The notes below the pieces were generated by a model. That model ran no database searches. It saw nothing but the letters and a program-made list of their open reading frames with translations, and had not been told where the DNA came from. Positions 1-64,000 of a DNA stretch of 64,000 bases are shown one piece after another. Origin of the DNA: Ignisphaera cupida (GTDB taxonomy: Archaea; Thermoproteota; Thermoprotei_A; Sulfolobales; Ignisphaeraceae); the NCBI RefSeq assembly GCF_030186535.1, contig NZ_JASNVW010000002.1, forward strand, positions 82,001 through 146,000, given 5' to 3'. The position numbers and the translations under genes were made by a program. Every line of letters starts with the position of its first letter. Position 1 is the stretch's first letter.

Positions 1-238
1 CTATTGTAAGTGAATTTAGTAATGCAGCAGGTATAACATCAAATAGGTTTTGACCTGTTAATGTTGTGCCAAATGGGTATTGCAAAGATGGTGGAAGACC
101 TTGTGGAACTTGATACCATCTACCTGGATTAGTTTTTACAAAATATCTCAGATGTATAATGCTGAATAATACAATGAACAAAAATACTGCAAGCGCAACT
201 ATAAATACTTTATCTCTGATTAATTCTCTGTAGCCCAT
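1..238 (-). CDS. Oligopeptide ABC transporter permease, DppC-like (partial)
   Basis: This is the first 79 residues of a membrane permease; the rest lies beyond the left edge. Read on the minus strand from ATG at 238 it begins MGYRELIRDKVFIVALAVF, with one hydrophobic segment at about residues 10-27. It is followed by the extracytoplasmic stretch with PFGTTLTGQNLFDVIP, which resembles the PLGTDxxGRDxF motif after the first helix of DppC/OppC permeases. The gene lies 16 bases after a DppB-like gene on the same strand, the usual DppB-DppC order. It would pair with that protein as the channel of a peptide or oligosaccharide importer. The substrate cannot be told from this fragment. Confidence 0.8.
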   Translation of the reverse strand, partial: MGYRELIRDKVFIVALAVFLFIVLFSIIHLRYFVKTNPGRWYQVPQGLPPSLQYPFGTTLTGQNLFDVIPAALLNSLTI

Positions 239-254
239 ATTTAATCACCATTCT

Positions 255-1262
255 TCACTGTCCAGGGTATCTTATCCTCGGATCTATCAATGGATATATT
301 AAATCAAGTATAAAAGTGGCTATTGCAACACCTACAATTGATAGATATGTTATTCCCAACATTAAATTGTAATCAGCATTTATTACAGATACCACAAGCA
401 ATATTCCTATTCCAGGATAGGAAAACAAGTATTCTACAAGAGCATTACCTGTGAACATCATTCCTAAACTTAGTAGCAAGTATGTGAATTGTGGTGCTAA
501 TGAATTTCTGAATACATATTGGAATATGGTTCTGCTTGGAGCACCTCTAAGCCTAGCAAATTGTATGAAGTCTTCGTTCTTTAACTTTATAGCTAGGTTA
601 TGCATGGATAAGAAGTTGCCCATCCACCCCCAAAGAATTAGCGCACCCAATGGAGCTATGGATCGCTGTAATGCCATTATCATAATCTGATACCACGAAG
701 CCCCTACGAATGTACCAGTAGCTATAGAACCTTTTAATACAAGTACATATAGTATTAAATATGCTGTAGCAAGTATTGCAAAAGGAATTGGGTTTAAACC
801 TAGAGCTATAACTTCAAGAGTTCTTGCAAGTTTTCTTCTCTTTGTTAAAGCTGTTAAAGCACCTAAAATATTTCCAATAAGCCATGTTGTTATTGATGCT
901 AAGAGGAGTAGAAGTATTGTCCAAGGCAAGGCATTCATAATTATTGATATTGCAGGTGTGGGGAAATATGCAAATGAAGGCCCTAAATTCCCTGTTAAAT
1001 AGTTGCGTATAAATCTAAAATATTGCTCTATAGGAGATCCCGATAAACCAAATATCTCATACAATGTGTTTCTCATAGTAGCTATTTCTTCTGGGCGCAT
1101 ACTCATAGCATATGATAATAAGCGTGATACTAGTATATCAGCAGGATTAAAAGGCATAGCTCTCGATATAATAAATACTATTGTTAGTCCAATCCAAATT
1201 GTTACAAACATCCTAATAACACGAATTATTATGTATTTTGCTAAAGGATGCAGAGACTTCAC
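255..1262 (-). CDS. Oligopeptide ABC transporter permease, DppB-like
   Basis: A 335-residue integral membrane protein of the binding-protein-dependent transport permease family. The first helix (about 12-33) is followed by a region typical of DppB proteins. A core of about five more helices includes the cytoplasmic EAA-type loop near residues 225-255 (FIQFARLRGAPSRTIF), the contact site for the ATPase subunit, then LVEYLFSYPGIGILL, a strong DppB signature. Length fits the family. The start is GTG at 1262; a T/A-rich TATA-like element lies about 50-60 bases upstream. The DppC partner follows directly. It would form a heterodimeric channel for peptide or sugar import in the cytoplasmic membrane; substrate unknown. 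Confidence 0.92.
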   Translation of the reverse strand: MKSLHPLAKYIIIRVIRMFVTIWIGLTIVFIISRAMPFNPADILVSRLLSYAMSMRPEEIATMRNTLYEIFGLSGSPIEQYFRFIRNYLTGNLGPSFAYFPTPAISIIMNALPWTILLLLLASITTWLIGNILGALTALTKRRKLARTLEVIALGLNPIPFAILATAYLILYVLVLKGSIATGTFVGASWYQIMIMALQRSIAPLGALILWGWMGNFLSMHNLAIKLKNEDFIQFARLRGAPSRTIFQYVFRNSLAPQFTYLLLSLGMMFTGNALVEYLFSYPGIGILLVVSVINADYNLMLGITYLSIVGVAIATFILDLIYPLIDPRIRYPGQ

Positions 1263-1807
1263 CTAACACTTTTCACTGTTCATATGCACGATAGAGTAAT
1301 GAGATTCAGCAAAATAAATCTTTATGGTTTTCATAAAAACATTTTTCCTAAATTTTCATACCAAAATGCTATCAAAAAATCACAATCTATCCATTTGCAG
1401 AATCCCAACATTAAGATATATGTGGTAAACATAATTGATGTCTCTACAGAGGTATGTACTGGATATACACATTCTTGAAAATTGTAGAATTCCTCTCATT
1501 TCATTATAGATTAGTTGTAATAACATTTTATCATGTCTCAAAGCATGTATTGCTTGAAAAATATTTGGAAAAAGCTCTAGGAGACTGTTAATATAGTAAT
1601 TGATAATAAAGTGTTGGAATATATCACTTTGGAATAGCTCCTAAATAATTGTTGATGCTTCTACAATATACTAATAAATGTAAAGAAAAGGAATTAGTTA
1701 GAAGAGTTGTGATTCCAGAAATTTGTGTGAATATAACAATCCTAATATGCTGAAGTTAGTTTTATCAACAATTTAACATTTATTTAATTGCTTACCTACA
1801 TACCACA
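1263..1807. other. AT-rich intergenic region
   Basis: A 545-base stretch between two minus-strand genes. It is very AT-rich, with short spurious open frames but no recognisable protein. A 6-bp inverted repeat (AAAGTG / CACTTT) near 1610-1632 is the only visible structure. The promoter for the permease gene should lie near 1311-1325, where the minus strand reads a TTTATTTT-like box. No RNA gene or repeat family was recognised. Confidence 0.5.
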
Positions 1808-3004
1808 TTAATTGCTAAATAGTCTTTTCAATGCTAACTTTACTTGTTCACGATCTATTTGATTGCCTTTGAATTCTATTATGTCTACAACTTTAAACTT
1901 AGATAGTAGCTCCTTTAACTTTTTGCCTGCTACAGAACCCCATCCATAGGATGCTAAGATGAGTATTTTCTTGTTTTCAGGTATTTTTGCATTAATAAGA
2001 TTTGCTATGTGTTTCATTAAGTGGAAAATGTCTGCATCATATGTTGATGTGGCTAGAACTATGTTTTCAGAGTCTAGCACATCACCAATTATATCGCTTT
2101 CCGCATCTCTATGAGTATCTGTGAATCCATATATTCTGTACTTTGCTTCAATATTTTTAATTTCTTCTTCAACAATTTTCACAGCTTTTTCAACAAATCT
2201 ATACATGGAGGTGTAGACTATTGTGGTTTTGTTCTTTACAAACTGCTTTGAGCTCCAAAATTTGTATAACTCTAGAATTGGTTTCAAATCTCTGTATAAT
2301 GGTCCATGACCAGTTGCAACAATTCTTATATCAAGATTCTGGTTTTGAAGTTTAGCTAAGTTCTTTTGAACCCAGTCTATGTACTTGCCAATTATGTTAG
2401 CAAAATACTTTTTTGAATACCATTTGAACAAGTTTTTCTCTTTCTCATCCATATCATCAAAAAACACTTTTGATGGTATTCCATAAGAACCGAAAACATC
2501 GCATGAAAACAGCATTTTCTCTTCCTGCAGGTAACTAACTATGGTATCTGGCCAGTGAAGCCATGGAACATGAATAAATTTCAGAGTGTATCCACTAAAA
2601 GTAATATTTTCATTATCTGATACAGCTTTAAACTTTGTATTTAAGCCGTAGAAAGAGTTCAAAAGATCTTTAACCATTGGATGACCAACAACAATTGCAT
2701 CTACAATTGAAAGCAGGTTTTTAAGTGATCCACTATGGTCAGGCTCTGTATGGTGCACAACAACATATTTAATGTCTTTTAAATCAACATGCTGCTTCAA
2801 TGTTTCAATAAATAATTCTCCATATGTATGCTTCCACCCATCAAAAACTATGGCACCTTCTGGAAGCGTGGCAATATAAGCATTGTATGTCACACCCTCT
2901 GGTATGTACCACAAACCCTCAAAATACTTTGTTTCATCATCACAAAGCCTAAGCATTAAAACATTTTTAGTTATTCTAGATACCTCAACCTTTGGTATGG
3001 GCAA
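1808..3004 (-). CDS. Flavodiiron protein (A-type, FprA-like)
   Basis: A 398-residue protein with the two-domain build of flavodiiron proteins, soluble cytoplasmic enzymes that reduce O2 to water or NO to N2O. The metallo-beta-lactamase-like half (about 1-245) carries a full set of diiron ligands: H85, E87, D89 and H90 in HHTEPDHSG, H150 in LHWPDT, D169 in SCDVFG, and H233 in TGHGP. The flavodoxin-like half (about 255-398) keeps the late SYGWGSVAGKK motif, but the usual FMN phosphate loop (SMYGST-like) reads TSMYRFVEK. Start is TTG at 3004, since homologues begin with the same PKVEVSRIT stretch. It stands alone, so the electron donor is not shown by context. A role in oxygen defence is inferred. 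Confidence 0.9.
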   Translation of the reverse strand: MPIPKVEVSRITKNVLMLRLCDDETKYFEGLWYIPEGVTYNAYIATLPEGAIVFDGWKHTYGELFIETLKQHVDLKDIKYVVVHHTEPDHSGSLKNLLSIVDAIVVGHPMVKDLLNSFYGLNTKFKAVSDNENITFSGYTLKFIHVPWLHWPDTIVSYLQEEKMLFSCDVFGSYGIPSKVFFDDMDEKEKNLFKWYSKKYFANIIGKYIDWVQKNLAKLQNQNLDIRIVATGHGPLYRDLKPILELYKFWSSKQFVKNKTTIVYTSMYRFVEKAVKIVEEEIKNIEAKYRIYGFTDTHRDAESDIIGDVLDSENIVLATSTYDADIFHLMKHIANLINAKIPENKKILILASYGWGSVAGKKLKELLSKFKVVDIIEFKGNQIDREQVKLALKRLFSN

Positions 3005-3033
3005 TCACCAAAAATTTTAGCCTGTTAAGCAAA

Positions 3034-3049
3034 ATAATAAAAGCTTTTT
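3034..3049 (-). promoter_or_regulatory. Probable archaeal promoter (box A) of the flavodiiron gene
   Basis: On the minus strand this reads AAAAAGCTTTTATTAT, an A-rich BRE followed by a TATA-like box about 30-45 bases upstream of the TTG start. It resembles the box in front of the hydrogenase operon (AAAGCTTTTAT). Assigned by sequence likeness and spacing only. Confidence 0.5.
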
Positions 3050-3197
3050 AGTGACAACACCCTTAATGCTAAATGAAATTAGTAGTGCGCTAAGCAAAAT
3101 CAGATTCATAACAAGTTGCAATACTATTGCTTGTGTTTTTCTCATTTATCACAAAAACTTTTAATGCGTGTCATTGCAACACTTCATTCTTTAGCTG

Positions 3198-3317
3198 GTG
3201 TCCAATATTGTGGAGATAGATCCAATGATAACACTGGGATATGTAGTATCAATACTAGCACTAGTTATTGGGGTTTTGGTAGGGGTATATAAAGAGGTTA
3301 GGAATAGAGGTGAATGA
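3198..3317 (+). CDS. Small single-helix membrane protein before the symporter
   Basis: A short open frame that ends in TGA at 3315-3317, overlapping the symporter ATG at 3314 in an ATGA junction. Possible starts are GTG 3198 (39 residues), GTG 3210 (35) or ATG 3225 (30). All versions carry a single strongly hydrophobic segment (ITLGYVVSILALVIGVLVGV) followed by the basic tail YKEVRNRGE, as in a one-helix inner-membrane protein. A TATA-like CTTTTAATG at about 3158-3166 would place transcription start close to the GTG codons. Some prokaryotic SSS-family symporters are preceded by a small membrane partner; I do not recognise the family here. The translational coupling argues that it is real and works with the symporter. 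Confidence 0.6.
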   Translation: MSNIVEIDPMITLGYVVSILALVIGVLVGVYKEVRNRGE

Positions 3318-4819
3318 TTATTGTGGTGCAGCAAACGGTTTTTGACATTGATGCAGCAATTATCTTTGTAGTAATAGCCACATCAATAGTAATTGGTTTT
3401 ATAGGCTATAGAGCAAATAAGACAGTATCGCAATTTCTGTTTGCAAATAAGGCGCTGGGTTCATGGCTATTAGCATTTTCGATAATGTCAACATACTATA
3501 GTGCAGCGTCGTTTCTTGGTGGTGGTGGAGCTACATACTTGTATAATCTAGGGTTTGGTGCATGGCTAACAGCATGGCATGTTATAGGAGTTCTAATTCT
3601 ATGGTTTGTTGTAGCAAGCAAGTTATTTGATTACGTGTCAAAAACTAATGTGTTAAGCATTCCAGAACTAATTGAGCATAGATATAAAAGCTTTGGAGCT
3701 AGGGTTATAGCATCATCGATAATAATATTGTTGTTCACGCTATATCTTGTGAGTGTATATAAAAGTGGAGCTATTGTCATTGCAAAACAGTTTAGTATAG
3801 ACTTCTCAATAGCTCTACTGATACTTGTAATCCCGGTTTTGATATACATTGTTGTTGGGGGTATGAGAGCTGCAGCAATAAACAATCTATTCCTGGGAAC
3901 ATTGATGCTTGTAGCCGCTGCATTAACATTTTACTACATAATGTCATATGTTGGAGGACCAATGGAGGGCTTGAAGAAGCTATCCAACACTACTATACTC
4001 GGCAAATATCCAGGTGACTTGTGGCTTAGAATAGATGGTATGGGACCACCACAAGCAATGAAAGAAAATGCTGTTCCGCAACTTATTATGAGTATAGCAT
4101 TCTCTATTGGAATGGCTCAAGTGGCTTTGCCAAATCTTTTACTGCAATTCTATGCAGCTAGAGATAAAAAAGCTATATCTAGAGGAAGAATAATTGGTCC
4201 TGTACTAGTTGCTTTATATGCCATGCTCATGTTTTCATTAGGTGCTTTTGCACATTTAATAATAGACAATAAGCTTTCGAAGGAACAGGTTACTGCATTG
4301 ATGAAGGATGTGGACTGGGTAATACCAACAACAATTTCTATGATAGTAGAGCCCGGGTTGAGGGGAATCATAATAGCAGGCCCCATAGCAGCATCAATGA
4401 CAACAATAGCACTTACAGTTTTAACAATTGCAAATACCGTTGTAAGAGACTTTATACAGCCATTTAAAAACATAGAAAAAGAGTCAACGCTTGTTCTAAC
4501 AGCAAAAATAGCTTCAATTATGTTCTCACTCATACCAATACCGCTGGCGCTAACTCAAAACCAGCTAATAATAGATTTAGTTTCAGCATCATTTGGAACA
4601 ATATTTGCATGTTTTATAGGTCCAGTAACAATAGGTTTATACTGGAAAAAAGCATCTAGAGAAGCTGCAATTGCTTCTATGCTTATAGGAGCTGTAACTG
4701 GTGTTACATGGTATATGCTTATATATAGAAAATACACATGGATACACTCAACAATACCAGCAACAATATTAGCAATTCTAACCTTTACAATACTAAGTAT
4801 TACAACAAAGCAAAAATGA
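3314..4819 (+). CDS. Sodium:solute symporter (SSS family)
   Basis: A 501-residue polytopic membrane protein with about 13 hydrophobic helices. Family marks include the early FLFANKALGSWLLAFSIMST segment, the glycine-rich SFLGGGGATYLYNLGFG, VVGGMRAAAINNLFLG at about residue 175-195, and the intracellular ISRGRIIGP loop. Length matches SSS symporters (PutP/PanF group, 480-550 residues), which couple uptake of a solute to Na+ entry. The ATG overlaps the stop of a small single-helix protein, suggesting co-translation. A T-rich tract follows the gene. The substrate (amino acid, organic acid or vitamin) cannot be told from sequence alone. Confidence 0.9.
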   Translation: MIIVVQQTVFDIDAAIIFVVIATSIVIGFIGYRANKTVSQFLFANKALGSWLLAFSIMSTYYSAASFLGGGGATYLYNLGFGAWLTAWHVIGVLILWFVVASKLFDYVSKTNVLSIPELIEHRYKSFGARVIASSIIILLFTLYLVSVYKSGAIVIAKQFSIDFSIALLILVIPVLIYIVVGGMRAAAINNLFLGTLMLVAAALTFYYIMSYVGGPMEGLKKLSNTTILGKYPGDLWLRIDGMGPPQAMKENAVPQLIMSIAFSIGMAQVALPNLLLQFYAARDKKAISRGRIIGPVLVALYAMLMFSLGAFAHLIIDNKLSKEQVTALMKDVDWVIPTTISMIVEPGLRGIIIAGPIAASMTTIALTVLTIANTVVRDFIQPFKNIEKESTLVLTAKIASIMFSLIPIPLALTQNQLIIDLVSASFGTIFACFIGPVTIGLYWKKASREAAIASMLIGAVTGVTWYMLIYRKYTWIHSTIPATILAILTFTILSITTKQK

Positions 4820-4836
4820 CTATAAAAATCAACTAA

Positions 4837-4864
4837 TTTTGTTTTTTATTTTATTTTTATTTTT
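4837..4864 (+). terminator. T-rich terminator after the symporter
   Basis: A run of about 28 bases, nearly all T, starts 17 bases after the symporter stop, in the gap between two convergent genes. Oligo-T tracts on the non-template strand are the main archaeal intrinsic termination signal. No hairpin is needed or seen. Confidence 0.6.
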
Positions 4865-4883
4865 AAATACACAGCAAAATAAA

Positions 4884-5837
4884 TTAAAGCATTTTAGTCA
4901 TTATGTAATAATGCTTTACTCTTTCAATGCCAGGTACCTGAGCATAGAAAAATAAATGCGAAGTCCAAGGTATTACAGCATGTCTAAATCCCATTTCCTT
5001 TAAATCATTCAATGCTTTAAAGAGAAGAACAGTGCCAACTCCAAGTCTTCTTTTACTTGGATCAACACCTATTGGTCCAAACTCGTTTTTCCCCATTCTA
5101 AGATATACTGAAAATCCTATTAGTTCATTTTCTTGTTCAGCTATCCATATAGATGGTGGTTTATTTCTAAACGCATATAGAGACTCTAAGCGCCAAAACG
5201 GAGAATCAAAAGTCTTTCCAACCCAGTGACTAACCCTCTCAGCCTCATTCTCAACACCTCTTCTAAACTTGACACCCTCAGAAACAAGCTTACTCTCTAA
5301 TTTTCTAACCCTCTTTAAGTAAACGAATTGCGCCAGATTTACCTCATAATTAACTGTTTCTTCTTTCTTTGAGTATCCCCTAGACTCAAAAAATTCTAAA
5401 TAGTTTTCGTAAAGAGTATTTATTCCAGGCATGAAATAATAAGGTGCATAGGCATAGAGAACAACATACTTCTTACCACGGCCCTTACTCATTAACTCAA
5501 ACTCTAATAAAAGCTTATCCAAAACACCTCTCCACTCATCACTAGATAAATCTGGGTCTACAACAAGCTCTTTAATCCATATAACATCTCTATATTTCTC
5601 AACAACCTCACTAGGCTCTTTAGCAATTTCAACACCAGCCAAAAAACCTCTAACATTACCAAAATCATCAAATATGAAAAGGGTTAGCTCTTCATCAAAA
5701 TTGGCATCATCTACAATAAAGGACTTGAATATGCCGCAATCAACATTATCAAAAGGAAAAGCCTTGTTATGAAATCTACATACATAATCTAAAAGCTTTT
5801 CATCTCTAACATCCCTATAAAGAGCTACTTTAAACAT
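4884..5837 (-). CDS. Tandem GNAT-type N-acetyltransferase
   Basis: A 317-residue protein that looks like two GNAT folds in a row. The C-terminal half (about 185-317) has a clear acetyl-CoA motif A, FGPIGVDPSKRRLGVGTVLL, after an IGFSVYLRM strand. The N-terminal half (about 1-170) shows IWIKELVVDPDLSSDEWRGV, a matching strand-turn-helix without the Q/RxxGxG/A pyrophosphate loop, so only the second half is likely catalytic. The substrate is unknown. It is a single gene facing the symporter. A 7-bp inverted repeat (GCTTTAG / CTAAAGC, 5894-5919) lies about 57 bases before its start and might be an operator. Confidence 0.8.
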   Translation of the reverse strand: MFKVALYRDVRDEKLLDYVCRFHNKAFPFDNVDCGIFKSFIVDDANFDEELTLFIFDDFGNVRGFLAGVEIAKEPSEVVEKYRDVIWIKELVVDPDLSSDEWRGVLDKLLLEFELMSKGRGKKYVVLYAYAPYYFMPGINTLYENYLEFFESRGYSKKEETVNYEVNLAQFVYLKRVRKLESKLVSEGVKFRRGVENEAERVSHWVGKTFDSPFWRLESLYAFRNKPPSIWIAEQENELIGFSVYLRMGKNEFGPIGVDPSKRRLGVGTVLLFKALNDLKEMGFRHAVIPWTSHLFFYAQVPGIERVKHYYIMTKML

Positions 5838-6451
5838 AACATTTCACCTAGATCCAATGAAAATACAAAAAGCAAAGCAATAATATGCATTTCGCTTTAG
5901 AAAGCAGCAATGCTAAAGCAAATCAATAAGAATTTTGGTACTCTATTAAGGTAAAAATAAATTTACGTCCTTCTCTCAACCTTTTTGTTAATTACACCTT
6001 CCTCAAGAATTTAATAAATGTTAACCCTAAGTTAAAGTAGCGATTAGTATATGATGATGAAGAGCGCTTGAAACTCAAACTAATAAGAACTAAGAACTAA
6101 CAAAGTACTTTAAAATAAAGATTCCCATCCCTAGAATTGGAAGGAGGTTAAAACAGTCAAATCCTTCTGATTTGAAGATTAGCCTTTGTTAAAGAGCCTT
6201 TACACAAATCTTGCCTTTATTTGTGTCTTACATGTACTTAAGATTTGTAAGTCCAAGATTTCGTGTAATTAATTGTGTTTTTGGCATTATCTTATTTAGA
6301 TAACTTGGATAAGAATTGAATTAAAATATGTGTTCAGTTCTTCACATTACAATATTATTGCATACTAACTAGTAAAGAGCATATGTATTGAGAATATAAT
6401 GTTAGAAGAAAAGCTTTTATTCCCCTCCATAGCAAACAGACTTAGCTAAAA
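5838..6451. other. Long intergenic region with several hairpins
   Basis: A 614-base AT-rich gap between the divergent acetyltransferase and hydrogenase genes. It holds four short inverted repeats: GCTTTAG / CTAAAGC (5894-5919), TCAAATC / GATTTGA (6157-6175, 5-base loop), ACACAAAT / ATTTGTGT (6202-6226, 9-base loop) and CTTACA / TGTAAG just after it. No open frame of note is present. It must hold promoters for both sides and may include a structured leader or small RNA, but I recognise no known RNA family. Confidence 0.45.
6405..6421 (+). promoter_or_regulatory. Probable promoter of the Mbh hydrogenase operon
   Basis: The stretch GAAGAAAAGCTTTTATT is an A-rich BRE plus TATA-like box whose centre lies about 35 bases before the TTG start at 6452. 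Transcription would start some 25 bases downstream, leaving almost no leader. Called from composition and spacing. Confidence 0.55.
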
Positions 6452-6910
6452 TTGTTGAGGTTTCAAAAATTGGAGAGTATCAAGCTTATTAGGTACTCTC
6501 CGTGGCTTGTTCATTTCAATACTGGTGCTTGTAATGGTTGTGATATAGAGGTTCTCGCAGCTATAACCCCTCTATATGATCCTGAGAGATATGGAGTCAG
6601 ACTTGCTCCTTCTATTAGACATGGAGATATTCTTGTTGTTACAGGTGTTGTTACCAAGAAGTCTGCGGAAAGGTTGAAGAGATTATATGAGCAAATGCCT
6701 GGTGTTAAATATGTTGTTGCTGTAGGTTCATGTGCATATGATGGAGGTGTTTTTAAGGGTAGTTATAGTGTTGTTGGTGGTGCAAACAAGGTTGTTCCTG
6801 TTCATGCTTATGTGCCTGGCTGTCCCCCGAGGCCTGATGAGATTCTTAGAGCACTTCTTCTACTTTTGCAAAGAGAAAAGCAAGAGGTGTTAGAAGCTGG
6901 CGGCAAGTAG
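6452..6910 (+). CDS. mbhJ: Membrane-bound hydrogenase small subunit MbhJ (NuoB-like)
   Basis: A 152-residue NuoB/MbhJ-type protein that carries the [4Fe-4S] cluster nearest the NiFe site. The cluster ligands are visible: CNGCDIEV at about 27-34, GSCAYDGG near residue 90-97 and GCPPRPDEIL near 123-132. It passes electrons from the ferredoxin-like MbhN to the large subunit MbhL at the cytoplasmic face of the membrane. It is the first gene of a 13-gene same-strand operon. The start is TTG at 6452, placed just downstream of a good TATA box; a second TTG at 6470 is possible. Confidence 0.93.
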   Translation: MLRFQKLESIKLIRYSPWLVHFNTGACNGCDIEVLAAITPLYDPERYGVRLAPSIRHGDILVVTGVVTKKSAERLKRLYEQMPGVKYVVAVGSCAYDGGVFKGSYSVVGGANKVVPVHAYVPGCPPRPDEILRALLLLLQREKQEVLEAGGK

Positions 6911-6914
6911 AGGT

Positions 6915-7346
6915 GTGGATGATGTATTGAAGCAATATATGGTTAGAAAAGAGTTTATGAAGCCAAATAGAGATGTGTACGTAGTTAACGCAAAGAACAT
7001 TAGAGATGTTATGAAGGCTTTGAAAGAATCTTATAGTGGGGGTATATACTTAGCAACAATAGCTGCTGTAGATAAGGTGAAGGAAAATGTTTTTGAGCTA
7101 AACTACTTTATTCACATAGTTTACCTAAGCAAAACAATTGTTATAAAAACAACTGTACCTAGAGATAACCCAAGAATAGACACAGTCATAGACATATTTC
7201 CAGGGGCTTACGAGGCTGAAGCAGAAGCCTATGATCTAATGGGTATAGAATTTGTAGGTAATAAATACTTGAAGAGACCATTCTTTGCACCAGTTGATGT
7301 AGTTGCTCAAAATATTTACCCACTAAGAAAAGATGCTCCGGTGTAG
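6915..7346 (+). CDS. mbhK: Membrane-bound hydrogenase subunit MbhK (NuoC-like)
   Basis: A 143-residue protein related to the 30-kDa subunit of complex I (NuoC). The typical C-terminal signature is present as FPGAYEAEAEAYDLMGIEF and YLKRPFFAPVD. It has no cofactor and helps to hold the large subunit in the hydrogenase arm. It starts at ATG 6918 or the GTG three bases earlier, with a GGTG ribosome site overlapping the end of mbhJ, and stops just before mbhL. Confidence 0.88.
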   Translation: MDDVLKQYMVRKEFMKPNRDVYVVNAKNIRDVMKALKESYSGGIYLATIAAVDKVKENVFELNYFIHIVYLSKTIVIKTTVPRDNPRIDTVIDIFPGAYEAEAEAYDLMGIEFVGNKYLKRPFFAPVDVVAQNIYPLRKDAPV

Positions 7347-7350
7347 AAAA

Positions 7351-8556
7351 ATGGCGGAGCGTGAAGCCACAACAGTAATTAAAATTCCAATAACACTTGA
7401 CATACCCATAGGGCCTCAGCACCCAGCTATACATGAACCTGTTATGCTTAAGATCTATGCCGATGGTGAGGAGGTTGTTCATGCTGAGGTCAACACGGGT
7501 TATAATCATAGAGGAATAGAAAAGCTTATGGAGAAAAACTCCTTCTACAAGGATAAATTCATATCTTCAAGAGTATGTGGAATATGCAATGCTGTTCACG
7601 AGAATTGTTATACAAGAGCTGTTGAGTACTTAGCTGGGCTAGAGCCATCGCCACGAGCAAAATACATAAGGGTTTTGGCTATGGAGCTTGAGAGGATACA
7701 CAGTCACATGCTAATTAATGCTATTATGGCTGAGGTAATAGGCTTTGACACTTTATTCATGTATATAATGAGGGATAGAGAACTTGTTATGAAGGCAAAG
7801 GAGATTCTAACAGGTAATAGAGTTGAAGCAGAAATACACATGTTTGGTGGTGTTAGAAGAGACATAGATGATGTTAAGAAGGATAAAATAATGGATATTC
7901 TAAAGAAGTTAGAACCCAGATTAAAATACTATAGAAAGCTATTTGAGGAGGATCCAACAATTAATAGTAGATTAGCTGAGATTGGAATACTAAAACCCGA
8001 AACAGTATTGGGATATTCTCTTCTCGGCCCCATTCTAAGGGGTAGTGGCATCAAGAGCGATGTTAGAGCTGAGGATAAATATGATGCTTATGGAGAAATA
8101 CCATGGACTGTAATAACAAGACCTGAAGGAGATTCTCTTGCTAGAATGCTTGTGAGATGGGATGAGGCGTTAGAGTCTCTTGAGATTTGCAAATACATTC
8201 TTGAGCATCTTCCCCAAGGCCCTGCTGTTGTTGATGAAAGAAAACTTCCTAGAGTATTTCCACCTGGAGAGTCTTATGCTAGGGTTGAGGCTCCTAGAGG
8301 AGAACTTGTTTACTACATAAATAGTGTTGGTGGTGCAAACCCCTATAGAGTGAAGATAAGAACACCATCAGCAGTAAACATAATTAATAGTGCTTTTAGC
8401 TATGTTGGTCACAGTATTGCTGATGTGCCGGTAATACTTGTTAGCTATGATCCATGCATATCATGTATGGAAAGAGCTATTGTTTTAGATTTGAAGAATA
8501 ATGTTGAAAAAAGAGTTCCGTTGAAATACATAGCCCAGAAGAAGGTGAGGCTATGA
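7351..8556 (+). CDS. mbhL: [NiFe] hydrogenase large subunit MbhL (NuoD-like)
   Basis: The catalytic subunit, 401 residues from ATG 7351. That start fits a GGTG ribosome site 8 bases upstream; an in-frame ATG at 7333 would overlap mbhK. Both NiFe-binding pairs are intact: C76 and C79 in RVCGICNAVH, and C369 and C372 in DPCISCMER. So this is a true hydrogenase, not the cysteine-depleted homologue of sulfur-reducing Mbs/Mbx complexes. After the arginine there is a 26-residue tail (AIVLDLKNNVEKR...). In E. coli HycE a similar tail is removed by a HycI-type protease after nickel insertion. It reduces protons to H2 with electrons from ferredoxin. Confidence 0.95.
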   Translation: MAEREATTVIKIPITLDIPIGPQHPAIHEPVMLKIYADGEEVVHAEVNTGYNHRGIEKLMEKNSFYKDKFISSRVCGICNAVHENCYTRAVEYLAGLEPSPRAKYIRVLAMELERIHSHMLINAIMAEVIGFDTLFMYIMRDRELVMKAKEILTGNRVEAEIHMFGGVRRDIDDVKKDKIMDILKKLEPRLKYYRKLFEEDPTINSRLAEIGILKPETVLGYSLLGPILRGSGIKSDVRAEDKYDAYGEIPWTVITRPEGDSLARMLVRWDEALESLEICKYILEHLPQGPAVVDERKLPRVFPPGESYARVEAPRGELVYYINSVGGANPYRVKIRTPSAVNIINSAFSYVGHSIADVPVILVSYDPCISCMERAIVLDLKNNVEKRVPLKYIAQKKVRL

Positions 8557-8936
8557 GCATAATAAAGGAGGTAATCAAAAACTTTTTCTCAAAACCATCA
8601 ACAATTGAATATCCACGTAAAGCAGAAATACCTGTTGAAAAAGATTTTCGTGGAGAATTCTATGCAGATTTGAAGAAATGCACAGGTTGCACATTATGTG
8701 CATTGGAGTGCCCTGCTAGAGCTATTGAAATGAAGAAGTTGCCTGAGAATATAAAACTTAAGCATAACCCCCGAGGTCTATACCCTGTTGTTAACTACAT
8801 GACATGTGTATACTGCTATCGCTGTGTAAGGGTATGCCCAGTAGATGCATTTATAACCACACCCAATTACAAACTATCATCAGTAAAAGAAGTTTACTCT
8901 GAAGAAAAAACTTTAAAAACATTGGGGATGGGGTAA
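8553..8936 (+). CDS. mbhN: Membrane-bound hydrogenase ferredoxin subunit MbhN (NuoI-like)
   Basis: A 127-residue polyferredoxin with two [4Fe-4S] sites, CTGCTLCALECP at about residues 43-54 and CVYCYRCVRVCP at about 84-95. It receives electrons from soluble ferredoxin and hands them to MbhJ. The gene overlaps the end of mbhL by four bases and its stop overlaps the next ATG, so translation is likely coupled. In Pyrococcus the homologue lies last in the operon; here it follows mbhL. Confidence 0.93.
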   Translation: MSIIKEVIKNFFSKPSTIEYPRKAEIPVEKDFRGEFYADLKKCTGCTLCALECPARAIEMKKLPENIKLKHNPRGLYPVVNYMTCVYCYRCVRVCPVDAFITTPNYKLSSVKEVYSEEKTLKTLGMG

Positions 8937-9220
8937 TGGATCTTGAAACCCATGTTACAACAGTTCTCTCTGCAGCTATTCCCATATTCACAGTATCAAT
9001 AATTCTTTACTCAATAAGATTCTTCAAAGGGCCAACAATTCCAGATATGGTAATATCAGTTGATGCAATATCATATGCAATGGCTGTTTTTCTAACTGTT
9101 TTAGCTGTAATCTTTAAATCTCCTATACTCATACCATGTGCAATAGTTTTGATGCTATGGGCTTATGCTTTGGATATTTATGTAGCTAAATATCTTGAAG
9201 CAAAAGAGTATGGTGATTAG
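8936..9220 (+). CDS. mbhB: Mrp-antiporter-like subunit MbhB (MrpF-like)
   Basis: A 94-residue membrane protein with three hydrophobic helices. The motif FFKGPTIPDMVISVDAIS matches the RxxxGPTxxDRVxALD signature of MrpF/MnhF. In Mbh it forms part of the sodium-translocation module next to the proton-handling subunits. It overlaps mbhN by one base (TAATG) and is followed closely by the MrpG-like gene. Confidence 0.88.
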   Translation: MDLETHVTTVLSAAIPIFTVSIILYSIRFFKGPTIPDMVISVDAISYAMAVFLTVLAVIFKSPILIPCAIVLMLWAYALDIYVAKYLEAKEYGD

Positions 9221-9222
9221 CT

Positions 9223-9606
9223 ATGATAGATATGAATTGGGTACTTGTAATAATTGGGGAGACAATGGTGATTTGGGGTGCGATATGTAATTTAATAGCT
9301 TCAATAGGTCTTTTAAGATTCCCAAACTTTTATGTAAGGCTACATGCACTCACTGTGGGAACAATTTGGGGAGCTTTTGTGCCCTTGATAGGTGTAGGTC
9401 TAATTGCTGCAGGTTCTGAATTCCTTGGAGATTACAGATGGTTTATGGCTGGAGCAGCATTTGTAACAGCAACTCTACTTCTATTTCTTGCTCCAGTAGG
9501 TTCTCACGCAATTGCTAGAGCCGCGCACAAGTCTAAGGCAGCTATTGTGTATCCAAAGGTTGTTGATAAACTTGAGGAAGATAGAGAGAAGGGTGAGATA
9601 AGATGA
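9223..9606 (+). CDS. mbhC: Mrp-antiporter-like subunit MbhC (MrpG-like)
   Basis: A 127-residue protein with three membrane helices and the MrpG/MnhG signature ASIGLLRFPNFYVRLHALT near residues 25-43, followed by GTIWGAFVPLIGVGL. It is thought to belong to the ion-translocation half of the complex. A charged C-terminal tail (about 100-127) is predicted on the cytoplasmic side. It overlaps the next gene by four bases. Confidence 0.88.
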   Translation: MIDMNWVLVIIGETMVIWGAICNLIASIGLLRFPNFYVRLHALTVGTIWGAFVPLIGVGLIAAGSEFLGDYRWFMAGAAFVTATLLLFLAPVGSHAIARAAHKSKAAIVYPKVVDKLEEDREKGEIR

Positions 9607-9863
9607 TAACACTAGAAGTCTACTATTTATTAATGGCTGTAGCCACTGTCTTATCTACAGTAGCAACGTATTTTGCTGTAATAGAAAGGGATTTAGTCAA
9701 GGCAGCTATATTCTCAGCTCTTCAAAGCAGTTTCTATGCATTGATTTTCTATTTATTGATGGCTCCAGACATATTTCTAACCTATGTCCCTGTGTCTGTG
9801 GGTCTATATACAGCTCTGGTTCTTATCTTAATAAAGAAGACTGAAAGGTATGAAGGTGAATAA
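9603..9863 (+). CDS. mbhD: Membrane subunit MbhD
   Basis: An 86-residue, three-helix membrane protein of the MbhD/MrpA-C-terminal type. The segment VIERDLVKAAIFSALQSSFYALIFYLLMAPDIFLTYVPVSVG carries the conserved charged residue before helix 2 and the AxDVxxTEAxVG-like loop seen in this family. It lies between the MrpG-like and MrpB-like genes as in Pyrococcus mbh. It stops two bases before the next start. Confidence 0.8.
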   Translation: MITLEVYYLLMAVATVLSTVATYFAVIERDLVKAAIFSALQSSFYALIFYLLMAPDIFLTYVPVSVGLYTALVLILIKKTERYEGE

Positions 9864-9865
9864 AA

Positions 9866-10687
9866 ATGAAGAGTAGAATGCATGCAGCAATACTTGCAAC
9901 AATAATAATTATAGTTGTGGTTTTAGCTATGGCATTTGCCTTAAAAGGTATAGCACTATATATTCCTCCACGTAATGTGCGTACACTAGCAGAAATATTC
10001 CTCAACACAACCTTCAATCAATGGGTAAACATAAGCGCCATGGCACCTGAAGCTGTAACAGCTATTGTTTGGGATTATAGAGGTCTCGACACACTATTTG
10101 AAACATCAGTTATGTTTATAGCTATATTGGGTGCCTTAACTCTTAGCAGAGGAGTTGGTGAGAAACTATTTACTAATGGAGCATCTGAAGCAGGAGGGCT
10201 TTCAGTAATAGTAAAGACTATAACAAGAATAATTCTGGTTATGACGTCAGCTGTTGGAGCATCTATAGCACTTCATGGGCATTTAACCCCTGGAGGAGGC
10301 TTCCAGGGAGGAGCAACATTAGCTGTAGCACCAATGATACTCATAGTCACTTTTTCTGTTTACTTCCTAACTAAGAGAATAACAATAAACAAGGCTGTGA
10401 TACTTAGAACTGCAGGACTAAGCGTAATAGCATTAGCAAGCTTCATTGTGCTCATAGTGGCTTTACTTCAAGGTAGTGTAGCTTATATATTTCAAAATCA
10501 GGTAAAGATGTTTTCACCATATAGTATACCTTCATATATGGGAGATTCTCTTGTTCTTGGAGGAACGCTTCTGCTCTTTAATGCGTCTGAAACTTTTGCA
10601 GTATTCTTTGGCTTCATTGTTTTATTAATTTTGATAACACTTCCTGAGGATCAATTTAGGAAAGTTGTGTTGGAGAGTGAGGAGTAA
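9866..10687 (+). CDS. Fused MbhE-MbhF (MrpA C-terminal / MrpB-like) subunit
   Basis: A 273-residue membrane protein that joins two subunits separate in Pyrococcus mbh. The first part (about 1-105) has a single N-terminal helix, a long outside stretch and a second helix with LDTLFETSVMFIAILGALTLSR, an MbhE-like module. The second part (about 115-273) has the MrpB signature VGASIALHGHLTPGGGFQGGATLAVAP followed by more helices. The combined length is close to the sum of the two Pyrococcus proteins. It takes part in ion translocation. The fusion is in frame with no internal stop. Confidence 0.85.
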   Translation: MKSRMHAAILATIIIIVVVLAMAFALKGIALYIPPRNVRTLAEIFLNTTFNQWVNISAMAPEAVTAIVWDYRGLDTLFETSVMFIAILGALTLSRGVGEKLFTNGASEAGGLSVIVKTITRIILVMTSAVGASIALHGHLTPGGGFQGGATLAVAPMILIVTFSVYFLTKRITINKAVILRTAGLSVIALASFIVLIVALLQGSVAYIFQNQVKMFSPYSIPSYMGDSLVLGGTLLLFNASETFAVFFGFIVLLILITLPEDQFRKVVLESEE

Positions 10688-11082
10688 TGGAGATAATACA
10701 TGTGCTTTTCAACATAACTGTCCTTGCTCTAATTGTAAACACAGGGTTATCTCTATATGGAGTATTTGCAAGACCCAGTTTAGTGAAGAAGATAATAGCT
10801 CTCTCAATATTTAGTGACACCATTAATCTAATAGTTGTCTTAATTGGTTTTAGACATGCTGAGCCTAATCCAGTGCCACCTATACTTATATCTGTGCCTC
10901 CAACAAAGGAGGATATAATAACTTTTATGCAGAAAGCCGTAGACCCTGTACCACAAGCATTAGTGCTAACGGCAATAGTTATAGGCCTTGCTGTAACGTT
11001 GTATCTAATGTTCTTAACAATTCAAATTTATAGAATCTATGGAACAACAGATGTGAGGAAAATAGCAAAGCTTAAGGGGTGA
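10687..11082 (+). CDS. mbhG: Mrp-antiporter-like subunit MbhG (MrpC/NuoK-like)
   Basis: A 131-residue three-helix protein of the MrpC/NuoK family. The RPSLVKKIIALSIFSDTINLIVVLIG segment matches the NLxKxIIGLxLxxxAVNLxxV pattern of the family, and the PVPQALVLTAIVIGLAVT segment the DPLPQALVLTAIVI motif, here with VDPVPQ. The start overlaps the stop of the preceding fused gene (TAATGG). It belongs to the membrane arm. Confidence 0.9.
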   Translation: MEIIHVLFNITVLALIVNTGLSLYGVFARPSLVKKIIALSIFSDTINLIVVLIGFRHAEPNPVPPILISVPPTKEDIITFMQKAVDPVPQALVLTAIVIGLAVTLYLMFLTIQIYRIYGTTDVRKIAKLKG

Positions 11083-11594
11083 GAGCAATGGGTAGACTTG
11101 CAAGAACCATACCTGCAATCATGTTAGCATTCATAACATATATTGTTTTCTCAGGATCAACATCTATATATGATTTAGTAACAGGTACAATAATCTCTAT
11201 AATTGTTGGGGTTATAACATCAAATATTTTGCTTGAAAATCCGTCGAAAATAATTGATGTAAGAAGATGGTTTTGGCTCATAGTCTATGCTTTGCACTAT
11301 TTCTTCATAGACGAGGTTAAAGCTCATATGGATGTAATTAAAAGAATTCTTCATCCAAAAATGCCTATAAATCCTGGCATAGTCAAGGTGCCTATAAAGG
11401 TTAAAACTGATTATACATTAACAGCTGTTGCAAACTCTATAACTAATACCCCTGGTACAGTTGTTGTTGAAGTAGATAGGGAAAAGGGTTACTTCTATAT
11501 ACATTGGATAGATGTAGCAACAGTGGAACCTGAGGAGGCTAGAGCTCAAATATCTGAAGTTTTTGAAAAATTTGCGAAACATGTTTTTGAATAG
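11079..11594 (+). CDS. mbhA: Mrp-antiporter-like subunit MbhA (MrpE-like)
   Basis: A 171-residue MrpE/MnhE-type protein. It has two N-terminal helices (about 8-55), the FFIDEVKAHMDVIKRILHPKM amphipathic stretch, and the cytoplasmic ferredoxin-like fold with NSITNTPGTVVVEVDREKGYFYIHWIDV, which is characteristic of the family. It starts at GTG 11079 or ATG 11088; the latter gives the usual short N-terminus MGRLART. In Pyrococcus this is the first gene of mbh, but here it sits tenth. Confidence 0.9.
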   Translation: MRAMGRLARTIPAIMLAFITYIVFSGSTSIYDLVTGTIISIIVGVITSNILLENPSKIIDVRRWFWLIVYALHYFFIDEVKAHMDVIKRILHPKMPINPGIVKVPIKVKTDYTLTAVANSITNTPGTVVVEVDREKGYFYIHWIDVATVEPEEARAQISEVFEKFAKHVFE

Positions 11595-13208
11595 GTGATG
11601 AACATGAGTATGCCTCCAAATCCGCTCTATGGATTAATTCCACCACTACTAATATCACTTGCATTTATAACGCCTTTGTTAGGCATGATCGTTAAAGACA
11701 AAAGATTTTTACAGTTGTATGCATGTAGTATAGCAGTAGTAACATTTTTATTGTCAATTGTTATACTTGGTGATATATTTGCTAAAAATGTTGTTGTTTA
11801 CCCATTTGGTGGGTGGCCACCTCCAGTAGGTATAGCTTACGAAATAGATAAGCTAAATGCATTCCTAGCCTTTATAGCTTCAGCAATAATTTTAGCATCT
11901 GTTATATCATCAACAGCATATCTCAATAGGTATAAAGCCTCAACAATATCCTATCTCTATACAGCTATAATAGGTTTTGCAACAGGTGTTTTAGGGGCCT
12001 TGTATACAGGGGATATATTCAATTTGTTTGTAATGATGGAGGTGCTGTGCATATCACTATATGTCATGGTCTCGTTCCATAGAACTAAAGCTGAAGCCAT
12101 TGAAGCTTCAATAAAGTATTCGCTTGTAAGTATAGTTGCCTTGGTCTTCTATTTTCTCTCCACAGTACTAATATATTCAGCATACCAAACACTGACTATG
12201 GCTGATTTAGCTATTAAATCAACACTCAACACAAATTTGGCAACTCTTAGTGGAGGATATTTTGGTGACATACATGTTGTTACAGCCATAGCTATGGCAT
12301 TAATAATTTGGGTATTCACACTAGAATCAGCTTTGTTCCCAAATCACTTTTGGTTACCTGACGCAATTAGCGAAGCACCAACACCTATATCAGCAATGAT
12401 TCCTGTAGCAGAAGCTGTTGCAACATATGTTATCATACGTTATCTCTTCACAATCTTTGGTCCCAACACCATTCTAAGTATGAACAATGTTAGAAATGTG
12501 ATGCTGTACCTACTTCTGATATTAGGCATTATAGCATCTATTGTGGGAAGCATTATGATGGCTCTTCAAAGAGATGCTAAAAGACTTCTAGGATACAGCT
12601 CAATAAGTCACATAGGCTTTATATACACAGCCATAGGTTTAGCAGCCTTTGCATCATCTCCAGAAGCTGTAGAGCTACCTCTGACAGCTGCAATATTTCA
12701 CATGGTGAACTATGTAATTTCAAGTTCCCTTCTATTCCTTGCCGTTGGAGCTATTGAAATAAGTGCTGGTAGTCGTATTATTGATGAGATTACGGGATTA
12801 GGTAAATATGCTAAAGTAGCTAGTATCAGCATAGTTTTAGGTGTTTTCAATTTACTTGGGCTACCACCTCTGGGTGGTTTCTTCAGCAAATTGATGATAT
12901 ATCAAGCAGCGCTTACCTCTAATCAACCACTAATATTCATATTAGTTGTTATTGCAACAGCTATAAGTGTCATGGGATATGCAAAACTATTGTTGATACC
13001 CTTTGGTATTAGCAGAAAAGAAGTTAAGATTAGAGAAAGTCTAGGTTTCTCCATTCCAAGCATAGCTTTAGCTATTTCAATTATTCTTCTAGGTTTGCTA
13101 CTACCTATAGGGCTAATGGATCTACTCAAAAATGTTGCTCAGGCAGCTTATGCAAATAGTCAATACATAGCCGAGTTTATTAAATATATGAAAAGTCTTT
13201 GGCCATGA
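11595..13208 (+). CDS. mbhH: Antiporter-like proton/sodium channel subunit MbhH (MrpD/NuoN-like)
   Basis: A 537-residue protein with about 14 helices of the proton-conducting antiporter family. Visible marks are a membrane-buried glutamate in LFVMMEVLCISLYVMVS near residue 145, the discontinuous helix around FPNHFWLPDAISEAPTPISAM (about 247-267) with key lysine/histidine positions, and DAKRLLGYSSISHIGFIY near 328-345. It couples the redox-driven change to proton movement. The start is GTG 11595, ATG 11598 or ATG 11604, placed directly after the MrpE-like gene; the last is the shortest. Confidence 0.93.
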   Translation: MMNMSMPPNPLYGLIPPLLISLAFITPLLGMIVKDKRFLQLYACSIAVVTFLLSIVILGDIFAKNVVVYPFGGWPPPVGIAYEIDKLNAFLAFIASAIILASVISSTAYLNRYKASTISYLYTAIIGFATGVLGALYTGDIFNLFVMMEVLCISLYVMVSFHRTKAEAIEASIKYSLVSIVALVFYFLSTVLIYSAYQTLTMADLAIKSTLNTNLATLSGGYFGDIHVVTAIAMALIIWVFTLESALFPNHFWLPDAISEAPTPISAMIPVAEAVATYVIIRYLFTIFGPNTILSMNNVRNVMLYLLLILGIIASIVGSIMMALQRDAKRLLGYSSISHIGFIYTAIGLAAFASSPEAVELPLTAAIFHMVNYVISSSLLFLAVGAIEISAGSRIIDEITGLGKYAKVASISIVLGVFNLLGLPPLGGFFSKLMIYQAALTSNQPLIFILVVIATAISVMGYAKLLLIPFGISRKEVKIRESLGFSIPSIALAISIILLGLLLPIGLMDLLKNVAQAAYANSQYIAEFIKYMKSLWP

Positions 13209-13220
13209 GGTGGGCTTAAC

Positions 13221-13580
13221 ATGGCTATTCAAACACTTGTATTAGATCCAATAACTTTAACGCTAGTACTTTCAGGGGTAATGACATTGGCAATAGTAAT
13301 TATCTATGTAATTGCTGCTGTTCTGAGGAGAGGGAGGATATCGGTAGAGGGTGATGAGATGTATATAGGTGGTGAAAGTGAGGAAGTGCTTAGAAATAAA
13401 GTACCAAGTGTTTTAGCTCTTTACTGGGGCATTTTGAGTAGAGCATGGAGAAGAAGTGTAAAGTATCTGAGGGATAGTATACACACAGGTGTGTTAAATG
13501 ATTGGTATGGGTATATGGGTATGTGGCTAAGCTTATTGCTAATAGTTGCAATAGTGGCGATACTAATCTATGTAAAGTAA
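13221..13580 (+). CDS. mbhI: Membrane-bound hydrogenase subunit MbhI
   Basis: A 119-residue protein with a helix at each end (about 12-34 and 98-118) and a charged linker carrying amphipathic segments. It matches MbhI in size and layout, the subunit that acts like the NuoL lateral helix and clamps the antiporter part. Its presence, along with only one MrpD-like gene, argues for the H2-forming Mbh rather than the Mbs/Mbx sulfur-reducing type. Sequence conservation in this family is weak, so position carries much of the call. Confidence 0.75.
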   Translation: MAIQTLVLDPITLTLVLSGVMTLAIVIIYVIAAVLRRGRISVEGDEMYIGGESEEVLRNKVPSVLALYWGILSRAWRRSVKYLRDSIHTGVLNDWYGYMGMWLSLLLIVAIVAILIYVK

Positions 13581-13591
13581 AGGTGATGTAA

Positions 13592-14596
13592 ATGGATATA
13601 GCAATAACCATACTCAATACACTTGTTGCAACCATTATATTTCCAGGTCTTATCTTCATAACAGCCTTAGGACTATTTAGTGAATGGTTTTATAGAAAAG
13701 CTGTTGCAAGAATGCAAAATAGAATGGGACCAGCTTATACAGGTCCCTTTGGAATTTTGCAGCCCTTAGCCGATATGCTCAAACTCTTTCTAGCTAAGGA
13801 GGTTAAGAAACAGAGATACTCATCGATACTCCTTGCTGAATTAGGATTAGTTATAGCCATTGCAAGTATTGTGGCATCGCTATTCATGCTACCTCTATCA
13901 CCTATAAGGTTTTCAGCACCATACGATATAATCGTATTAATGTATCTCTATGGTGTTTGGCACTTCATAGGCCTAGTTATAGCAGCGCTAGCATATCCAA
14001 ATCCATTTGTTGTTGCAGGATTATCAAGATTAATAGCATTAACAGTTGTTATAGAGCCTTCAATATTCGCATCTCTGCTAGTTCCAGCAATACTTGTTTC
14101 ATCATCTTGTCAACAACCGTTTTCGATAATCTGTATAGCTACAAACTCATGGAGTGCATGGTTTAAATCCCCCCTGGCATTTGTAGCTATGGCCTTAGCT
14201 CTAGCTTCACTAATTGTATCACTACTCGCAAAGCTGTGGCTAAAACCATTTGACATACCAGAAGCAGAACAAGAGCTTATAGCAGGACACATAACAGAAT
14301 TCTCAGGAGGTTTGCTAGCACTATACAATCTCTCTCATGACATCAAATTTGCGTTTGCAGCAATACTAATAACGTATCTTTTCCTAGGAGGTCCATATCC
14401 ATATAGTCATCTAAGCATAGAGGGTATGGTATTATTAATAGTTAAGTACTTAGCAGCTCTATATGTATTAACACTAATCAGAGCATCTTTTGGTCGAAGA
14501 AGAATAGAGCAAGGAATATCCTTAGTTATGAAGTATAGCTTAATCCCTTCAATAATAGCCATAGTATTAAGCATAACAGCTGTTATAATAACATAA
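13592..14596 (+). CDS. mbhM: Membrane anchor subunit MbhM (NuoH-like)
   Basis: A 334-residue NuoH/HycD-family protein with about eight helices. Signatures include ARMQNRMGPAYTGPFGILQPLADMLKLFLAKE (about 35-70) and KPFDIPEAEQELIAGHITEFSGG (about 217-240), the acid-rich loop of the complex I E-channel that contacts the hydrogenase arm. It links the redox module with the ion-pumping membrane arm. It is the last gene of the operon. The following 160 bases hold no gene. Confidence 0.93.
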   Translation: MDIAITILNTLVATIIFPGLIFITALGLFSEWFYRKAVARMQNRMGPAYTGPFGILQPLADMLKLFLAKEVKKQRYSSILLAELGLVIAIASIVASLFMLPLSPIRFSAPYDIIVLMYLYGVWHFIGLVIAALAYPNPFVVAGLSRLIALTVVIEPSIFASLLVPAILVSSSCQQPFSIICIATNSWSAWFKSPLAFVAMALALASLIVSLLAKLWLKPFDIPEAEQELIAGHITEFSGGLLALYNLSHDIKFAFAAILITYLFLGGPYPYSHLSIEGMVLLIVKYLAALYVLTLIRASFGRRRIEQGISLVMKYSLIPSIIAIVLSITAVIIT

Positions 14597-14760
14597 AACA
14601 AACAGTGTTTAACAGCTTTTTAACAAATACAAGTATTGCTGTTCTTCACACTTTTGCTCAAATCCAATATATGTAACATTCTATATTAAGGAGATTAACA
14701 CCTTCAAACAATTCTTTGCAATAACACTGGTAACACTTCAATAATGAATTCACAATTAAA

Positions 14761-15945
14761 TTATTTCTCATACACAAACACTCCATTAACCATAGTTTTG
14801 ACAACTCTATAATTCTCATCTAGAACAACTAAATCTGCACGATAACCCTGTTTTAAATCGCCTATCATTAGATTTTCCATGTTCACACTCTTAATAGGAG
14901 TTAGACTAGCCATTTTAGCTATGCTGCTTAGAGAATATCCAAGCTTAGCTATATTTGCCACAGCTTTTTCCATAGTTAAAGTACTGCCAGCCAAAGAACC
15001 CGATTCTAGTTTACATATACCTCCCTGAACCACAACCTTTAGCCCACCAAGCTCGTAAACACCATCTGGCATATCTGTAGCAGCTATGGAATCTGTTATT
15101 AAGACTACTCTATCTGGCGATGCATAGTCTATCACCATTTTTACAACTGCTGGATGCAAATGAATGAAATCTGCTATAACCTCTAGATAAACTTTAGGTG
15201 ACTGGAGAAGAGCCATGGAAATTCCAGGATCTCTATGATGAAATCTTTTCATGCCATTAAATAAATGAGTTGCCTTGGTAACACCCATTTCCACAGCCTT
15301 CAAACCATCCTCATAAGACGCATTTGTGTGACCAGCACTTACAACAATTCCAACAGCTTTTGCATACTCTATAACTTCATTTGCTCCTCCAACTTCTGGA
15401 GCTATTGTTATTTGCTTTAAAACACCTTTGCAATTCTCATACAGATTTTTGAATTCCTTAAGATTTGGGAAACGTATGTATGCAGTATTTTGTGCACCAG
15501 CAGCTTCAGGATTTATATAGGGCCCCTCAAAATGAATTCCCAGTATTCTTGCCCCATACTCGCTTCTCCAATAGCTCATAGCCTCTTCAACAGTTTTGCA
15601 TACATTCAATAATGTATCCAACGGAGCTGAAACAGTTGTTGCCAAAAAACCTGTTACACCATGCTCTGCATAGTATTTGGACATGGTAAGAATGTCATAT
15701 GGACTTTTACATGTTGTTACATCAAAACTTTTTATCCCATGAGTGTGAGTGTCTATAAATCCTGGCATAACAATGAGGTTATCCAAATCTATTTGAGATC
15801 CAAATCCAATTGATGGACTTCCAACACCTATTTCAGTTATTAAACCATTTTTAATGACTACATAACCATTTTCAATAACATCACTTGTGCTAACAATTTT
15901 TACACGTTTTAAAACAGTTTCATTCAAAACAATCACCAAACACAA
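14761..15945 (-). CDS. nagA: N-acetylglucosamine-6-phosphate deacetylase
   Basis: An amidohydrolase of up to 394 residues, with the NagA metal and substrate motifs in order: GFIDTHTHGIKSFDV (about 57-71), FEGPYINPEAAGAQN (near 145-160, with the metal-ligand glutamate), VSAGHTNASYEDGLKAVEMG (near 209-228), TKATHLFNGMKRFHHRDPG, and LITDSIAATDMPDG with the catalytic aspartate. It removes acetate from GlcNAc-6-phosphate, in amino-sugar breakdown or cell-surface sugar recycling. The start may be TTG 15945 or GTG 15936. A TATA-like TTAAGTTATTAG lies just upstream, which suggests a leaderless message. No sugar kinase or transporter lies beside it. Confidence 0.93.
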   Translation of the reverse strand: MCLVIVLNETVLKRVKIVSTSDVIENGYVVIKNGLITEIGVGSPSIGFGSQIDLDNLIVMPGFIDTHTHGIKSFDVTTCKSPYDILTMSKYYAEHGVTGFLATTVSAPLDTLLNVCKTVEEAMSYWRSEYGARILGIHFEGPYINPEAAGAQNTAYIRFPNLKEFKNLYENCKGVLKQITIAPEVGGANEVIEYAKAVGIVVSAGHTNASYEDGLKAVEMGVTKATHLFNGMKRFHHRDPGISMALLQSPKVYLEVIADFIHLHPAVVKMVIDYASPDRVVLITDSIAATDMPDGVYELGGLKVVVQGGICKLESGSLAGSTLTMEKAVANIAKLGYSLSSIAKMASLTPIKSVNMENLMIGDLKQGYRADLVVLDENYRVVKTMVNGVFVYEK

Positions 15946-16064
15946 TATTAACTTCTGGATCTAATAACTTAATTACAATGATTGAAAACTAAAATCGTTT
16001 TAATCAATTATTTAAGAGCATCAATTGTAATTTACTTTCCATACTAAAAAGGTTGAACGAATAT

Positions 16065-16658
16065 CTATTTCCTTCTTAAGATTTTTGATCTTGTTATAAA
16101 GGCTTCTACGCTTTGCATTAATGAGTATGTTGATAGAAATAAAAATGCTTTTATTGACAATATTAATAATGCGATTCTATCGATGTAGTTGTTACAACAC
16201 ATATTAATTTCATATAACCTACTCATGATGGTCCATACTTTTGGCAAATTCTTCATCATTTTTATTGATAAAGCAAGGGATATTCCCAGATTAGGGGATA
16301 GTTTACGAAATACTTCTATAAGCTTCGAAATGTTGATGCAGTTAATCATAGATAGCGACAATATTGCTACGGAACTAAACTTAAGAATATTTATAAAAAT
16401 AAGATCTATGTTGATAAAACCTAAAACAATAATTTGGCTTGCAACCATCAAAGCTGAGTATAGTAGCATCATTAACATAACGACTTTGAATATAGCTTTA
16501 AAAATTCTTAAGCTTATAGCAACAGAAATCAAGAGTATAAACATGAATAACACCATTAGCAAAGCTCTATTGTTCAGAAATATTATTGTAAGTGATGCTA
16601 CCACAACTATAATTAGCGTTGATATTGGTTCCAGTAAAACTCTACATGTTTTTACCAT
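16065..16658 (-). CDS. ECF transporter T component (EcfT/BioN-like)
   Basis: A 197-residue membrane protein with about five helices, next to a two-domain ECF ATPase and BioY. T components carry two short Ala-Arg-Gly-type coupling motifs; here only weak counterparts can be seen near the C-terminal helical region (SLMQSVEAFITRSKILRRK). Identity therefore rests largely on hydrophobicity and position. It would join BioY to the ATPase. Its ATG follows the ATPase stop codon directly (TAAATG on the minus strand), so the genes are translationally coupled. Confidence 0.72.
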   Translation of the reverse strand: MVKTCRVLLEPISTLIIVVVASLTIIFLNNRALLMVLFMFILLISVAISLRIFKAIFKVVMLMMLLYSALMVASQIIVLGFINIDLIFINILKFSSVAILSLSMINCINISKLIEVFRKLSPNLGISLALSIKMMKNLPKVWTIMSRLYEINMCCNNYIDRIALLILSIKAFLFLSTYSLMQSVEAFITRSKILRRK

Positions 16659-17927
16659 TTATTGACCCTTCATAAGCTTGCCTTTCTCAAGAATATAGAC
16701 AGTATTGAAAAGCTTTGCAAAGCTAAGATCATGTGTAGCTACAATAACTGTTTTTTCATTTTCTAGAAATTTGTTAAAAATATTTACAAGAATCTTTCTA
16801 GATTTACAATCAAGACCAAGGGTAGGCTCATCAACAATTATAATACTGGAATTTGAAATATGTGCTAGTGCCATGGAGAGAAGTCTTGCCTTGCCTACGC
16901 TAAGACTATAAACATTCTTTTTTGACTCTCTGTCAAGATTAAAAACACTTAAAACATTTTCAATATTACCATCAAATTTACATTTACGAGCAAATAACTT
17001 TGCAACATCCTCTACACTTGCACTTGGAAACCAGTAAACAGGGTTTTGGGGAACCATAAATAATTTTGTCCTTTTGCTGATATTAACAAATCCCTTAGAA
17101 GGCTTTGCAATACCTGCTAAAATATTTAGCAGTGTTGTTTTTCCACAGCCATTCCTACCTGTAATGGCTATTGCCTCTCCAAAACCTATTGACATAGTTA
17201 TTCCTTTAAGTATGTGTTCATAATCATAGGTTATATGTACATCTCTAAGCTCTATAGCAGTACTTGTTACATTATTTCTAGCTCCTAGTAGTTTTGGCAG
17301 ATTCGGGCATTCGGTTGTAGAAGCATCGAGTTTCACAATACTACTACAAAAATTTTTAATTAAATCTATTCTATGCTCAGCAACTATAATGACAAGCTTA
17401 TTACTTTCAGCAAAGCTCTTTAAATATTCAAATACTTTTTCCACACTCCACCAATCTATGTGAGACAAAGGTTCATCAATAGCTATAACCTTGGCTCCTC
17501 CAACTAAAGCTGTATTCAAAAGAAATCTATATAGTTGCCCATCAGAAAGCCTGTCAATGTCCTTATCCAAGTTGATATCACTACAGTAACTCTCAATTCC
17601 AATAGCTGCCAGCTCCTCTCTAGGAGTAGAACCAATGAAAAAACTATAGACATCTTGTGGAACATAAGCAACAAGACCTCTATGCAAAGCTTCGGAGGGG
17701 CTTAACCCAAATATGCTTATCTCACCATCAATCTTAAAATCCTTGTATAGCTCAGGTATGAGGCCTGTAACCACCCTCAAAAAAGTTGTTTTTCCAGCAC
17801 CTGTAGAACCTGTAACACAGATGATTTCACTTTCACTAATCTCAATAGATAAATCCTTGATAATTTCATGGTTGTTGACACTAACACTTAAATTATGAAC
17901 CTTAACAATTTTGCTCAATAACAACAC
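16659..17927 (-). CDS. ECF transporter ATPase, two fused domains (EcfA-like)
   Basis: A 422-residue protein with two ABC ATPase domains in tandem. Domain 1 (about 1-205) has the Walker A GSTGAGKTTFLRV, signature LSDGQLYRFLL and Walker B VIAIDEPLSHID. Domain 2 (about 220-422) has GRNGCGKTTLLNIL, signature LSVGKARLLSMAL and IIIVDEPTLGLD. The two signatures are atypical of LSGGQ (LSDGQ and LSVGK). It powers vitamin uptake with the T and S components. The gene overlaps bioY by 26 bases. Fused EcfA pairs occur in many archaea, so the fusion itself is not odd. Confidence 0.9.
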   Translation of the reverse strand: MLLLSKIVKVHNLSVSVNNHEIIKDLSIEISESEIICVTGSTGAGKTTFLRVVTGLIPELYKDFKIDGEISIFGLSPSEALHRGLVAYVPQDVYSFFIGSTPREELAAIGIESYCSDINLDKDIDRLSDGQLYRFLLNTALVGGAKVIAIDEPLSHIDWWSVEKVFEYLKSFAESNKLVIIVAEHRIDLIKNFCSSIVKLDASTTECPNLPKLLGARNNVTSTAIELRDVHITYDYEHILKGITMSIGFGEAIAITGRNGCGKTTLLNILAGIAKPSKGFVNISKRTKLFMVPQNPVYWFPSASVEDVAKLFARKCKFDGNIENVLSVFNLDRESKKNVYSLSVGKARLLSMALAHISNSSIIIVDEPTLGLDCKSRKILVNIFNKFLENEKTVIVATHDLSFAKLFNTVYILEKGKLMKGQ

Positions 17928-18576
17928 CTCTTTGCTTTAAATAAGAAGAAATAGCTTTTGCAGTAGATATTGCAATTACATGATCCATTAAAACATCCTG
18001 TGGAATGAAAATAGCTACAGAAACTAGAAATATAGCCAGTATCCTGTCATTGCTTGAAAAACCAATGACATTTGAAACTTTTATTACCCATGAAAACAAA
18101 TTTTTATTTGATAAAGCATAGTAAGCAAAGACTATAAAACCTAAGATGTAAATAGGCAAAGCAGCTACAACTGAAAGAAGAAGTAAAGCTATGAAATCCT
18201 TTACACCAACATCATAAAGCTTTATTTTTCTCAAGTTAAGATAGGCTCTTGTGAAAATGCTCATTAAAAAAGAGGCTATTGGAAATCCAGCTATGTAACC
18301 ACCGGTATAGCCAAGCAAAACATGGAGACCTCCCTTAAAACCAGAAGCCATGGGCAAACCCAAAGCTATCAAGACTATGTAGAGAAGCTGAGAAAAAAGG
18401 GCATGCTTTGGTGGAAGAAGCAAACCACCTAATATAATTCCCACATTTTGCATGGTATAGGGTATGGGGCCTAGAAAAAAGCTAGCTTGAGCTAGTATAC
18501 CAGTTAAAACAGCTATTAATGTTGAAAATGCGAGGAGTAGAACTTGTGTAGCTATGGATTTGCTACATATAGTCAT
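17902..18576 (-). CDS. bioY: Biotin transporter substrate-binding subunit BioY
   Basis: A 224-residue membrane protein with six helices. Family marks are FFLGPIPYTMQNVGIILGGLLLPPKHA (about 32-58) and GFKGGLHVLLGYTGGYIAGFPIASF (about 79-103), both typical of BioY. It is the S component that binds biotin, working with the ATPase and T component encoded downstream on the same strand, so the cluster is a BioYMN-type importer. The ATG at 18576 lies about 30-45 bases after a strong TATA box. No biotin riboswitch or repressor gene is visible. Confidence 0.92.
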   Translation of the reverse strand: MTICSKSIATQVLLLAFSTLIAVLTGILAQASFFLGPIPYTMQNVGIILGGLLLPPKHALFSQLLYIVLIALGLPMASGFKGGLHVLLGYTGGYIAGFPIASFLMSIFTRAYLNLRKIKLYDVGVKDFIALLLLSVVAALPIYILGFIVFAYYALSNKNLFSWVIKVSNVIGFSSNDRILAIFLVSVAIFIPQDVLMDHVIAISTAKAISSYLKQRGVVIEQNC

Positions 18577-18604
18577 GCAAATCCCATCAACAATTCTAAA
18601 TTGG

Positions 18605-18620
18605 GGTTATATATAGCTTT
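18605..18620 (-). promoter_or_regulatory. Promoter (TATA box) of the biotin transporter operon
   Basis: The minus strand reads AAAAGCTATATATAACCC, a near-consensus archaeal box A with an A-rich BRE, about 35 bases before the bioY ATG. It is one of the strongest TATA boxes in the window. Confidence 0.6.
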
Positions 18621-18769
18621 TAAGATGCGAAATTACATTGTAAAAATTGAATTAAGTCTGCATAGAAATATTAAGAAAAAGGAATACTTTATCACTTGCT
18701 GCACAAGATCTTTAATTATCAAATGACATTAACTCTGGAAGATATGTATTCTAATAAAAATATAGTTAA

Positions 18770-18873
18770 TGCCGCGGCCGGGATTTGAACCCGGGTTTCC
18801 CGCGCCTTTTTCAATTCTGCGGCGTCACGGGCTCGAGAGGCCCGCATACTTGACCGGGCTATACTACCGCGGC
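18770..18873 (-). tRNA. tRNA-Glu (CUC) with an intron in the variable region
   Basis: The minus strand folds as a tRNA: acceptor GCCGCGG paired with CCGCGGC, discriminator A, anticodon stem CGGGC/GCCCG with loop CUCUCGA (anticodon CUC), and T arm CCGGG-UUCAAAU-CCCGG. Between anticodon stem and T stem there are 33 bases instead of 4-5, so an intron of about 28 bases lies in the variable region (roughly 18797-18826). It can form a CGCC/GGCG hairpin with a UGA bulge and outer CCCG/CGGG pairs, a relaxed bulge-helix substrate for the splicing endonuclease. CCA is not encoded. Confidence 0.93.
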
Positions 18874-18942
18874 ACTGTTGTTACGATTGTGTTTTGTTGC
18901 CTTAAAAGCTTATTTTCCTATCTAATCTTTCTTTGGCATGGC

Positions 18943-19287
18943 ATGAAAATGAAGAGACGTGAGAGCATTAGTATTAGAGATATTGCTTTAGAGAGAATGG
19001 ATATTTTATTTAGGTTAGGTGTTGAAGCTGTTAAGAATGGTTACATAGACTTGGCTAAGAGGTATGGAGAGTTGATAAGAAGAATTTCTATGAGGAATAG
19101 AATTAAAATTCCGAGAGAAATGCGAAGGTGGATTTGCAAAAACTGCTACACTATTATGGTGCCAGGATTCAATGCAAGAGTCAGAACACGTAGAGATGGA
19201 AAAGTTTTAAGAGTTGTAACAAGATGTCTTTATTGTGGTTGGATACATAGGTATCAATTTGTGAGGAGAGGAAGTAATGAAAGTTAA
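18943..19287 (+). CDS. rnp4: RNase P protein subunit Rpp21 (Rnp4)
   Basis: A 114-residue protein of the archaeal RNase P Rpp21/Rpr2 family. The N-terminal half is helical (IRDIALERMDILFRLGVEAVKNG). The zinc ribbon has CKNCYTIMVPG near 61-71 and CLYCGWIHRYQF near 92-103. It helps the RNase P RNA to trim the 5' end of tRNA precursors. I place the start at ATG 18943 since the frame further upstream runs through tRNA-Glu; ATG 18949 is also possible. A TATA-like AAAGCTTATTTT at about 18905-18916 supports this. It overlaps the YhbY-like gene by 11 bases. Confidence 0.92.
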   Translation: MKMKRRESISIRDIALERMDILFRLGVEAVKNGYIDLAKRYGELIRRISMRNRIKIPREMRRWICKNCYTIMVPGFNARVRTRRDGKVLRVVTRCLYCGWIHRYQFVRRGSNES

Positions 19288-19573
19288 AGGAAGTTTTAAG
19301 GAGCTTAAAAAGCTTAAGATAGCTCAGCATAGAGCTGATGTGAATATAGGAAAACTTGGTTTGCATGAAGGTGTTGTCGAGGAAATAAAGAGACGCTTAA
19401 AAGATCATGGAATTGTGAAGATAAGAATATTGAAAAGTGCTCGAAACATTGTAAGCGGAGATGATGTAAAGAAGCTTGCCGAACTTCTTAATGCTTTTCT
19501 TGCAGATGAAAGAGGATATACATATGTGCTTATAAGCAGAAAGCGTGAAAAGAAAGCAAGAAAAGGTATTTAG
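19277..19573 (+). CDS. YhbY/CRM-domain RNA-binding protein
   Basis: A 98-residue protein matching the CRM (YhbY) fold: LKKLKIAQHRADVNIGKLGLHEGVVEEIKRRLKDHGIVKIRILKSA, then the later sheet with GYTYVLISRKR. In bacteria YhbY associates with pre-50S particles; the CRM domain is a general RNA-binding unit. It is placed between the RNase P subunit and S19e, a common crenarchaeal arrangement, so it probably takes part in ribosome or tRNA maturation. The usual GxxG loop is not obvious (DHGIVK), so the motif may be diverged. Confidence 0.8.
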   Translation: MKVKGSFKELKKLKIAQHRADVNIGKLGLHEGVVEEIKRRLKDHGIVKIRILKSARNIVSGDDVKKLAELLNAFLADERGYTYVLISRKREKKARKGI

Positions 19574-19591
19574 TTGTTGGTTTGATAAGCC

Positions 19592-20077
19592 ATGGTCACT
19601 GTTAGAGATGTTCCAGCAGATATGCTGATAAAGAGACTAGCCGAGTATCTAAAAAGCAATGTTCCTATGGTTAAACCTCCACAATGGGCTTTATTCTCAA
19701 AAACAGGTTCTCACAGAGAAAGAGTTCCTGATAATGCAGACTGGTGGTATGTAAGAGCTGCTGCAATTCTTAGAAAGCTTTACCTAGCTGAAGAACCTCT
19801 GGGAATAGAAACCTTCAGAACAATTTTTGGTGGTTTAAAAAGAAGAGGGTCGGCACCACCTCACTTTAGGAAATGTGGAGGATCTAATATAAGAAAGATT
19901 TTACAGCAACTAGAAAAAGCTGGACTTGTAAAAAAGACGGAAAGAGGAAGGGTAATATCAGATGAGGGGAGAAAACTATTAGACAGAATGGCTTTGGAAA
20001 TATTCAAGGATTTATTAAGAACATCGCCAGAACTTTCAAAATACGCCCCCAAATCACTTATTGCAGCAACAAGTTAA
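19592..20077 (+). CDS. rps19e: Ribosomal protein S19e
   Basis: A 161-residue S19e protein, specific to archaea and eukaryotes and located in the head of the small subunit. Diagnostic stretches are VRDVPADMLIKRLAEYLKSN, VPDNADWWYVRAAAILRKLY (near residues 49-68) and the winged-helix part PHFRKCGGSNIRKILQQLEKAGLVKK. Length is normal for archaea. It lies 18 bases after the YhbY-like gene and starts with ATG. Confidence 0.96.
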   Translation: MVTVRDVPADMLIKRLAEYLKSNVPMVKPPQWALFSKTGSHRERVPDNADWWYVRAAAILRKLYLAEEPLGIETFRTIFGGLKRRGSAPPHFRKCGGSNIRKILQQLEKAGLVKKTERGRVISDEGRKLLDRMALEIFKDLLRTSPELSKYAPKSLIAATS

Positions 20078-20133
20078 TTAGCCACTAGCAACAAGATTAT
20101 TATATTTGACTTATGGCTAATGGGTGATGCAAA

Positions 20134-20493
20134 TTGTTTGAAGATGCTCAGATTTATAGTGATAGTGATGAGGTAGAGGCGTTACTTGAAAAAAGATATA
20201 GGGAGATTCTTGCTAGAAGACGCGAAGAGGAGAGGAGAAAAAGAGAGTTAGAGGAAGAAGTAAGAAGACAGGAAATACTAAGAACTATTCTGACTCCAGA
20301 AGCTAGGGAAAGACTTTCAAATATTAGGCTTGTTAGACCAGAAATTGCTAGAGCTGTTGAGGATAGGTTAATAGCTCTTGCATTACAGGGTAGAATATCA
20401 CAGCCTATAACAGATGAGGAGTTAAAGAGTATACTAGCAGAGATCTATGAAAGAACAAGAAAAGATTTTAGGATTAGTATACGTGAAAAATGA
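20134..20493 (+). CDS. PDCD5/TFAR19-like DNA-binding protein
   Basis: A 119-residue protein of the PDCD5 family, found in nearly all archaea next to S19e and L39e. It has a charged helical N-terminus (about 18-50, rich in E, R and K) and the conserved core [36 protein letters not shown]. Family members have a compact triple-helix bundle with flexible ends; a nucleic acid or chaperone-linked role has been proposed. The start is TTG at 20134. The L39e gene follows within 13 bases. Confidence 0.93.
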
Positions 20494-20505
20494 GAGATGT
20501 CGAAA

Positions 20506-20664
20506 ATGGCTAGAAATAAGCCATTGGCTAAAAAGCTTAGGCTCATAAATAGAGAAAAATCTAATCAACCAATACCTGTGTGGGTAGCTATAAAAACAAT
20601 TAGAAAAGTTATGAGAGGCTATAGACTAAGGAATTGGAGAAGATCCAAGTTGGGTGATGTTTAA
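20506..20664 (+). CDS. rpl39e: Ribosomal protein L39e
   Basis: A 52-residue basic protein: it begins MARNKPLAKKLRL and ends with the conserved VMRGYRLRNWRRSKLGDV-like tail. L39e lines the peptide exit tunnel of the large subunit. ATG 20506 gives the normal N-terminus; an in-frame ATG at 20497 would add MSK. It lies between the PDCD5-like and L31e genes, the standard archaeal L39e-L31e-aIF6-LX order. Its length is typical of the family. Confidence 0.95.
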   Translation: MARNKPLAKKLRLINREKSNQPIPVWVAIKTIRKVMRGYRLRNWRRSKLGDV

Positions 20665-20665
20665 A

Positions 20666-20938
20666 ATGCCTAAGGACAAGAATGAGGGTATATATCTAAT
20701 ACCACTTAGACATGTTTATAGAGCTGGAAGTAGAAGAGATAGGGGTAAGAGAGTAATAAGCTATATAAGAAAGTTTTTGGAAAGGCATTTAGGTGGAAAG
20801 GTTATTCTAGATCCAGCAATAAGCATGTTTATCTATAGCAGAAAGATAGAGAAACCACCAAGAAAAATACTGGTGAGGTTTTTAAAGATAGATAATGGTA
20901 TTTACAAAGCAATGCTTGCTGTTGAGGTGAAGAGGTAA
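20666..20938 (+). CDS. rpl31e: Ribosomal protein L31e
   Basis: A 90-residue L31e protein from ATG 20666, chosen because a GGTGA ribosome site at 20653-20657 sits at the right distance; GTG/ATG codons further up would overlap L39e. Family features are YLIPLRHVYRAGSRRDRGKRVISYIRKFLERHL and the late strand RKILVRFLKIDNGIYKAMLAVEV. It belongs to the large subunit near the exit tunnel and is found only in archaea and eukaryotes. Confidence 0.95.
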   Translation: MPKDKNEGIYLIPLRHVYRAGSRRDRGKRVISYIRKFLERHLGGKVILDPAISMFIYSRKIEKPPRKILVRFLKIDNGIYKAMLAVEVKR

Positions 20939-20942
20939 CAGA

Positions 20943-21623
20943 ATGGTTATTATTGAGAGAACAAATTATAAGGGAAATCCAAATATAGGCGTATTTGTTT
21001 TTGCAACAGACAAATTTGTTTTAATACCATCTGATTCTGACGAAAAATTTTCAAAGCTTGTTTCAAAAACTCTTCAAGTTCCTGTAATAAGAGTGTCTAT
21101 TGCTGATACAAGTTTATTGGGAATATTCATTGCTGGTAACAATAGAGGTGTTTTGGTTCCTCACATTGTTAAAGATTGGGAATTCAGAATTTTGAAGAAT
21201 AGTATTGATGTAAATGTTGAGGTTGTGAAGACAAGGTTTACAGCACTTGGAAATGTTTGTTTAGTTAATGACAAAGCTGCATTAATTCATCCGGAGGCAT
21301 ATGAAGAATTGAAAAAAGTTGTCGTTGATGTTCTAGCTGTTGAAACAGTTGAGAAAGGTATTATTGCTGGTTTTCCAACAGTTGGTTCAATAGCATTTGT
21401 TAATAATATTGCAGGTCTTGTTCATCCTGATGCTAATGAAAATGAGCTTGAGTATTTATCAAATACTTTCCAGGTTCCATTTGACATAGGAACGGTTAAT
21501 TTTGGAGTTGGATTTATAAAGTCTGGTCTTGTTGGTAATACAAAAGGAATTTTAGTCGGAGATAGAACTACAGGTCCTGAGATTTTGAGAATAAGTAAGG
21601 TGTTTAGGGTGGTAACCTCATGA
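20943..21623 (+). CDS. eif6: Translation initiation factor aIF6
   Basis: A 226-residue protein with the five-fold repeated alpha/beta pentein build of IF6. Repeats begin near NPNIGVFVFATDKFVLIPS, TSLLGIFIAGNNRGVLVPH, TALGNVCLVNDKAALIHPE, TVGSIAFVNNIAGLVHPDA and NFGVGFIKSGLVGNTKGILV. aIF6 binds the 50S face and blocks subunit joining. It starts five bases after L31e and overlaps the LX gene by four bases. Confidence 0.96.
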   Translation: MVIIERTNYKGNPNIGVFVFATDKFVLIPSDSDEKFSKLVSKTLQVPVIRVSIADTSLLGIFIAGNNRGVLVPHIVKDWEFRILKNSIDVNVEVVKTRFTALGNVCLVNDKAALIHPEAYEELKKVVVDVLAVETVEKGIIAGFPTVGSIAFVNNIAGLVHPDANENELEYLSNTFQVPFDIGTVNFGVGFIKSGLVGNTKGILVGDRTTGPEILRISKVFRVVTS

Positions 21624-21883
21624 CCAATGTGAAGATATATAGAGTAGAGGGTGTAATGCTAATATCTGCTGACAAGCTGCCAACGTGGCAGAGGTTCTCA
21701 GTTGAGGTAAGAGCATTAAATGAGAAACACGCATTAGAATACATATATTCAGTGCTTGGAAGTAGGCATAAGGTGAAGAGAGCAAATATAAAGATACTTA
21801 AAATTGAGGAAATACCTTTGGAGAAAGCTGAAAGCAAGTATGTAAGAGACTTGTCCACACTAACTAGAATGGTGATTAAATGA
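21620..21883 (+). CDS. rplX: Ribosomal protein LX (L18Ae)
   Basis: An 87-residue protein with the LX/L18Ae pattern: VKIYRVEGVMLISADKLPTWQRFSVEVRALNEKHALEYIYSVLGSRHKVKRANIKILKIEEI. It is an archaeal large-subunit protein that may be present in more than one copy per ribosome. The ATG overlaps the aIF6 stop (ATGA) and its own stop overlaps the prefoldin ATG, so three genes are coupled. Confidence 0.94.
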   Translation: MTNVKIYRVEGVMLISADKLPTWQRFSVEVRALNEKHALEYIYSVLGSRHKVKRANIKILKIEEIPLEKAESKYVRDLSTLTRMVIK

Positions 21884-22341
21884 GTGTAGACAGGACCAGA
21901 GCTGAGGAAGTTATTCAACAACTACTTATACAGCTTGAGGAGCTTAGAGAAGCCATTAGAGTTGTTCAAACAAGATCTTTAGCATTATCATCTGAATTAC
22001 AAGAGATTAGAATTGCTTATGACACACTTGGGGAAATTCAGAAGCTTTCTCAGCAAGATGTGTTTGCTTCATTGGATAGAAATGGCTATGTATTTGTTAA
22101 AGCAAAGCTTTTGTCAGTTGATGAAGCTATTGTTAGACTTGGCAAGGAATACTATATATCTTTGCCAATTGATAAAGCTAAGAATGTTCTTATGGAATAT
22201 GAGAAAGAATTGACAGAAGAGCTTAGAGAAACTGAAACTGAATTAAGAAAATTAACTGAGTTATATAATCAAATTCAGAAGAAAATTCAAGAATATGTAG
22301 CTATGCTGCAAAAAAGTAGTATAAGTGAGAAACGAAGCTAA
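21880..22341 (+). CDS. pfdA: Prefoldin alpha subunit
   Basis: A 153-residue protein with two long coiled-coil helices (about 5-45 and 105-145) joined by a beta-hairpin region (DVFASLDRNGYVFVKAKLLSVDEAIVRLGKEYYISLP), the build of alpha-type prefoldins. Six subunits form a jellyfish-like chaperone that holds unfolded proteins for the thermosome. Its usual place in archaea is after LX and before ftsY, as seen here. Confidence 0.93.
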   Translation: MSVDRTRAEEVIQQLLIQLEELREAIRVVQTRSLALSSELQEIRIAYDTLGEIQKLSQQDVFASLDRNGYVFVKAKLLSVDEAIVRLGKEYYISLPIDKAKNVLMEYEKELTEELRETETELRKLTELYNQIQKKIQEYVAMLQKSSISEKRS

Positions 22342-22356
22342 TTTAAGGTTTTTTCA

Positions 22357-23274
22357 TTGTTTTCAAAGATAAAGAAAGTTCTTCAAGATTTTGCACAACA
22401 AATTTCAGAAGCTATTCTATATAGAACTCTAAGTGAAAAGGAAATTGATGAGTACTGTAATAATCTTTTCATACAGCTTATAGAATCTGATGTTGCATAT
22501 GATGTAGCAGAAAAAATTGTAAATGAAATCAAGCAGCAGTTAATGGGTAAAAAGATTAGGCGAGGAGATGATGCGAAAAATTACATAGATACAGCTGTGG
22601 AAAAATCGCTTGAGGAAATGTTAAAAGGTGTAGGCACCTTTAAACTAATGAATTTTGTGAAGAGTGTATTGGCCAAGGAGAAACCAGTTAAAATTATGTT
22701 CATGGGTGTCAATGGAGTTGGAAAGACAACTACAATAGCTAAGATAGCACACATTCTGAAAACAAATGGGTTTAAAGTTGTGGTAGCTGCAGCAGATACA
22801 TTTAGAGCTGGTGCTCAGGAGCAGCTAAAAAAGCATGCTGAAAGAATTGGTGTAACATTTATTGGTGGTAGATACGGCTCAGATCCAGCAGCTATAGCAT
22901 TTGATGCCATTGTTTATGCTCAGAAAAATAATTTTGATGTTGTTTTAATTGATACTGCTGGTAGAATGCATGTTGACATAGATTTAATGAATGAGCTTAG
23001 AAAAGTGGCAAGGGTTGTTAAACCTCATTTAAAGCTTCTTGTTTTAGATGCTTTAACTGGCAATGATGCATTAGAACAACTAAAGGGTTTTGAGGAAGCT
23101 GTTGGTGTAGATGTTGTTGTATTGACAAAAGTTGATGCTGATGCAAATGGTGGTGCAGCATTAACAACAATCATTGGTGTTGGCAAACCAATTGCATACC
23201 TAGGTGTTGGTCAGGGATACAATGATTTAATTGAGTATGATCCTGCTATTGTGCTTAAAATGCTTTTTAGGTAA
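22357..23274 (+). CDS. ftsY: Signal recognition particle receptor FtsY
   Basis: A 305-residue SRP GTPase. The N domain (about 1-95) is helical; the G domain has G1 GVNGVGKTTTIAKIAH (near 117), AAADTFRAGAQEQL, the DTAGRMHVDIDLMNELRKV box, TKVDADANGGAAL and the late YLGVGQGYNDLIEYDP. Short form with no acidic A domain. It docks ribosome-SRP complexes at the membrane. The start is TTG at 22357. It precedes secE, so membrane-protein export genes are grouped. Confidence 0.95.
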   Translation: MFSKIKKVLQDFAQQISEAILYRTLSEKEIDEYCNNLFIQLIESDVAYDVAEKIVNEIKQQLMGKKIRRGDDAKNYIDTAVEKSLEEMLKGVGTFKLMNFVKSVLAKEKPVKIMFMGVNGVGKTTTIAKIAHILKTNGFKVVVAAADTFRAGAQEQLKKHAERIGVTFIGGRYGSDPAAIAFDAIVYAQKNNFDVVLIDTAGRMHVDIDLMNELRKVARVVKPHLKLLVLDALTGNDALEQLKGFEEAVGVDVVVLTKVDADANGGAALTTIIGVGKPIAYLGVGQGYNDLIEYDPAIVLKMLFR

Positions 23275-23309
23275 GCTTGTATAGACAGCAGGTTTGTGAG
23301 GGTTAAAAG

Positions 23310-23507
23310 GTGTCAAAAACATTAAGAGAAGCATTTAAAGACATGGGCAAAGTGCTTGAACTGGCAGAGAAACCTGATGCAAATGAATTTAAGCAGATTT
23401 TAAAGTTGACACTACTTGGATTTACACTTACAGGCTTAATATCATTTGGTATAGCAACTGGGCTTTATTATCTAATGACTGCACTTGGCATAGCTTCAAT
23501 TTCTTAA
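23310..23507 (+). CDS. secE: Preprotein translocase subunit SecE (Sec61 gamma)
   Basis: A 65-residue protein with an amphipathic N-terminal helix (about 8-34, PDANEFKQILKLT) and a single membrane helix (about 36-62). This is the archaeal Sec61-gamma form, which clamps SecY. It begins with GTG at 23310 and is followed directly by the Spt5 gene, the same SecE-NusG order as in bacteria. Confidence 0.92.
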   Translation: MSKTLREAFKDMGKVLELAEKPDANEFKQILKLTLLGFTLTGLISFGIATGLYYLMTALGIASIS

Positions 23508-24029
23508 ATGGTGTTGAAAATGTTAGAAAAAGAAAGACAAGACAAAGATATTCAAAAACAAGAAAGTGATGTAAGTATCACAAGACAAAGTACCTTCTTT
23601 GCTGTTAGAACTACAGCTGGTCAAGAACTTAACGTATTGCTAATGCTTGAAGTAAGAGCTAAAACATTAGATTTGCCTATATACTCAATTGTTTCCTTGC
23701 CAAATCTAAAAGGTTATGTGGTTATGGAGACTCCAGGTCTTCATGTTGTTTATGAAGCTATAAGAGGATTGAAACATGTAAAAGGAAGAGCTTCAGGTAC
23801 TCTTAAATGGGAGGATTTGGAATCATTGCTAAAACCAAAGCCTCTTATCGATATGCTGAAGGAAGGTGAAGAGGTAGAAATTATAGCAGGTCCATTTAGA
23901 GGAATGAAAGCAAGAGTTGTTAGTGTTGATAAAGTTAAAAACGAGGTTTCATTAAATGTTTTAGAAGCTAGCTACCCCTTAACAATAACTGTTCCTGTAG
24001 ACTATATTAGGCTAGCCAAAAGAGAGTGA
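23508..24029 (+). CDS. spt5: Transcription elongation factor Spt5 (NusG-like)
   Basis: A 173-residue protein with an NGN domain (about 25-110: FFAVRTTAGQELNVLLMLEVRAKTL, then SLPNLKGYVVMETPGLHVVYEAIRGLKHVKG) and a KOW domain (about 115-173: GEEVEIIAGPFRGMKARVVSVDKVKNEVSLNVLE). Spt5 rides on RNA polymerase at the clamp and aids processivity; its partner Spt4 is not in this window. About 20 extra residues precede the NGN domain; they are charged and a later start (for example ATG 23520) is possible. Confidence 0.94.
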   Translation: MVLKMLEKERQDKDIQKQESDVSITRQSTFFAVRTTAGQELNVLLMLEVRAKTLDLPIYSIVSLPNLKGYVVMETPGLHVVYEAIRGLKHVKGRASGTLKWEDLESLLKPKPLIDMLKEGEEVEIIAGPFRGMKARVVSVDKVKNEVSLNVLEASYPLTITVPVDYIRLAKRE

Positions 24030-24034
24030 GTGAT

Positions 24035-24544
24035 ATGGCAAGAATAAAGGTGGTAAAGGCCCAAATAGAAGGAGGTAAAGCAACAAATGCACCTCCTCTG
24101 GGTCCTGCAATAGCTGATGCTGGGCTTAACATAAGTGAGGTTATTAATGAAATAAATAAGATGACTGAGGCTTACAAAGGTCAAACAGTAACGGTTAAAC
24201 TTGTTATTGATTTAGACACGAAAAAATATGATGTGTTTCTGGAATTGCCAACAACAACAAGCTTATTGCTTAGCATGGCTAAGGTATCTGAACCATCTGG
24301 AGATCCTGCACACAAAAAAATTGGTAACATAAGCTTGGAAGATGTGATTAAAGTAGCTTTACTTAAAAAAACAGAGCTGAATGCTAAAAGCCTTAAATCT
24401 GCTGTGAAAATAATTCTTGGATCAGCTAGGTCAATAGGCCTTACAGTAGAGGGGAAGGATCCGAAGGAGGTTAGCGTAGAACTAGATAAAGGTCTATATG
24501 ATGAGATTTTGAAAAAGTATGAAGGTGAGTGGTCTAAGAGGTGA
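24035..24544 (+). CDS. rpl11: Ribosomal protein L11
   Basis: A 169-residue L11 protein from ATG 24035 (MARIKVVKAQIEGGKATNA); a GTG at 24026 would add MSD and overlap spt5. The N-terminal proline-rich turn APPLGPAIADAGLNISEVINEIN and the RNA-binding C-domain with KKTELNAKSLKSAVKIILGSARSIGL are both present. L11 binds the GTPase-associated centre of 23S rRNA. It opens the L11-L1-L10 group. Confidence 0.95.
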   Translation: MARIKVVKAQIEGGKATNAPPLGPAIADAGLNISEVINEINKMTEAYKGQTVTVKLVIDLDTKKYDVFLELPTTTSLLLSMAKVSEPSGDPAHKKIGNISLEDVIKVALLKKTELNAKSLKSAVKIILGSARSIGLTVEGKDPKEVSVELDKGLYDEILKKYEGEWSKR

Positions 24545-24549
24545 TGTAG

Positions 24550-25206
24550 ATGAGCTCCTCATTAAATGAGTTAAGAGAGCCTTTGAAAAATGCAATTCAG
24601 CTAGCTTTGCAGGTTAAAAGACCTTGGAAATATGTTCAGTCTATTGAGTTAATATTAACCTTTAGAGGTGTGGATGTGAAGAAGCAGCAGGAGTTTAGAT
24701 TCAGAGATACAGTGTTTCTTCCTAAAGGTGTTGGCAAAGATATTAAGGTATGTGTTGTTACAGATGATGCTATGGTTCAGAAAGCAATTGAGGCAGGAGC
24801 TTTTATGGGTATAGGAAAAAGTGATTTGGCGAAAATTGATAAGAAAAATGCTAAGAAGATTGCTAATAGATGTGACTGGATATTAGTTAAATCTGATTTG
24901 ATGGGAGTTGCAGGCAGGGTTCTGGGCCCAGCTCTAGGACCTAGAGGAAAAGCGCCTATACCATTTCCACCAACAGCAGATATACCACAATTAATTACTC
25001 GCTATAAAAATGCTATCAGACTACACTCTAAAGAACAGCCATGGGTTGGATGTAAAATTGGTGTAGAGAAAATGTCTATAGATGAACTAGTTGAAAATGC
25101 AATACATGTTTTAAGCTATGTAGAAGAAAAAATTAAAAGACCTTTGTTAACAGTTGCAAAGATATATGTTAAAACCACGAGCAGCCCGGCTATAGAGGTT
25201 GTGTAG
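24550..25206 (+). CDS. rpl1: Ribosomal protein L1
   Basis: A 218-residue L1 protein of archaeal size. Visible marks are the N-terminal AIQLALQVKRPWKYVQSIELILTFRGVDVKK, FRFRDTVFLPKGVGKD, and the RNA-binding ribosome signature LMGVAGRVLGPALGPRGKAPIPFP (about 117-140). It forms the mobile L1 stalk at the E site and in archaea can repress its own operon by binding mRNA. No clear L1 binding loop was searched for here. Confidence 0.95.
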   Translation: MSSSLNELREPLKNAIQLALQVKRPWKYVQSIELILTFRGVDVKKQQEFRFRDTVFLPKGVGKDIKVCVVTDDAMVQKAIEAGAFMGIGKSDLAKIDKKNAKKIANRCDWILVKSDLMGVAGRVLGPALGPRGKAPIPFPPTADIPQLITRYKNAIRLHSKEQPWVGCKIGVEKMSIDELVENAIHVLSYVEEKIKRPLLTVAKIYVKTTSSPAIEVV

Positions 25207-25221
25207 AGGTGGTTAAGAGCC

Positions 25222-26298
25222 ATGAAGGCAAAGTTTGTAAGAGAGTTAAATAAAATAGTTAAGATGCATTCTAAACAAGTTGCTGAAGAACAGCGTGCTA
25301 GAAAAGCTATTGAGGAAAAGAGAAAAGTTGTTGAGGAGGCGAAGAAGCTTTTATTAGAATACAGAACACTTATTTTAATAGATTCATCAAATCTCCCATC
25401 AAGATATTTGACATTTCTTAGGAAAAAACTGGAAGGTGTTGGTGTAGTAAAGCTTTTCAAGAATAACTTGCTCTACATTGCGATGAAGGAGCTTGGCATG
25501 GCTAATGTGGATGAGTTTGCAAAGTTTTTGCAACAACAAAACATAGCAGTATTTATTAATGCTAATCCATTTGAGGCAAAGCTATTACTAGACAAGATTG
25601 TAATGCCCTGGAAAGCAACACCTGGAGAAAAGATAGAGCATGAAATTGTCGTTCCATCAATGAAAACAGATGTTAAACCAGGTCCCATGATGAGTCTTTT
25701 CAGCAAACTTAAAATACCAATACAAGTAAGAGATGGCGTTATTTGGATAGCTAAAGAATCTGTTGTGGCTAGACCAGGCGATACTGTTACACCTGAACTT
25801 TCATCATTATTTGAAAAGCTAGGCATTGAACCAAAGTTTGTAAGAGCATCTATAAAAGCTGCTTATGAGAGGGGTGTTGTCATATCTGGGGATAAGCTTG
25901 TTCTAGACATTGATGCATATAGAAAAGACTTTGCAGAAGCGATATCAAATGCTATAAACATAGCATCAGAAATTGTTGTGCCAGACCCCATTGTTGTAAA
26001 AACATCACTATTTAAAGCATATTCAAGAGCGTTAAGACTTGCAGCAGAATCAGGTTTAATAACAAAAGAGACAGTGGCAATAGTATTCTCATCTGCCATT
26101 TCAAAGGCTTATGCCTTGGCGCAGCTACTAGCATCCAAATCACCGGAACTCGCACAACAACTACAAGTTAGTGTTGTACAGACACAAACCGAGGTTCAGC
26201 AGGCTCAGCAGCCTCAGAAGGTTGAGGAGAAGGAGGAGAAGAAGGAGGGTGTTTCTGAGGAGCAGTTGGCTGAAGGTTTGTCGGCTCTCTTTGGTTAA
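25222..26298 (+). CDS. rpl10: Ribosomal protein L10 (P0)
   Basis: A 358-residue P0-type protein, longer than bacterial L10 because it has the archaeal insertion domain. The N-terminal part binds rRNA (LLEYRTLILIDSSNLPSRYLTFLRKKL), followed by PGPMMSLFSKLKIPIQVRDGVIWIAKE and the long helix (near 245-310) that carries L12 dimers. The end has a charged stretch of E and K and the common GVSEEQLAEGLSALFG tail shared with archaeal L12. The rpl12 gene that usually follows is absent; the next gene is on the other strand. Confidence 0.93.
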   Translation: MKAKFVRELNKIVKMHSKQVAEEQRARKAIEEKRKVVEEAKKLLLEYRTLILIDSSNLPSRYLTFLRKKLEGVGVVKLFKNNLLYIAMKELGMANVDEFAKFLQQQNIAVFINANPFEAKLLLDKIVMPWKATPGEKIEHEIVVPSMKTDVKPGPMMSLFSKLKIPIQVRDGVIWIAKESVVARPGDTVTPELSSLFEKLGIEPKFVRASIKAAYERGVVISGDKLVLDIDAYRKDFAEAISNAINIASEIVVPDPIVVKTSLFKAYSRALRLAAESGLITKETVAIVFSSAISKAYALAQLLASKSPELAQQLQVSVVQTQTEVQQAQQPQKVEEKEEKKEGVSEEQLAEGLSALFG

Positions 26299-26333
26299 AA
26301 ATAAGTACATGCAACAATTTTCTTATATTAATT

Positions 26334-26987
26334 TTATACCTCTATATTTGCATGGCGTCTTCTAAGCTCATTTTCATCCTTTCCAAGTCTATGCATAAGC
26401 TCTGCTATAATAGCATCTAGAAAAACCATTGTGCAATCCTCAAACAGTGTTCCAAGTGGTGCCAAGGGCTCGTGTAATCCAAGTACTTGTCTAGCGAAAT
26501 AGTCTTCAATATCACTTATCTTTGTTCTTCCAGGAACCTCAACCACGATATCAGCTATTTTAGCTAGTGGAGAATCTATATAAGTTGTTATTGCAACAAC
26601 TATGGCATTAACCCTTTTTGCAGCTTCTGCAGCTGTAACTATTAACGCTGTTCTTCCAGAGCCTGAAATGGCTATAACAACATCACCTTTTTCTACAGGT
26701 GAAACAATGGTATCGCCCAAAACATATACATCATAGCCTAAATGCTTAAGCCTCATAGCAAATGCTCTTCCAACAAGACCACTTCTACCAGCACCCATAA
26801 CAAGTACTTTTCTATTACCTTTATAAGCTTCCTCTAAAACCTTAATGAAAGCCTCAACTTGGGTTCTCTTAAGAATAGACAGAGAACTCATAACAAAATT
26901 TGCAATTTGCAAAAAAGCTCTATAAAACATTGGAACACTTTCAGCTAATTCAGGATTGCTCAAAGTCTTCAACACCATATAAAACAT
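26334..26987 (-). CDS. hxlB: 6-phospho-3-hexuloisomerase (SIS domain)
   Basis: A 217-residue SIS-domain isomerase. Family signatures are [42 protein letters not shown] and [23 protein letters not shown], ending in [22 protein letters not shown]. It interconverts hexulose-6-phosphate and fructose-6-phosphate in the ribulose monophosphate route, which many archaea run in reverse to make ribulose-5-phosphate. The formaldehyde-lyase partner (HPS) is not beside it. Starts at ATG 26987 or 26978. Confidence 0.9.
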
Positions 26988-27335
26988 TTAAGTAAATAAC
27001 ATAAAAAGTTTTTCTATACACAACCATTTGTCTCTTAATGTTTATTTCTAACCATCTTTGTTCATGGTCACTCTAAGGAACTTCTGCCTTGTCTATACAT
27101 TACATGTTATCAACATGAGTTCATGGGCAGCTGCCGAAAGGAATGGTATGCGCACCTCATTTGAGATAATCATATAGACTTGAAGCAGTATTCTTATTGC
27201 CTAAGCAAGCTTTAGGAAATAGATGAGACCAGTGCTTATAAAACTTTGCATTTCACAATTAACTATAAAACAACCCAATTTACAGGAATTAACAGCAAAA
27301 TTCAAAAACCCTTCACGGTATAGTGTACCAACAGA
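26988..27335. other. Intergenic region with a GC-richer patch
   Basis: A 348-base gap before tRNA-Thr. Most is AT-rich with no gene. A patch at about 27114-27161 (ATGAG ... CTCAT ends, containing the palindrome GGCAGCTGCC and a CCGAAAGG tetraloop-like stretch) is richer in G and C than its surroundings. In AT-rich hyperthermophiles such islands often mark structured RNAs, but I could not build a convincing fold and do not call a gene. Confidence 0.35.
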
Positions 27336-27409
27336 GCCGCCGTAGCTCAGCCTGGTAGAGCGCCGGCCTTGTAAGCCGGTGGTCGCGGGTTCAAATCCCG
27401 CCGGCGGCT
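27336..27409 (+). tRNA. tRNA-Thr (UGU)
   Basis: A 74-base tRNA: acceptor GCCGCCG/CGGCGGC, D stem GCUC/GAGC, anticodon stem CCGGC/GCCGG with loop CUUGUAA (anticodon UGU), variable UGGUC, T arm GCGGG-UUCAAAU-CCCGC, discriminator U. No intron and no encoded CCA. Confidence 0.97.
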
Positions 27410-27686
27410 TCAAACAATTGATCATCAGTTAATAAGAGTCTTGCTTCCTTTAATTAGCTTGCTCCATGATTTTAGAGCTTAATTTGAGAAAGTTAATCAG
27501 ATTTTCAAAACTGTTGAGACTTTGCGTAAATTGCTGAAAGCAGAAATTAATTCACGGTTAACATAAATTAAAAAGCTCATAAACTTTTCTATTTCTAGAA
27601 GAAACGAGATTTTTAATTGTAGACATTATAGAGTTGTTGAAGAATACACTCAAATACTTTGATTAGTTTTTATAAAAGGGTTTTTC

Positions 27687-29234
27687 ATGACAAAGTTTAA
27701 TGGCTTTAAAATTGTGCTTACTGGTGATGAATCTCTTGTAAGTACATATCACCATACTTATCTTGGTTTTGCCTCAGGTTTGCCTATGGATGTTTTTCCT
27801 AGTATCTTGGGCAACTTTATTTTCCCTACTTTAAGTGATGAACGTGGCAGAATGAAGACGAGTCAATATGGACTATGCAAAATTGAAGCAGCTTTACTTG
27901 ATAATGGTTTTTCCAGAAATGATGTAGCTATTGTTGATCCTAGAAAGTTAGATAGGGCCATAGGATCTGAGACACGTGTTTTGGGTATTAGTGTTTTAGA
28001 TCCTCTTGGCATAAACTATGGCACAGCTCTTTTGCGTGTTGCTCTTAGTCTCATGGGTGTTGAAACACGGCTTCAATCATACATGTCTTGGGCAACGATG
28101 AAGATATTCAATAGTGATGTTGTGAAGAGGTATAGAAGTAGAATTAAGGTTGTAGTTGGAGGTCAAGGTGTTTGGGAAATAGTGGATAGTGGACTTCAAC
28201 AAAGGCTTGGCATAGATTGTATTGTCGAGGGTGAGGGAGAATTAATTGCACCAAGAATTTTTAGAATGGTTTTAGATGGTATGAAGATTCCACGTTATGT
28301 AAAAGGCTCACCAGTACCTGTAGATAAAATACCTGTTATTAGAACACCTTCGAGAGGTATTGTAGAGGTTACTAGAGGTTGTGGAAGAGGCTGTTTATTT
28401 TGTAATCCAACACTATTAATGTTTAGAACAATACCAATTGAAAAAGTAGTAAGGGAGGTGATGGTCAATGTTGCTGGTGGTGAGAGAAACATAACATTGC
28501 ATTCAGAAGACTTTTTGAGATATGGCTCAACATCTTTGTTGCCCAACGAAGAAAAAGTTGTGGAGTTGTTGTCTAGAGTCATGAAAGCTCCAGGTGTTGA
28601 TGATGTTTCAATAGATTTTGTAACAGCATCAACGGCATTAGTTAATCCAAGATTAGTCAAAATTATTAGTGATATGCTAGGGCTTAGCGATAGAAACATG
28701 TCAATAATACAAATGGGTATAGAAAGTGCAAGCCCAAGAATAATAAAAATGATTGCTCCTGGAAAGCCAAAGCCGTTTAGCTATGAGGAGTGGCCAAGGA
28801 TAGTAGAAGATGCCGTGGCTTTGCTAAATGAATGTGGATGGTGGATATGTGCAACCATAATTATTAATCTACCACAGGAAACTGTTGAGGATATAGAAAT
28901 GAATATAAAACTTTTGGAGAGACTTGAACACTACAATGTTTTTATATTTCCACTGCCATTTATACCATCTGGCAGTCTCAGAAAATCTAAAGATATGATG
29001 AAAACACATAAAGATTTGAATACAAGAAATCTAGAGTTAATCGCTCTATCAATTTACGATGCCATAAAAAAGATAAAATCATTGTCAAAACATCTGGTTG
29101 CAAAAGCACCTATAGGTGTTAAACAGTTTCTTGGTGCATTACTCTATGTAGCATCTGCTATAGGTTTAAAAAGAATTCAAAGATTTGCTTTAGACAACAT
29201 TGCAACATATTTTCCAAGATCTGCAACTCATTAG
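27687..29234 (+). CDS. Radical SAM protein with a B12-binding-like N-terminal domain
   Basis: A 515-residue protein. The first 200 residues look like a B12-binding (Rossmann-type) module of radical SAM proteins: TRVLGISVLDPLGINYGTALL, then KVVVGGQGVWEI and DCIVEGEGE. The radical SAM core follows, with the cluster motif CGRGCLFC (about residues 235-242) after GIVEVTRG and the QMGIESASPRIIKMIAPGKP segment near 345-365. The C-terminus (about 430-515) is helical and unassigned. The C-x3-C-x2-C motif binds a [4Fe-4S] cluster and SAM. The reaction is unknown; relatives include methylthiotransferases and B12-dependent methylases. It is a lone gene flanked by tRNAs, so context gives no clue. Confidence 0.85.
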   Translation: MTKFNGFKIVLTGDESLVSTYHHTYLGFASGLPMDVFPSILGNFIFPTLSDERGRMKTSQYGLCKIEAALLDNGFSRNDVAIVDPRKLDRAIGSETRVLGISVLDPLGINYGTALLRVALSLMGVETRLQSYMSWATMKIFNSDVVKRYRSRIKVVVGGQGVWEIVDSGLQQRLGIDCIVEGEGELIAPRIFRMVLDGMKIPRYVKGSPVPVDKIPVIRTPSRGIVEVTRGCGRGCLFCNPTLLMFRTIPIEKVVREVMVNVAGGERNITLHSEDFLRYGSTSLLPNEEKVVELLSRVMKAPGVDDVSIDFVTASTALVNPRLVKIISDMLGLSDRNMSIIQMGIESASPRIIKMIAPGKPKPFSYEEWPRIVEDAVALLNECGWWICATIIINLPQETVEDIEMNIKLLERLEHYNVFIFPLPFIPSGSLRKSKDMMKTHKDLNTRNLELIALSIYDAIKKIKSLSKHLVAKAPIGVKQFLGALLYVASAIGLKRIQRFALDNIATYFPRSATH

Positions 29235-29288
29235 CAGGTTTTAAGTGATTCTAGCATAGAAATAGTTTAACCATAGAAAGTGTTTTTG

Positions 29289-29365
29289 TGGCGGGCCCGC
29301 CGGGATTTGAACCCGGGACCTACGGGTTAAAAGCCCGCCGCTCTACCTAGCTGAGCTACGGGCCC
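29289..29365 (-). tRNA. tRNA-Lys (UUU), CCA encoded
   Basis: On the minus strand: acceptor GGGCCCG/CGGGCCC, D stem GCUC/GAGC, anticodon stem GCGGG/CCCGU with loop CUUUUAA (anticodon UUU), T arm CCGGG-UUCAAAU-CCCGG, discriminator G and an encoded CCA (29289-29291). No intron. Confidence 0.97.
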
Positions 29366-29424
29366 TCTCCAAAAATGTTTCTTTTAGAGTTGTGTTAAAA
29401 GGCTTATATGCTTCTTTTTCTGAG

Positions 29425-29440
29425 TTGAGCTTATAAGCAG
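29425..29440 (+). promoter_or_regulatory. Promoter of the RNA polymerase operon
   Basis: GCTTATAAGC at 29429-29438 is a perfect palindrome and a strong TATA box, about 65 bases before rpoH. A second TATA-like GCTTATATGC lies at 29403-29412. A GGTG ribosome site at about 29490 precedes the rpoH ATG, consistent with a leadered message. Confidence 0.6.
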
Positions 29441-29499
29441 TATTTCAAAATACACTATTTCACACTGAATTTGATTTTTATGCTGCTTTGGTGTAATTA

Positions 29500-29763
29500 A
29501 TGGCTGGTAAAAAAAGATCTTTACAGGACTTGAGCAAGGTATTGGAACATGAGCTTGTGCCAAGGCATGAGGTTTTAAGTATTGAGGAAGGAATTCAAGT
29601 ATTGCGAAAATATGGTGTTAAGCCAGAGCAACTGCCTTGGCTTAGAGCAAGTGATCCCGTGGCTAGAGCTATTGGTGCTAAGCCAGGGGACATAGTTAGA
29701 ATCTATAGAAAAAGCCCAACAGCTGGAGAAGTAATTGTATATAGATATGTTGTACCTGGGTAA
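29500..29763 (+). CDS. rpoH: RNA polymerase subunit H
   Basis: An 87-residue RpoH (Rpb5 C-terminal-like) subunit. The core [72 protein letters not shown] covers nearly the full family. It lies in the polymerase jaw. It opens the standard archaeal rpoH-B-A1-A2 operon, with rpoB six bases later. A few extra residues precede the conserved start, as in other crenarchaea. Confidence 0.96.
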
Positions 29764-29769
29764 ATAAGC

Positions 29770-32700
29770 ATGAGCAGCATATCTATATTAAATAAACAAA
29801 GTGTTCACGCTTCTTTAGGTCCTATACCTCAATCTCATCCAGAGTCAAAAATAATTTCTGCAGATGATAGATGGGCTATTATAGAAGCTTTTATAAAGGA
29901 AAAAGGTATTACAAAACACCACATAGAGTCGTACAATACATTTTTGGAGAGAACTTTAAAAGAAATTATAATGGAGGAACCAGTTATAGAGACATCAATA
30001 CCAGGATACAAGCTTATTATAAAGGGGTTTAGGCTGGGAGAACCACAGATAAGAGAAGTTGATGGAAGTATAAATAGAAACATAACACCTATGGAATGTA
30101 GACATAGGGACTTAACATACGCTATACCCATATACGTAACCATAGTACCTGTAGAAAACAACATTGCTGGAACACCAGTCGAGGTGATAATAGGAGAGAT
30201 ACCTCTCATGGTTAAATCAAAGGGGGATCCAGTAACAAAACTAAGTGAAGAGGAGTTGGTTAGAATAGGTGAGGATCCAAAAGATCCTGGAGGATACTTC
30301 ATTATAGATGGTACAGAAAGAATAATTGTAGCTCAAGAGGATTTGGCTCCCAATAGAGTTATTGTTGATTATGGTCAAGAAGGATTAAATGTTACTCATA
30401 CCGCTAAGGTGATATCATCAACAACAGGGTTTAGAGTACCTGTAATTCTTGATAGGCACAAAGATGGAACACTACATGTTTCATTTCCTGCAGTACCAGG
30501 TAAAATACCATTTGTTGTGCTGATGCGGGCGCTTGGGATGGAAACAGATAGAGATATTGCACTAGCCGTGTCACCTGATCCAGAGATTCAGAAAGAGCTT
30601 TTTGCATCATTTGTTCAAGCAAGTGATATAGCAACAGTTGACGATGCTTTAGACTATATAGGATCAAGAGTTGCAATAGGGCAGATGAGAGAGAGTAGAA
30701 TTGAAAGAGCAAAGTATATACTTGATCATTATTTCCTTCCACATCTTGGCAATAAAGCAGAGGATAGAATAAAGAAGGCGCTTTTTCTTGGGCAAATGGC
30801 TTGCAAGTTAATAGAATTTGTGCTTGGTAGAAGACCTGCTGATGATAAAGATCATTACGCAAATAAGAGAATAAGACTTGCAGGAGACATGCTTGCTCTA
30901 CTCTTTAGAGTTGCATTCAAAGCTTTTTTAAGGGATTTGAGATACCAAGTTGAGAGAGCCAAGGTTAAGGAGAAAAGAGTTAACATAGCACTATATGTTA
31001 GAAGCGACATAATTACTGAGAGAATTAGACACGCTATGGCAACTGGCACATGGATTGGTGGTAGAACTGGAGTAAGTCAGATAATAGATAGAACAAACTG
31101 GCTATCTTCACTAAGCCACATGAGAAGAGTTATTTCACCATTAAGTAGAAGTCAGCCACATTTCGAGGCAAGAGATCTTCATGGAACACAGTTTGGTAGG
31201 CTATGCCCATTTGAAACACCTGAAGGACCAAATTGTGGCTTGGTCAAAAACCTTGCGCTCATGGTTACAATATCAGTTGGTGTACCTGAAGAAGAAGTGG
31301 TAAGTACACTATACTCACTAGGTTTAATGCCATTGCTAGAAGTTTTTAATAAGCTTAGAAATAACGAAATTGATTATGAAATTGCAAAAACATGGTCTAA
31401 AGTATACCTAAATGGAACGTTAGTAGGCTATGTTCAAAATGGTGAAGATTTTGTTAAAGCTATTCGTGAGCTAAGAAGAGCTGGCAAAATTAGTTATGAG
31501 GTTAATGTAGCTCACTATAAAACTCAGTACATAAATGAGATTTATGTTAATTGTGATTCAGGTAGAATGCTTAGACCTCTTCTAGTTGTTGAAAATGGAA
31601 AGCTGAAGTTGTCAAAAGATCATATAGAGAGGTTGAGGAGTGGAGAATCATTTGAAATGTTGATAAGAGAGGGTGTTGTGGAGCTTCTTGATGCAGAGGA
31701 AGAGGAGAATGCATTAATAGCTGTGAATCCTGAAGAAGTTTCAGAAAAAACAACACATGTTGAGATATGGCCACCAGCAATAATGGGTGTATCAGCATCA
31801 ACAATACCATATGCTGAGCATAATCAATCACCTAGAAATGCATATCAATCAGCAATGGCTAAACAAGCACTTGGTTTCTACATGGCCAATTTCCTGGTCA
31901 GAGTTGATACAAGAGCGCATCTATTACACTATCCTCAAATACCATTAGTTCAAACAAGAGCTCTTTCAATAATAGGTTACAACGATAGGCCATCAGGTCA
32001 AAACATGATTGTGGCTGTGATGAGCTATACTGGATATAATATGGAGGATGCAATAATAATGAATAAGTCATCTGTTGATAGAGGTCTTGCAAGGTCAAAC
32101 TTCTTCAGGCTTTACTCAACTGAGGAACTTAGATATCCAGGTGGTCAAGAAGATAGAATAGAGATTCCAGATACAAAGGTTATAGGATATAGAGGTAAAG
32201 AAGCCTATACAAAGCTTGATGATGATGGTATTGCAAAGGTTGAGGTTGCGGTTAGGGGAGGCGAAGCTGTGATAGGTAAAACAAGTCCTCCGAGGTTTAT
32301 AGAAGAATTTAGAGGATATGGCATTTTAGCTCAAAGAAGAAAAGATGCTTCTGTAACTGTTAGGCATGGAGAAATTGGATGGGTTGACACAGTACTTATT
32401 TCAACATCTGCTGAAGGACATAGAATAATAAAGGTTAAGGTAAGAGACTTGAGAATACCTGAAATCGGAGACAAGTTTGCATCTAGACATGGCCAAAAAG
32501 GTGTTTTAGGAGCTTTGATACCACAATATGACATGCCATTTACTGTAGATGGCATAACACCAGATATTATAATCAATCCACATGCACTACCATCTAGAAT
32601 GACTCTTGGCCAGCTCATGGAGAGCATAGCTGGTAAGGCAGCAGCGCTTAGAGGAAAATTTGTCGACGGAACACCATTCTTTGAGGAGAACATAGAGGAT

Positions 32701-33219
32701 TTGAAGAAGCAATTGTTTGTATTTGGCTATCCAATGGATGGAACAGAACCTATGTATGATGGAAGAACAGGAGAATTAATAGGAAACCCAGTGTTTATTG
32801 GAATAGTGTATTACCAGAAGCTGCATCACATGGTGGCAGATAAAATACATGCAAGACCAAAGGGACCTGTACAGCTATTAACTAGACAACCTACTGAGGG
32901 TAGAGCCAGAGAGGGTGGGCTTAGATTTGGTGAAATGGAGAGAGATGCTATAATAGGTCATGGAGCATCTTCACTATTGAGAGAAAGAATGCTTGAAAGC
33001 TCAGACAAAACAGTGATTTATGTGTGTGAATTATGTGGGTTTATTGGCTGGTACAACAAGAGAAGGGAGGTATATGAATGTCCAATACATGGTGATAAAG
33101 GCATATTGTACCCAGTTACTGTACCATATGCATTTAAGCTTTTGATTCAAGAAATGATGAGTATGGGAATTAAGCCAAGACTTATTTTGTCAGATAAACA
33201 TGAGAAATATGCTTCATAA
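29770..33219 (+). CDS. rpoB: RNA polymerase subunit B (undivided)
   Basis: An 1149-residue RpoB, a single protein, not split as in many euryarchaea. Marks in order are [47 protein letters not shown] (near residue 477), [17 protein letters not shown] (near 753), [20 protein letters not shown] (near 899) and [30 protein letters not shown], then the C-terminal zinc site with [10 protein letters not shown] ... CPIHG. It forms one wall of the active cleft and binds the NTP phosphates. Its stop precedes rpoA1 by 11 bases. Confidence 0.97.
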
Positions 33220-33230
33220 ATGGTGATTCT

Positions 33231-35879
33231 ATGAGCGAAGAAAAAATTATTTCTGGAATTAAATTTGGCATACTCTCACCAGATGAGATAAGAAAAATGT
33301 CAGCAGTTCAAGTAACTTCTCCAGAAACTTATGAAGAGGATGGAACACCGCGAGCACATTCAGTAATGGATTATAGATTAGGTGCTATAGAACCAGGCCA
33401 GGTCTGTCCTGTTTGTGGCAATACTTTAAAGGGGTGCCCAGGACATTTTGGCCATATAGAGCTTGCTGTTCCTGTAATAAATGTACTATTTATTAAACAT
33501 ATACATGATTTGTTAAAAGCAACATGTTTTAATTGTGGAAGAGTAAAGATATCTCCACAAGCTTTTGAGAAATACAGAAGATATCTTGCTAGATTGAGAG
33601 AAAGATATCCATATTTAGCCAAACTTTTTACAGAATACATAAAAAGACAAGCTATAAAAGCTAGTACATGTCCATATTGTGGTGCTAAACAGCCAAAGAT
33701 AAAACTGGAAAAGCCAACAACATTTATAGAGCAGCATCCAGAATCTAAGGATACAATAAGATTAAATCCAAGAGAGGTTAGAAAGAGACTAGAAGCTATA
33801 CCTAATGAAGACTTAGAGCTTCTAGGTTATGATCCAAGAGATGCAAGACCAGAGTGGATGGTTTTTACGGCATTTCCTGTTCCCCCAACATCAATAAGAC
33901 CTTCAATACTAATAGAATCTGGTATTAGGTCAGAAGATGACTTAACCCATAAATTGGTTGATATTGTTAGAACTAACGAGAGATTAAGAGAGCATATAGC
34001 TTCTGGAGCACCTGAGATAATTATTGATGATCTTTGGGAACTTTTACAATATCACATAACGACGTATTTAGATAATGAGGTTCCTGGAATTCCACCTGCT
34101 AAGCACAGATCCGGTAGACCTTTAAAAACCTTGGCTCAAAGAATGAGGGGTAAAGAGGGTAGGTTCAGAGGAAATCTATCTGGCAAGAGGGTAGACTACT
34201 CTGCTAGAACTGTGATTAGCCCCGATCCATATTTAAGTATTAATGAAGTTGGAGTTCCTTTAGATGTTGCAAAAATATTGACTGTGCCTGAAAAGGTTAC
34301 TGAGTGGAATATTAATGAGCTTAGAAGATATGTGTTAAACGGACCCTTTAAATGGCCTGGTGCAAACTATATTGTTACCCCAGATGGTAGAAGAATTGAT
34401 TTGAGATATGTAAGAGATAGAAAAAGTGTTGCAGAGTCTCTTGCTCCTGGTTACATAGTTGAGAGACATCTTAAAGATGGCGATATAGTGCTGTTTAATA
34501 GACAGCCATCTCTTCATAGAATGTCTATGATGGGCCATGTGGTCAAGGTTTTGCCGGGAAGAACATTTAGACTTCATTTATCTGTTTGTCCACCATACAA
34601 TGCAGATTTCGATGGAGATGAAATGAATTTGCATGTACCACAAACAGAAGATGCAAGAGCTGAGGCAAGAACTCTTCTAAAAGTTCAAAACCACATTCTT
34701 ACACCGAGATATGGAGGTGTGATCATAGGAGCTATACAGGATTATGTTAGTGGTGCTTATGTGCTTACAATAAAGTCTACACTACTTGAGAAAGAAGAGG
34801 TTGTAGAGCTTTTGGCAGCAGCAAATACTGTTAAAGAGATTCCTGAACCAGCCATTTTATCACCAAGGAAGTTATGGACTGGAAAGCAAGTCGTTAGTAT
34901 GTTCTTTCCAGAAGACTTTAATTTCCACGGGAAAGCAAACATATCATCTGGACCTCTAAGATGCGATGACATTAACTGTTTCTGGGATTCTTATGTTGTT
35001 GTTAAACAAGGTAAGCTGCTTCTTGGTGTTCTGGATAAGAAAACTATTGGTGCTGAACAGCAAGATAGTTTACTTTACTGGCTTGCAAAAGAATATGGTG
35101 CTGAAGTAGCAGCAATGTTTATGGATAAACTGTTTAGGTTATTTATAAGGATGTTGGAGTTAAGAGGATTTACGTTGAGGCTAGATGATGTTGCTATAGA
35201 TGAGGAAACCCAGATGCAAATTCTTAAATTACTGAATGAAGCTTTTGAAAAGGTTAGGGATCTAGTCGAGAAGTATTCAAGTGGAACACTAGAGGTTGTA
35301 CCTGGAAGATCTTTAGAAGAAAGTTTAGAGATAAAAGTGTTGGAGGTTCTTGCCGAGGCTAGAGATAAGGCTGGTGAAGTAGCAGTTTCATCTCTAAATC
35401 CATTCAACTACGCATTTATCATGGCCAGAACAGGTGCAAGAGGAAATGTACTGAATTTAACGCAAATGGCTGCAACACTAGGTCAAATGACTGTTCGTGG
35501 TGAAAGAATATGGCGTGGGTATATGGGGAGACCATTACCTCATTTTGAACGTGATGATCTAGGTCCTATTGCCAGAGGGTTTGTTGTAAATAGCTTCTTT
35601 AGAGGATTGTCTGTAACTGAAATGTTTATGCATGCAGCAGGTGGTAGAGAAGGTTTGGTTGATACAGCTGTCAGAACATCTCAAAGTGGGTATATGCAGC
35701 GCAGACTTGTGAATGCTTTAATGGATCTTCATGTAGCTTATGATTTCACTGTTAGAGATTCCTCAGGATCGATAATACAGTTTGCATATGGTGAGGACAT
35801 GGCTGATCCGTCAAAAGCTCCTCACGGAAAAATAGTTAATGTCGAGAGAATTGTTGAAAGGGTTCTTGGTGAGATATGA
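33231..35879 (+). CDS. rpoA1: RNA polymerase subunit A'
   Basis: An 882-residue A' subunit, the N-terminal part of the split largest subunit. The clamp zinc sites [20 protein letters not shown] (near 60-79) and CFNCG ... CPYCG are visible. The active-site motif is [16 protein letters not shown] (near 457-470), binding the catalytic magnesium. The bridge-helix region is near [20 protein letters not shown] at the end, followed by [21 protein letters not shown]. The stop overlaps the rpoA2 ATG. Confidence 0.97.
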
Positions 35880-37078
35880 TGGAGTCTTCAAATACTTTAC
35901 AAAGCACTGACTTTAACAGTTTTGAAATTATTGAGAAGAGGTTAGGAAATGAAGCTCCACAGTCTATAATAGATGAGCTTAAATCCATAGTGTCTAAATA
36001 CAAGATTTCTAAAGATAAACTTGAAGAAATGATCAATAGAATTGAGAGGGAAATAGAAGAAAACAGTGTTGAACCTGGTGAACCTGTTGGAATGGTTGCT
36101 GCTCAAAGTATTGGTGAGCCAAGTACTCAAATGACTCTACGAACATTTCACTATGCAGGTGTAAGAGAACTTAATGTCACTCTTGGTTTGCCAAGGCTTA
36201 TAGAGCTTGTAGATGCTAAGAAAACACCATCAACACCACTAACATACATATACCTTAAACCAGAGTATAGAAATAGTAGGGAGAAGGCTATAGAAGTTGC
36301 TAGAAGAATTGAGATGACAAAAGTTTTAAATGTTACATTACGCATTGATATAGACTTTTTCAATAATTCGATAAACATTATTCTTGATAGAGATATGCTT
36401 GAGGATAAGGGAGTTGATGTTGAGGAGGTTCTGAAGGTCTTGCAAAAGGCTATGAAGAGGGCCCGAGTTATTCAAAGCGAGAACAATCCATATGAAATTA
36501 TAATACAGTTTGAAGAGCCTATAGATCCTACAAAAGTTGAGAAACTTAGAGAAAAGATACTGAATTTGAGAATAAAGGGTATTAAGGGCATAAACAAAGT
36601 TATTATTCAGAGAAGGGGAGATGAATACATTCTTGTTTGTGAGGGTAGCAACTTGAGTGAGCTTATGCAAATAGATGAAGTTGATTATAAAAGGATTAGA
36701 ACAAATAATGTGAAGGAAGTTGAAGAAGTTCTTGGAATAGAAGCTGCAAGAGCACTTCTCATAGAAGAGATTATGAATGTACTTGAGGAACAAGGTCTTG
36801 AGGTGGATATAAGACATGTAATGTTAGTAGCTGATATGATGACTAGAACAGGAACTGTTAAGCAAATCGGTAGACATGGTGTGATGGCAATAAAGGATAG
36901 CCCACTTGCAAAAGCAGCATTTGAAGTAACAGTTAAAAACCTTGTTAATTCTGCTGCAAGAGGTGAAGTAGACAAGATTGCCGGCATAACAGAAAGTGTT
37001 ATAGTAGGAAACTATATACCTGCAGGCACAGCAAAAGTTGGTCTTGTTTTTAATCCTTATACAAAGTCAGAGAGGTGA
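35876..37078 (+). CDS. rpoA2: RNA polymerase subunit A''
   Basis: A 400-residue A'' subunit, the C-terminal part of the largest subunit. Trigger-loop and cleft motif [31 protein letters not shown] lies near residues 62-92, and [18 protein letters not shown] follows. The C-terminal clamp part has [34 protein letters not shown] and A'' are made separately in all archaea of this kind; the four-base overlap with rpoA1 suggests coupled translation. Confidence 0.97.
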
Positions 37079-37087
37079 TAAAACAAA

Positions 37088-37417
37088 ATGTCTGATCAGC
37101 AATCACTAGATAATTTGTTAAAGTATGTGGCAAGAACTGGAAAAATTGTGATAGGATTCAACGAGACTTTGAGATATGTGAAAACAGGAAGGGTAAGATT
37201 TATAGTGATAGCATCCAATATACCAGAATCCATGAAAAGTGATATAGAGTATTATGCAAAGCTTTCAAATGTTGGCATAATAGAGTATCCTGGATCGAAT
37301 AGAGATTTAGGAACATTGCTTGGAAAACCATTCTCGATATCAACACTAGGAATAGTGGAAACAGGGCAAGTATCAGAAAATGCGTTAAAGGCTTTTGTAA
37401 AATCTACAACTAGGTGA
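37088..37417 (+). CDS. rpl30e: Ribosomal protein L30e
   Basis: A 109-residue L7Ae/L30e-fold protein with the L30e pattern KYVARTGKIVIGFNETLRYVKTGRVRFIVIASNIPES, and ending with LGIVETGQVSENALKAF. It sits between rpoA2 and nusA, its usual archaeal site. L30e binds kink-turn RNA in the large subunit. Its TGA overlaps a GTG codon of the next gene. Confidence 0.95.
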   Translation: MSDQQSLDNLLKYVARTGKIVIGFNETLRYVKTGRVRFIVIASNIPESMKSDIEYYAKLSNVGIIEYPGSNRDLGTLLGKPFSISTLGIVETGQVSENALKAFVKSTTR

Positions 37418-37425
37418 TTGCTACA

Positions 37426-37887
37426 ATGGCAGCAAGAATTAATGATATAAAGCCTCAGTTCAACGTCAAATTGACCATGGAGGAAATGCGATATATGACA
37501 ATATTTCAAGATGTTACTGGTGTAACACCCAAAGATTGTATAGTAAGTGATGAGCTTAACTCTATAATATTCATTGTTGATGGTGATAAGGTTGGGCAGG
37601 CTGTGGGTAAGAAGGGCTATAATGTGAAGTATTTAGCAAAATTATTTGGAAAGAACATTGATGTTGTTGGCTGGGCCGATAATTTAGAGGATTTTGCTAA
37701 AAACATATTCATACCAGCAAGAGTTTATAGAGTTCAGCTTATTGAATCATCTGAAAGAAAGTCACTTTACGTGTATGTAGATCCAAAGGATAAGGGCATT
37801 GCGATTGGTAGGAATGGCAGAAATGTTGCAAAAGCCAAGATACTTATGAAGAGGTATTATAATATAGATAATGTTGTAATTGCATAG
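37426..37887 (+). CDS. nusA: Transcription factor NusA (archaeal, two KH domains)
   Basis: A 153-residue archaeal NusA, much shorter than the bacterial protein, with only the two KH domains. KH1 holds FIVDGDKVGQAVGKKGYNVKYLAKLFGKNID and KH2 VYVDPKDKGIAIGRNGRNVAKAKILMKRYYNID; both have a GxxG loop (GKKG and GRNG). It binds RNA and probably acts in termination or antitermination. ATG 37426 is preferred because GGTGAT at 37413-37418 is a good ribosome site; a GTG at 37414 would overlap L30e. Confidence 0.93.
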   Translation: MAARINDIKPQFNVKLTMEEMRYMTIFQDVTGVTPKDCIVSDELNSIIFIVDGDKVGQAVGKKGYNVKYLAKLFGKNIDVVGWADNLEDFAKNIFIPARVYRVQLIESSERKSLYVYVDPKDKGIAIGRNGRNVAKAKILMKRYYNIDNVVIA

Positions 37888-37895
37888 AAAGTATC

Positions 37896-37910
37896 ATAAG
37901 TTTTTAAGCT
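37896..37910 (+). promoter_or_regulatory. Probable promoter of the S12-S7-EF1A group
   Basis: TTTTTAAGCTTAGC in the 80-base gap after nusA is a TATA-like box about 60 bases before the S12 start. A GGGGAGG ribosome site lies at 37958-37964. Called from spacing and composition only. Confidence 0.4.
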
Positions 37911-37969
37911 TAGCTACATGTTTAAATTCAGAAACTTAGAAATAACATAATAACTAAGGGGAGGATTGG

Positions 37970-38413
37970 TTGGCAGGGAAAAAAGGAGCTTATGGTCTCT
38001 ATGCTGCGAGAAAGCTAAAACTAAAAAGATTAAAGTTCAGATGGTCTCAAAGAGACTTTAGAATAAGAATGTTAAAGCTGAAGGAGAAGTATGATCCATT
38101 GGAAGGAGCTCCAATGGCTAGGGGAATAGTTTTAGAGAAGGTTGGTGTTGAGGCAAGACAGCCAAATGCAGCTGTGAGGAAATGTGTTCGTGTGCAAATT
38201 GTTAAGAATGGCAAGGTTGTAACAGCTTTTGTTCCTTATGATGGTGGTCTAAACTTTATTGAGGAACACGATGAAGTCTTGATTGCTGGCATTGGGGGTA
38301 CCAGGGGCAAGTCCATGGGTGATCTGCCAGGTGTCAAATATAAAGTTATTGCTGTTAATGGTGTTGCATTAACAGAATTATTAAAAGGTAAGAAGCAAAA
38401 ACCATTGAGGTAA
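37970..38413 (+). CDS. rps12: Ribosomal protein S12
   Basis: A 147-residue archaeal S12 (uS12). The core has [43 protein letters not shown] and the late [30 protein letters not shown]. It forms part of the decoding centre. The N-terminal extension is basic ([23 protein letters not shown]). The start is TTG at 37970, with a strong GGGGAGG ribosome site upstream. Confidence 0.96.
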
Positions 38414-38425
38414 GGTGCGTGCTTA

Positions 38426-39034
38426 ATGAGTGAACTTCAGCTAAGATTATCTGAAATTGTTGCTGATTTAGATCATATAAAGCTTTTTGGGAAGTGGAGT
38501 TATAGAGATGTTGTAGTTCTTGATCCAAGTCTCAAGAAATATATTTCACTAAAACCTGTTGTAGTTCCTCACACAGCTGGTAAGCATGCTCATAGAAGAT
38601 TTGGAAAGGCTGTGGTTCCAATTGTTGAAAGACTCATCAATAGGCTTATGAGAAAAATGAAGAATACAGGTAAAAAACACTTAGCGTTTAATATTGTTAA
38701 AAATGCATTTGAGTTAATATATGCTAAGACAGGAGAGAACCCTATCCAGGTTTTGGTTAGAGCAATTGAGAATTCTGCTCCTAGGGAAGAAACGACGAGA
38801 ATTATGTATGGTGGTATTGTTTATCATGTTGCTGTTGATGTATCTCCTATGAGAAGAGTTGACCTAGCACTTAGACATTTAACAGAAGGAGCATTTCAAT
38901 GCTCATTCAGATCTGTAAAGCCTATAGAGGAGTGTTTAGCTGATGAAATAATAGCTGCTTCAGCTAATGATAGTAAAAGCTATGCTATACAGAGAAAGGA
39001 GGAAATTGAGCGTATTGCTCTAAGCTCTAGGTAG
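38426..39034 (+). CDS. rps7: Ribosomal protein S7
   Basis: A 202-residue archaeal S7, at the head of the small subunit. Recognised by [52 protein letters not shown], and [52 protein letters not shown]. Length typical for archaea. It starts 13 bases after S12. Confidence 0.96.
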
Positions 39035-39065
39035 CAAATTTAACTTATTTAATTTGATGCAACAA

Positions 39066-39080
39066 TACACTTATAAGGCC
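39066..39080 (+). promoter_or_regulatory. Promoter of the EF1A gene
   Basis: ACACTTATAAGGCC in the 94-base gap between S7 and EF1A contains a strong TATA box (CTTATAAGG), about 55 bases before the ATG. A separate promoter for this very highly expressed gene is expected. Confidence 0.55.
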
Positions 39081-39128
39081 TACCTGCTATTTTTGTTATC
39101 TTGAAAGAGTATTGGTAAGGGATTAAAC

Positions 39129-40475
39129 ATGAGCACAAAACCACATTTAAACATAGTTATAATAGGTCATGTAGACCATGGAAAAAGCACACTTGTGGGT
39201 AGACTACTGGTAGAAGTTGGTGCTGTTGATGAAAAAACGTGGAAAGAAACTGTAGAGGCCGCTATAAAAGCTGGGAAGGAGAGTGAAAAATATGCATGGC
39301 TCATGGATAGGCTGAAGGAGGAAAGAGAAAGAGGGTTGACAATAACACTTGCTTATAGAAAATTCGAAACCAAGAACTATTACTACACAATTATTGATGC
39401 ACCTGGTCATAGAGACTTTGTAAAGAATATGATTACTGGTGCTAGTCAAGCTGATGTAGCAATGCTTGTGGTTTCTGCTAAGAAAGGTGAGCTAGAAGCT
39501 GGTATGAGCCCAGAGGGACAGACAAGAGAGCATATACTTTTAGCAAGGACAATGGGCATTGACCAGCTAATAATAGCTGTAACGAAAATGGATATTACAG
39601 AGCCTCCATATTCTGAAAAAAGATTTATGGAAATTGTTGAGCTATTGACAAAGTTCCTTAGATCTGTTGGTTATAGATTAGATACAGTCACATTCCTTCC
39701 TGTATCTGGTTGGGTAGGAGACAATGTAACAAAGACTAGTACAAACATGCCTTGGTGGAACGATCAGAAAATTGCTGAGTTGAAGAAGAGATATGGTATT
39801 AATGGTGCTAGAACACTTCTAGAGGCATTAGATTCTGTTAAAGAACCTCCAAAACCAATTGATAAGCCATTGAGAATACCAATATCAGAAGTCTTTGTAA
39901 TATCTGGTGTTGGCACAGTTCCTGTTGGTAGAGTTGAGACAGGTGTTTTAAAGGTTGGCGATACAGTTGTTTTTATGCCTCCAAATGTGTCTGGTGAAGT
40001 TAGATCTATTGAAATGCATCATCAAAGAATAGAAAAGGCTATACCTGGAGACAATATAGGATTCAACGTAAGAGGTATTTCGAAAGAACAGGTTAAAAGA
40101 GGAGATGTGGCTGGTCATCCAACAAATCCACCAACAATTGTAGAAGAGTTCACGGCTAGAGTAATGGTTGTGTGGCATCCAACAGCAATAGCACCAGGGT
40201 ACACACCAGTTATCCATGCACATACAGCAAGCATACCATGCAGAATTGTTGAAATAGTTGCAAAACTAGATCCTAGAACAGGTCAAGTAGCAGAAAAGAA
40301 TCCACCATTCCTAAAGCAGGGCGACATAGCAATAGTGAAGTTCAAACCACTTAAACCAATGGTTATAGAGAAGTATAGCGACTTTCCACAGCTTGGAAGA
40401 TTTGCAATGAGAGATATGGGTAAAACAGTTGGAATAGGAATTGTAATGGATATTAAACCAGCAGCAAAAACATAA
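39129..40475 (+). CDS. tuf: Elongation factor 1-alpha (EF-Tu-like)
   Basis: A 448-residue translation GTPase. G1 [15 protein letters not shown], switch 2 [32 protein letters not shown] box, and the family pattern [15 protein letters not shown] are all present. Domains 2 and 3 follow ([39 protein letters not shown] at the end). It brings aminoacyl-tRNA to the ribosome. Starts with ATG 39129. The S10 gene begins 18 bases later in the usual order. Confidence 0.97.
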
Positions 40476-40493
40476 AGAAGGACTGAAGACAAA

Positions 40494-40811
40494 ATGTCGT
40501 CAATGGTTAGAATAAGGCTTTGGAGCACAGATTCAAACAATTTAAACTATGTGGTTTCACAAATAGTTGACATAGCAAAAAAAGCAGGTGTTAAAATAAG
40601 AGGGCCTGTACCACTACCAGTGAAAAGACTTGTTGTACCAGTGCCAAGACTACCACATGGCGAAGGAACAAAGGTTTGGGACAAGTGGGAGCTTAGAATA
40701 CATAAAAGAATAATAGATGTAGAAGCAAATGAGCATGTAATAAGACAGATCATGAGAGTAAGGGTACCAGAAAATGTATATATAGAAATAGAAATTAGAA
40801 GAAAACAATAA
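40494..40811 (+). CDS. rps10: Ribosomal protein S10
   Basis: A 105-residue S10 protein. Its pattern is [97 protein letters not shown]. In the head of the small subunit. It starts at ATG 40494 or 40503 (MVRIRL). It follows EF1A as in most archaea. Confidence 0.96.
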
Positions 40812-40878
40812 TTTTTAAACAACATAAGAATTCTACAAACTAAGGTAGATAAATACAAACTATGCAAATTTTGTGAGC

Positions 40879-40966
40879 GCCGGGGTGCCCGAGTGGTCTA
40901 AGGGGCCGGCCTTGAGAGCCGGTGGGGAACATCCCCGCGCGGGTTCAAATCCCGCCCCCGGCGCCA
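40879..40966 (+). tRNA. tRNA-Ser (UGA), CCA encoded
   Basis: An 88-base class II tRNA: acceptor GCCGGGG/CCCCGGC, anticodon stem CCGGC/GCCGG with loop CUUGAGA (anticodon UGA), long variable arm (UGGGGAACAUCCCCGC), T arm GCGGG-UUCAAAU-CCCGC, discriminator G and encoded CCA at 40964-40966. No intron. Confidence 0.97.
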
Positions 40967-41110
40967 AAGATATTTTCCCTATTTTGTTGCTTTCAAATAC
41001 ATGTTTAAATTCAAGCCTCAATTCAATTTACAATAAATTTTATTAACTCTCTATACAATATTTTCATTGTATTCTGTAAAAAATTTTATTCTGTCTAAGT
41101 TTCTAATTAA

Positions 41111-41384
41111 GTGGTGAGGAGAGGTACCTATCTGACCTCCTCCTCCCAGACCTGAAGGGTGAGGGTTTCCTCAGGGCGGTTCATGATATTGGTTAAGGAT
41201 GATCTCTTACACTGATGTGGCTATGCCTAAAAGGGGTGGAAGTAGTTTTGGGGATGTGAGTCTTGTGCTGTTGGACTCTAAAGAGTCTCATGACCCACCT
41301 ACCGCTAAGCTTAGTAGGTGTTTGAAGGCTAAGTCCCTATACTCGATTATGAATGAACATAAAATGATTGAAATGGAAGTGTAG
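41111..41384 (+). mobile_element. Probable decayed IS200/IS605-like remnant
   Basis: This stretch is richer in G and C than its surroundings. It holds an imperfect hairpin at about 41135-41175 (CCTCCTCCC with GGGTGAGGG across AGACCTGAA), which reminds me of subterminal hairpins of archaeal IS605-type elements. A 61-codon open frame follows (41199-41384, with MPKRGGSSFGDVSLVLLD and SHDPPTAKLSRCLKAK), low in hydrophobics and not like a folded enzyme. It could be the 3' tail of a TnpB-like gene. No transposase core is left and no target repeats were seen. The call rests on general likeness; an unrelated structured RNA is an alternative. Confidence 0.35.
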
Positions 41385-41390
41385 GGACAA

Positions 41391-41621
41391 ACGGTAATAG
41401 CAATAGCAGTACTTTTGATGGTTGTTAGTACAATACTTTATGCAGGACCTGCATCAATAACATCATCAATCGCGAGTTTCTCAAAAAGTTTCTTCAGAAT
41501 AATATATGAGAAGCCTCTATATTCATATACACAAGGGCTGTTCAATAGCATATCATCAATAAAAGAAGAAAGAGCATGTCATGGATACTGGATTCATCAC
41601 CATATTGAGAAATCCACCTAG
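41391..41621 (+). pseudogene. Fragment of a small membrane or secreted protein gene
   Basis: An open frame with a hydrophobic stretch (VIAIAVLLMVVSTILYAGPASI) and then a polar part (FSKSFFRIIYEKPLYSYTQGLFNSISSIKEE). Its codons look like those of neighbouring real genes. It has no good start: upstream codons run back to a TAG at 41382 right at the end of the presumed element remnant. A start at TTG 41412 or ATG 41415 would cut the hydrophobic part. It may be the tail of a gene cut by the element. I recognise no family. Confidence 0.3.
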
Positions 41622-41820
41622 TTGTAGGTTTAATTTTAAATATTCATTTGCTATGGATGTTTACATAAAAGAAGAATTTCAATGATGGAAATTTAGAAAA
41701 GTCATAAAGTTTCTTGCTGACTATATGCAAAAAGTGAGAGTGATTTTCTTTACAACTTAAAAGCGGTTTCAAAGCAAATTTTAAAAGACTTAAAGTAGTG
41801 TTATGTTGATAGTGATTTAG
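41622..41820. other. AT-rich region before the S13 operon
   Basis: About 200 bases with no gene. It should hold the promoter for the S13-S2 group; a TATA-like TTTTAAAAGACTTAAAG lies at about 41780-41796. A box C-like ATGATGG and a CTGA near 41682-41736 are not spaced or complemented as in a C/D box RNA, so none is called. Confidence 0.4.
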
Positions 41821-42300
41821 ATGTCATCGGCTTTAGGAGGAGGCTATAGACATATTGTGAGAATAGCTGAAACTGATATACAAGGTGATGTTAGCTTGGC
41901 CTGGGGTTTAGCGAGGGTAAAGGGCATAGGATACAACATGGCTATTGCAATTTGTAGAAAACTTGGTTTAGATCCAAACATGCTTGTAGGATATTTAAGA
42001 GATGAGGATGTTGCACAAATTGAGGAATTAATTAAGAATCCAATAAAATATGGTATTCCTAGCTGGATGTTGAATAGAAGAAAGGATTATGAAACTGGTG
42101 TTGATATGCATCTTGTTTCTTCTGAGCTCATATACTATGCTAGACAAGACATTGAGAGAGAGATTAGAATTAGGAGCTGGAAAGGAGTGAGACATTCACT
42201 AGGTTATAAAGTAAGAGGGCAAAAAACGCATACAACTGGGCGTGTAGGACCTGTTGTTGGTGTTCAAAGAAAGAAAGCTGCTCAGCAACAGCAAAAGTGA
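41821..42300 (+). CDS. rps13: Ribosomal protein S13
   Basis: A 159-residue archaeal S13. The head-domain signature is IVRIAETDIQGDVSLAWGLARVKGIGYNMAIAICRKLGLD, and the C-terminal RSWKGVRHSLGYKVRGQKTHTTGRVGPVVGV is conserved. A Q/K-rich tail ends the protein. First gene of the S13-S4-S11-rpoD group, the usual archaeal order. It contacts the P-site tRNA and the large subunit. Confidence 0.96.
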   Translation: MSSALGGGYRHIVRIAETDIQGDVSLAWGLARVKGIGYNMAIAICRKLGLDPNMLVGYLRDEDVAQIEELIKNPIKYGIPSWMLNRRKDYETGVDMHLVSSELIYYARQDIEREIRIRSWKGVRHSLGYKVRGQKTHTTGRVGPVVGVQRKKAAQQQQK

Positions 42301-42320
42301 TTTTTATTGTGGTGTAGGTT

Positions 42321-42833
42321 ATGGGTGATCCAAGGAAATCTAGAAGAAAATGGGAATCGCCTGGCCATCCATGGATAAAATCAAGGCTGGAAGCAGAAAT
42401 AGAGTTGCTTGGTACCTATGGTCTTAGAAATAAGAGAGAGCTTTGGATTGCTGAAACAATGCTTAGAAGAATTAAGCACTTAGCCAGGTCACTACTTGCT
42501 TTACCTGAGGATGAAAGAGAGAAGAGATTTCATCAACTAGTTACAAGACTTTACAACATAGGTGTTTTGTCAACACCTAATGCAACTATTACAGATATTC
42601 TCAATCTATCTGTTGAATCTATATTAGAGAGAAGACTACAGACGATTGTGTGGAGAAAAGGCCTTGCAAAAACGATTCATCAAGCTAGGCAATTTATAGT
42701 TCATGGCCATATAGCCATAAGGGGAAGAAGGGTCACATCACCTGGCTATCTAGTAAGTAGAGAAGATGAAAAATACATAAACTTTTATCCGAATTCACCA
42801 TATGCAAAAACCAAAGTTGTTGAAGCATCTTAG
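42321..42833 (+). CDS. rps4: Ribosomal protein S4
   Basis: A 170-residue archaeal S4. It has GDPRKSRRKWESPGHPWIKSRLEAEIELLGTYGLRNKRELW at the start and the S4 RNA-binding domain RRLQTIVWRKGLAKTIHQARQFIVHGHIAIRGRRVTSPGYLV near residues 102-143. It helps to start assembly of the small subunit. It lies 20 bases after S13 and 22 before S11. Confidence 0.96.
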   Translation: MGDPRKSRRKWESPGHPWIKSRLEAEIELLGTYGLRNKRELWIAETMLRRIKHLARSLLALPEDEREKRFHQLVTRLYNIGVLSTPNATITDILNLSVESILERRLQTIVWRKGLAKTIHQARQFIVHGHIAIRGRRVTSPGYLVSREDEKYINFYPNSPYAKTKVVEAS

Positions 42834-42855
42834 ACTATGGAGGTGGTAAAGTTTA

Positions 42856-43257
42856 ATGTCTTTTGGAAGTAGAGAACTTAAATGGGGTATAGCACATATT
42901 TATGCTTCATTCAATAATACAATAATTCACATAACAGACATTAGTGGTGCTGAAACAGTTGCTAAAGGCTCTGGTGGCATGGTTGTTAGAGCTGATAGAG
43001 AAAAGCCAAGTCCTTATGCAGCAATGATGGTTGCTTATAGAGTTGCTCAAGAGTCTATGGAGAAAGGAGTTACAGCAATACATATAAGGGTTAGAGCTCC
43101 AGGAGGACATGGACCTAAAATACCAGGGCCAGGTGCACAAGCAGCTATTAGGGCTTTGGCTAGGGCTGGGTTTATTATTGGCAGAATAGAGGATGTTACT
43201 CCAATACCACATGACACTACTAGAAGACCTGGTGGTAGACGCGGTAGAAGGGTGTAG
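42856..43257 (+). CDS. rps11: Ribosomal protein S11
   Basis: A 133-residue S11. Family marks are [48 protein letters not shown] and [55 protein letters not shown] at the end. It lies at the platform of the small subunit. The rpoD gene begins three bases after the stop. Confidence 0.97.
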
Positions 43258-43260
43258 TTA

Positions 43261-44148
43261 TTGAATATATCAGTTAGGGAGTGGAGCAACGAGGCTATAG
43301 AGCTTTTTGTTGATGAAGCTCCACTACCATTGTTAAATGCTATCAGGAGATATTCTCTTGCAAAGGTTCCTACATATGCCATAGACGAAGTTACTGTAGT
43401 GTCCAACACCTCGGCAATGTTTGATGAGATTCTTGCCCACAGACTTGCAATGGTTCCTTTGAGAAGTGAGGAAAGTATTGATAAGCTATCGTCAATTGAT
43501 GTAACAACATGTGAGAAATGCTCTTTGGATTCGGAGGAGAAGCCTCCTAAGGATGTATGTGAAAAATGCTTTGTTAATATGTTCATTGAAGTGGAGGCAC
43601 ACGATAGTGAGGTAACAGTTTATTCAAGAGATATAAAATCTGAAGATCCATATGTAAAGCCTGTTTTCGATAATATACCAATAGTTATTCTTGCACCAGG
43701 ACAGAGAATAGCTCTTGAGATTAGAGCTAGAATTGGTAGAGGTCTAGAGCATGCAAAATGGAGTCCTGCAACAGTTGCTGTTAACAGGAATTTAGCAAAT
43801 ATTGAAATAGATAAGAATACATGTGATGTATGTGGGAAATGCGTTGAGGTATGCCCTAAAAAAGTGCTTTACATAGATGGTAGTGAAGTTAAGATAAGAA
43901 ATATTTTTGATTGTACAATATGTAGGCAATGTGTGTATGTGTGTCCGCATAAGGCTATAGCTGTTGAGGGCTTGAAGAATAAAAATATTTTAAGGATAGA
44001 GTCTAGTGGTTCTTTAGAACCTGAGACTATAGTTAGATTATCTCTCGAAATATTGAAGCAGGAAATCTCGCTTATTCAAAAATTTATTGAGACACTGAAA
44101 AAAGGTGGTGGAATGTGGGGAGAACAGGACCCACAAACTATATATTAA
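43261..44148 (+). CDS. rpoD: RNA polymerase subunit D with two [4Fe-4S] ferredoxin motifs
   Basis: A 295-residue RpoD (alpha/Rpb3-like) that forms the assembly platform with RpoL. The dimerisation part begins with EAPLPLLNAIRRYSLAKVPTYAIDEV. An inserted ferredoxin domain has two full C-x2-C-x2-C-x3-CP sets: C188, C191, C194, C198 and C218, C221, C224, C228. So this RpoD belongs to the group predicted to bind two clusters. Another possible metal site, CEKC ... CEKC (84, 87, 100, 103), lies earlier. The start is TTG at 43261. Stop and start of L18e overlap by 34 bases. Confidence 0.95.
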   Translation: MNISVREWSNEAIELFVDEAPLPLLNAIRRYSLAKVPTYAIDEVTVVSNTSAMFDEILAHRLAMVPLRSEESIDKLSSIDVTTCEKCSLDSEEKPPKDVCEKCFVNMFIEVEAHDSEVTVYSRDIKSEDPYVKPVFDNIPIVILAPGQRIALEIRARIGRGLEHAKWSPATVAVNRNLANIEIDKNTCDVCGKCVEVCPKKVLYIDGSEVKIRNIFDCTICRQCVYVCPHKAIAVEGLKNKNILRIESSGSLEPETIVRLSLEILKQEISLIQKFIETLKKGGGMWGEQDPQTIY

Positions 44149-44477
44149 GAAAAACTATTAGAGAGCTTAGAAAAGCAGCTAAAGCTAATAGGGTAAATAT
44201 TTGGAGGTATGTTGCTGAACTACTTGAGAAACCAGCTAGGAGAAGAATTGTGGTAAATGTTTACAAAATAAATAAGTATACTGTAGATGGAGATGTTGTA
44301 GTTGTTCCTGGCAAGGTTCTTGGGATAGGCAAGCTAGATCATAAAGTAACTATTGCAGCCATAAGCTTTTCTAAAAATGCTGTAGAAAAAATTATGAGTG
44401 TTGGTGGTAGAGCTATTCACGTTCTTGAGCTTGTTAAGGAGAATCCTACTGGGAGTAGGGTAAAGGTGATAATATGA
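44115..44477 (+). CDS. rpl18e: Ribosomal protein L18e
   Basis: A 120-residue L18e (uL15-like fold). It begins MGRTGPTNYILRKTIRELRKAAK from GTG 44115, inside the rpoD end, and carries VNVYKINKYTVDGDVVVVPGKVLGIGKLDHKVTIAAISFS. The large overlap with rpoD (34 bases) is unusual for this tightly packed group, but the conserved N-terminus supports this start. It is a large-subunit protein of archaea and eukaryotes. Confidence 0.93.
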   Translation: MGRTGPTNYILRKTIRELRKAAKANRVNIWRYVAELLEKPARRRIVVNVYKINKYTVDGDVVVVPGKVLGIGKLDHKVTIAAISFSKNAVEKIMSVGGRAIHVLELVKENPTGSRVKVII

Positions 44478-44974
44478 GAGTTATTGAAGTATCCTCAAAA
44501 GAACTGTATACAAATGTGTTGTCTAGGAATATTCAGGAACTTGTTATTGATGCAGATTCGATGGTGCTGGGGAGATTGGCAAGCATAGTTGCAAAGCTTG
44601 CACTTATGAATATAAAGATTCATGTTGTTAACGTTGAGAAGGCTGTGTTAACAGGCGATAAGAACAGGGTTATTGAGGGCTATAAACTGCTATTTAATGT
44701 GAAAACGCATAAGAATCCCTATAGACATGCTATTCACAGACCTAGAAATCCGGTAACATTATTTAAGAAAACTGTGAAGAACATGCTTCCAAAACATAAT
44801 TGGAGAGGTGTAGAGGCGCTCAAGAATATAAAAGCATATATAGATATTCCATCTAGTTTCCAGGAAAAGGATGTTGTAAAAATTGTTGATATATCTATAT
44901 ATAACCGAGAGGCAGAAAAATACATTACATTAGCTGAGCTAGCTAAGGCATTGGGTTGGCATCAGAAGGTGTAA
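44474..44974 (+). CDS. rpl13: Ribosomal protein L13
   Basis: A 166-residue archaeal L13. It has VIDADSMVLGRLASIVAKLALMNIKIHVVNVEKAVLTGDKNRVIEGYK and later HRPRNPVTLFKKTVKNMLPKHNWRGVEALKNIKAYIDIP, both typical. The first 22 residues are an extension over the shortest homologues; the ATG 44474 overlaps the L18e stop. L13 is an early-binding protein in large-subunit assembly. Confidence 0.95.
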   Translation: MRVIEVSSKELYTNVLSRNIQELVIDADSMVLGRLASIVAKLALMNIKIHVVNVEKAVLTGDKNRVIEGYKLLFNVKTHKNPYRHAIHRPRNPVTLFKKTVKNMLPKHNWRGVEALKNIKAYIDIPSSFQEKDVVKIVDISIYNREAEKYITLAELAKALGWHQKV

Positions 44975-44980
44975 AACTTT

Positions 44981-45442
44981 ATGTCTCAAGAAAAGCAGGA
45001 GATAAATGTATTGGGAGCATATCCTCAGCTAGTTGCCGGAAAGAAAATTGTTCTTAGTGTAGGAAAGCGAAAAACAGCAATTGCACGAGCTGTTATAAGA
45101 CCTGGGCAAGGAAGATTTAAAGTTAATGGTGTTCCTGTTGAGCTTTGGCCAATAGAACTAGCTAAGCTGAAAATGATGGAGCCTTTAAATCTTTTGAGTG
45201 AAAGTCTTAGAAATGCTGTTGATATAGATGTTCAAGTAGAAGGAGGTGGTGTTATGGCACAGGCATATGCAGTTAGAACAGCTGTTGCAAGAGGACTTGT
45301 GATATATTTTGAGAACCCAGTTATAAAAAAACTTTTTAGTGAGTATGATAGATCCATGTTGGCTGGAGATCCAAGACAAACAGAATCCGAGAAATGGATG
45401 AGATATAGCGCTAGAAGATTTAGACAGAAATCATATAGGTGA
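44981..45442 (+). CDS. rps9: Ribosomal protein S9
   Basis: A 153-residue S9. Family marks are VLSVGKRKTAIARAVIRPGQGRFKVNGVPVELWPIELAKLKMMEPL and the end of the protein, LAGDPRQTESEKWMRYSARRFRQKSYR, whose C-terminal R reaches the P-site tRNA. It is one step from rpoN, in the standard archaeal L13-S9-rpoN order. Confidence 0.96.
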   Translation: MSQEKQEINVLGAYPQLVAGKKIVLSVGKRKTAIARAVIRPGQGRFKVNGVPVELWPIELAKLKMMEPLNLLSESLRNAVDIDVQVEGGGVMAQAYAVRTAVARGLVIYFENPVIKKLFSEYDRSMLAGDPRQTESEKWMRYSARRFRQKSYR

Positions 45443-45448
45443 GAAGAC

Positions 45449-45649
45449 TTGATAATACCAGTTAGATGCTTTACCTGTGGTTATCCAATAGGTGCTAAGT
45501 GGGAGGAGTTCAGAAAGCGTGTTGAGAATGGTGAAAATCCTTCAAAAGTCTTGGATGATCTTGGAATAAAGAGATATTGTTGTAGAAGAATGATGATATC
45601 CCATATAGAATTGTTTAAACAGGTAATAAAGTATGGAAATGTAAAGTAG
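45449..45649 (+). CDS. rpoN: RNA polymerase subunit N
   Basis: A 66-residue RpoN (Rpb10-like) that seals the D-L platform to the rest of the polymerase. The zinc site is formed by CFTCG near residues 7-11 and the conserved [11 protein letters not shown] pair near 43-53. The start is TTG at 45449. The subunit K gene that often follows is absent; S2 comes next after 10 bases. Confidence 0.96.
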
Positions 45650-45659
45650 GTGGGGGCAT

Positions 45660-46289
45660 GTGGAGGAGGAGCAGAAGGCATTAGCACAACAACAAATAGA
45701 GCTTTTAGTTCCTCTAGAATTATATCTCCAAGCAGGAGTACATATAGGTACTCATACATGTACTAAGCAGATGGAAAAGTTTGTTTTTAGAGTAAGACCA
45801 GATGGGCTTTACATTTTAGACATTAAGAAAACAGATGAAAGGCTTAGAATTGCTGGAAAGTTCCTAAGCAGATTTGAGCCATCAAAAATAATGGTTGTTT
45901 CAACAAGGCAATATGGCAAACAGCCAGTATTGAAATTTGCTGAATTTGTTGGTGCAAAACCAGTTGTTGGTAGATTTGTACCTGGAACACTCACAAATCC
46001 AAAGCTTGAATGGTATTACGAGCCAGATGTTATTGTGTTGACAGATCCTAGAATAGATTCACAACCTCTTGACGAGGCTTTAATGGTTGGAATACCGATA
46101 GTAGCATTTGTTAGTACAGATAACAGGCTAGAAGGTGTGGATCTAGCCATACCAGCTAACAACAAGGGAAGAAAGTCTTTGGCTTTGCTCTATTGGGTAT
46201 TAGCAAGGCAAGTGCTTCGAGAAAGAGGAAGCATAGGGCCAACAGATAATCTTCCTGTAACTCATGAAGTGTTCGAGTCCTCTACATAG
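45660..46289 (+). CDS. rps2: Ribosomal protein S2
   Basis: A 209-residue archaeal S2 (SA-like). Marks: [75 protein letters not shown], then [13 protein letters not shown] and [27 protein letters not shown]. The start is GTG at 45660. It ends the ribosomal group and is followed, 17 bases later, by genes of isoprenoid synthesis, an arrangement known in crenarchaea. Confidence 0.95.
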
Positions 46290-46306
46290 AAATTCAAAGT
46301 GGTTTA

Positions 46307-47125
46307 ATGGGTAAAGTTTTAAACAAAAAGTTTTCTGCACCTTTTCCAGTAATTGGAATTCCAATAAAAGGCTTCTACACACCATTTATTTCTATGCCTT
46401 CAAACATTGATTGTGTATTGATGTTAAAAATTGGTAAAGAGAAGAAAGGAGTCAAATTCACAAATTTAGAACCATTGGAAAAAAGCATTGATATATTGAG
46501 TTACATAAATATGTTACTAAGTGAATTGGGCTATGATGAGATTAGTGGAAGTATTGAAGTTTCTTGTAATAGCACTCTACCATCAATTTCTATTTTTGCA
46601 GTAACAACAATTGAAATAATAAAGAATTTGTTAGATGTAACTCCAAGAGATTATCTACTGGTTCTCAGAAATATTGCACCATTTGATGAGAAAGTATTGG
46701 GCGTTGATCCTGGCTATATAGAATCTCTTAGATGTTCTCATCTCTTTAATAGTATATGCATTGTTAAAGGCTTCAATGAAATTGTTAGATTAAAAAGCAT
46801 GAAAATATCTATTGAGAAGAGTGAAGAAGTTGCATGTAACATAAAATCGTGTAAAGCCCTTGAGCATCCATATGATAACTATACCTTGTCATTATTCTAT
46901 AAATTCGTGTCACATGTTATAGGTGTGTTTGCACAGATAGTTAATAGTGGTTCTGATGAGGATAGACAAAAGCTTGAAAAGCTCTTTAAATTGTATTTAG
47001 CATGGGAAAGCAGAATCGTCAAAGATTATTTGAATAATGAAATTAGTTATGATAAAATATGTGAATCAAAATCTGTTATGGATTATAGTTTCATAAGGTT
47101 TTTCAAAATTCACTTTGCATTCTAA
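46307..47125 (+). CDS. Degenerate GHMP (mevalonate-kinase-like) protein, probably inactive as a kinase
   Basis: A 272-residue protein in the place that mevalonate kinase takes in many crenarchaea (after S2, before isopentenyl phosphate kinase). The first residues (SAPFPVIGIPIKGFYTPFI) can be laid over the SAPGKVILFGEHxVVYGxP start of mevalonate kinases, yet the GEH motif is lost. The glycine-serine ATP loop (PxGxGLGSSAA) would fall at SCNSTLPSISIFAVTT, which lacks all its glycines. No third GAGGGG motif is found near the end. The alignment is by eye. If right, this is a pseudo-kinase; otherwise a new family that has taken over the locus. Confidence 0.55.
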   Translation: MGKVLNKKFSAPFPVIGIPIKGFYTPFISMPSNIDCVLMLKIGKEKKGVKFTNLEPLEKSIDILSYINMLLSELGYDEISGSIEVSCNSTLPSISIFAVTTIEIIKNLLDVTPRDYLLVLRNIAPFDEKVLGVDPGYIESLRCSHLFNSICIVKGFNEIVRLKSMKISIEKSEEVACNIKSCKALEHPYDNYTLSLFYKFVSHVIGVFAQIVNSGSDEDRQKLEKLFKLYLAWESRIVKDYLNNEISYDKICESKSVMDYSFIRFFKIHFAF

Positions 47126-47143
47126 AATAGCGGTGTTACTTAC

Positions 47144-47917
47144 TTGGTGCTGGTCAATATTTTAAAGATTGGAGGCTCAGTAATAACAAATAAGGATGTA
47201 GAGTATTCTCTAAAAATTAGTGAGGTGTATAGAATAGCTTATGAAATAAGCAAAGCCTACAAATACTGTACAAAACACATGATTTTAATACATGGTGGTG
47301 GTAGTTTTGGTCATTCAACAGTTATAGAGCATGGAAATGTGGAAAAACCTTATTCAATAGCTCAAATAATCTGGTTTATGAAAGAATTGAATATGATTGT
47401 TACAGACGCTTTAAACGCATATGGAGTTCCAGCAGTGTCTTTTGATACTCACGCAATTTTTTATCGAGATTTTGATGGAGATCTTAAATGTTTTTACAAA
47501 CCTCTTGAAAAAGCTTTAAAGAAAGATATTGTGGTTGTGTTATTTGGAGATATAATTTTTGGTGATAGGGATGCAGAAATACTATCTGGCGATGAAATAG
47601 CGTGGAAATTATCAACAATTTTTAAACCAAGTAGAATACTATTTGCAACTGATGTTGATGGCGTCTATGATAGAAATCCAGAAGAGCCTGGTTCTCGTCT
47701 TTTAGAGGTTGTTAGAATTAGTGAAGTAGGTTCTGTAGATATGGAGTCTAGAAAAAAGGTTGATGTGACTGGGGGGATGAAGGCAAAAATTCTACATGGT
47801 TTAAGGTATTGGAATAGTGAGTTGAGGGAGGTTCTTATTTTTAATGGTCTTAAAAAAGATTTTATTTTTAAGGCTTTGTGTGGGGAGAGTGTTTTGGGGA
47901 GTAGGGTAGTATTATGA
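47144..47917 (+). CDS. ipk: Isopentenyl phosphate kinase
   Basis: A 257-residue amino-acid-kinase-fold enzyme. The N-terminal glycine loop ILKIGGSVITNK holds K8, and HGGGSFGHSTV (50-60) includes the catalytic His57, diagnostic of isopentenyl phosphate kinase. Later parts are LFGDIIFGDRDAEILSGDEIAWKLS and FATDVDGVYDRNPEEPGSRLL with DVTGGMKAKI. It turns isopentenyl phosphate into the diphosphate, the last step of the archaeal mevalonate route. The start is TTG at 47144 with GGTG 9 bases upstream. It overlaps the IPP isomerase gene by four bases. Confidence 0.94.
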   Translation: MVLVNILKIGGSVITNKDVEYSLKISEVYRIAYEISKAYKYCTKHMILIHGGGSFGHSTVIEHGNVEKPYSIAQIIWFMKELNMIVTDALNAYGVPAVSFDTHAIFYRDFDGDLKCFYKPLEKALKKDIVVVLFGDIIFGDRDAEILSGDEIAWKLSTIFKPSRILFATDVDGVYDRNPEEPGSRLLEVVRISEVGSVDMESRKKVDVTGGMKAKILHGLRYWNSELREVLIFNGLKKDFIFKALCGESVLGSRVVL

Positions 47918-49005
47918 GTATAGAGAATAGAAAGCAAGAACATATAGAGATGGCGCTTACACCTAATTCTCAAGGGCCTTTAACAACACTGTTTGAAGAT
48001 GTTATATTAATTCATAATGCTATCCCTAATATAGCTTATGACAAGGTGGATACGTCAACAAGTTTCTTGGGGTATAAACTTGGAGCTCCAATAATAATTT
48101 CTGGAATGACTGGTGGTACTGAGAAAGCATATGAGATAAACAGGAGGTTGGCTGAGCTTGCTGAAGAATTTCGCATAGCTATTGGTGTTGGAAGTCAGAG
48201 AGCAATGATTGAAAATCCTTCTTTAGCATACACATACAAGATTGTGAGAGAAGTTGCAAGGTCAGTTCCAGTTATTGCTAACATAGGTTTTGCACAAATT
48301 AAGAATCTTAGCATGGATCAAATAGAAAGCATAGTTTCAATTGTTGAAGCCAATGCCCTTGCTATTCACTTAAATCCTGCACAAGAGCTTGTTCAAATAG
48401 AGGGGGATAGAGATTTTGAGAATGTTTTAGAATCAATTGAAAAGATTTTGTCAAGGCTTTCAATACCTGTAATAATCAAGGAAATTGGCAATGGCCTTTC
48501 AAAAGAAGTTGCTGAAAAGCTGTATGTAATAGGTGTTAAAATATTTGATGTTGCAGGTGCTGGAGGCACTAACTGGGTTAGAATAGAATTAATGAGAAGC
48601 TTAAAAAGTAAAACTGATGTAGCAAGAGTTGCTGAGGCATTTATTAGCTGGGGCATACCAACAGCTGCTTCAATATGTGAAGTTAGATCAGTTTCACAAG
48701 ATATTATCGTTATTGGTAGTGGAGGTATTAGGTCAGGTGTTGATATTGCAAAAGCCATTTCCTTGGGTGCCGATCTTGTAGCTATTGCTCAGCCAATTTT
48801 GAAGAATGTGTTAATGGGAAAAGGTAAAGAATATCTAAATATCATAATAAATCAGCTAAAAATTGCAATGTCTCTTGTGAATGTGAGAAATATAGATGAG
48901 TTGAAGCAGTCTCCTATGGTGATCACTGGTAAATTAGCTCAATGGATTTGTGCAAGAAAATTAAAGCTAAGAAACAACTACGCTTATATATATTGTTATT
49001 GCTGA
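47914..49005 (+). CDS. fni: Isopentenyl-diphosphate isomerase, type 2
   Basis: A 363-residue FMN-dependent IPP isomerase. Marks are TSFLGYKLGAPIIISGMTGGTEKAYEINRRLAELAEEFRIAIGVGSQRAM, then AIHLNPAQELVQIEGD, IKEIGNGLSKEVAEKL, DVAGAGGTNW, and GSGGIRSGVDIAKAISLGADLVAIAQPIL near the phosphate site. It interconverts IPP and DMAPP, the two units used by prenyl transferases. It follows IPK and precedes the prenyl synthase, so the last three steps sit together. Confidence 0.96.
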   Translation: MSIENRKQEHIEMALTPNSQGPLTTLFEDVILIHNAIPNIAYDKVDTSTSFLGYKLGAPIIISGMTGGTEKAYEINRRLAELAEEFRIAIGVGSQRAMIENPSLAYTYKIVREVARSVPVIANIGFAQIKNLSMDQIESIVSIVEANALAIHLNPAQELVQIEGDRDFENVLESIEKILSRLSIPVIIKEIGNGLSKEVAEKLYVIGVKIFDVAGAGGTNWVRIELMRSLKSKTDVARVAEAFISWGIPTAASICEVRSVSQDIIVIGSGGIRSGVDIAKAISLGADLVAIAQPILKNVLMGKGKEYLNIIINQLKIAMSLVNVRNIDELKQSPMVITGKLAQWICARKLKLRNNYAYIYCYC

Positions 49006-49023
49006 AAATATGGGGGAAGAATC

Positions 49024-50019
49024 ATGGATTTAACAAGTTACGCTAGTATTATAGGTAAGAAAGTTGAGCAATTTATCTATACAGTTGTTAGTGGGCATCC
49101 CAAAAAACTTTATGAAGCATCTCTTCACTACATTAAAGCTGGTGGAAAAAGGTTAAGACCAGTAATAGTAGTGCTTTCTAGTAAAATTGGTGGTGGTAGT
49201 GAGGAGATAGCTATACCTGGTGCCGCAGCTGTAGAGGTTTTGCACACATTTACACTTGTGCATGATGATATTATTGACAAGGATGAGCTAAGAAGAGGGG
49301 TTCCAACGGTTCATAAGTTGTGGGGTGTTGAAATGGGTATTATAGCAGGGGATTTACTTTTTGCCTATGCATATAAGTGCCTAGTAAAAGCTATGGATTA
49401 TGGTGTGCCAAGTGATAGAGTTGCTAAATCCTTGGACGCGTTAACAGAAGCAGCAATAACTGTTGCTGAGGGGCAAGCACTAGACATGCTGCTTCCTGAA
49501 ATGCCTAATGCAAGTGTTGAAGACTATATAGACATGGTTTCAAAAAAGACAGCTGCACTATTTGCTTACTCAGCAAAAATTGGTGGGCTTTTAGCTGGAG
49601 CTGACAACGCGTTAATATCAAACTTGTTTAACGCCATGATGAATGCAGGCATAGCTTTTCAAATAAGAGATGACATTCTTGGTCTCATAGGTGATGAGAA
49701 AGTCCTTGGAAAACCTGTTTACAGTGATTTGAGAGAGGGTAAGAGAACAATTTTAGTAATCTATGCTTTGAAGAATGTAGATGAGAATAAAAAGAAAAGA
49801 ATACTTAGTGTTCTTGGAAATAGAGATGCAGATGTGAATTCATTGAGAGAAGCAGCCCAGATTATAAAAGAAAGTGGTGCAATAGAATATGCTGATTCTC
49901 TTAGCGAGTTCTACGCTAACAAAGCTATTGAAATCGTTGAAAATGTGAAGGCAGCAGACACTGAAGCTCTTAACATGTTTAAGGAGCTTGTAATGTTTAT
50001 GATAAGGAGAAACTATTGA
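49024..50019 (+). CDS. idsA: Prenyl diphosphate synthase (GGPP/FPP type)
   Basis: A 331-residue all-helical trans-prenyltransferase. First aspartate-rich motif: LVHDDIIDKDELRRGVPTVHK (near 81-100), preceded by KAGGKRLRPVIVVLSS. The second one is FQIRDDILGLIGDEKVLGKPVYSDLREGKRT (near 211-240). It makes the C20 (or C15/C20) chains for archaeal lipids. Chain length cannot be told by eye, though archaeal lipid synthesis calls for GGPP. ATG 49024 is preceded by GGGGGA. Confidence 0.95.
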   Translation: MDLTSYASIIGKKVEQFIYTVVSGHPKKLYEASLHYIKAGGKRLRPVIVVLSSKIGGGSEEIAIPGAAAVEVLHTFTLVHDDIIDKDELRRGVPTVHKLWGVEMGIIAGDLLFAYAYKCLVKAMDYGVPSDRVAKSLDALTEAAITVAEGQALDMLLPEMPNASVEDYIDMVSKKTAALFAYSAKIGGLLAGADNALISNLFNAMMNAGIAFQIRDDILGLIGDEKVLGKPVYSDLREGKRTILVIYALKNVDENKKKRILSVLGNRDADVNSLREAAQIIKESGAIEYADSLSEFYANKAIEIVENVKAADTEALNMFKELVMFMIRRNY

Positions 50020-50037
50020 ATCTGAGGAAATAAATAA

Positions 50038-50595
50038 ATGAACATGGAGCTAGGCTTTGAAGAAACATTTCCAATAGCTTACATAGATAAAGAGTATGTA
50101 GATCTACTTGCTAAGCAGCAAAGCATTTCTAATTATATAAACACTGCCTCAAAAATATACGTAGATACTGAGAAGAATTGTTTTAGTGTTGAGTCATTCA
50201 AGGAAAAAGGAAAATTATTTGCAGAATTTGTGGAGATAGTGTATGAGTATCTACCTAAACTAGCAATTGATTCTGAGAAAGGGGTTACAATAACAAAATT
50301 CGCAATTTACTTACCAAAATCCAGGCAACTGCTATATGTTAATGCTGGTACAAGGGTTTTTATTGTTGAAGCATTTGGTAGAAGTGTATATCCTCTTGTT
50401 TTAGAAGGTGAGAAAGTTTCTGAACATGATAAAATATTTTATATTGTTACAAACAAATTTGAGATAAGGGCTGTTAGAGCAGAAGCTAAAGGTATTGTTG
50501 TTTATGTTGGTGATGTGCTGGATCAAAGCGAAAATAAGATGATGGCTGTAATTGTTGGTGAGGAAAATGTCATCAGGTTTTCAAGATGCGATTAA
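50038..50595 (+). CDS. Archaeal protein with a lipoyl-like fold (DUF2118-like)
   Basis: A 185-residue protein with no catalytic motif I can name. The C-terminal third, EGEKVSEHDKIFYIVTNKFEIRAVRAEAKGIVVYVGDVLDQ, resembles the hammerhead strand pairs of biotinyl/lipoyl domains; the lysine that takes the cofactor is not evident. I think of the archaeal DUF2118 family, but that is from memory. The start is ATG 50038 or 50044. The gene end overlaps GluRS by 29 bases in another frame, so the two are linked in one operon. Function unknown. Confidence 0.6.
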   Translation: MNMELGFEETFPIAYIDKEYVDLLAKQQSISNYINTASKIYVDTEKNCFSVESFKEKGKLFAEFVEIVYEYLPKLAIDSEKGVTITKFAIYLPKSRQLLYVNAGTRVFIVEAFGRSVYPLVLEGEKVSEHDKIFYIVTNKFEIRAVRAEAKGIVVYVGDVLDQSENKMMAVIVGEENVIRFSRCD

Positions 50596-52324
50596 ACAAC
50601 AAATAGAGAAATCAGCATTGAAATACGCTGTAGAGAATAGGTTAAAATATGGTGAAGCTAAGCAAGGACCTGTAATGAACAAGGTTTTAGGAGAGTTTAA
50701 AGAGTTTAGACACTTAGCAAGGGAAATAGCTGGAATAGTTGCTAATGTGGTGAAGCATGTTAACAGTTTAAGTGATTCAGAATTAAAGGATCTTGCAGAG
50801 AAACTTAGTTTAACAGAATCTCGAGAGTCTAGGAAAGAGGAAAGGGTATTACCACCTTTACCAAACGTTGATAAGTGGAAAAATGTTGTAACAAGATTTG
50901 CTCCCAATCCAGATTTTCCAATACATCTTGGAAATGCTAGAGCTGCTATTTTAAGTCACGAATATGCTAAAATGTATAAGGGAAAATTCATATTAAGGTT
51001 TGAGGATACTGATCCTAGAACAAAACCTCCTCTACCATTTTCATATACAATTATAGAAGATGATCTTAAATGGCTTGGAGTATTGTGGGATGAAAAATAT
51101 GTGCAGAGTATGAGAATGGAGAAATATTACTCAATTGCGAAAAAGTTGATTGAGCTTGGCTATGCCTACATAGATTTGTGCAAAAGTGAAGTGTTTAAGG
51201 AGTATAGAAATGCTGGAAAAGCATGTCCTCACAGAGATCTTTCACCGGAGCAGCACCTAGAACTATTTGAGAAGATATTTGCTGGCGAGTTTGGTGAAGG
51301 TGAGGCTGTAATAAGAATAAAAACTGATTTGAATCATCCAGATCCAGCTATAAGAGACTGGGTCATGTTTAGAATTATAGACACTTCAAAAAACCCCCAT
51401 CCAGTAACAGGGGATAAATATAGGCTGTGGCCAACATATAACTTTGCGGCTGCTGTGGATGATTATCTTCTTGGTGTATCACATATATTGAGAGGTAAAG
51501 AGCATGCTTTGAATACTGCAAAACAGGTATACATATATAAATATCTTGGGTGGAAATATCCGGAGGTTGTCAATTTTGGAAGAGTTGGATTGGAGGGGCT
51601 TATATTAAGCAAGACCTGGATTAAGAACCAACTAAAAATGAATCCAGAGAAGTTTACAGGTTTTGACGATATAAGATTTGCTACAATTTCGTCTTTGAGA
51701 AGAAGAGGAGTATTGCCTGAAACAATTAGGGAAATTATTTTAGGTCTTGGATTAAGCCCAGTTGATGCAAAAATTAGCTGGGTTAATCTAGCTGCAATCA
51801 ATAGAAAGAATGTTGATCCAATAGCAAAAAGAGTCTTCGTTGTTTGTAATCCAATAAAACTACATTTAGAAGGTGTTAAAACACCTGTGGAAGTTGAGAT
51901 ACCTTATCACCCATCAAAAGATCTTGGCAAAAGAAAAATCATGTTGACAAAACCAGAGGTTTGGATATCTATAAAGGATGTGGAAAACATGAAACGGGGG
52001 GTTGTGATAAGGCTTATGGAGCTTTTTAACATAGTTGTCAAGGAACAAACAAAAGACTATGTAATTGCTTATTATCATAGTAATTCCTTGGAAGAAGCTA
52101 GAAAACATAATGCTTCAATAATTCAGTGGAGTCCCTGTGAGCAAAGCACCAAAGTTGATATTTTGAGGGCAGAAGGTATGAGGCTAAAAAGAGAGCGTTG
52201 TGTTGGAGAACAAGCATTGAAAACATTGAAAGAAGGAGAAATAATTCAAATGGTTAGATTAGGCTTTGGAAAAATAGAAAAGATTCAGGAAAACAAAATA
52301 ACAATTATTTATACTCATGAGTAA
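50567..52324 (+). CDS. gltX: Glutamyl-tRNA synthetase
   Basis: A 585-residue archaeal GluRS from ATG 50567, chosen because GGTGAGG lies just upstream; a TTG at 50552 would also be in frame. The HIGH site is HLGN in TRFAPNPDFPIHLGNARAA, the KMSKS counterpart is LSKT in GLEGLILSKTWIKNQL; both look like the usual crenarchaeal forms. FEDTDPRTKPPLPFSY and RDWVMFRI are also typical. An N-terminal helical extension (about 1-100) precedes the catalytic domain. It charges tRNA-Glu and, in archaea, does not make Gln-tRNA directly. Confidence 0.95.
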   Translation: MSSGFQDAIKQQIEKSALKYAVENRLKYGEAKQGPVMNKVLGEFKEFRHLAREIAGIVANVVKHVNSLSDSELKDLAEKLSLTESRESRKEERVLPPLPNVDKWKNVVTRFAPNPDFPIHLGNARAAILSHEYAKMYKGKFILRFEDTDPRTKPPLPFSYTIIEDDLKWLGVLWDEKYVQSMRMEKYYSIAKKLIELGYAYIDLCKSEVFKEYRNAGKACPHRDLSPEQHLELFEKIFAGEFGEGEAVIRIKTDLNHPDPAIRDWVMFRIIDTSKNPHPVTGDKYRLWPTYNFAAAVDDYLLGVSHILRGKEHALNTAKQVYIYKYLGWKYPEVVNFGRVGLEGLILSKTWIKNQLKMNPEKFTGFDDIRFATISSLRRRGVLPETIREIILGLGLSPVDAKISWVNLAAINRKNVDPIAKRVFVVCNPIKLHLEGVKTPVEVEIPYHPSKDLGKRKIMLTKPEVWISIKDVENMKRGVVIRLMELFNIVVKEQTKDYVIAYYHSNSLEEARKHNASIIQWSPCEQSTKVDILRAEGMRLKRERCVGEQALKTLKEGEIIQMVRLGFGKIEKIQENKITIIYTHE

Positions 52325-52403
52325 AGGTTTTGAGGCTCAAAATATCTTAAATACCCGACTAATTCAGTACATATAGTAACTAAAGATGTGGAAGGGTTAA
52401 AAG

Positions 52404-52790
52404 ATGTCGAAACCATTTTATGTAAAATTCGAAGTCCCTTCAGATGTAGCTGAGAAAGCATATCAAGCACTGAAAAAAGCTAGAGAAACAGGTGGAAAAA
52501 TAAGAAAAGGAACAAATGAGGTAACTAAAGGTGTTGAGAGAGGTCTTTGCAAACTTGTGTTAATAGCAGAAGATGTTGATCCTCCAGAGGTTGTAGCTCA
52601 CTTGCCATTGCTTTGCGAAGAAAAGAAAGTGCCATATCTCTATGTTCCAAGTAAGAAGAGACTAGGTGAAGCAGCAGGAATAGAGGTTTCTGCAGCATCA
52701 GCATGTATAGTAGAACCTGGTGAGGCAAAAGCTGAGTTAGAAGAGCTTGCTTCAAAGTATCAAGAGCTTCGAGCAAAAGCTGGTAGATAG
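52404..52790 (+). CDS. rpl7ae: Ribosomal protein L7Ae
   Basis: A 128-residue L7Ae kink-turn-binding protein. It has [84 protein letters not shown], the full core. It is part of the ribosome, of C/D and H/ACA ribonucleoproteins and of RNase P. A C/D box RNA lies about 5.6 kb downstream. An upstream AAATACCCGACTAA stretch may hold its promoter; archaeal L7Ae can also bind a k-turn in its own leader, not sought here. Confidence 0.96.
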
Positions 52791-52912
52791 CAACTTCAAT
52801 AAAATCTAAAACTGAAAATAAATTCAATAAAATGTTTTTTACAATCAATTGATTTAATTAATGAACCACTAAGATTAGCTGGAAATTATGTGAAAGTTAC
52901 TTATATCTTCAC

Positions 52913-53176
52913 TTACCTTCTTACTGTAAGCTTTCTAGCTTCTCTTTCTGTCTCTCTGAGAATTATTATGTCACCAATTCTGACAGGGCCTTTAACATTT
53001 CTTGTTAGAATTCTTCCTTTATCTCTACCCTCTAGTATTCTAACCCTAACCTGAGTAACCTCACCTGTAACTCCTGTCCTACCGATTATTTGTACAACTT
53101 CAGCAGGAAAACCTATTCGCTCAACCACATTGATATCATATTCTTTGCTTCTATCCTCAACAGTTACATTAGACAT
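52913..53176 (-). CDS. rps28e: Ribosomal protein S28e
   Basis: An 87-residue protein from ATG 53176 ([18 protein letters not shown]); an AGGTG ribosome site lies 7 bases upstream, whose GTG would add three residues if used. The core [51 protein letters not shown] matches S28e, near the mRNA exit. In many archaea this gene lies in the same direction as L7Ae and L24e; here it is inverted. Confidence 0.94.
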
Positions 53177-53219
53177 TTTAAGCACCTTTCTAACAATGCT
53201 GTATCTCTGATATGTTGAA

Positions 53220-53238
53220 TAGAGCTTTTAAGCTTTAC
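53220..53238. promoter_or_regulatory. Shared promoter between S28e and L24e
   Basis: GAGCTTTTAAGCTTTACC sits in the 97-base gap between these divergent genes. Its centre (CTTTTAAG on one strand, CTTAAAAG on the other) is a TATA-like box for both directions, about 44 bases from the S28e ATG and about 45 from the L24e ATG. Called from position and symmetry only. Confidence 0.45.
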
Positions 53239-53273
53239 CAAAGAATTAGAGTTTACTAAAGGTGTGTTTAGGC

Positions 53274-53456
53274 ATGGTCTCTAAGCATGTGTGTAGCTAT
53301 TGCGGAAAGAGCATTGAACCTGGTACAGGGCTTATGTATGTTAAAAACGATGGTAGTATAACATGGTTTTGCTCTAGTAAATGCTATAAAAACTATAGAC
53401 TTGGTAGAGACCCAAAGAAATTGCCGTGGACAAAGCTATATCTAAGCAGGAAATAG
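53274..53456 (+). CDS. rpl24e: Ribosomal protein L24e
   Basis: A 60-residue zinc-ribbon protein from ATG 53274 ([19 protein letters not shown]); GGTG ahead of it at 53262 is its ribosome site and an in-frame GTG is less likely. The zinc ligands are C7 and C10, and C32 and C36 in [22 protein letters not shown]. It is a large-subunit protein of archaea and eukaryotes. Confidence 0.95.
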
Positions 53457-53485
53457 AATAGATAATTCCAACCTCTACTAATGGC

Positions 53486-55303
53486 CTATAAGTTCTTTAG
53501 TATGTACATGTATTCAGGATCTTTATACGATTTAATTTTAAGTATCTCCTTAAGTGTATCAATGCTATCTTGAGTAAGCATTGCTTTAAACTTTGTTACA
53601 AGCAGTTTTGCATGTTCTAATGGAATATCAGTATACAGAATATCGCCTTCGTGAATATGTCGCCCAACCATAACATTGCCTTTAATTGATATTGCAACCT
53701 CTTGCCCCATCCTAGCCTCCTTTATTGGTTGCCCCATGTGCTGAATTTGCATTATTTCACCAATTCTTTTGCCATCTGCCTTCATTAAAGGAACACCAGG
53801 TTTTATAATACCTCCAAGCACCTCTACCCCAACTATTGCTGGATCGCTTCTTCTGAATATAAAACCTGGTAGAATCTTTATTTTTCCAGGTGATACCAAA
53901 GACTCAAATTCTTTCTGAAGTTCTAATTTCTTCTCATTTTCTACCCACTGTAGATATTCCTCTATAAGCCTATATATTATGTTGTTTGAGAACACTCTCA
54001 GATTCTCCTTCTTTACAAGATCCTCAGCCTCTGGCAAAGGTTTTACATTAAATAACAGTATGACACCAAGATATTTATCAGCTTTTGCAACAAGAGAAGC
54101 CTCTATAACATCTCTTTTTGTTAAAGGTCCCACATCAGCAATGCGTATCGATATACCTCTTTTGCTAAGTGCATTAATTATTGCTTCTAGAGTTCCCAAG
54201 GTGTCAGCTTTTACTACAACACCATTAACATCTTTTCTAAATCTCACAGTCTCAACTTCTTCTTGAACAAGTCTTTTGTATTTATCAATTTCACTTTCTT
54301 GTGGAACAACATATAGTGGAGAGCCTGCTACAGCATCTTCCAAATTTGGTGCAACAATTCTAATACCTGCTGCAGCAGATACTAATTCAACTGTTTTAAG
54401 CTCTGTTTTAGCAACTCTAATATCTGTTACTGTTTTTGGCATTAAAATAGCTCTAACCTTTGTGACTATGGGTCCATTAAGACCTGCTAAAATTATTGTA
54501 TCCCTTTCCTGTATAATGCCATCATATAGAATAACATCTATAGCTGTTCCAAATCCTGGTTGCTCCTTAACTTCAAGAACAACACCTTTTCCAGGTCCCT
54601 CAACATATAAAAGCTTTTCACTAATATATCTTTGCGCCATTCCTGCAACAACTGCAAGAAGCTCAGCTATTCCCTCACCTGTTCTTGCAGATACTGGTAC
54701 TATTGGAATTGTTTTCATGAAATCCCTAATTCTTTCAAAAATATCAGCAGAAATATCATAATTAGATAGCTGAGCAATGAGTTTATACATCAAACTCTCT
54801 AATCTCTTTACTGTTGCCTGATCTTGCTTCTTTAAACTAATAGTAATTGGTGTATCTGGATTTGGTTTCCACCCAGGTATTTTATCAATTTTATTTGCTG
54901 CTATAACAAATGGAACATTTCTCGACTTTAATATTTCTATGCTTTCTACAGTTTGAGGCATTACACCCTCATTAATATCTATAACAAGTATTGCAATATC
55001 AGCAACGCTTCCACCTCTTTTCCTGAGATTAGAAAAAAGTTCATGGCCAGGAGTATCAATGAATAGAAGCCCAGGTATTGTTAGTTTAAGAGGTATAATC
55101 TTTTTAAGAGGCTCAGTAACTTTTTCAATAACAGATATTGGAATGTTGCTAGCACCTACATGTTGTGTCATTTCCCCTGCTTCCTTCTTTACAACAGCAG
55201 TACCTCTAATCTTATCTAGTAAAGTTGTTTTGCCGTGATCAACATGACCAAGCACAACTACTATTGGTTGTCTAAGCTTTTTTGATAAACTCACTATTAA
55301 CAC
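53486..55303 (-). CDS. infB: Translation initiation factor aIF5B (IF-2)
   Basis: A 605-residue translation GTPase, the archaeal short form. G1 VVVLGHVDHGKTTLLDKIRGTAV lies near residues 14-36, then EAGEMTQHVGASNIP (switch 1), FIDTPGHELFSNLRKRGG (switch 2), AANKIDKIPGW. Domain 2 has GPGKGVVLEVKEQPGFGTAIDVILYDG; the third has VVKADTLGTLEAIINAL; the fourth LPGFIFRRSDPAIVGVEVLGG. It helps subunit joining with initiator tRNA in the P site. It is on the minus strand, opposite to its neighbours S6e and L24e. The ATG at 55303 is about 120 bases from the divergent S6e ATG. Confidence 0.96.
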   Translation of the reverse strand: MLIVSLSKKLRQPIVVVLGHVDHGKTTLLDKIRGTAVVKKEAGEMTQHVGASNIPISVIEKVTEPLKKIIPLKLTIPGLLFIDTPGHELFSNLRKRGGSVADIAILVIDINEGVMPQTVESIEILKSRNVPFVIAANKIDKIPGWKPNPDTPITISLKKQDQATVKRLESLMYKLIAQLSNYDISADIFERIRDFMKTIPIVPVSARTGEGIAELLAVVAGMAQRYISEKLLYVEGPGKGVVLEVKEQPGFGTAIDVILYDGIIQERDTIILAGLNGPIVTKVRAILMPKTVTDIRVAKTELKTVELVSAAAGIRIVAPNLEDAVAGSPLYVVPQESEIDKYKRLVQEEVETVRFRKDVNGVVVKADTLGTLEAIINALSKRGISIRIADVGPLTKRDVIEASLVAKADKYLGVILLFNVKPLPEAEDLVKKENLRVFSNNIIYRLIEEYLQWVENEKKLELQKEFESLVSPGKIKILPGFIFRRSDPAIVGVEVLGGIIKPGVPLMKADGKRIGEIMQIQHMGQPIKEARMGQEVAISIKGNVMVGRHIHEGDILYTDIPLEHAKLLVTKFKAMLTQDSIDTLKEILKIKSYKDPEYMYILKNL

Positions 55304-55427
55304 CCCTAGCTAATATTTTCAATTTCAGAATATAAGGTCTTTTATAAAAGATTTTCAAAACAGCTTTTTAGGGTTTGTTTAACAGATTTAGCTTATGAAA
55401 AGTGAAGAATGAGGTGTTCAAAAGTAA

Positions 55428-56087
55428 ATGCCAGACTTTAAAATTGTTGTTTCAGATCCCAGAGCTAAGGAGCTAAGAATAGTGCCAGTCAAGGTTGTTG
55501 GTGTACCGAATCTTGAATATAGTGAAAAACACAAGGAGCAAAGAGAGCTTGTAATTGGCAAAGCTAATCCAAAGTTAATAGAGTTGCTTAATCCAGAGCT
55601 TGGAGTTGTAATAATTAGAATATGGAAGAATAGAGCAAACAATGAAAAGGTTAAAATAGCTGCAAAGATTGTACCTGATTCATCACTAGAAATTCAGGTT
55701 ATTGCAGTTCCAGAAGCATTATTGCGTGAGAAAATAGGGGCTGGAGAAGCTATAGGTGAGGTTTTTAGAGCTCCAGCATTTCAGATAAGAATAAGTGGTG
55801 GAGAAGCTTCGAGGCTTATTGGAATGAGGATTGGTGATAGAATAGATGGGTCTGTAATAGGTTTTCCAAATATTGTTCTAGAGATTAGAGGTGGATCTGA
55901 TTTAGCAGGATTTCCGATGAGAAAAGACATAAGTGGAGCTGTCAAAAAATATGTTCTCTTATCTTCAGGTCCTGGTTATAGACCAAAAGAGGAGGGAGAG
56001 AGAAGAAGAAAGCTTGTAAGAGGCAACACAATTTCAGAGGATATTGTTCAAATAAATACTGTTGCCATATTTAAAAGTGTAAAATAA
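55428..56087 (+). CDS. rps6e: Ribosomal protein S6e
   Basis: A 219-residue S6e-type protein, longer than the usual 125-150 residue archaeal form. The S6e part is the middle and end: FQIRISGGEASRLIGMRIGDRIDGSVIGFPNIVLEIRGGSDLAGFPMRKDISGAVKKYVLLSSGPGYRPKEEGERRRKLVRGNTISEDIVQINTV. The first 95 residues (VSDPRAKELRIVPVKVVGVPNLEYSEKHKE ... NPELGVVIIRIWKNRANNEKVKI) form an extra N-terminal domain. It precedes the aIF2-gamma gene as is common in archaea. Confidence 0.9.
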   Translation: MPDFKIVVSDPRAKELRIVPVKVVGVPNLEYSEKHKEQRELVIGKANPKLIELLNPELGVVIIRIWKNRANNEKVKIAAKIVPDSSLEIQVIAVPEALLREKIGAGEAIGEVFRAPAFQIRISGGEASRLIGMRIGDRIDGSVIGFPNIVLEIRGGSDLAGFPMRKDISGAVKKYVLLSSGPGYRPKEEGERRRKLVRGNTISEDIVQINTVAIFKSVK

Positions 56088-56134
56088 GTATGTTTTTAAT
56101 TCTCTAAACGAGATTTTCTGTTGTGGTGTATTTA

Positions 56135-57367
56135 ATGTCTAGTTCAAGAAACTTTATACCAAGCATTATAATTGGTGTTGTTGGCCATGTTGACCATGGC
56201 AAAACTACGCTTGTTCAAGCATTAACAGGTATATGGACTGCTCGATATTCAGAGGAGCTTAAAAGATCCATGACGATATACTTAGGTTATGCCCAGACAT
56301 CTATATTTCACTGTAGTAATGCAGAGCCTCCAGACTCCTACGTAACATCTGCTAGTTCTTGTGGTGAAAACGCAGAGCCTAGGTATTTAAAAACTGTGTC
56401 CTTTGTTGATGCTCCTGGTCACGAAATTCTCATGTCAACAATGCTTTCAGGAGCATCTTTAATGGATGCTGCAATAGTTGTTGTAGCAGCCAATGAACCT
56501 TGTCCTCAGCCTCAAACACGTGAGCATGTCAAAGCTTTAGAAATTCTTGAAATAGATCAGGTTGTAGTTGTTCAAAATAAGGTTGATGTAGTTTCAAGGG
56601 AAAATGTTATGACCAACTATAGACAGATAAGAGAGTTTCTAGAAAGTACACGATATTCTAAAGCACCAATAATTCCTGTAAGTGCTCTTCACAAAGCTAA
56701 TATAAATGCTGTTGCAATGGCTATTGCAAAGCTTTTTAAAGAACCTGAAAGAATTCTTGGAAAACCTGCTATAATGCAAATTGCTAGAAGCTTCGATGTT
56801 AATTTGCCTGGAACAAGACCTGAGAAATTGGTTGGTGGTGTTGTTGGAGGAGGGCTTGTAAGAGGTGAGATATCTGTTGGTGATGAAGTTGAGATAAAAC
56901 CTGGTGCAAGAATTGAGACAAAGGGCAAGGTTAAATATGAGCCACTAGTAACAGAGGTTGTAAGTATTAGATATGGAGATATGGAATCTGATGTGGCTAA
57001 ACCAGGTGGTTTAGTAGCTATAGGAACAAAGCTTGATCCTTCATTAACAAAGAATAATAGGCTTGTTGGTCAAGTTCTTGGACATGACGTTCCAGATCCT
57101 GTTAACGACATTTCAATAGAGTATAGAATGCTGGATAAAGTAGTAGGGGCAAGAGAGCTTGAGACACCACCTCAGCTAAAAAATAGAGACAAAATAATAC
57201 TGATAGTTGGTACTGCACCTACAATTGCTGTTATTCAAAAGATTTCAAGTGATGTGATGGAGGTGAAAACAGAAAATCCCATAGTTGTTTTCGATAAAAG
57301 TAAGGCAGCCATATTGGCACAAGTAAAAGGTAGATGGAGACTTGTTGGCTGGGGGAGTGTAAAATAG
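56135..57367 (+). CDS. eif2g: Translation initiation factor aIF2 gamma
   Basis: A 410-residue GTPase from ATG 56135 (MSSSRNFIPS); the in-frame GTG 56123 is part of the GGTG ribosome site. The G motifs are GVVGHVDHGKTTLVQALTGIWTARYSEELKRSMTI, SFVDAPGHEILMSTMLSGASLMDAAIVVVAANEPCPQPQTREH and VQNKVDVV. Domains 2 and 3 have RSFDVNLPGTRPEKLVGGVVGGGLVRGE. The zinc-knuckle segment is weak: only two cysteines remain (HCSNAEPP ... SSCGENAEP). It carries initiator Met-tRNA to the small subunit. Confidence 0.95.
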   Translation: MSSSRNFIPSIIIGVVGHVDHGKTTLVQALTGIWTARYSEELKRSMTIYLGYAQTSIFHCSNAEPPDSYVTSASSCGENAEPRYLKTVSFVDAPGHEILMSTMLSGASLMDAAIVVVAANEPCPQPQTREHVKALEILEIDQVVVVQNKVDVVSRENVMTNYRQIREFLESTRYSKAPIIPVSALHKANINAVAMAIAKLFKEPERILGKPAIMQIARSFDVNLPGTRPEKLVGGVVGGGLVRGEISVGDEVEIKPGARIETKGKVKYEPLVTEVVSIRYGDMESDVAKPGGLVAIGTKLDPSLTKNNRLVGQVLGHDVPDPVNDISIEYRMLDKVVGARELETPPQLKNRDKIILIVGTAPTIAVIQKISSDVMEVKTENPIVVFDKSKAAILAQVKGRWRLVGWGSVK

Positions 57368-57765
57368 CAAACTGCTTTGCAGTCATAGATACAAATGTGC
57401 TTTTATTAATTGCAGAAGGACTTGCTTCTTTTGATAGTTTTTATGAAGTATTAGAAGGGTGTGAACCTGTGATCATAACTCCAGTTCTTCAGGAATTAAA
57501 GAAACTTGTAGAAAATGCAAGTGATAAGAAATCTAGACTTGCTAAGTGGGTTCTTGAAAATGTTATTTCAAGACTGAGGATTGTGGAATTTAATTTCCAA
57601 GGAGCCGTAGATGAGGCGTTGATTGCTTATGCAAAAAATTTACGTAATCAAGGCTTCAGAGTGTTTGTAGTATCTACAGATAAGAAAGTTCGGGAAAAAG
57701 CTTTGAAAGAACATATAGATATAATTATATATAAATCATCGAAGAGAATGTTTGAATCTCTATAA
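57334..57765 (+). CDS. PIN-domain RNase-like protein (Fcf1/VapC9-like)
   Basis: A 143-residue PIN protein. Acidic metal-site residues are in AVIDTNVLLLIAEGL (D19), TPVLQELKKL (E54) and VVSTDKKVREKAL (D116). In archaea such a gene often lies between aIF2-gamma and RpoE; its eukaryotic cousins Fcf1/Utp24 cut pre-rRNA, so an rRNA-processing role is likely. The ATG at 57334 lies 34 bases inside the aIF2-gamma gene; no other start precedes the first aspartate, so the overlap looks real. Confidence 0.8.
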   Translation: METCWLGECKIANCFAVIDTNVLLLIAEGLASFDSFYEVLEGCEPVIITPVLQELKKLVENASDKKSRLAKWVLENVISRLRIVEFNFQGAVDEALIAYAKNLRNQGFRVFVVSTDKKVREKALKEHIDIIIYKSSKRMFESL

Positions 57766-57827
57766 CCATAAGCTTTTAAGTTTTGTATAAATTGTAGAAA
57801 GTACTTGGGATTATTTGGTGAAATTAT

Positions 57828-58364
57828 TTGTTTAGGATATACAGGCTTAGAGATATTGTTAGAATAGATCCATCGAAAATCAACAGACCATTAGAAGAAG
57901 TAGCACTAGATGAGTTGAGAAAGAAGTATGAGGGATTGAAAGATAAAAACCTTGGTATAGTGATTGCTATAACCGATGTTAATGTTGATCCAATGGGTTA
58001 TATACCAATTGGTGATGGAGCACCATACCACAGAGTAGAGTTTACAGCTATTACTTATGTTCCGCTTGTTAATGAGGTTGTAGAAGGTGAGGTTGTAACA
58101 GTTGGGAGAGGTGGGGCAACAATTTCTCTTGGTCCACTTGAGGGATTTGTTCACATACAGCAAATAGCTGATGATGATGTTTCTTATGATGTTGCAAGAA
58201 ATGTTATTGTTTGTAAAAATACAAAGAGATTTGTAATGCAAGGTGATATGGTTAGAGCAAGAATAACTAGTGTTTCCCTAGGTGCTGTAGGTAAACCACC
58301 TAGAGTTACAATGACTATGAGACAACCATATTTAGGAAAACTGGATTGGTTATCAAAGAAATAA
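57828..58364 (+). CDS. rpoE1: RNA polymerase subunit E' (Rpb7-like)
   Basis: A 178-residue RpoE' stalk protein. The N-terminal Rpb7-type domain begins FRIYRLRDIVRIDPSKINRPLEEVALDELRKKYEGL and the S1 RNA-binding domain has EVVEGEVVTVGRGGATISLGPLEGFVHIQQIADDDVS. With RpoF it forms the stalk that aids promoter opening. The start is TTG at 57828. In many archaea spt4 and S24e follow; here a guide RNA and an unknown gene come next. Confidence 0.95.
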   Translation: MFRIYRLRDIVRIDPSKINRPLEEVALDELRKKYEGLKDKNLGIVIAITDVNVDPMGYIPIGDGAPYHRVEFTAITYVPLVNEVVEGEVVTVGRGGATISLGPLEGFVHIQQIADDDVSYDVARNVIVCKNTKRFVMQGDMVRARITSVSLGAVGKPPRVTMTMRQPYLGKLDWLSKK

Positions 58365-58380
58365 TTTTTCATGTAATTGT

Positions 58381-58430
58381 GTGATGAGCCTTGTAAGGAC
58401 TGAATCAAATGATGTGACTGGGGATGCTGA
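58381..58430 (+). ncRNA. C/D box guide sRNA
   Basis: All four boxes are present in order: C GTGATGA (58381-58387), D' CTGA (58400-58403), C' ATGATGT (58409-58415, one change from consensus) and D CTGA (58427-58430). The guides are GCCTTGTAAGGA (12 bases before D') and GACTGGGGATG (11 bases before D), with a 5-base D'-C' spacer, the tight layout of archaeal dual-guide RNAs that direct 2'-O-methylation. By the D+5 rule, targets would carry UCCUUACAAGGC (methylated at its fifth base, U) and CAUCCCCAGUC (fifth base, C). I could not match them to an rRNA or tRNA. It lies between rpoE1 and a gene starting 4 bases later. Confidence 0.8.
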
Positions 58431-58434
58431 TTAA

Positions 58435-58851
58435 ATGGTTTGGATTAGTAAAAGAGAAATAGCGTACTATATAATTCTCAGAAAAGCTTTCAATAACAGA
58501 ACCTTTAACTTAGGCGAGGCACTTGATATACTATCCCTTTTTGGGTCAAAAAATATTGGAAGAAAAACTATAAAAAAACTCGTAAAAAAAGGATTTATAG
58601 AAAAAGTTGATGAATTGAACTACAATGTTGTTGAAATTGAAAAAGCCTTTGAAAAACTTTTAAATCAATACATGATGCAAAGACTCTTTAAAAACCTAAA
58701 GTCGAAAGGATACAATGTAAAAATTGATGTAAAAAACAACAGCATTGTTTTAACTACATGTGATCAAACTCTTGAAAAGGTAATTAAAATTCTTAATTTC
58801 ATTAGTTTATCAGTGGAATGCGAAGAATATCCAGTTTCCTCTACACTATGA
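58435..58851 (+). CDS. Unrecognised protein with a possible winged-helix start
   Basis: A 138-residue, Lys/Asn/Ile-rich protein in an unknown family. The N-terminal half (about 5-60), SKREIAYYIILRKAF followed by FNLGEALDILSLFGSKNIGRKTIKKLVKKGFIEKVDELNY, looks like a three-helix winged-helix domain ending in a strand, as in DNA-binding or regulatory proteins. The second half alternates helix and strand (LEKVIKILNFISLSVECEEY). Its ATG is four bases after a C/D box sRNA, so the sRNA would be in its leader or made from the same transcript. It stands where spt4/S24e are often found after rpoE. Confidence 0.65.
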   Translation: MVWISKREIAYYIILRKAFNNRTFNLGEALDILSLFGSKNIGRKTIKKLVKKGFIEKVDELNYNVVEIEKAFEKLLNQYMMQRLFKNLKSKGYNVKIDVKNNSIVLTTCDQTLEKVIKILNFISLSVECEEYPVSSTL

Positions 58852-58941
58852 TATAGTAAGTAATTAAGCTGTAATATATTGAATAGTATGGTGGGAATTT
58901 CTAAAAAAGTTTTATATGAGTATATTGTGTGATGCTCTGCT

Positions 58942-59235
58942 CTAATCTTTCTTTGATATAACTATTTCTATGGTTGAAACTCTGCTTTGTCTGCCATCAC
59001 TGCCAGTTATTGTTTGACTGCCAATTGTTATATTTTTAACCTCTATCTTTCCTGGAAGGAATCTGTTTCTAACAATTTCTATGGCATCAACAGCTTTGCT
59101 TATAGCTCTACCTCTAGCCTTTACAACAACTTCATTTACTCCCTGGTTTAATAATGTTAACATTGCTAGGACATAGTTCATTACAGGTTTTTTACCAACA
59201 AGTACTGTGTTTGCAGATGTGGGTGTTTGCGACAT
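58942..59235 (-). CDS. albA: Chromatin protein Alba (lysine-bearing form)
   Basis: A 97-residue Alba. The DNA-binding [50 protein letters not shown] has K15 and K16, the pair matching the acetylated lysine (K16) of Sulfolobus Alba. The hairpin loop with [11 protein letters not shown] is the minor-groove arm. It coats DNA and RNA and can bridge duplexes. It lies on the minus strand, beside reverse gyrase, which is divergent to it. Confidence 0.95.
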
Positions 59236-59535
59236 TGGTTTTCAACCCTTAGTTTTATGTCTTTTTGTTCTTAGTAAGTTTTAGAATGACTAGGGATTAA
59301 AAATTTATTTGCTGTAATGAGAAATTGTGATGCAAACTATATTATTAATAATTGTTATGAATCCATATATTGCTTTGCAAAGTGTATTAGCTTTGAAGAG
59401 ATTTTCCATTATTCTAGATAACAGATATTTAAATTCAAGAAGTATAAGCATTAATTTTATAACAAGTTTTTCTGCTAATATGGCATGAACCTTAGTTTTT
59501 TTCTAAAATCTTCTTGAAAGAGTTAAGCTTTAGCA
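59236..59535. other. Intergenic region between Alba and reverse gyrase
   Basis: A 300-base AT-rich gap between divergent genes. It holds TTAAAAATTT at 59297-59306 and GCTGTAATGAG at 59311-59321, a pair also found before the second Alba. A 52-codon frame from ATG 59330 to TGA at 59486-59488 (MQTILLIIVMNPYIALQ...) starts close to where a TATA box at 59297-59306 would begin transcription. Its protein looks unlike any family, so it is left uncalled as a gene. TTAAGCTTTA near 59523-59531 is a candidate TATA box for the gyrase gene. Confidence 0.4.
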
Positions 59536-62500
59536 TTGGGTATCAAGTTGCTGATGATAGAATATAGGAATGGTTTTAGCAACTATTGTAGGCAATTGAA
59601 TGAGCTAGGAAGTAAAGCTGTAGTTGTGTGTATAAGAAAAGATAGTACCTCTTCTTTTTTTGAGGATCTGAAAAATGTTATTGAAAAGGAGATTGTATTC
59701 TTTAAGGATTTTTTTAAGCAGTGTACAGGGTATGAGATGAGATCTTTTCAAGAGTATTGGAGCAAGAAGCTATTATTTGGAGAGTCCTTTGCACTTGTTG
59801 CTCCAACTGGTGTTGGCAAATCAACTCTTTTAACTGTTTATGCACTTTACAAGACTTTGTTTTATAATAGCAAGGTTTATATGATTGCTCCTACTAGAGA
59901 AATAGCAAAACAATTGCATAGAAAAATAGTTAGTTATGTTGAAAATATTAAAGACTTGGGATATGATGTAAAAAAGATAAAGATATTGTTGTATGATTCA
60001 ACAGCTAGGAATAGTGAGGAAGTAAAAAACTCTATAATGAATGGAGACTTTAACGTTTTAATAACATCAGCTGCTTTTCTTTCAAGACATCACATGCTTA
60101 TAATGGATAAAAAAGTTGATGTTATTATTGCAGATGATCTAGATTCTATTTTAAGAAATTCTAAAAATGTTGATAGAGTTCTTCACTTGCTTGGATTCGA
60201 TGATGAGATAATAGAAATAGGATTGCAGTTAGTGAAAATGAGACAGAAAATGCTTGTAGCAAAGATTTCAAAGGGATTAGAATATGTTGATGAAATTAGA
60301 AAAGAGATGCTGGAGCTGGAAGCATCTCTTAAAGATAAGTTATCAAAAGTCACAACACAACTTGTAGTTGCTTCAGCAACTGGAAGATCAAAAGGAATAA
60401 AGGCTCTTTTGCTGAAAGAGCTTCTTGGTTTTGATGCTGGAGCTGTTTTTGAGTATCTGAGAAATGTAGATGATGTATATATTGATTTGAATAGAATTGA
60501 TGAAATTGTAGACATAGTTAAAACTATTGGAAGTGGGGTAATATTTGTTTCAAATCTATATAAAAACTTTGTTGATAAATTAACAGATTTGTTAAGCAGA
60601 AACAACATTAGATTTGCTATAGCGAAGAGTGGCAATAAAGCAGTTGACAAGTTCAGAAAAGGTGAAGTTGATGTTTTAATAGGGTCGGCATCATATTATG
60701 GAATCCTTGTTAGAGGTCTTGACGAGCCACAAAGAATTAGATTTGCAGTGTTTATTGGAGTTCCACATACTATGAAAAAACTTGATGATGCTTTGAATAA
60801 TGTTAGATTCATGTTCATTCTACTTAAGACGCTTAAAAACTATGGGCTGAATGTAGATGAGGATTTGAAGAGAGTTGTTAATATAATCCAAAATTCAACT
60901 CCTGCACAACTTATTCTATACTCAAAAATGTTAAGAGGAATTCTCGAACCACAACAAAATGTGCATGGTGTTGTCGATAATGTAAATATCTTAAAAATTG
61001 TAAAGAACAAGCTTGTTTCAATAGTAAAGCATTTGCTCGACAAACAAAGCCACATATTAGTAGAAAACTATGGAATAATAGTCAAGGATGACAATGGACA
61101 AATTCAAGTTGTCAAACCAGATTTGTTTACCTATATTCAGGCAAGTGGTAGAACATCTAGAATTGTTGGAAAGAGCAAGTGCTATGGTGTTTCGATAGTT
61201 TTTGAAAAGTATCACGAACTTGTTAAGATACTTGAGAGGAGACTTAAGAAAATAACCTTGTTTAATGGGTTTAGAGGGTACAGTAAAGAGTTTATTTACG
61301 AAGCTTTCAAAAAAATTGTTCAGAGCAGAGCTGAAGGTGGATCTGCCGATGGAATTCAAATTGAGAATATAAAACCCATTTTAATAGTTGTTGAATCACC
61401 TACAAAAGCTAGAACTATAGCCTCAATGTTTGGAAAACCTGTTAAGAAAATTTATGGAAATATAATTGTCTATGAAACTGTTATACCACTTGAGGACAGA
61501 GTTTTTGTAGCCATGGTTACTGCTACACTTGGACATTTAACTGACTTAGTTGTTGATGAAGGCTTTCATGGTGTTAAGGAATTGGGGTCTGGAGGATATG
61601 CTGCAATATATGATTTCATAACAAAGTGTAGAAACTGTGGAGCACAACACGTTGGAGCCTTTGACTCATGTCCTTATTGCAACTCTTTCGATGTTTACAC
61701 ATCAGCTTCTATTTACAATGTATTGAAAAAACTTGCTTCAGAGGTTAGTGCCGTTTTCATAGCAACCGATCCTGATACAGAAGGTGAGAAAATTGCATTT
61801 GATGTTTACAACTTAATCTATAGTTATAACCAAAACATTTACAGAATAGAGTTTAGAGAGGTTACTAAAAACGCCATTCTCTCAGCACTTAAAAATCCAA
61901 GGAAAATAGATTTGAATAAGGTTCTAGCTCAAATCACCAGAAGAATAGCTGATAGATGGATAGGATTCGAGCTTAGCATGTATCTTCAAAACATGTTTAA
62001 CAAGCCTTGGCTTGGTGCTGGAAGAGTACAGTCACCTGTTTTATTATGGACTGTCAACAGATATGTTGAATATAAAGCAAATCAAGGTCATGCAATAGTC
62101 GTTACAATTCTTGGATATAAACATAAGCTATTTTTAGGATCCATAGACAAGGCTAAGGCTGAGGAAATAGCTAGGAGAATCTATGAAAAAGGTGTGAGAA
62201 TAGCTGATGTGAAATACGAGGAAATCGTCTTGAATCCGCCACCCCCATATACAACAGATACTTTATTAGCAGAAGCAAACATGCTTTATGGGTTTTCAGC
62301 ATCGAAGACAATGTCATTAGCTCAAAACCTATTTGAAATGGGTTTAATAACCTATCATAGAACAGATTCAACAAGAATTTCATCAATAGGCATGGCCATA
62401 GCAAGAGAAGCATTAGAGAAAATGAATTTAAGTGCTTTTTACATGCCCAGGTCATGGGATAGGAATATAAGAGGTGAAGACGCACATGAAGCAATAAGAC

Positions 62501-63207
62501 CAACAACGCCATTGAATTCCGAGGAAGTTGTTGAGGCTATTATGCGTGGTGAACTAGGATTTGCAACAAGAATATCACACGATCATTTAAAGCTTTATGA
62601 CCTTATATACAGAAGATTTTTGGCAAGTCAAATAGTGCCTGCAAAAGTATTGTATGCTACAATAGTTATGGATTTTGATGGAATTATACAAACTATTTCA
62701 TTACCTGTGGATATAATTGAGCAAGGATTTACATTTGCCTATCCAATTAAAATATACAATCAATTCAGAAAACTTTCAGCTGGCACTATCATAAAGATTG
62801 ATCATGTTGAAGTGATAAAAACATCTAGTGTGAGACTCTATAAAGTTTCAGATTTAGTGTCGATGATGAAAAGCCATGGAATTGGAAGGCCAAGCACATA
62901 TGCAAAGGCTATAGACAATAATGTTAGACATGGCTATATGATTCTAAGTAAAAAGAAAAAGGTTGCAATTCCAACTAAATTAGGTTTAGATGTCGCTGAC
63001 ATACTTTCAAGAGAATTTCTAAATTTAGTTGGAATTGAATTTACGAGAAACCTTGAAAAACTTATTGATGAAGTCGAGAAAGGATCTATTGATATTAAAG
63101 ATGCACTTGCATTTATAAAATCTAGAGTTGATGAAATATGGATTAAGACACATGATAATCATTTAACACATTTAACACAATTTGATTTAATTTCAACATC
63201 TCTCTAA
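59536..63207 (+). CDS. rgy: Reverse gyrase
   Basis: A 1223-residue fused helicase-topoisomerase IA that introduces positive supercoils, found in hyperthermophiles. The helicase-like half has Walker A VAPTGVGKSTLL (near 88-99), the DDLDS box (near 200) and ASGRTSRI. The topoisomerase half opens with LIVVESPTKARTIASMFGKP (near 615-634), includes the zinc finger CRNCGAQHVGAFDSCPYC (near 698-715) and the catalytic tyrosine Y940 in GLITYHRTDSTRIS. The N-terminal zinc finger of many reverse gyrases is missing here; only single cysteines are left (C18, C32). The start is TTG 59536 or ATG 59554. Confidence 0.97.
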   Translation: MGIKLLMIEYRNGFSNYCRQLNELGSKAVVVCIRKDSTSSFFEDLKNVIEKEIVFFKDFFKQCTGYEMRSFQEYWSKKLLFGESFALVAPTGVGKSTLLTVYALYKTLFYNSKVYMIAPTREIAKQLHRKIVSYVENIKDLGYDVKKIKILLYDSTARNSEEVKNSIMNGDFNVLITSAAFLSRHHMLIMDKKVDVIIADDLDSILRNSKNVDRVLHLLGFDDEIIEIGLQLVKMRQKMLVAKISKGLEYVDEIRKEMLELEASLKDKLSKVTTQLVVASATGRSKGIKALLLKELLGFDAGAVFEYLRNVDDVYIDLNRIDEIVDIVKTIGSGVIFVSNLYKNFVDKLTDLLSRNNIRFAIAKSGNKAVDKFRKGEVDVLIGSASYYGILVRGLDEPQRIRFAVFIGVPHTMKKLDDALNNVRFMFILLKTLKNYGLNVDEDLKRVVNIIQNSTPAQLILYSKMLRGILEPQQNVHGVVDNVNILKIVKNKLVSIVKHLLDKQSHILVENYGIIVKDDNGQIQVVKPDLFTYIQASGRTSRIVGKSKCYGVSIVFEKYHELVKILERRLKKITLFNGFRGYSKEFIYEAFKKIVQSRAEGGSADGIQIENIKPILIVVESPTKARTIASMFGKPVKKIYGNIIVYETVIPLEDRVFVAMVTATLGHLTDLVVDEGFHGVKELGSGGYAAIYDFITKCRNCGAQHVGAFDSCPYCNSFDVYTSASIYNVLKKLASEVSAVFIATDPDTEGEKIAFDVYNLIYSYNQNIYRIEFREVTKNAILSALKNPRKIDLNKVLAQITRRIADRWIGFELSMYLQNMFNKPWLGAGRVQSPVLLWTVNRYVEYKANQGHAIVVTILGYKHKLFLGSIDKAKAEEIARRIYEKGVRIADVKYEEIVLNPPPPYTTDTLLAEANMLYGFSASKTMSLAQNLFEMGLITYHRTDSTRISSIGMAIAREALEKMNLSAFYMPRSWDRNIRGEDAHEAIRPTTPLNSEEVVEAIMRGELGFATRISHDHLKLYDLIYRRFLASQIVPAKVLYATIVMDFDGIIQTISLPVDIIEQGFTFAYPIKIYNQFRKLSAGTIIKIDHVEVIKTSSVRLYKVSDLVSMMKSHGIGRPSTYAKAIDNNVRHGYMILSKKKKVAIPTKLGLDVADILSREFLNLVGIEFTRNLEKLIDEVEKGSIDIKDALAFIKSRVDEIWIKTHDNHLTHLTQFDLISTSL

Positions 63208-63247
63208 ATAAATATTACTTAGCAAACTAAAATTTACTGCTAAAGCT

Positions 63248-63523
63248 TTATTTCTTTGCAATAGATATTTTTATATATGAAACTCTTCTTCCTTTAATCA
63301 ATAGGCTTCCTATCTCAACATTCTTAAGCGTTACTCTATCACCTAATCTTGAAGCAAGTGTGTTGTATAGTGTAACTGCTCTATGTATATGTCTCCCTCT
63401 ACCAAGAATTTCAATGACATCAGCCTCTCTATTCAAACTCACTATAGCTTCAAGCACATATTCTCTTAGAGGCCTATTTCCAAGCACAATTGTTTTTGTA
63501 TTGCCAGTAGGTGCTGTACTCAT
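63248..63523 (-). CDS. Second Alba protein (Alba2-like, without the lysine pair)
   Basis: A 91-residue Alba paralogue. It keeps the fold (IVLGNRPLREYVLEAIVSLNREADVIEILGRGRHIHRAVTLYNTLASRLGDRVTLKNVEIGSLLIKGRRVSYIKISI), but the lysine pair of the other Alba is replaced by N16-R17, so the acetylation switch is absent. It resembles Alba2, which forms heterodimers with Alba1 and changes DNA compaction. It flanks reverse gyrase on the far side, on the minus strand. Confidence 0.92.
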   Translation of the reverse strand: MSTAPTGNTKTIVLGNRPLREYVLEAIVSLNREADVIEILGRGRHIHRAVTLYNTLASRLGDRVTLKNVEIGSLLIKGRRVSYIKISIAKK

Positions 63524-63602
63524 GTTAAAAACCTTCTAGTAAAGCATTTATACACAGCTATAAAATATAAATTTATCATTTTGTAGCAATATTATTTTAG
63601 GT

Positions 63603-63642
63603 TTAAAAATTTTGTGCTGTAATGAGTATTGACTAGGAGGTG
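63603..63642 (+). promoter_or_regulatory. Promoter and ribosome site of the phosphoribosyltransferase gene
   Basis: TTAAAAATTTTG at 63603-63614 is a TATA-like box; transcription would start near 63633-63638. It is followed by a very strong ribosome site AGGAGGTG at 63635-63642, which precedes the frame of the following gene. No ATG, GTG or TTG lies in that frame at proper distance. Confidence 0.55.
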
Positions 63643-63650
63643 TATTTATT

Positions 63651-64000
63651 ATAGCAGATACAGATACAAGTTTTTTAGTACTAACATGGAATGATTTAAT
63701 GGCACTTAGTCTAGAGCTTGCAGAAAAGATATTTTTGTCAGGCTTTAGACCAAGCATCGTTGTTGCAATTCTTAGAGGAGGTTACATTGTTGCAAAACTT
63801 GTTAGTGATTATCTTGGTATAGACGAAATAGCAACAACAGAGATAAAATTTTATAGAGGTATCGGTGAAAAGGGTGAGAAACCCATAATATCCACACCTC
63901 TTATTCGCAGCATAAAAGATGAGAAAGTTCTTATAGTAGATGATGTTGCAGACTCTGGTAGAACCCTTCAAGTGGCTATAGATCTTGTGAGAATATATGG
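63651..64000 (+). CDS. Phosphoribosyltransferase (partial, open at the right end)
   Basis: The first 116 codons of a PRTase-fold protein, likely a purine (xanthine-guanine or hypoxanthine-guanine) phosphoribosyltransferase. It shows VLTWNDLMALSLELAEKIFLSGFRPSIVVAILRGGYIVAKLVSDYLGI, then VLIVDDVADSGRTLQ, the PRPP-binding motif. It salvages a base with PRPP. The frame has no usual start codon: between the upstream TGA at 63630 and the first conserved residues there are only CTA, GGA, GGT, GTA, TTT, ATT and ATA. I place the start at ATA 63651 (ATT 63648 is also possible), 8 and 5 bases from a strong AGGAGGTG. Confidence 0.75.
   Translation, partial: MADTDTSFLVLTWNDLMALSLELAEKIFLSGFRPSIVVAILRGGYIVAKLVSDYLGIDEIATTEIKFYRGIGEKGEKPIISTPLIRSIKDEKVLIVDDVADSGRTLQVAIDLVRIY

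Follow-up and report, generated by a model that had tools for sequence, protein, structure and literature searches.

The 50-nt segment at positions 58381–58430 of the window, i.e., the whole 64,000-nt stretch of Ignisphaera cupida DNA analysed here, is by its sequence a canonical gene for a dual-guide C/D box sRNA. Its D' guide is predicted to direct 2'-O-methylation of U34, the wobble base of tRNA-Val(UAC), and the D guide of the ancestral form probably served C17. We put the probability of this joint reading at roughly 0.88.

Architecture of the sRNA gene

On the + strand the element reads GTGATGA-GCCTTGTAAGGA-CTGA-ATCAA-ATGATGT-GACTGGGGATG-CTGA. The features of the locus, together with the tRNA gene that is discussed below, are as follows:

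57828–58364, +: upstream gene rpo7 (RNA polymerase subunit E'/Rpb7), with Pfam domains SHS2_Rpb7-N and S1
58381–58430, +: dual-guide C/D box sRNA, C box to D box (sequence, Rfam scan, shuffles and alignment)
58381–58387, +: C box GTGATGA; TGAT is invariant in a 13-species alignment
58388–58399, +: D' guide GCCTTGTAAGGA, 12 nt; positions 2–12 counted from the D' box pair with nucleotides 31–41 of tRNA-Val(UAC)
58400–58403, +: D' box CTGA; invariant in the alignment
58404–58408, +: D'–C' spacer ATCAA, 5 nt
58409–58415, +: C' box ATGATGT; TGATG is invariant in the alignment
58416–58426, +: D guide GACTGGGGATG, 11 nt; no supported target in Ignisphaera cupida
58427–58430, +: D box CTGA; TGA is invariant in the alignment
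58435–58851, +: downstream gene for a 138-residue winged-helix protein conserved in the order (open reading frame, predicted fold and homologues)
G000:C9:46779–46853: tRNA-Val(UAC) gene, carrying CCTTACRAGGC

As in archaeal C/D sRNAs generally, the C (RUGAUGA) and D (CUGA) boxes lie near the ends and the C' and D' boxes inside, and guides of 12 and 11 nt, within the usual range of about 10–12 nt, are combined with a short spacer of 5 nt. The initial annotation had placed all four boxes in 50 bases with precisely these lengths, and every one of them is exact on direct reading. Its assignment of the element to the dual-guide C/D box sRNAs is likewise borne out by the exact boxes, by conservation and by shuffling. 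A strict C/D descriptor run over both strands of the window matched this element only. Among 60 Markov-shuffled windows it had no match at all, and a looser version averaged 0.017 matches per shuffled window. Conservation in the 13-species alignment is seen at the boxes, over the greater part of the D' guide (CTNGTAAG) and at a GG dinucleotide of the D guide; the spacer and the flanks vary.

A permissive Rfam scan of 58340–58470 returned ten weak matches, all to C/D box families and all on the + strand, the best of which, sR2 (RF01139, 18.8 bits) and snoPyro_CD (RF00095, 17.6 bits), cover the whole element. These two families share its box layout but have unrelated guides, and the scores, 18.8 of 42 and 17.6 of 45 bits, are far under the gathering thresholds. 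None of the ten matches reaches its own threshold, and at the gathering threshold neither the window nor any of 18 orthologous loci gave a C/D family. The family is new by comparison with Rfam, although its kind is well known. Thermodynamic folding of the element gave no signal (z −0.08), as expected for a C/D sRNA. A sigma-70 type promoter scan was also run at the locus; a model of this type is uninformative for archaea.

The D' guide and the wobble base of tRNA-Val(UAC)

Positions 2–12 of the D' guide form 11 contiguous Watson–Crick pairs with nucleotides 31–41 of tRNA-Val(UAC), namely C31, C32, U33, U34, A35, C36, A37, A38, G39, G40 and C41. The N+5 nucleotide, facing guide position 5, is U34, the first anticodon base, with the anticodon position taken from ARAGORN. 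The pairing exceeds the published criterion of at least 9 consecutive Watson–Crick pairs to a stable RNA including the N+5 site (PMC4644070). In the 1.74-Mb genome, CCTTACRAGGC occurs in two places only, in antisense within the sRNA and in the tRNA-Val(UAC) gene. When 400 shuffled D' guides were compared with the 42 tRNAs, a score of 11 was never reached and a score of 10 was reached twice. Indeed, the match appears selective among isoacceptors: tRNA-Val(CAC) and tRNA-Val(GAC) have C or G at position 34 and mismatch exactly at the N+5 nucleotide, and therefore the D' guide is specific for the UAC form.

The initial annotation had recognised neither predicted target and had proposed a search of the organism's own 16S, 23S and tRNAs. 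The 12-base string UCCUUACAAGGC has no exact tRNA match owing to its first base, since guide position 1 (A) lies unpaired opposite C30 of tRNA-Val(UAC). Yet the remaining 11 pairs place the D' target in the anticodon arm of that tRNA, with U34 at N+5, so that the earlier statement now holds in Ignisphaera cupida for the D guide, which has no supported target there. Taken together, the length, uniqueness and position of the D' pairing lead us to infer that this guide directs 2'-O-methylation of U34. Predicted tRNA sites of archaeal sRNAs are not always seen methylated (PMC4644070, PMC7668247), and tRNA-Val(UAC) is not among the tRNAs reported in the accessible part of PMC7668247.

Conservation, gene context and the D guide

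A DNA search with the element located it in sister species at the same site, flanked by rpo7 and the winged-helix gene, and its boxes are kept there; their absence from close relatives would, according to the initial annotation, have spoken against the assignment. Further orthologues were obtained by a protein search for the winged-helix gene followed by reading of the DNA upstream. When 229 genomes of the class were scanned for the motif C box–guide–D' box, 57 had matches, some of them to other guides. In Ignisphaera and many other families of the order, orthologues are neighbours of this winged-helix gene, in sense or antisense orientation.

Among 25 species in which both the sRNA and tRNA-Val(UAC) were read, 20 retain an uninterrupted run of 9 or more pairs that includes guide position 5. 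Position 37 of the tRNA is either A or G; among the 20, a C–G pair replaces the T–A pair of the window in four species (G001, G003, G013 and G014) and a T–G wobble is found in four. A C–A mismatch occurs at this position in two Sulfolobaceae-like species (G046 and G055). At position 38, three species of family f7 show an A–C mismatch. The covariation at position 37 is weak and by itself not significant (Fisher p ~0.06, kinship ignored); hence, our argument is based on the pairing as a whole and on its conservation. The boxes and the D' guide are conserved in related species, and the pairing to tRNA-Val outlasts most sequence changes among the orthologues.

The genomic context raises the question of a role in cis. 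The stop codon of rpo7 (58362–58364) lies 16 nt ahead of the C box. On the other side, the D box is followed by TTAA and then by the ATG at 58435, so the distance of 4 bases from the 3' end to the next start codon, as annotated initially, is correct. The codon directly before this ATG is TAA, so the element is non-coding in that frame. The downstream gene, which the initial annotation had not recognised, indeed shows no Pfam or NCBIfam family in its 138-residue product. The predicted model has a mean pLDDT of 91 and comprises a winged-helix domain and a variable C-terminal part; its resemblance to the winged-helix regulators MecI, BlaI, MarR and TrmBL2 is weak (E ~0.01), so no function was assigned. 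In Ignisphaera, the winged-helix gene sits between rpo7 and alba.

Most archaeal C/D sRNAs have no promoter of their own and are cut from longer transcripts. Few of them (7%) overlap the 5' end of a gene, and where they do the downstream gene is expressed less (PMC7994747); the arrangement seen here is therefore uncommon but known. In Sulfolobus acidocaldarius, moreover, L7Ae represses translation through a k-turn in an mRNA leader (PMC5539422). The element could accordingly act mainly in cis, as a leader k-turn of the winged-helix mRNA at which L7Ae or the whole sRNP represses or times translation, with guiding secondary or absent. Both precedents favour such a role, as does the position of the D box, which in sense-oriented species of the Ignisphaera family with a visible start lies 0–11 nt from the start codon and in most Sulfolobaceae-like species very near it. 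Nevertheless, we consider a mainly cis-acting element improbable. In the Ignisphaera family (f1) and a Sulfolobaceae-like family (f11), the sRNA has the same orientation as the gene and in most cases lies next to its start codon, but in families f7 and f3, as well as in G019, G029 and G039, it is found upstream on the strand opposite to the gene. In family f2, both guides are intact although a copy of the winged-helix gene was not detected, and in G091 the sRNA lies well upstream of the start codon. A purely cis-acting k-turn, furthermore, would not keep its D' guide letter for letter with tRNA-Val. The antisense and gene-less orthologues indicate that an effect in cis is not the core function of the sRNA. 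The suggestion that the sRNA is cut from an mRNA leader thus fits this locus as a possibility but does not extend to the family as an essential feature. Given the L7Ae precedent, the sRNA may, besides guiding, influence the winged-helix gene in cis.

Outside Ignisphaera and its closest relatives, the D guide is UAACCAGGCUN, with the variants AACUAGGCUG, AACCGGGCUA and GACCAGGCUU. In 11 species outside the Ignisphaera clade, it pairs over 9–12 contiguous positions with the D-arm of the species' own tRNA-Val; the target is nucleotides 13–22, (U)AGCCUGGUUA, and the N+5 nucleotide is C17. The ancestral sRNA could therefore modify two sites of one tRNA, and the AGCCUGG string is common to other tRNAs as well. 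In Ignisphaera, the D guide has diverged to a GGGGAU core and the fit to the D-arm is lost. Tested against the 42 own tRNAs and the visible 1.2 kb of the own 23S rRNA, GACTGGGGATG gave nothing beyond chance and no site with at least 9 pairs. The tRNA T-arms with AUCCCCG were considered as a further candidate target, forming 6–8 pairs with several orthologous D guides; they were rejected, since many tRNAs have this string and the N+5 nucleotide would fall in the T-stem. The Ignisphaera D guide may be an orphan or may have a new target.

Most archaeal C/D sRNAs target rRNA (PMC7994747), even if one third have no rRNA target (PMC4644070, PMC7668247). The sRNA might then guide an rRNA site, with the tRNA-Val match a coincidence, and some orthologous D guides do pair with 16S or 23S rRNA over 9–12 positions. 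The own 16S and most of the own 23S gene read N (5 kb), and rRNA targets were searched via relatives and in the visible part of the own 23S; a D-guide site may lie in the masked stretch. In the rRNA of two sister species, the best score of the D' guide is 7.5. The D guide forms 9–10 pairs at some sites of the sister-species rRNA operons, which is within chance, as 31% of shuffled guides reach 9, and none of its rRNA sites is common to the orthologues. An rRNA guide with a merely coincidental tRNA-Val match is very unlikely. Finally, words containing TGA are common near gene ends, but a chance arrangement of TGATGA and CTGA words in an A+T-rich spacer is refuted in practice by the shuffles, the order-wide conservation and the match between guide and tRNA, and its probability is negligible.

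Relation to known guide systems and implications

In the mechanism favoured here, the sRNA would be part of a longer transcript, either that of the rpo7 operon or that of the winged-helix gene. L7Ae, Nop5 and fibrillarin would bind the k-turn (C/D) and the k-loop (C'/D'), whereupon the RNA would be trimmed or circularised to ~50–60 nt. The D' guide would pair with C31–C41 of tRNA-Val(UAC), and fibrillarin would 2'-O-methylate the wobble base U34, opposite guide position 5, following the N+5 rule taken from the literature. The ancestral D guide would have led to methylation of the D-loop C17 in the same tRNA-Val and in other tRNAs with AGCCUGG, and this second guide has changed in Ignisphaera cupida. 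The genome's C/D catalogue, with 32 pattern matches versus 1 for the reversed pattern, comprises about two dozen further C/D sRNAs, so that the C/D machinery is, judged from the sRNA genes alone, in use.

C/D sRNAs for wobble positions have been described in Pyrococcus for tRNA-Leu(CAA), Leu(UAA) and Met, and for tRNA-Trp as intron/sR50 (reviewed in PMC7994747). The sRNA described here resembles them in its dual-guide C/D layout, in the N+5 nucleotide at position 34 and in the use of one sRNA per isoacceptor. It differs in its target, tRNA-Val(UAC), in being a stand-alone gene beside a protein gene, and in the ancestral form, which aims both guides at one tRNA. A published sRNA-guided case in Sulfolobus, of the same archaeal order, concerns U34 of tRNA-Gln(UUG). 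In that case, as predicted here from sequence, a single tRNA is methylated both at U34 and within its D-loop; however, the tRNA and the guides are different, the D-loop site is C17 here and G18 there, and the D-loop guide has been lost in Ignisphaera. In bacteria, TrmL 2'-O-methylates the tRNA wobble base (PMC5372725). The chemistry at position 34 (Cm34/Um34) is the same as that predicted for the sRNA, whereas TrmL is a protein-only enzyme that acts on two Leu isoacceptors without a guide RNA.

Two further C/D sRNAs of this genome have guides for wobble uridines. The one at L249 1501–1549 (− strand; G000:C1:617949–617997) has the D' guide AGGTTAAAAGCG, which forms 10 Watson–Crick pairs with tRNA-Lys(UUU), and the one at L267 1501–1551 (+ strand; G000:C6:20035–20085) has the D guide TGCTTAGAAGGG, which forms 10 with tRNA-Arg(UCU); in both, the N+5 nucleotide is U34. 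The latter sRNA lies upstream of a tRNA-Ser gene. In related genera (L274, L275, L276 and L283, in G011, G014, G017 and G013), a different C/D sRNA has the second guide CCTCGTGAGG, which fits the anticodon arm of tRNA-Val(CAC) with C34 at N+5. Another (L277, G037:C1:61394–61415, also in G111, G081, G053 and G175) has the guide GCTCGAAAGG, which fits tRNA-Glu(UUC) with U34 at N+5. Both fits were made by eye from tRNA sequences already read. Two other C/D sRNAs of the genome, L264 (G000:C4:45238–45284, guide TTTAGCTGAGCT) and L269 (G000:C6:38984–39031, guide GGCTGAGCTACT), show a 12-position pairing with a D-arm common to many tRNAs.

Combined with the Gln(UUG) case, the Lys(UUU), Arg(UCU), Val(CAC) and Glu(UUC) guides hint that sRNAs may be widely employed in wobble methylation. 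Tentatively, one may go further and propose that in this order a set of C/D sRNAs, each dedicated to a single isoacceptor, serves U34 ribose methylation (Val UAC, Lys UUU, Arg UCU, Glu UUC in relatives and Gln UUG in Sulfolobus), as an RNA-guided counterpart of the protein enzymes acting on U34 elsewhere, and that the tRNA-Val guide has remained next to the winged-helix gene as long as the order has existed, perhaps because it controls this gene as well. This broader proposal is considerably less probable than the guide function itself.

The ancestral D guide bears on modifications that have already been observed. By mass spectrometry, the tRNAs of S. acidocaldarius were reported to bear a methylated C or A at position 17, the modification being most probably 2'-O-, and several of their monomethylated nucleotides were left without an enzyme or sRNA assigned to them (PMC7668247). 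From the pairing, the orthologous sRNA would be responsible for the position-17 methyl group and is thus a candidate guide for these methylations without an assigned enzyme. Collectively, a guide RNA that is conserved across a thermophilic archaeal order and absent from Rfam gains a concrete, isoacceptor-specific candidate target, and the observations suggest that ribose methylation of the wobble uridine is a task repeatedly taken on by archaeal C/D sRNAs.
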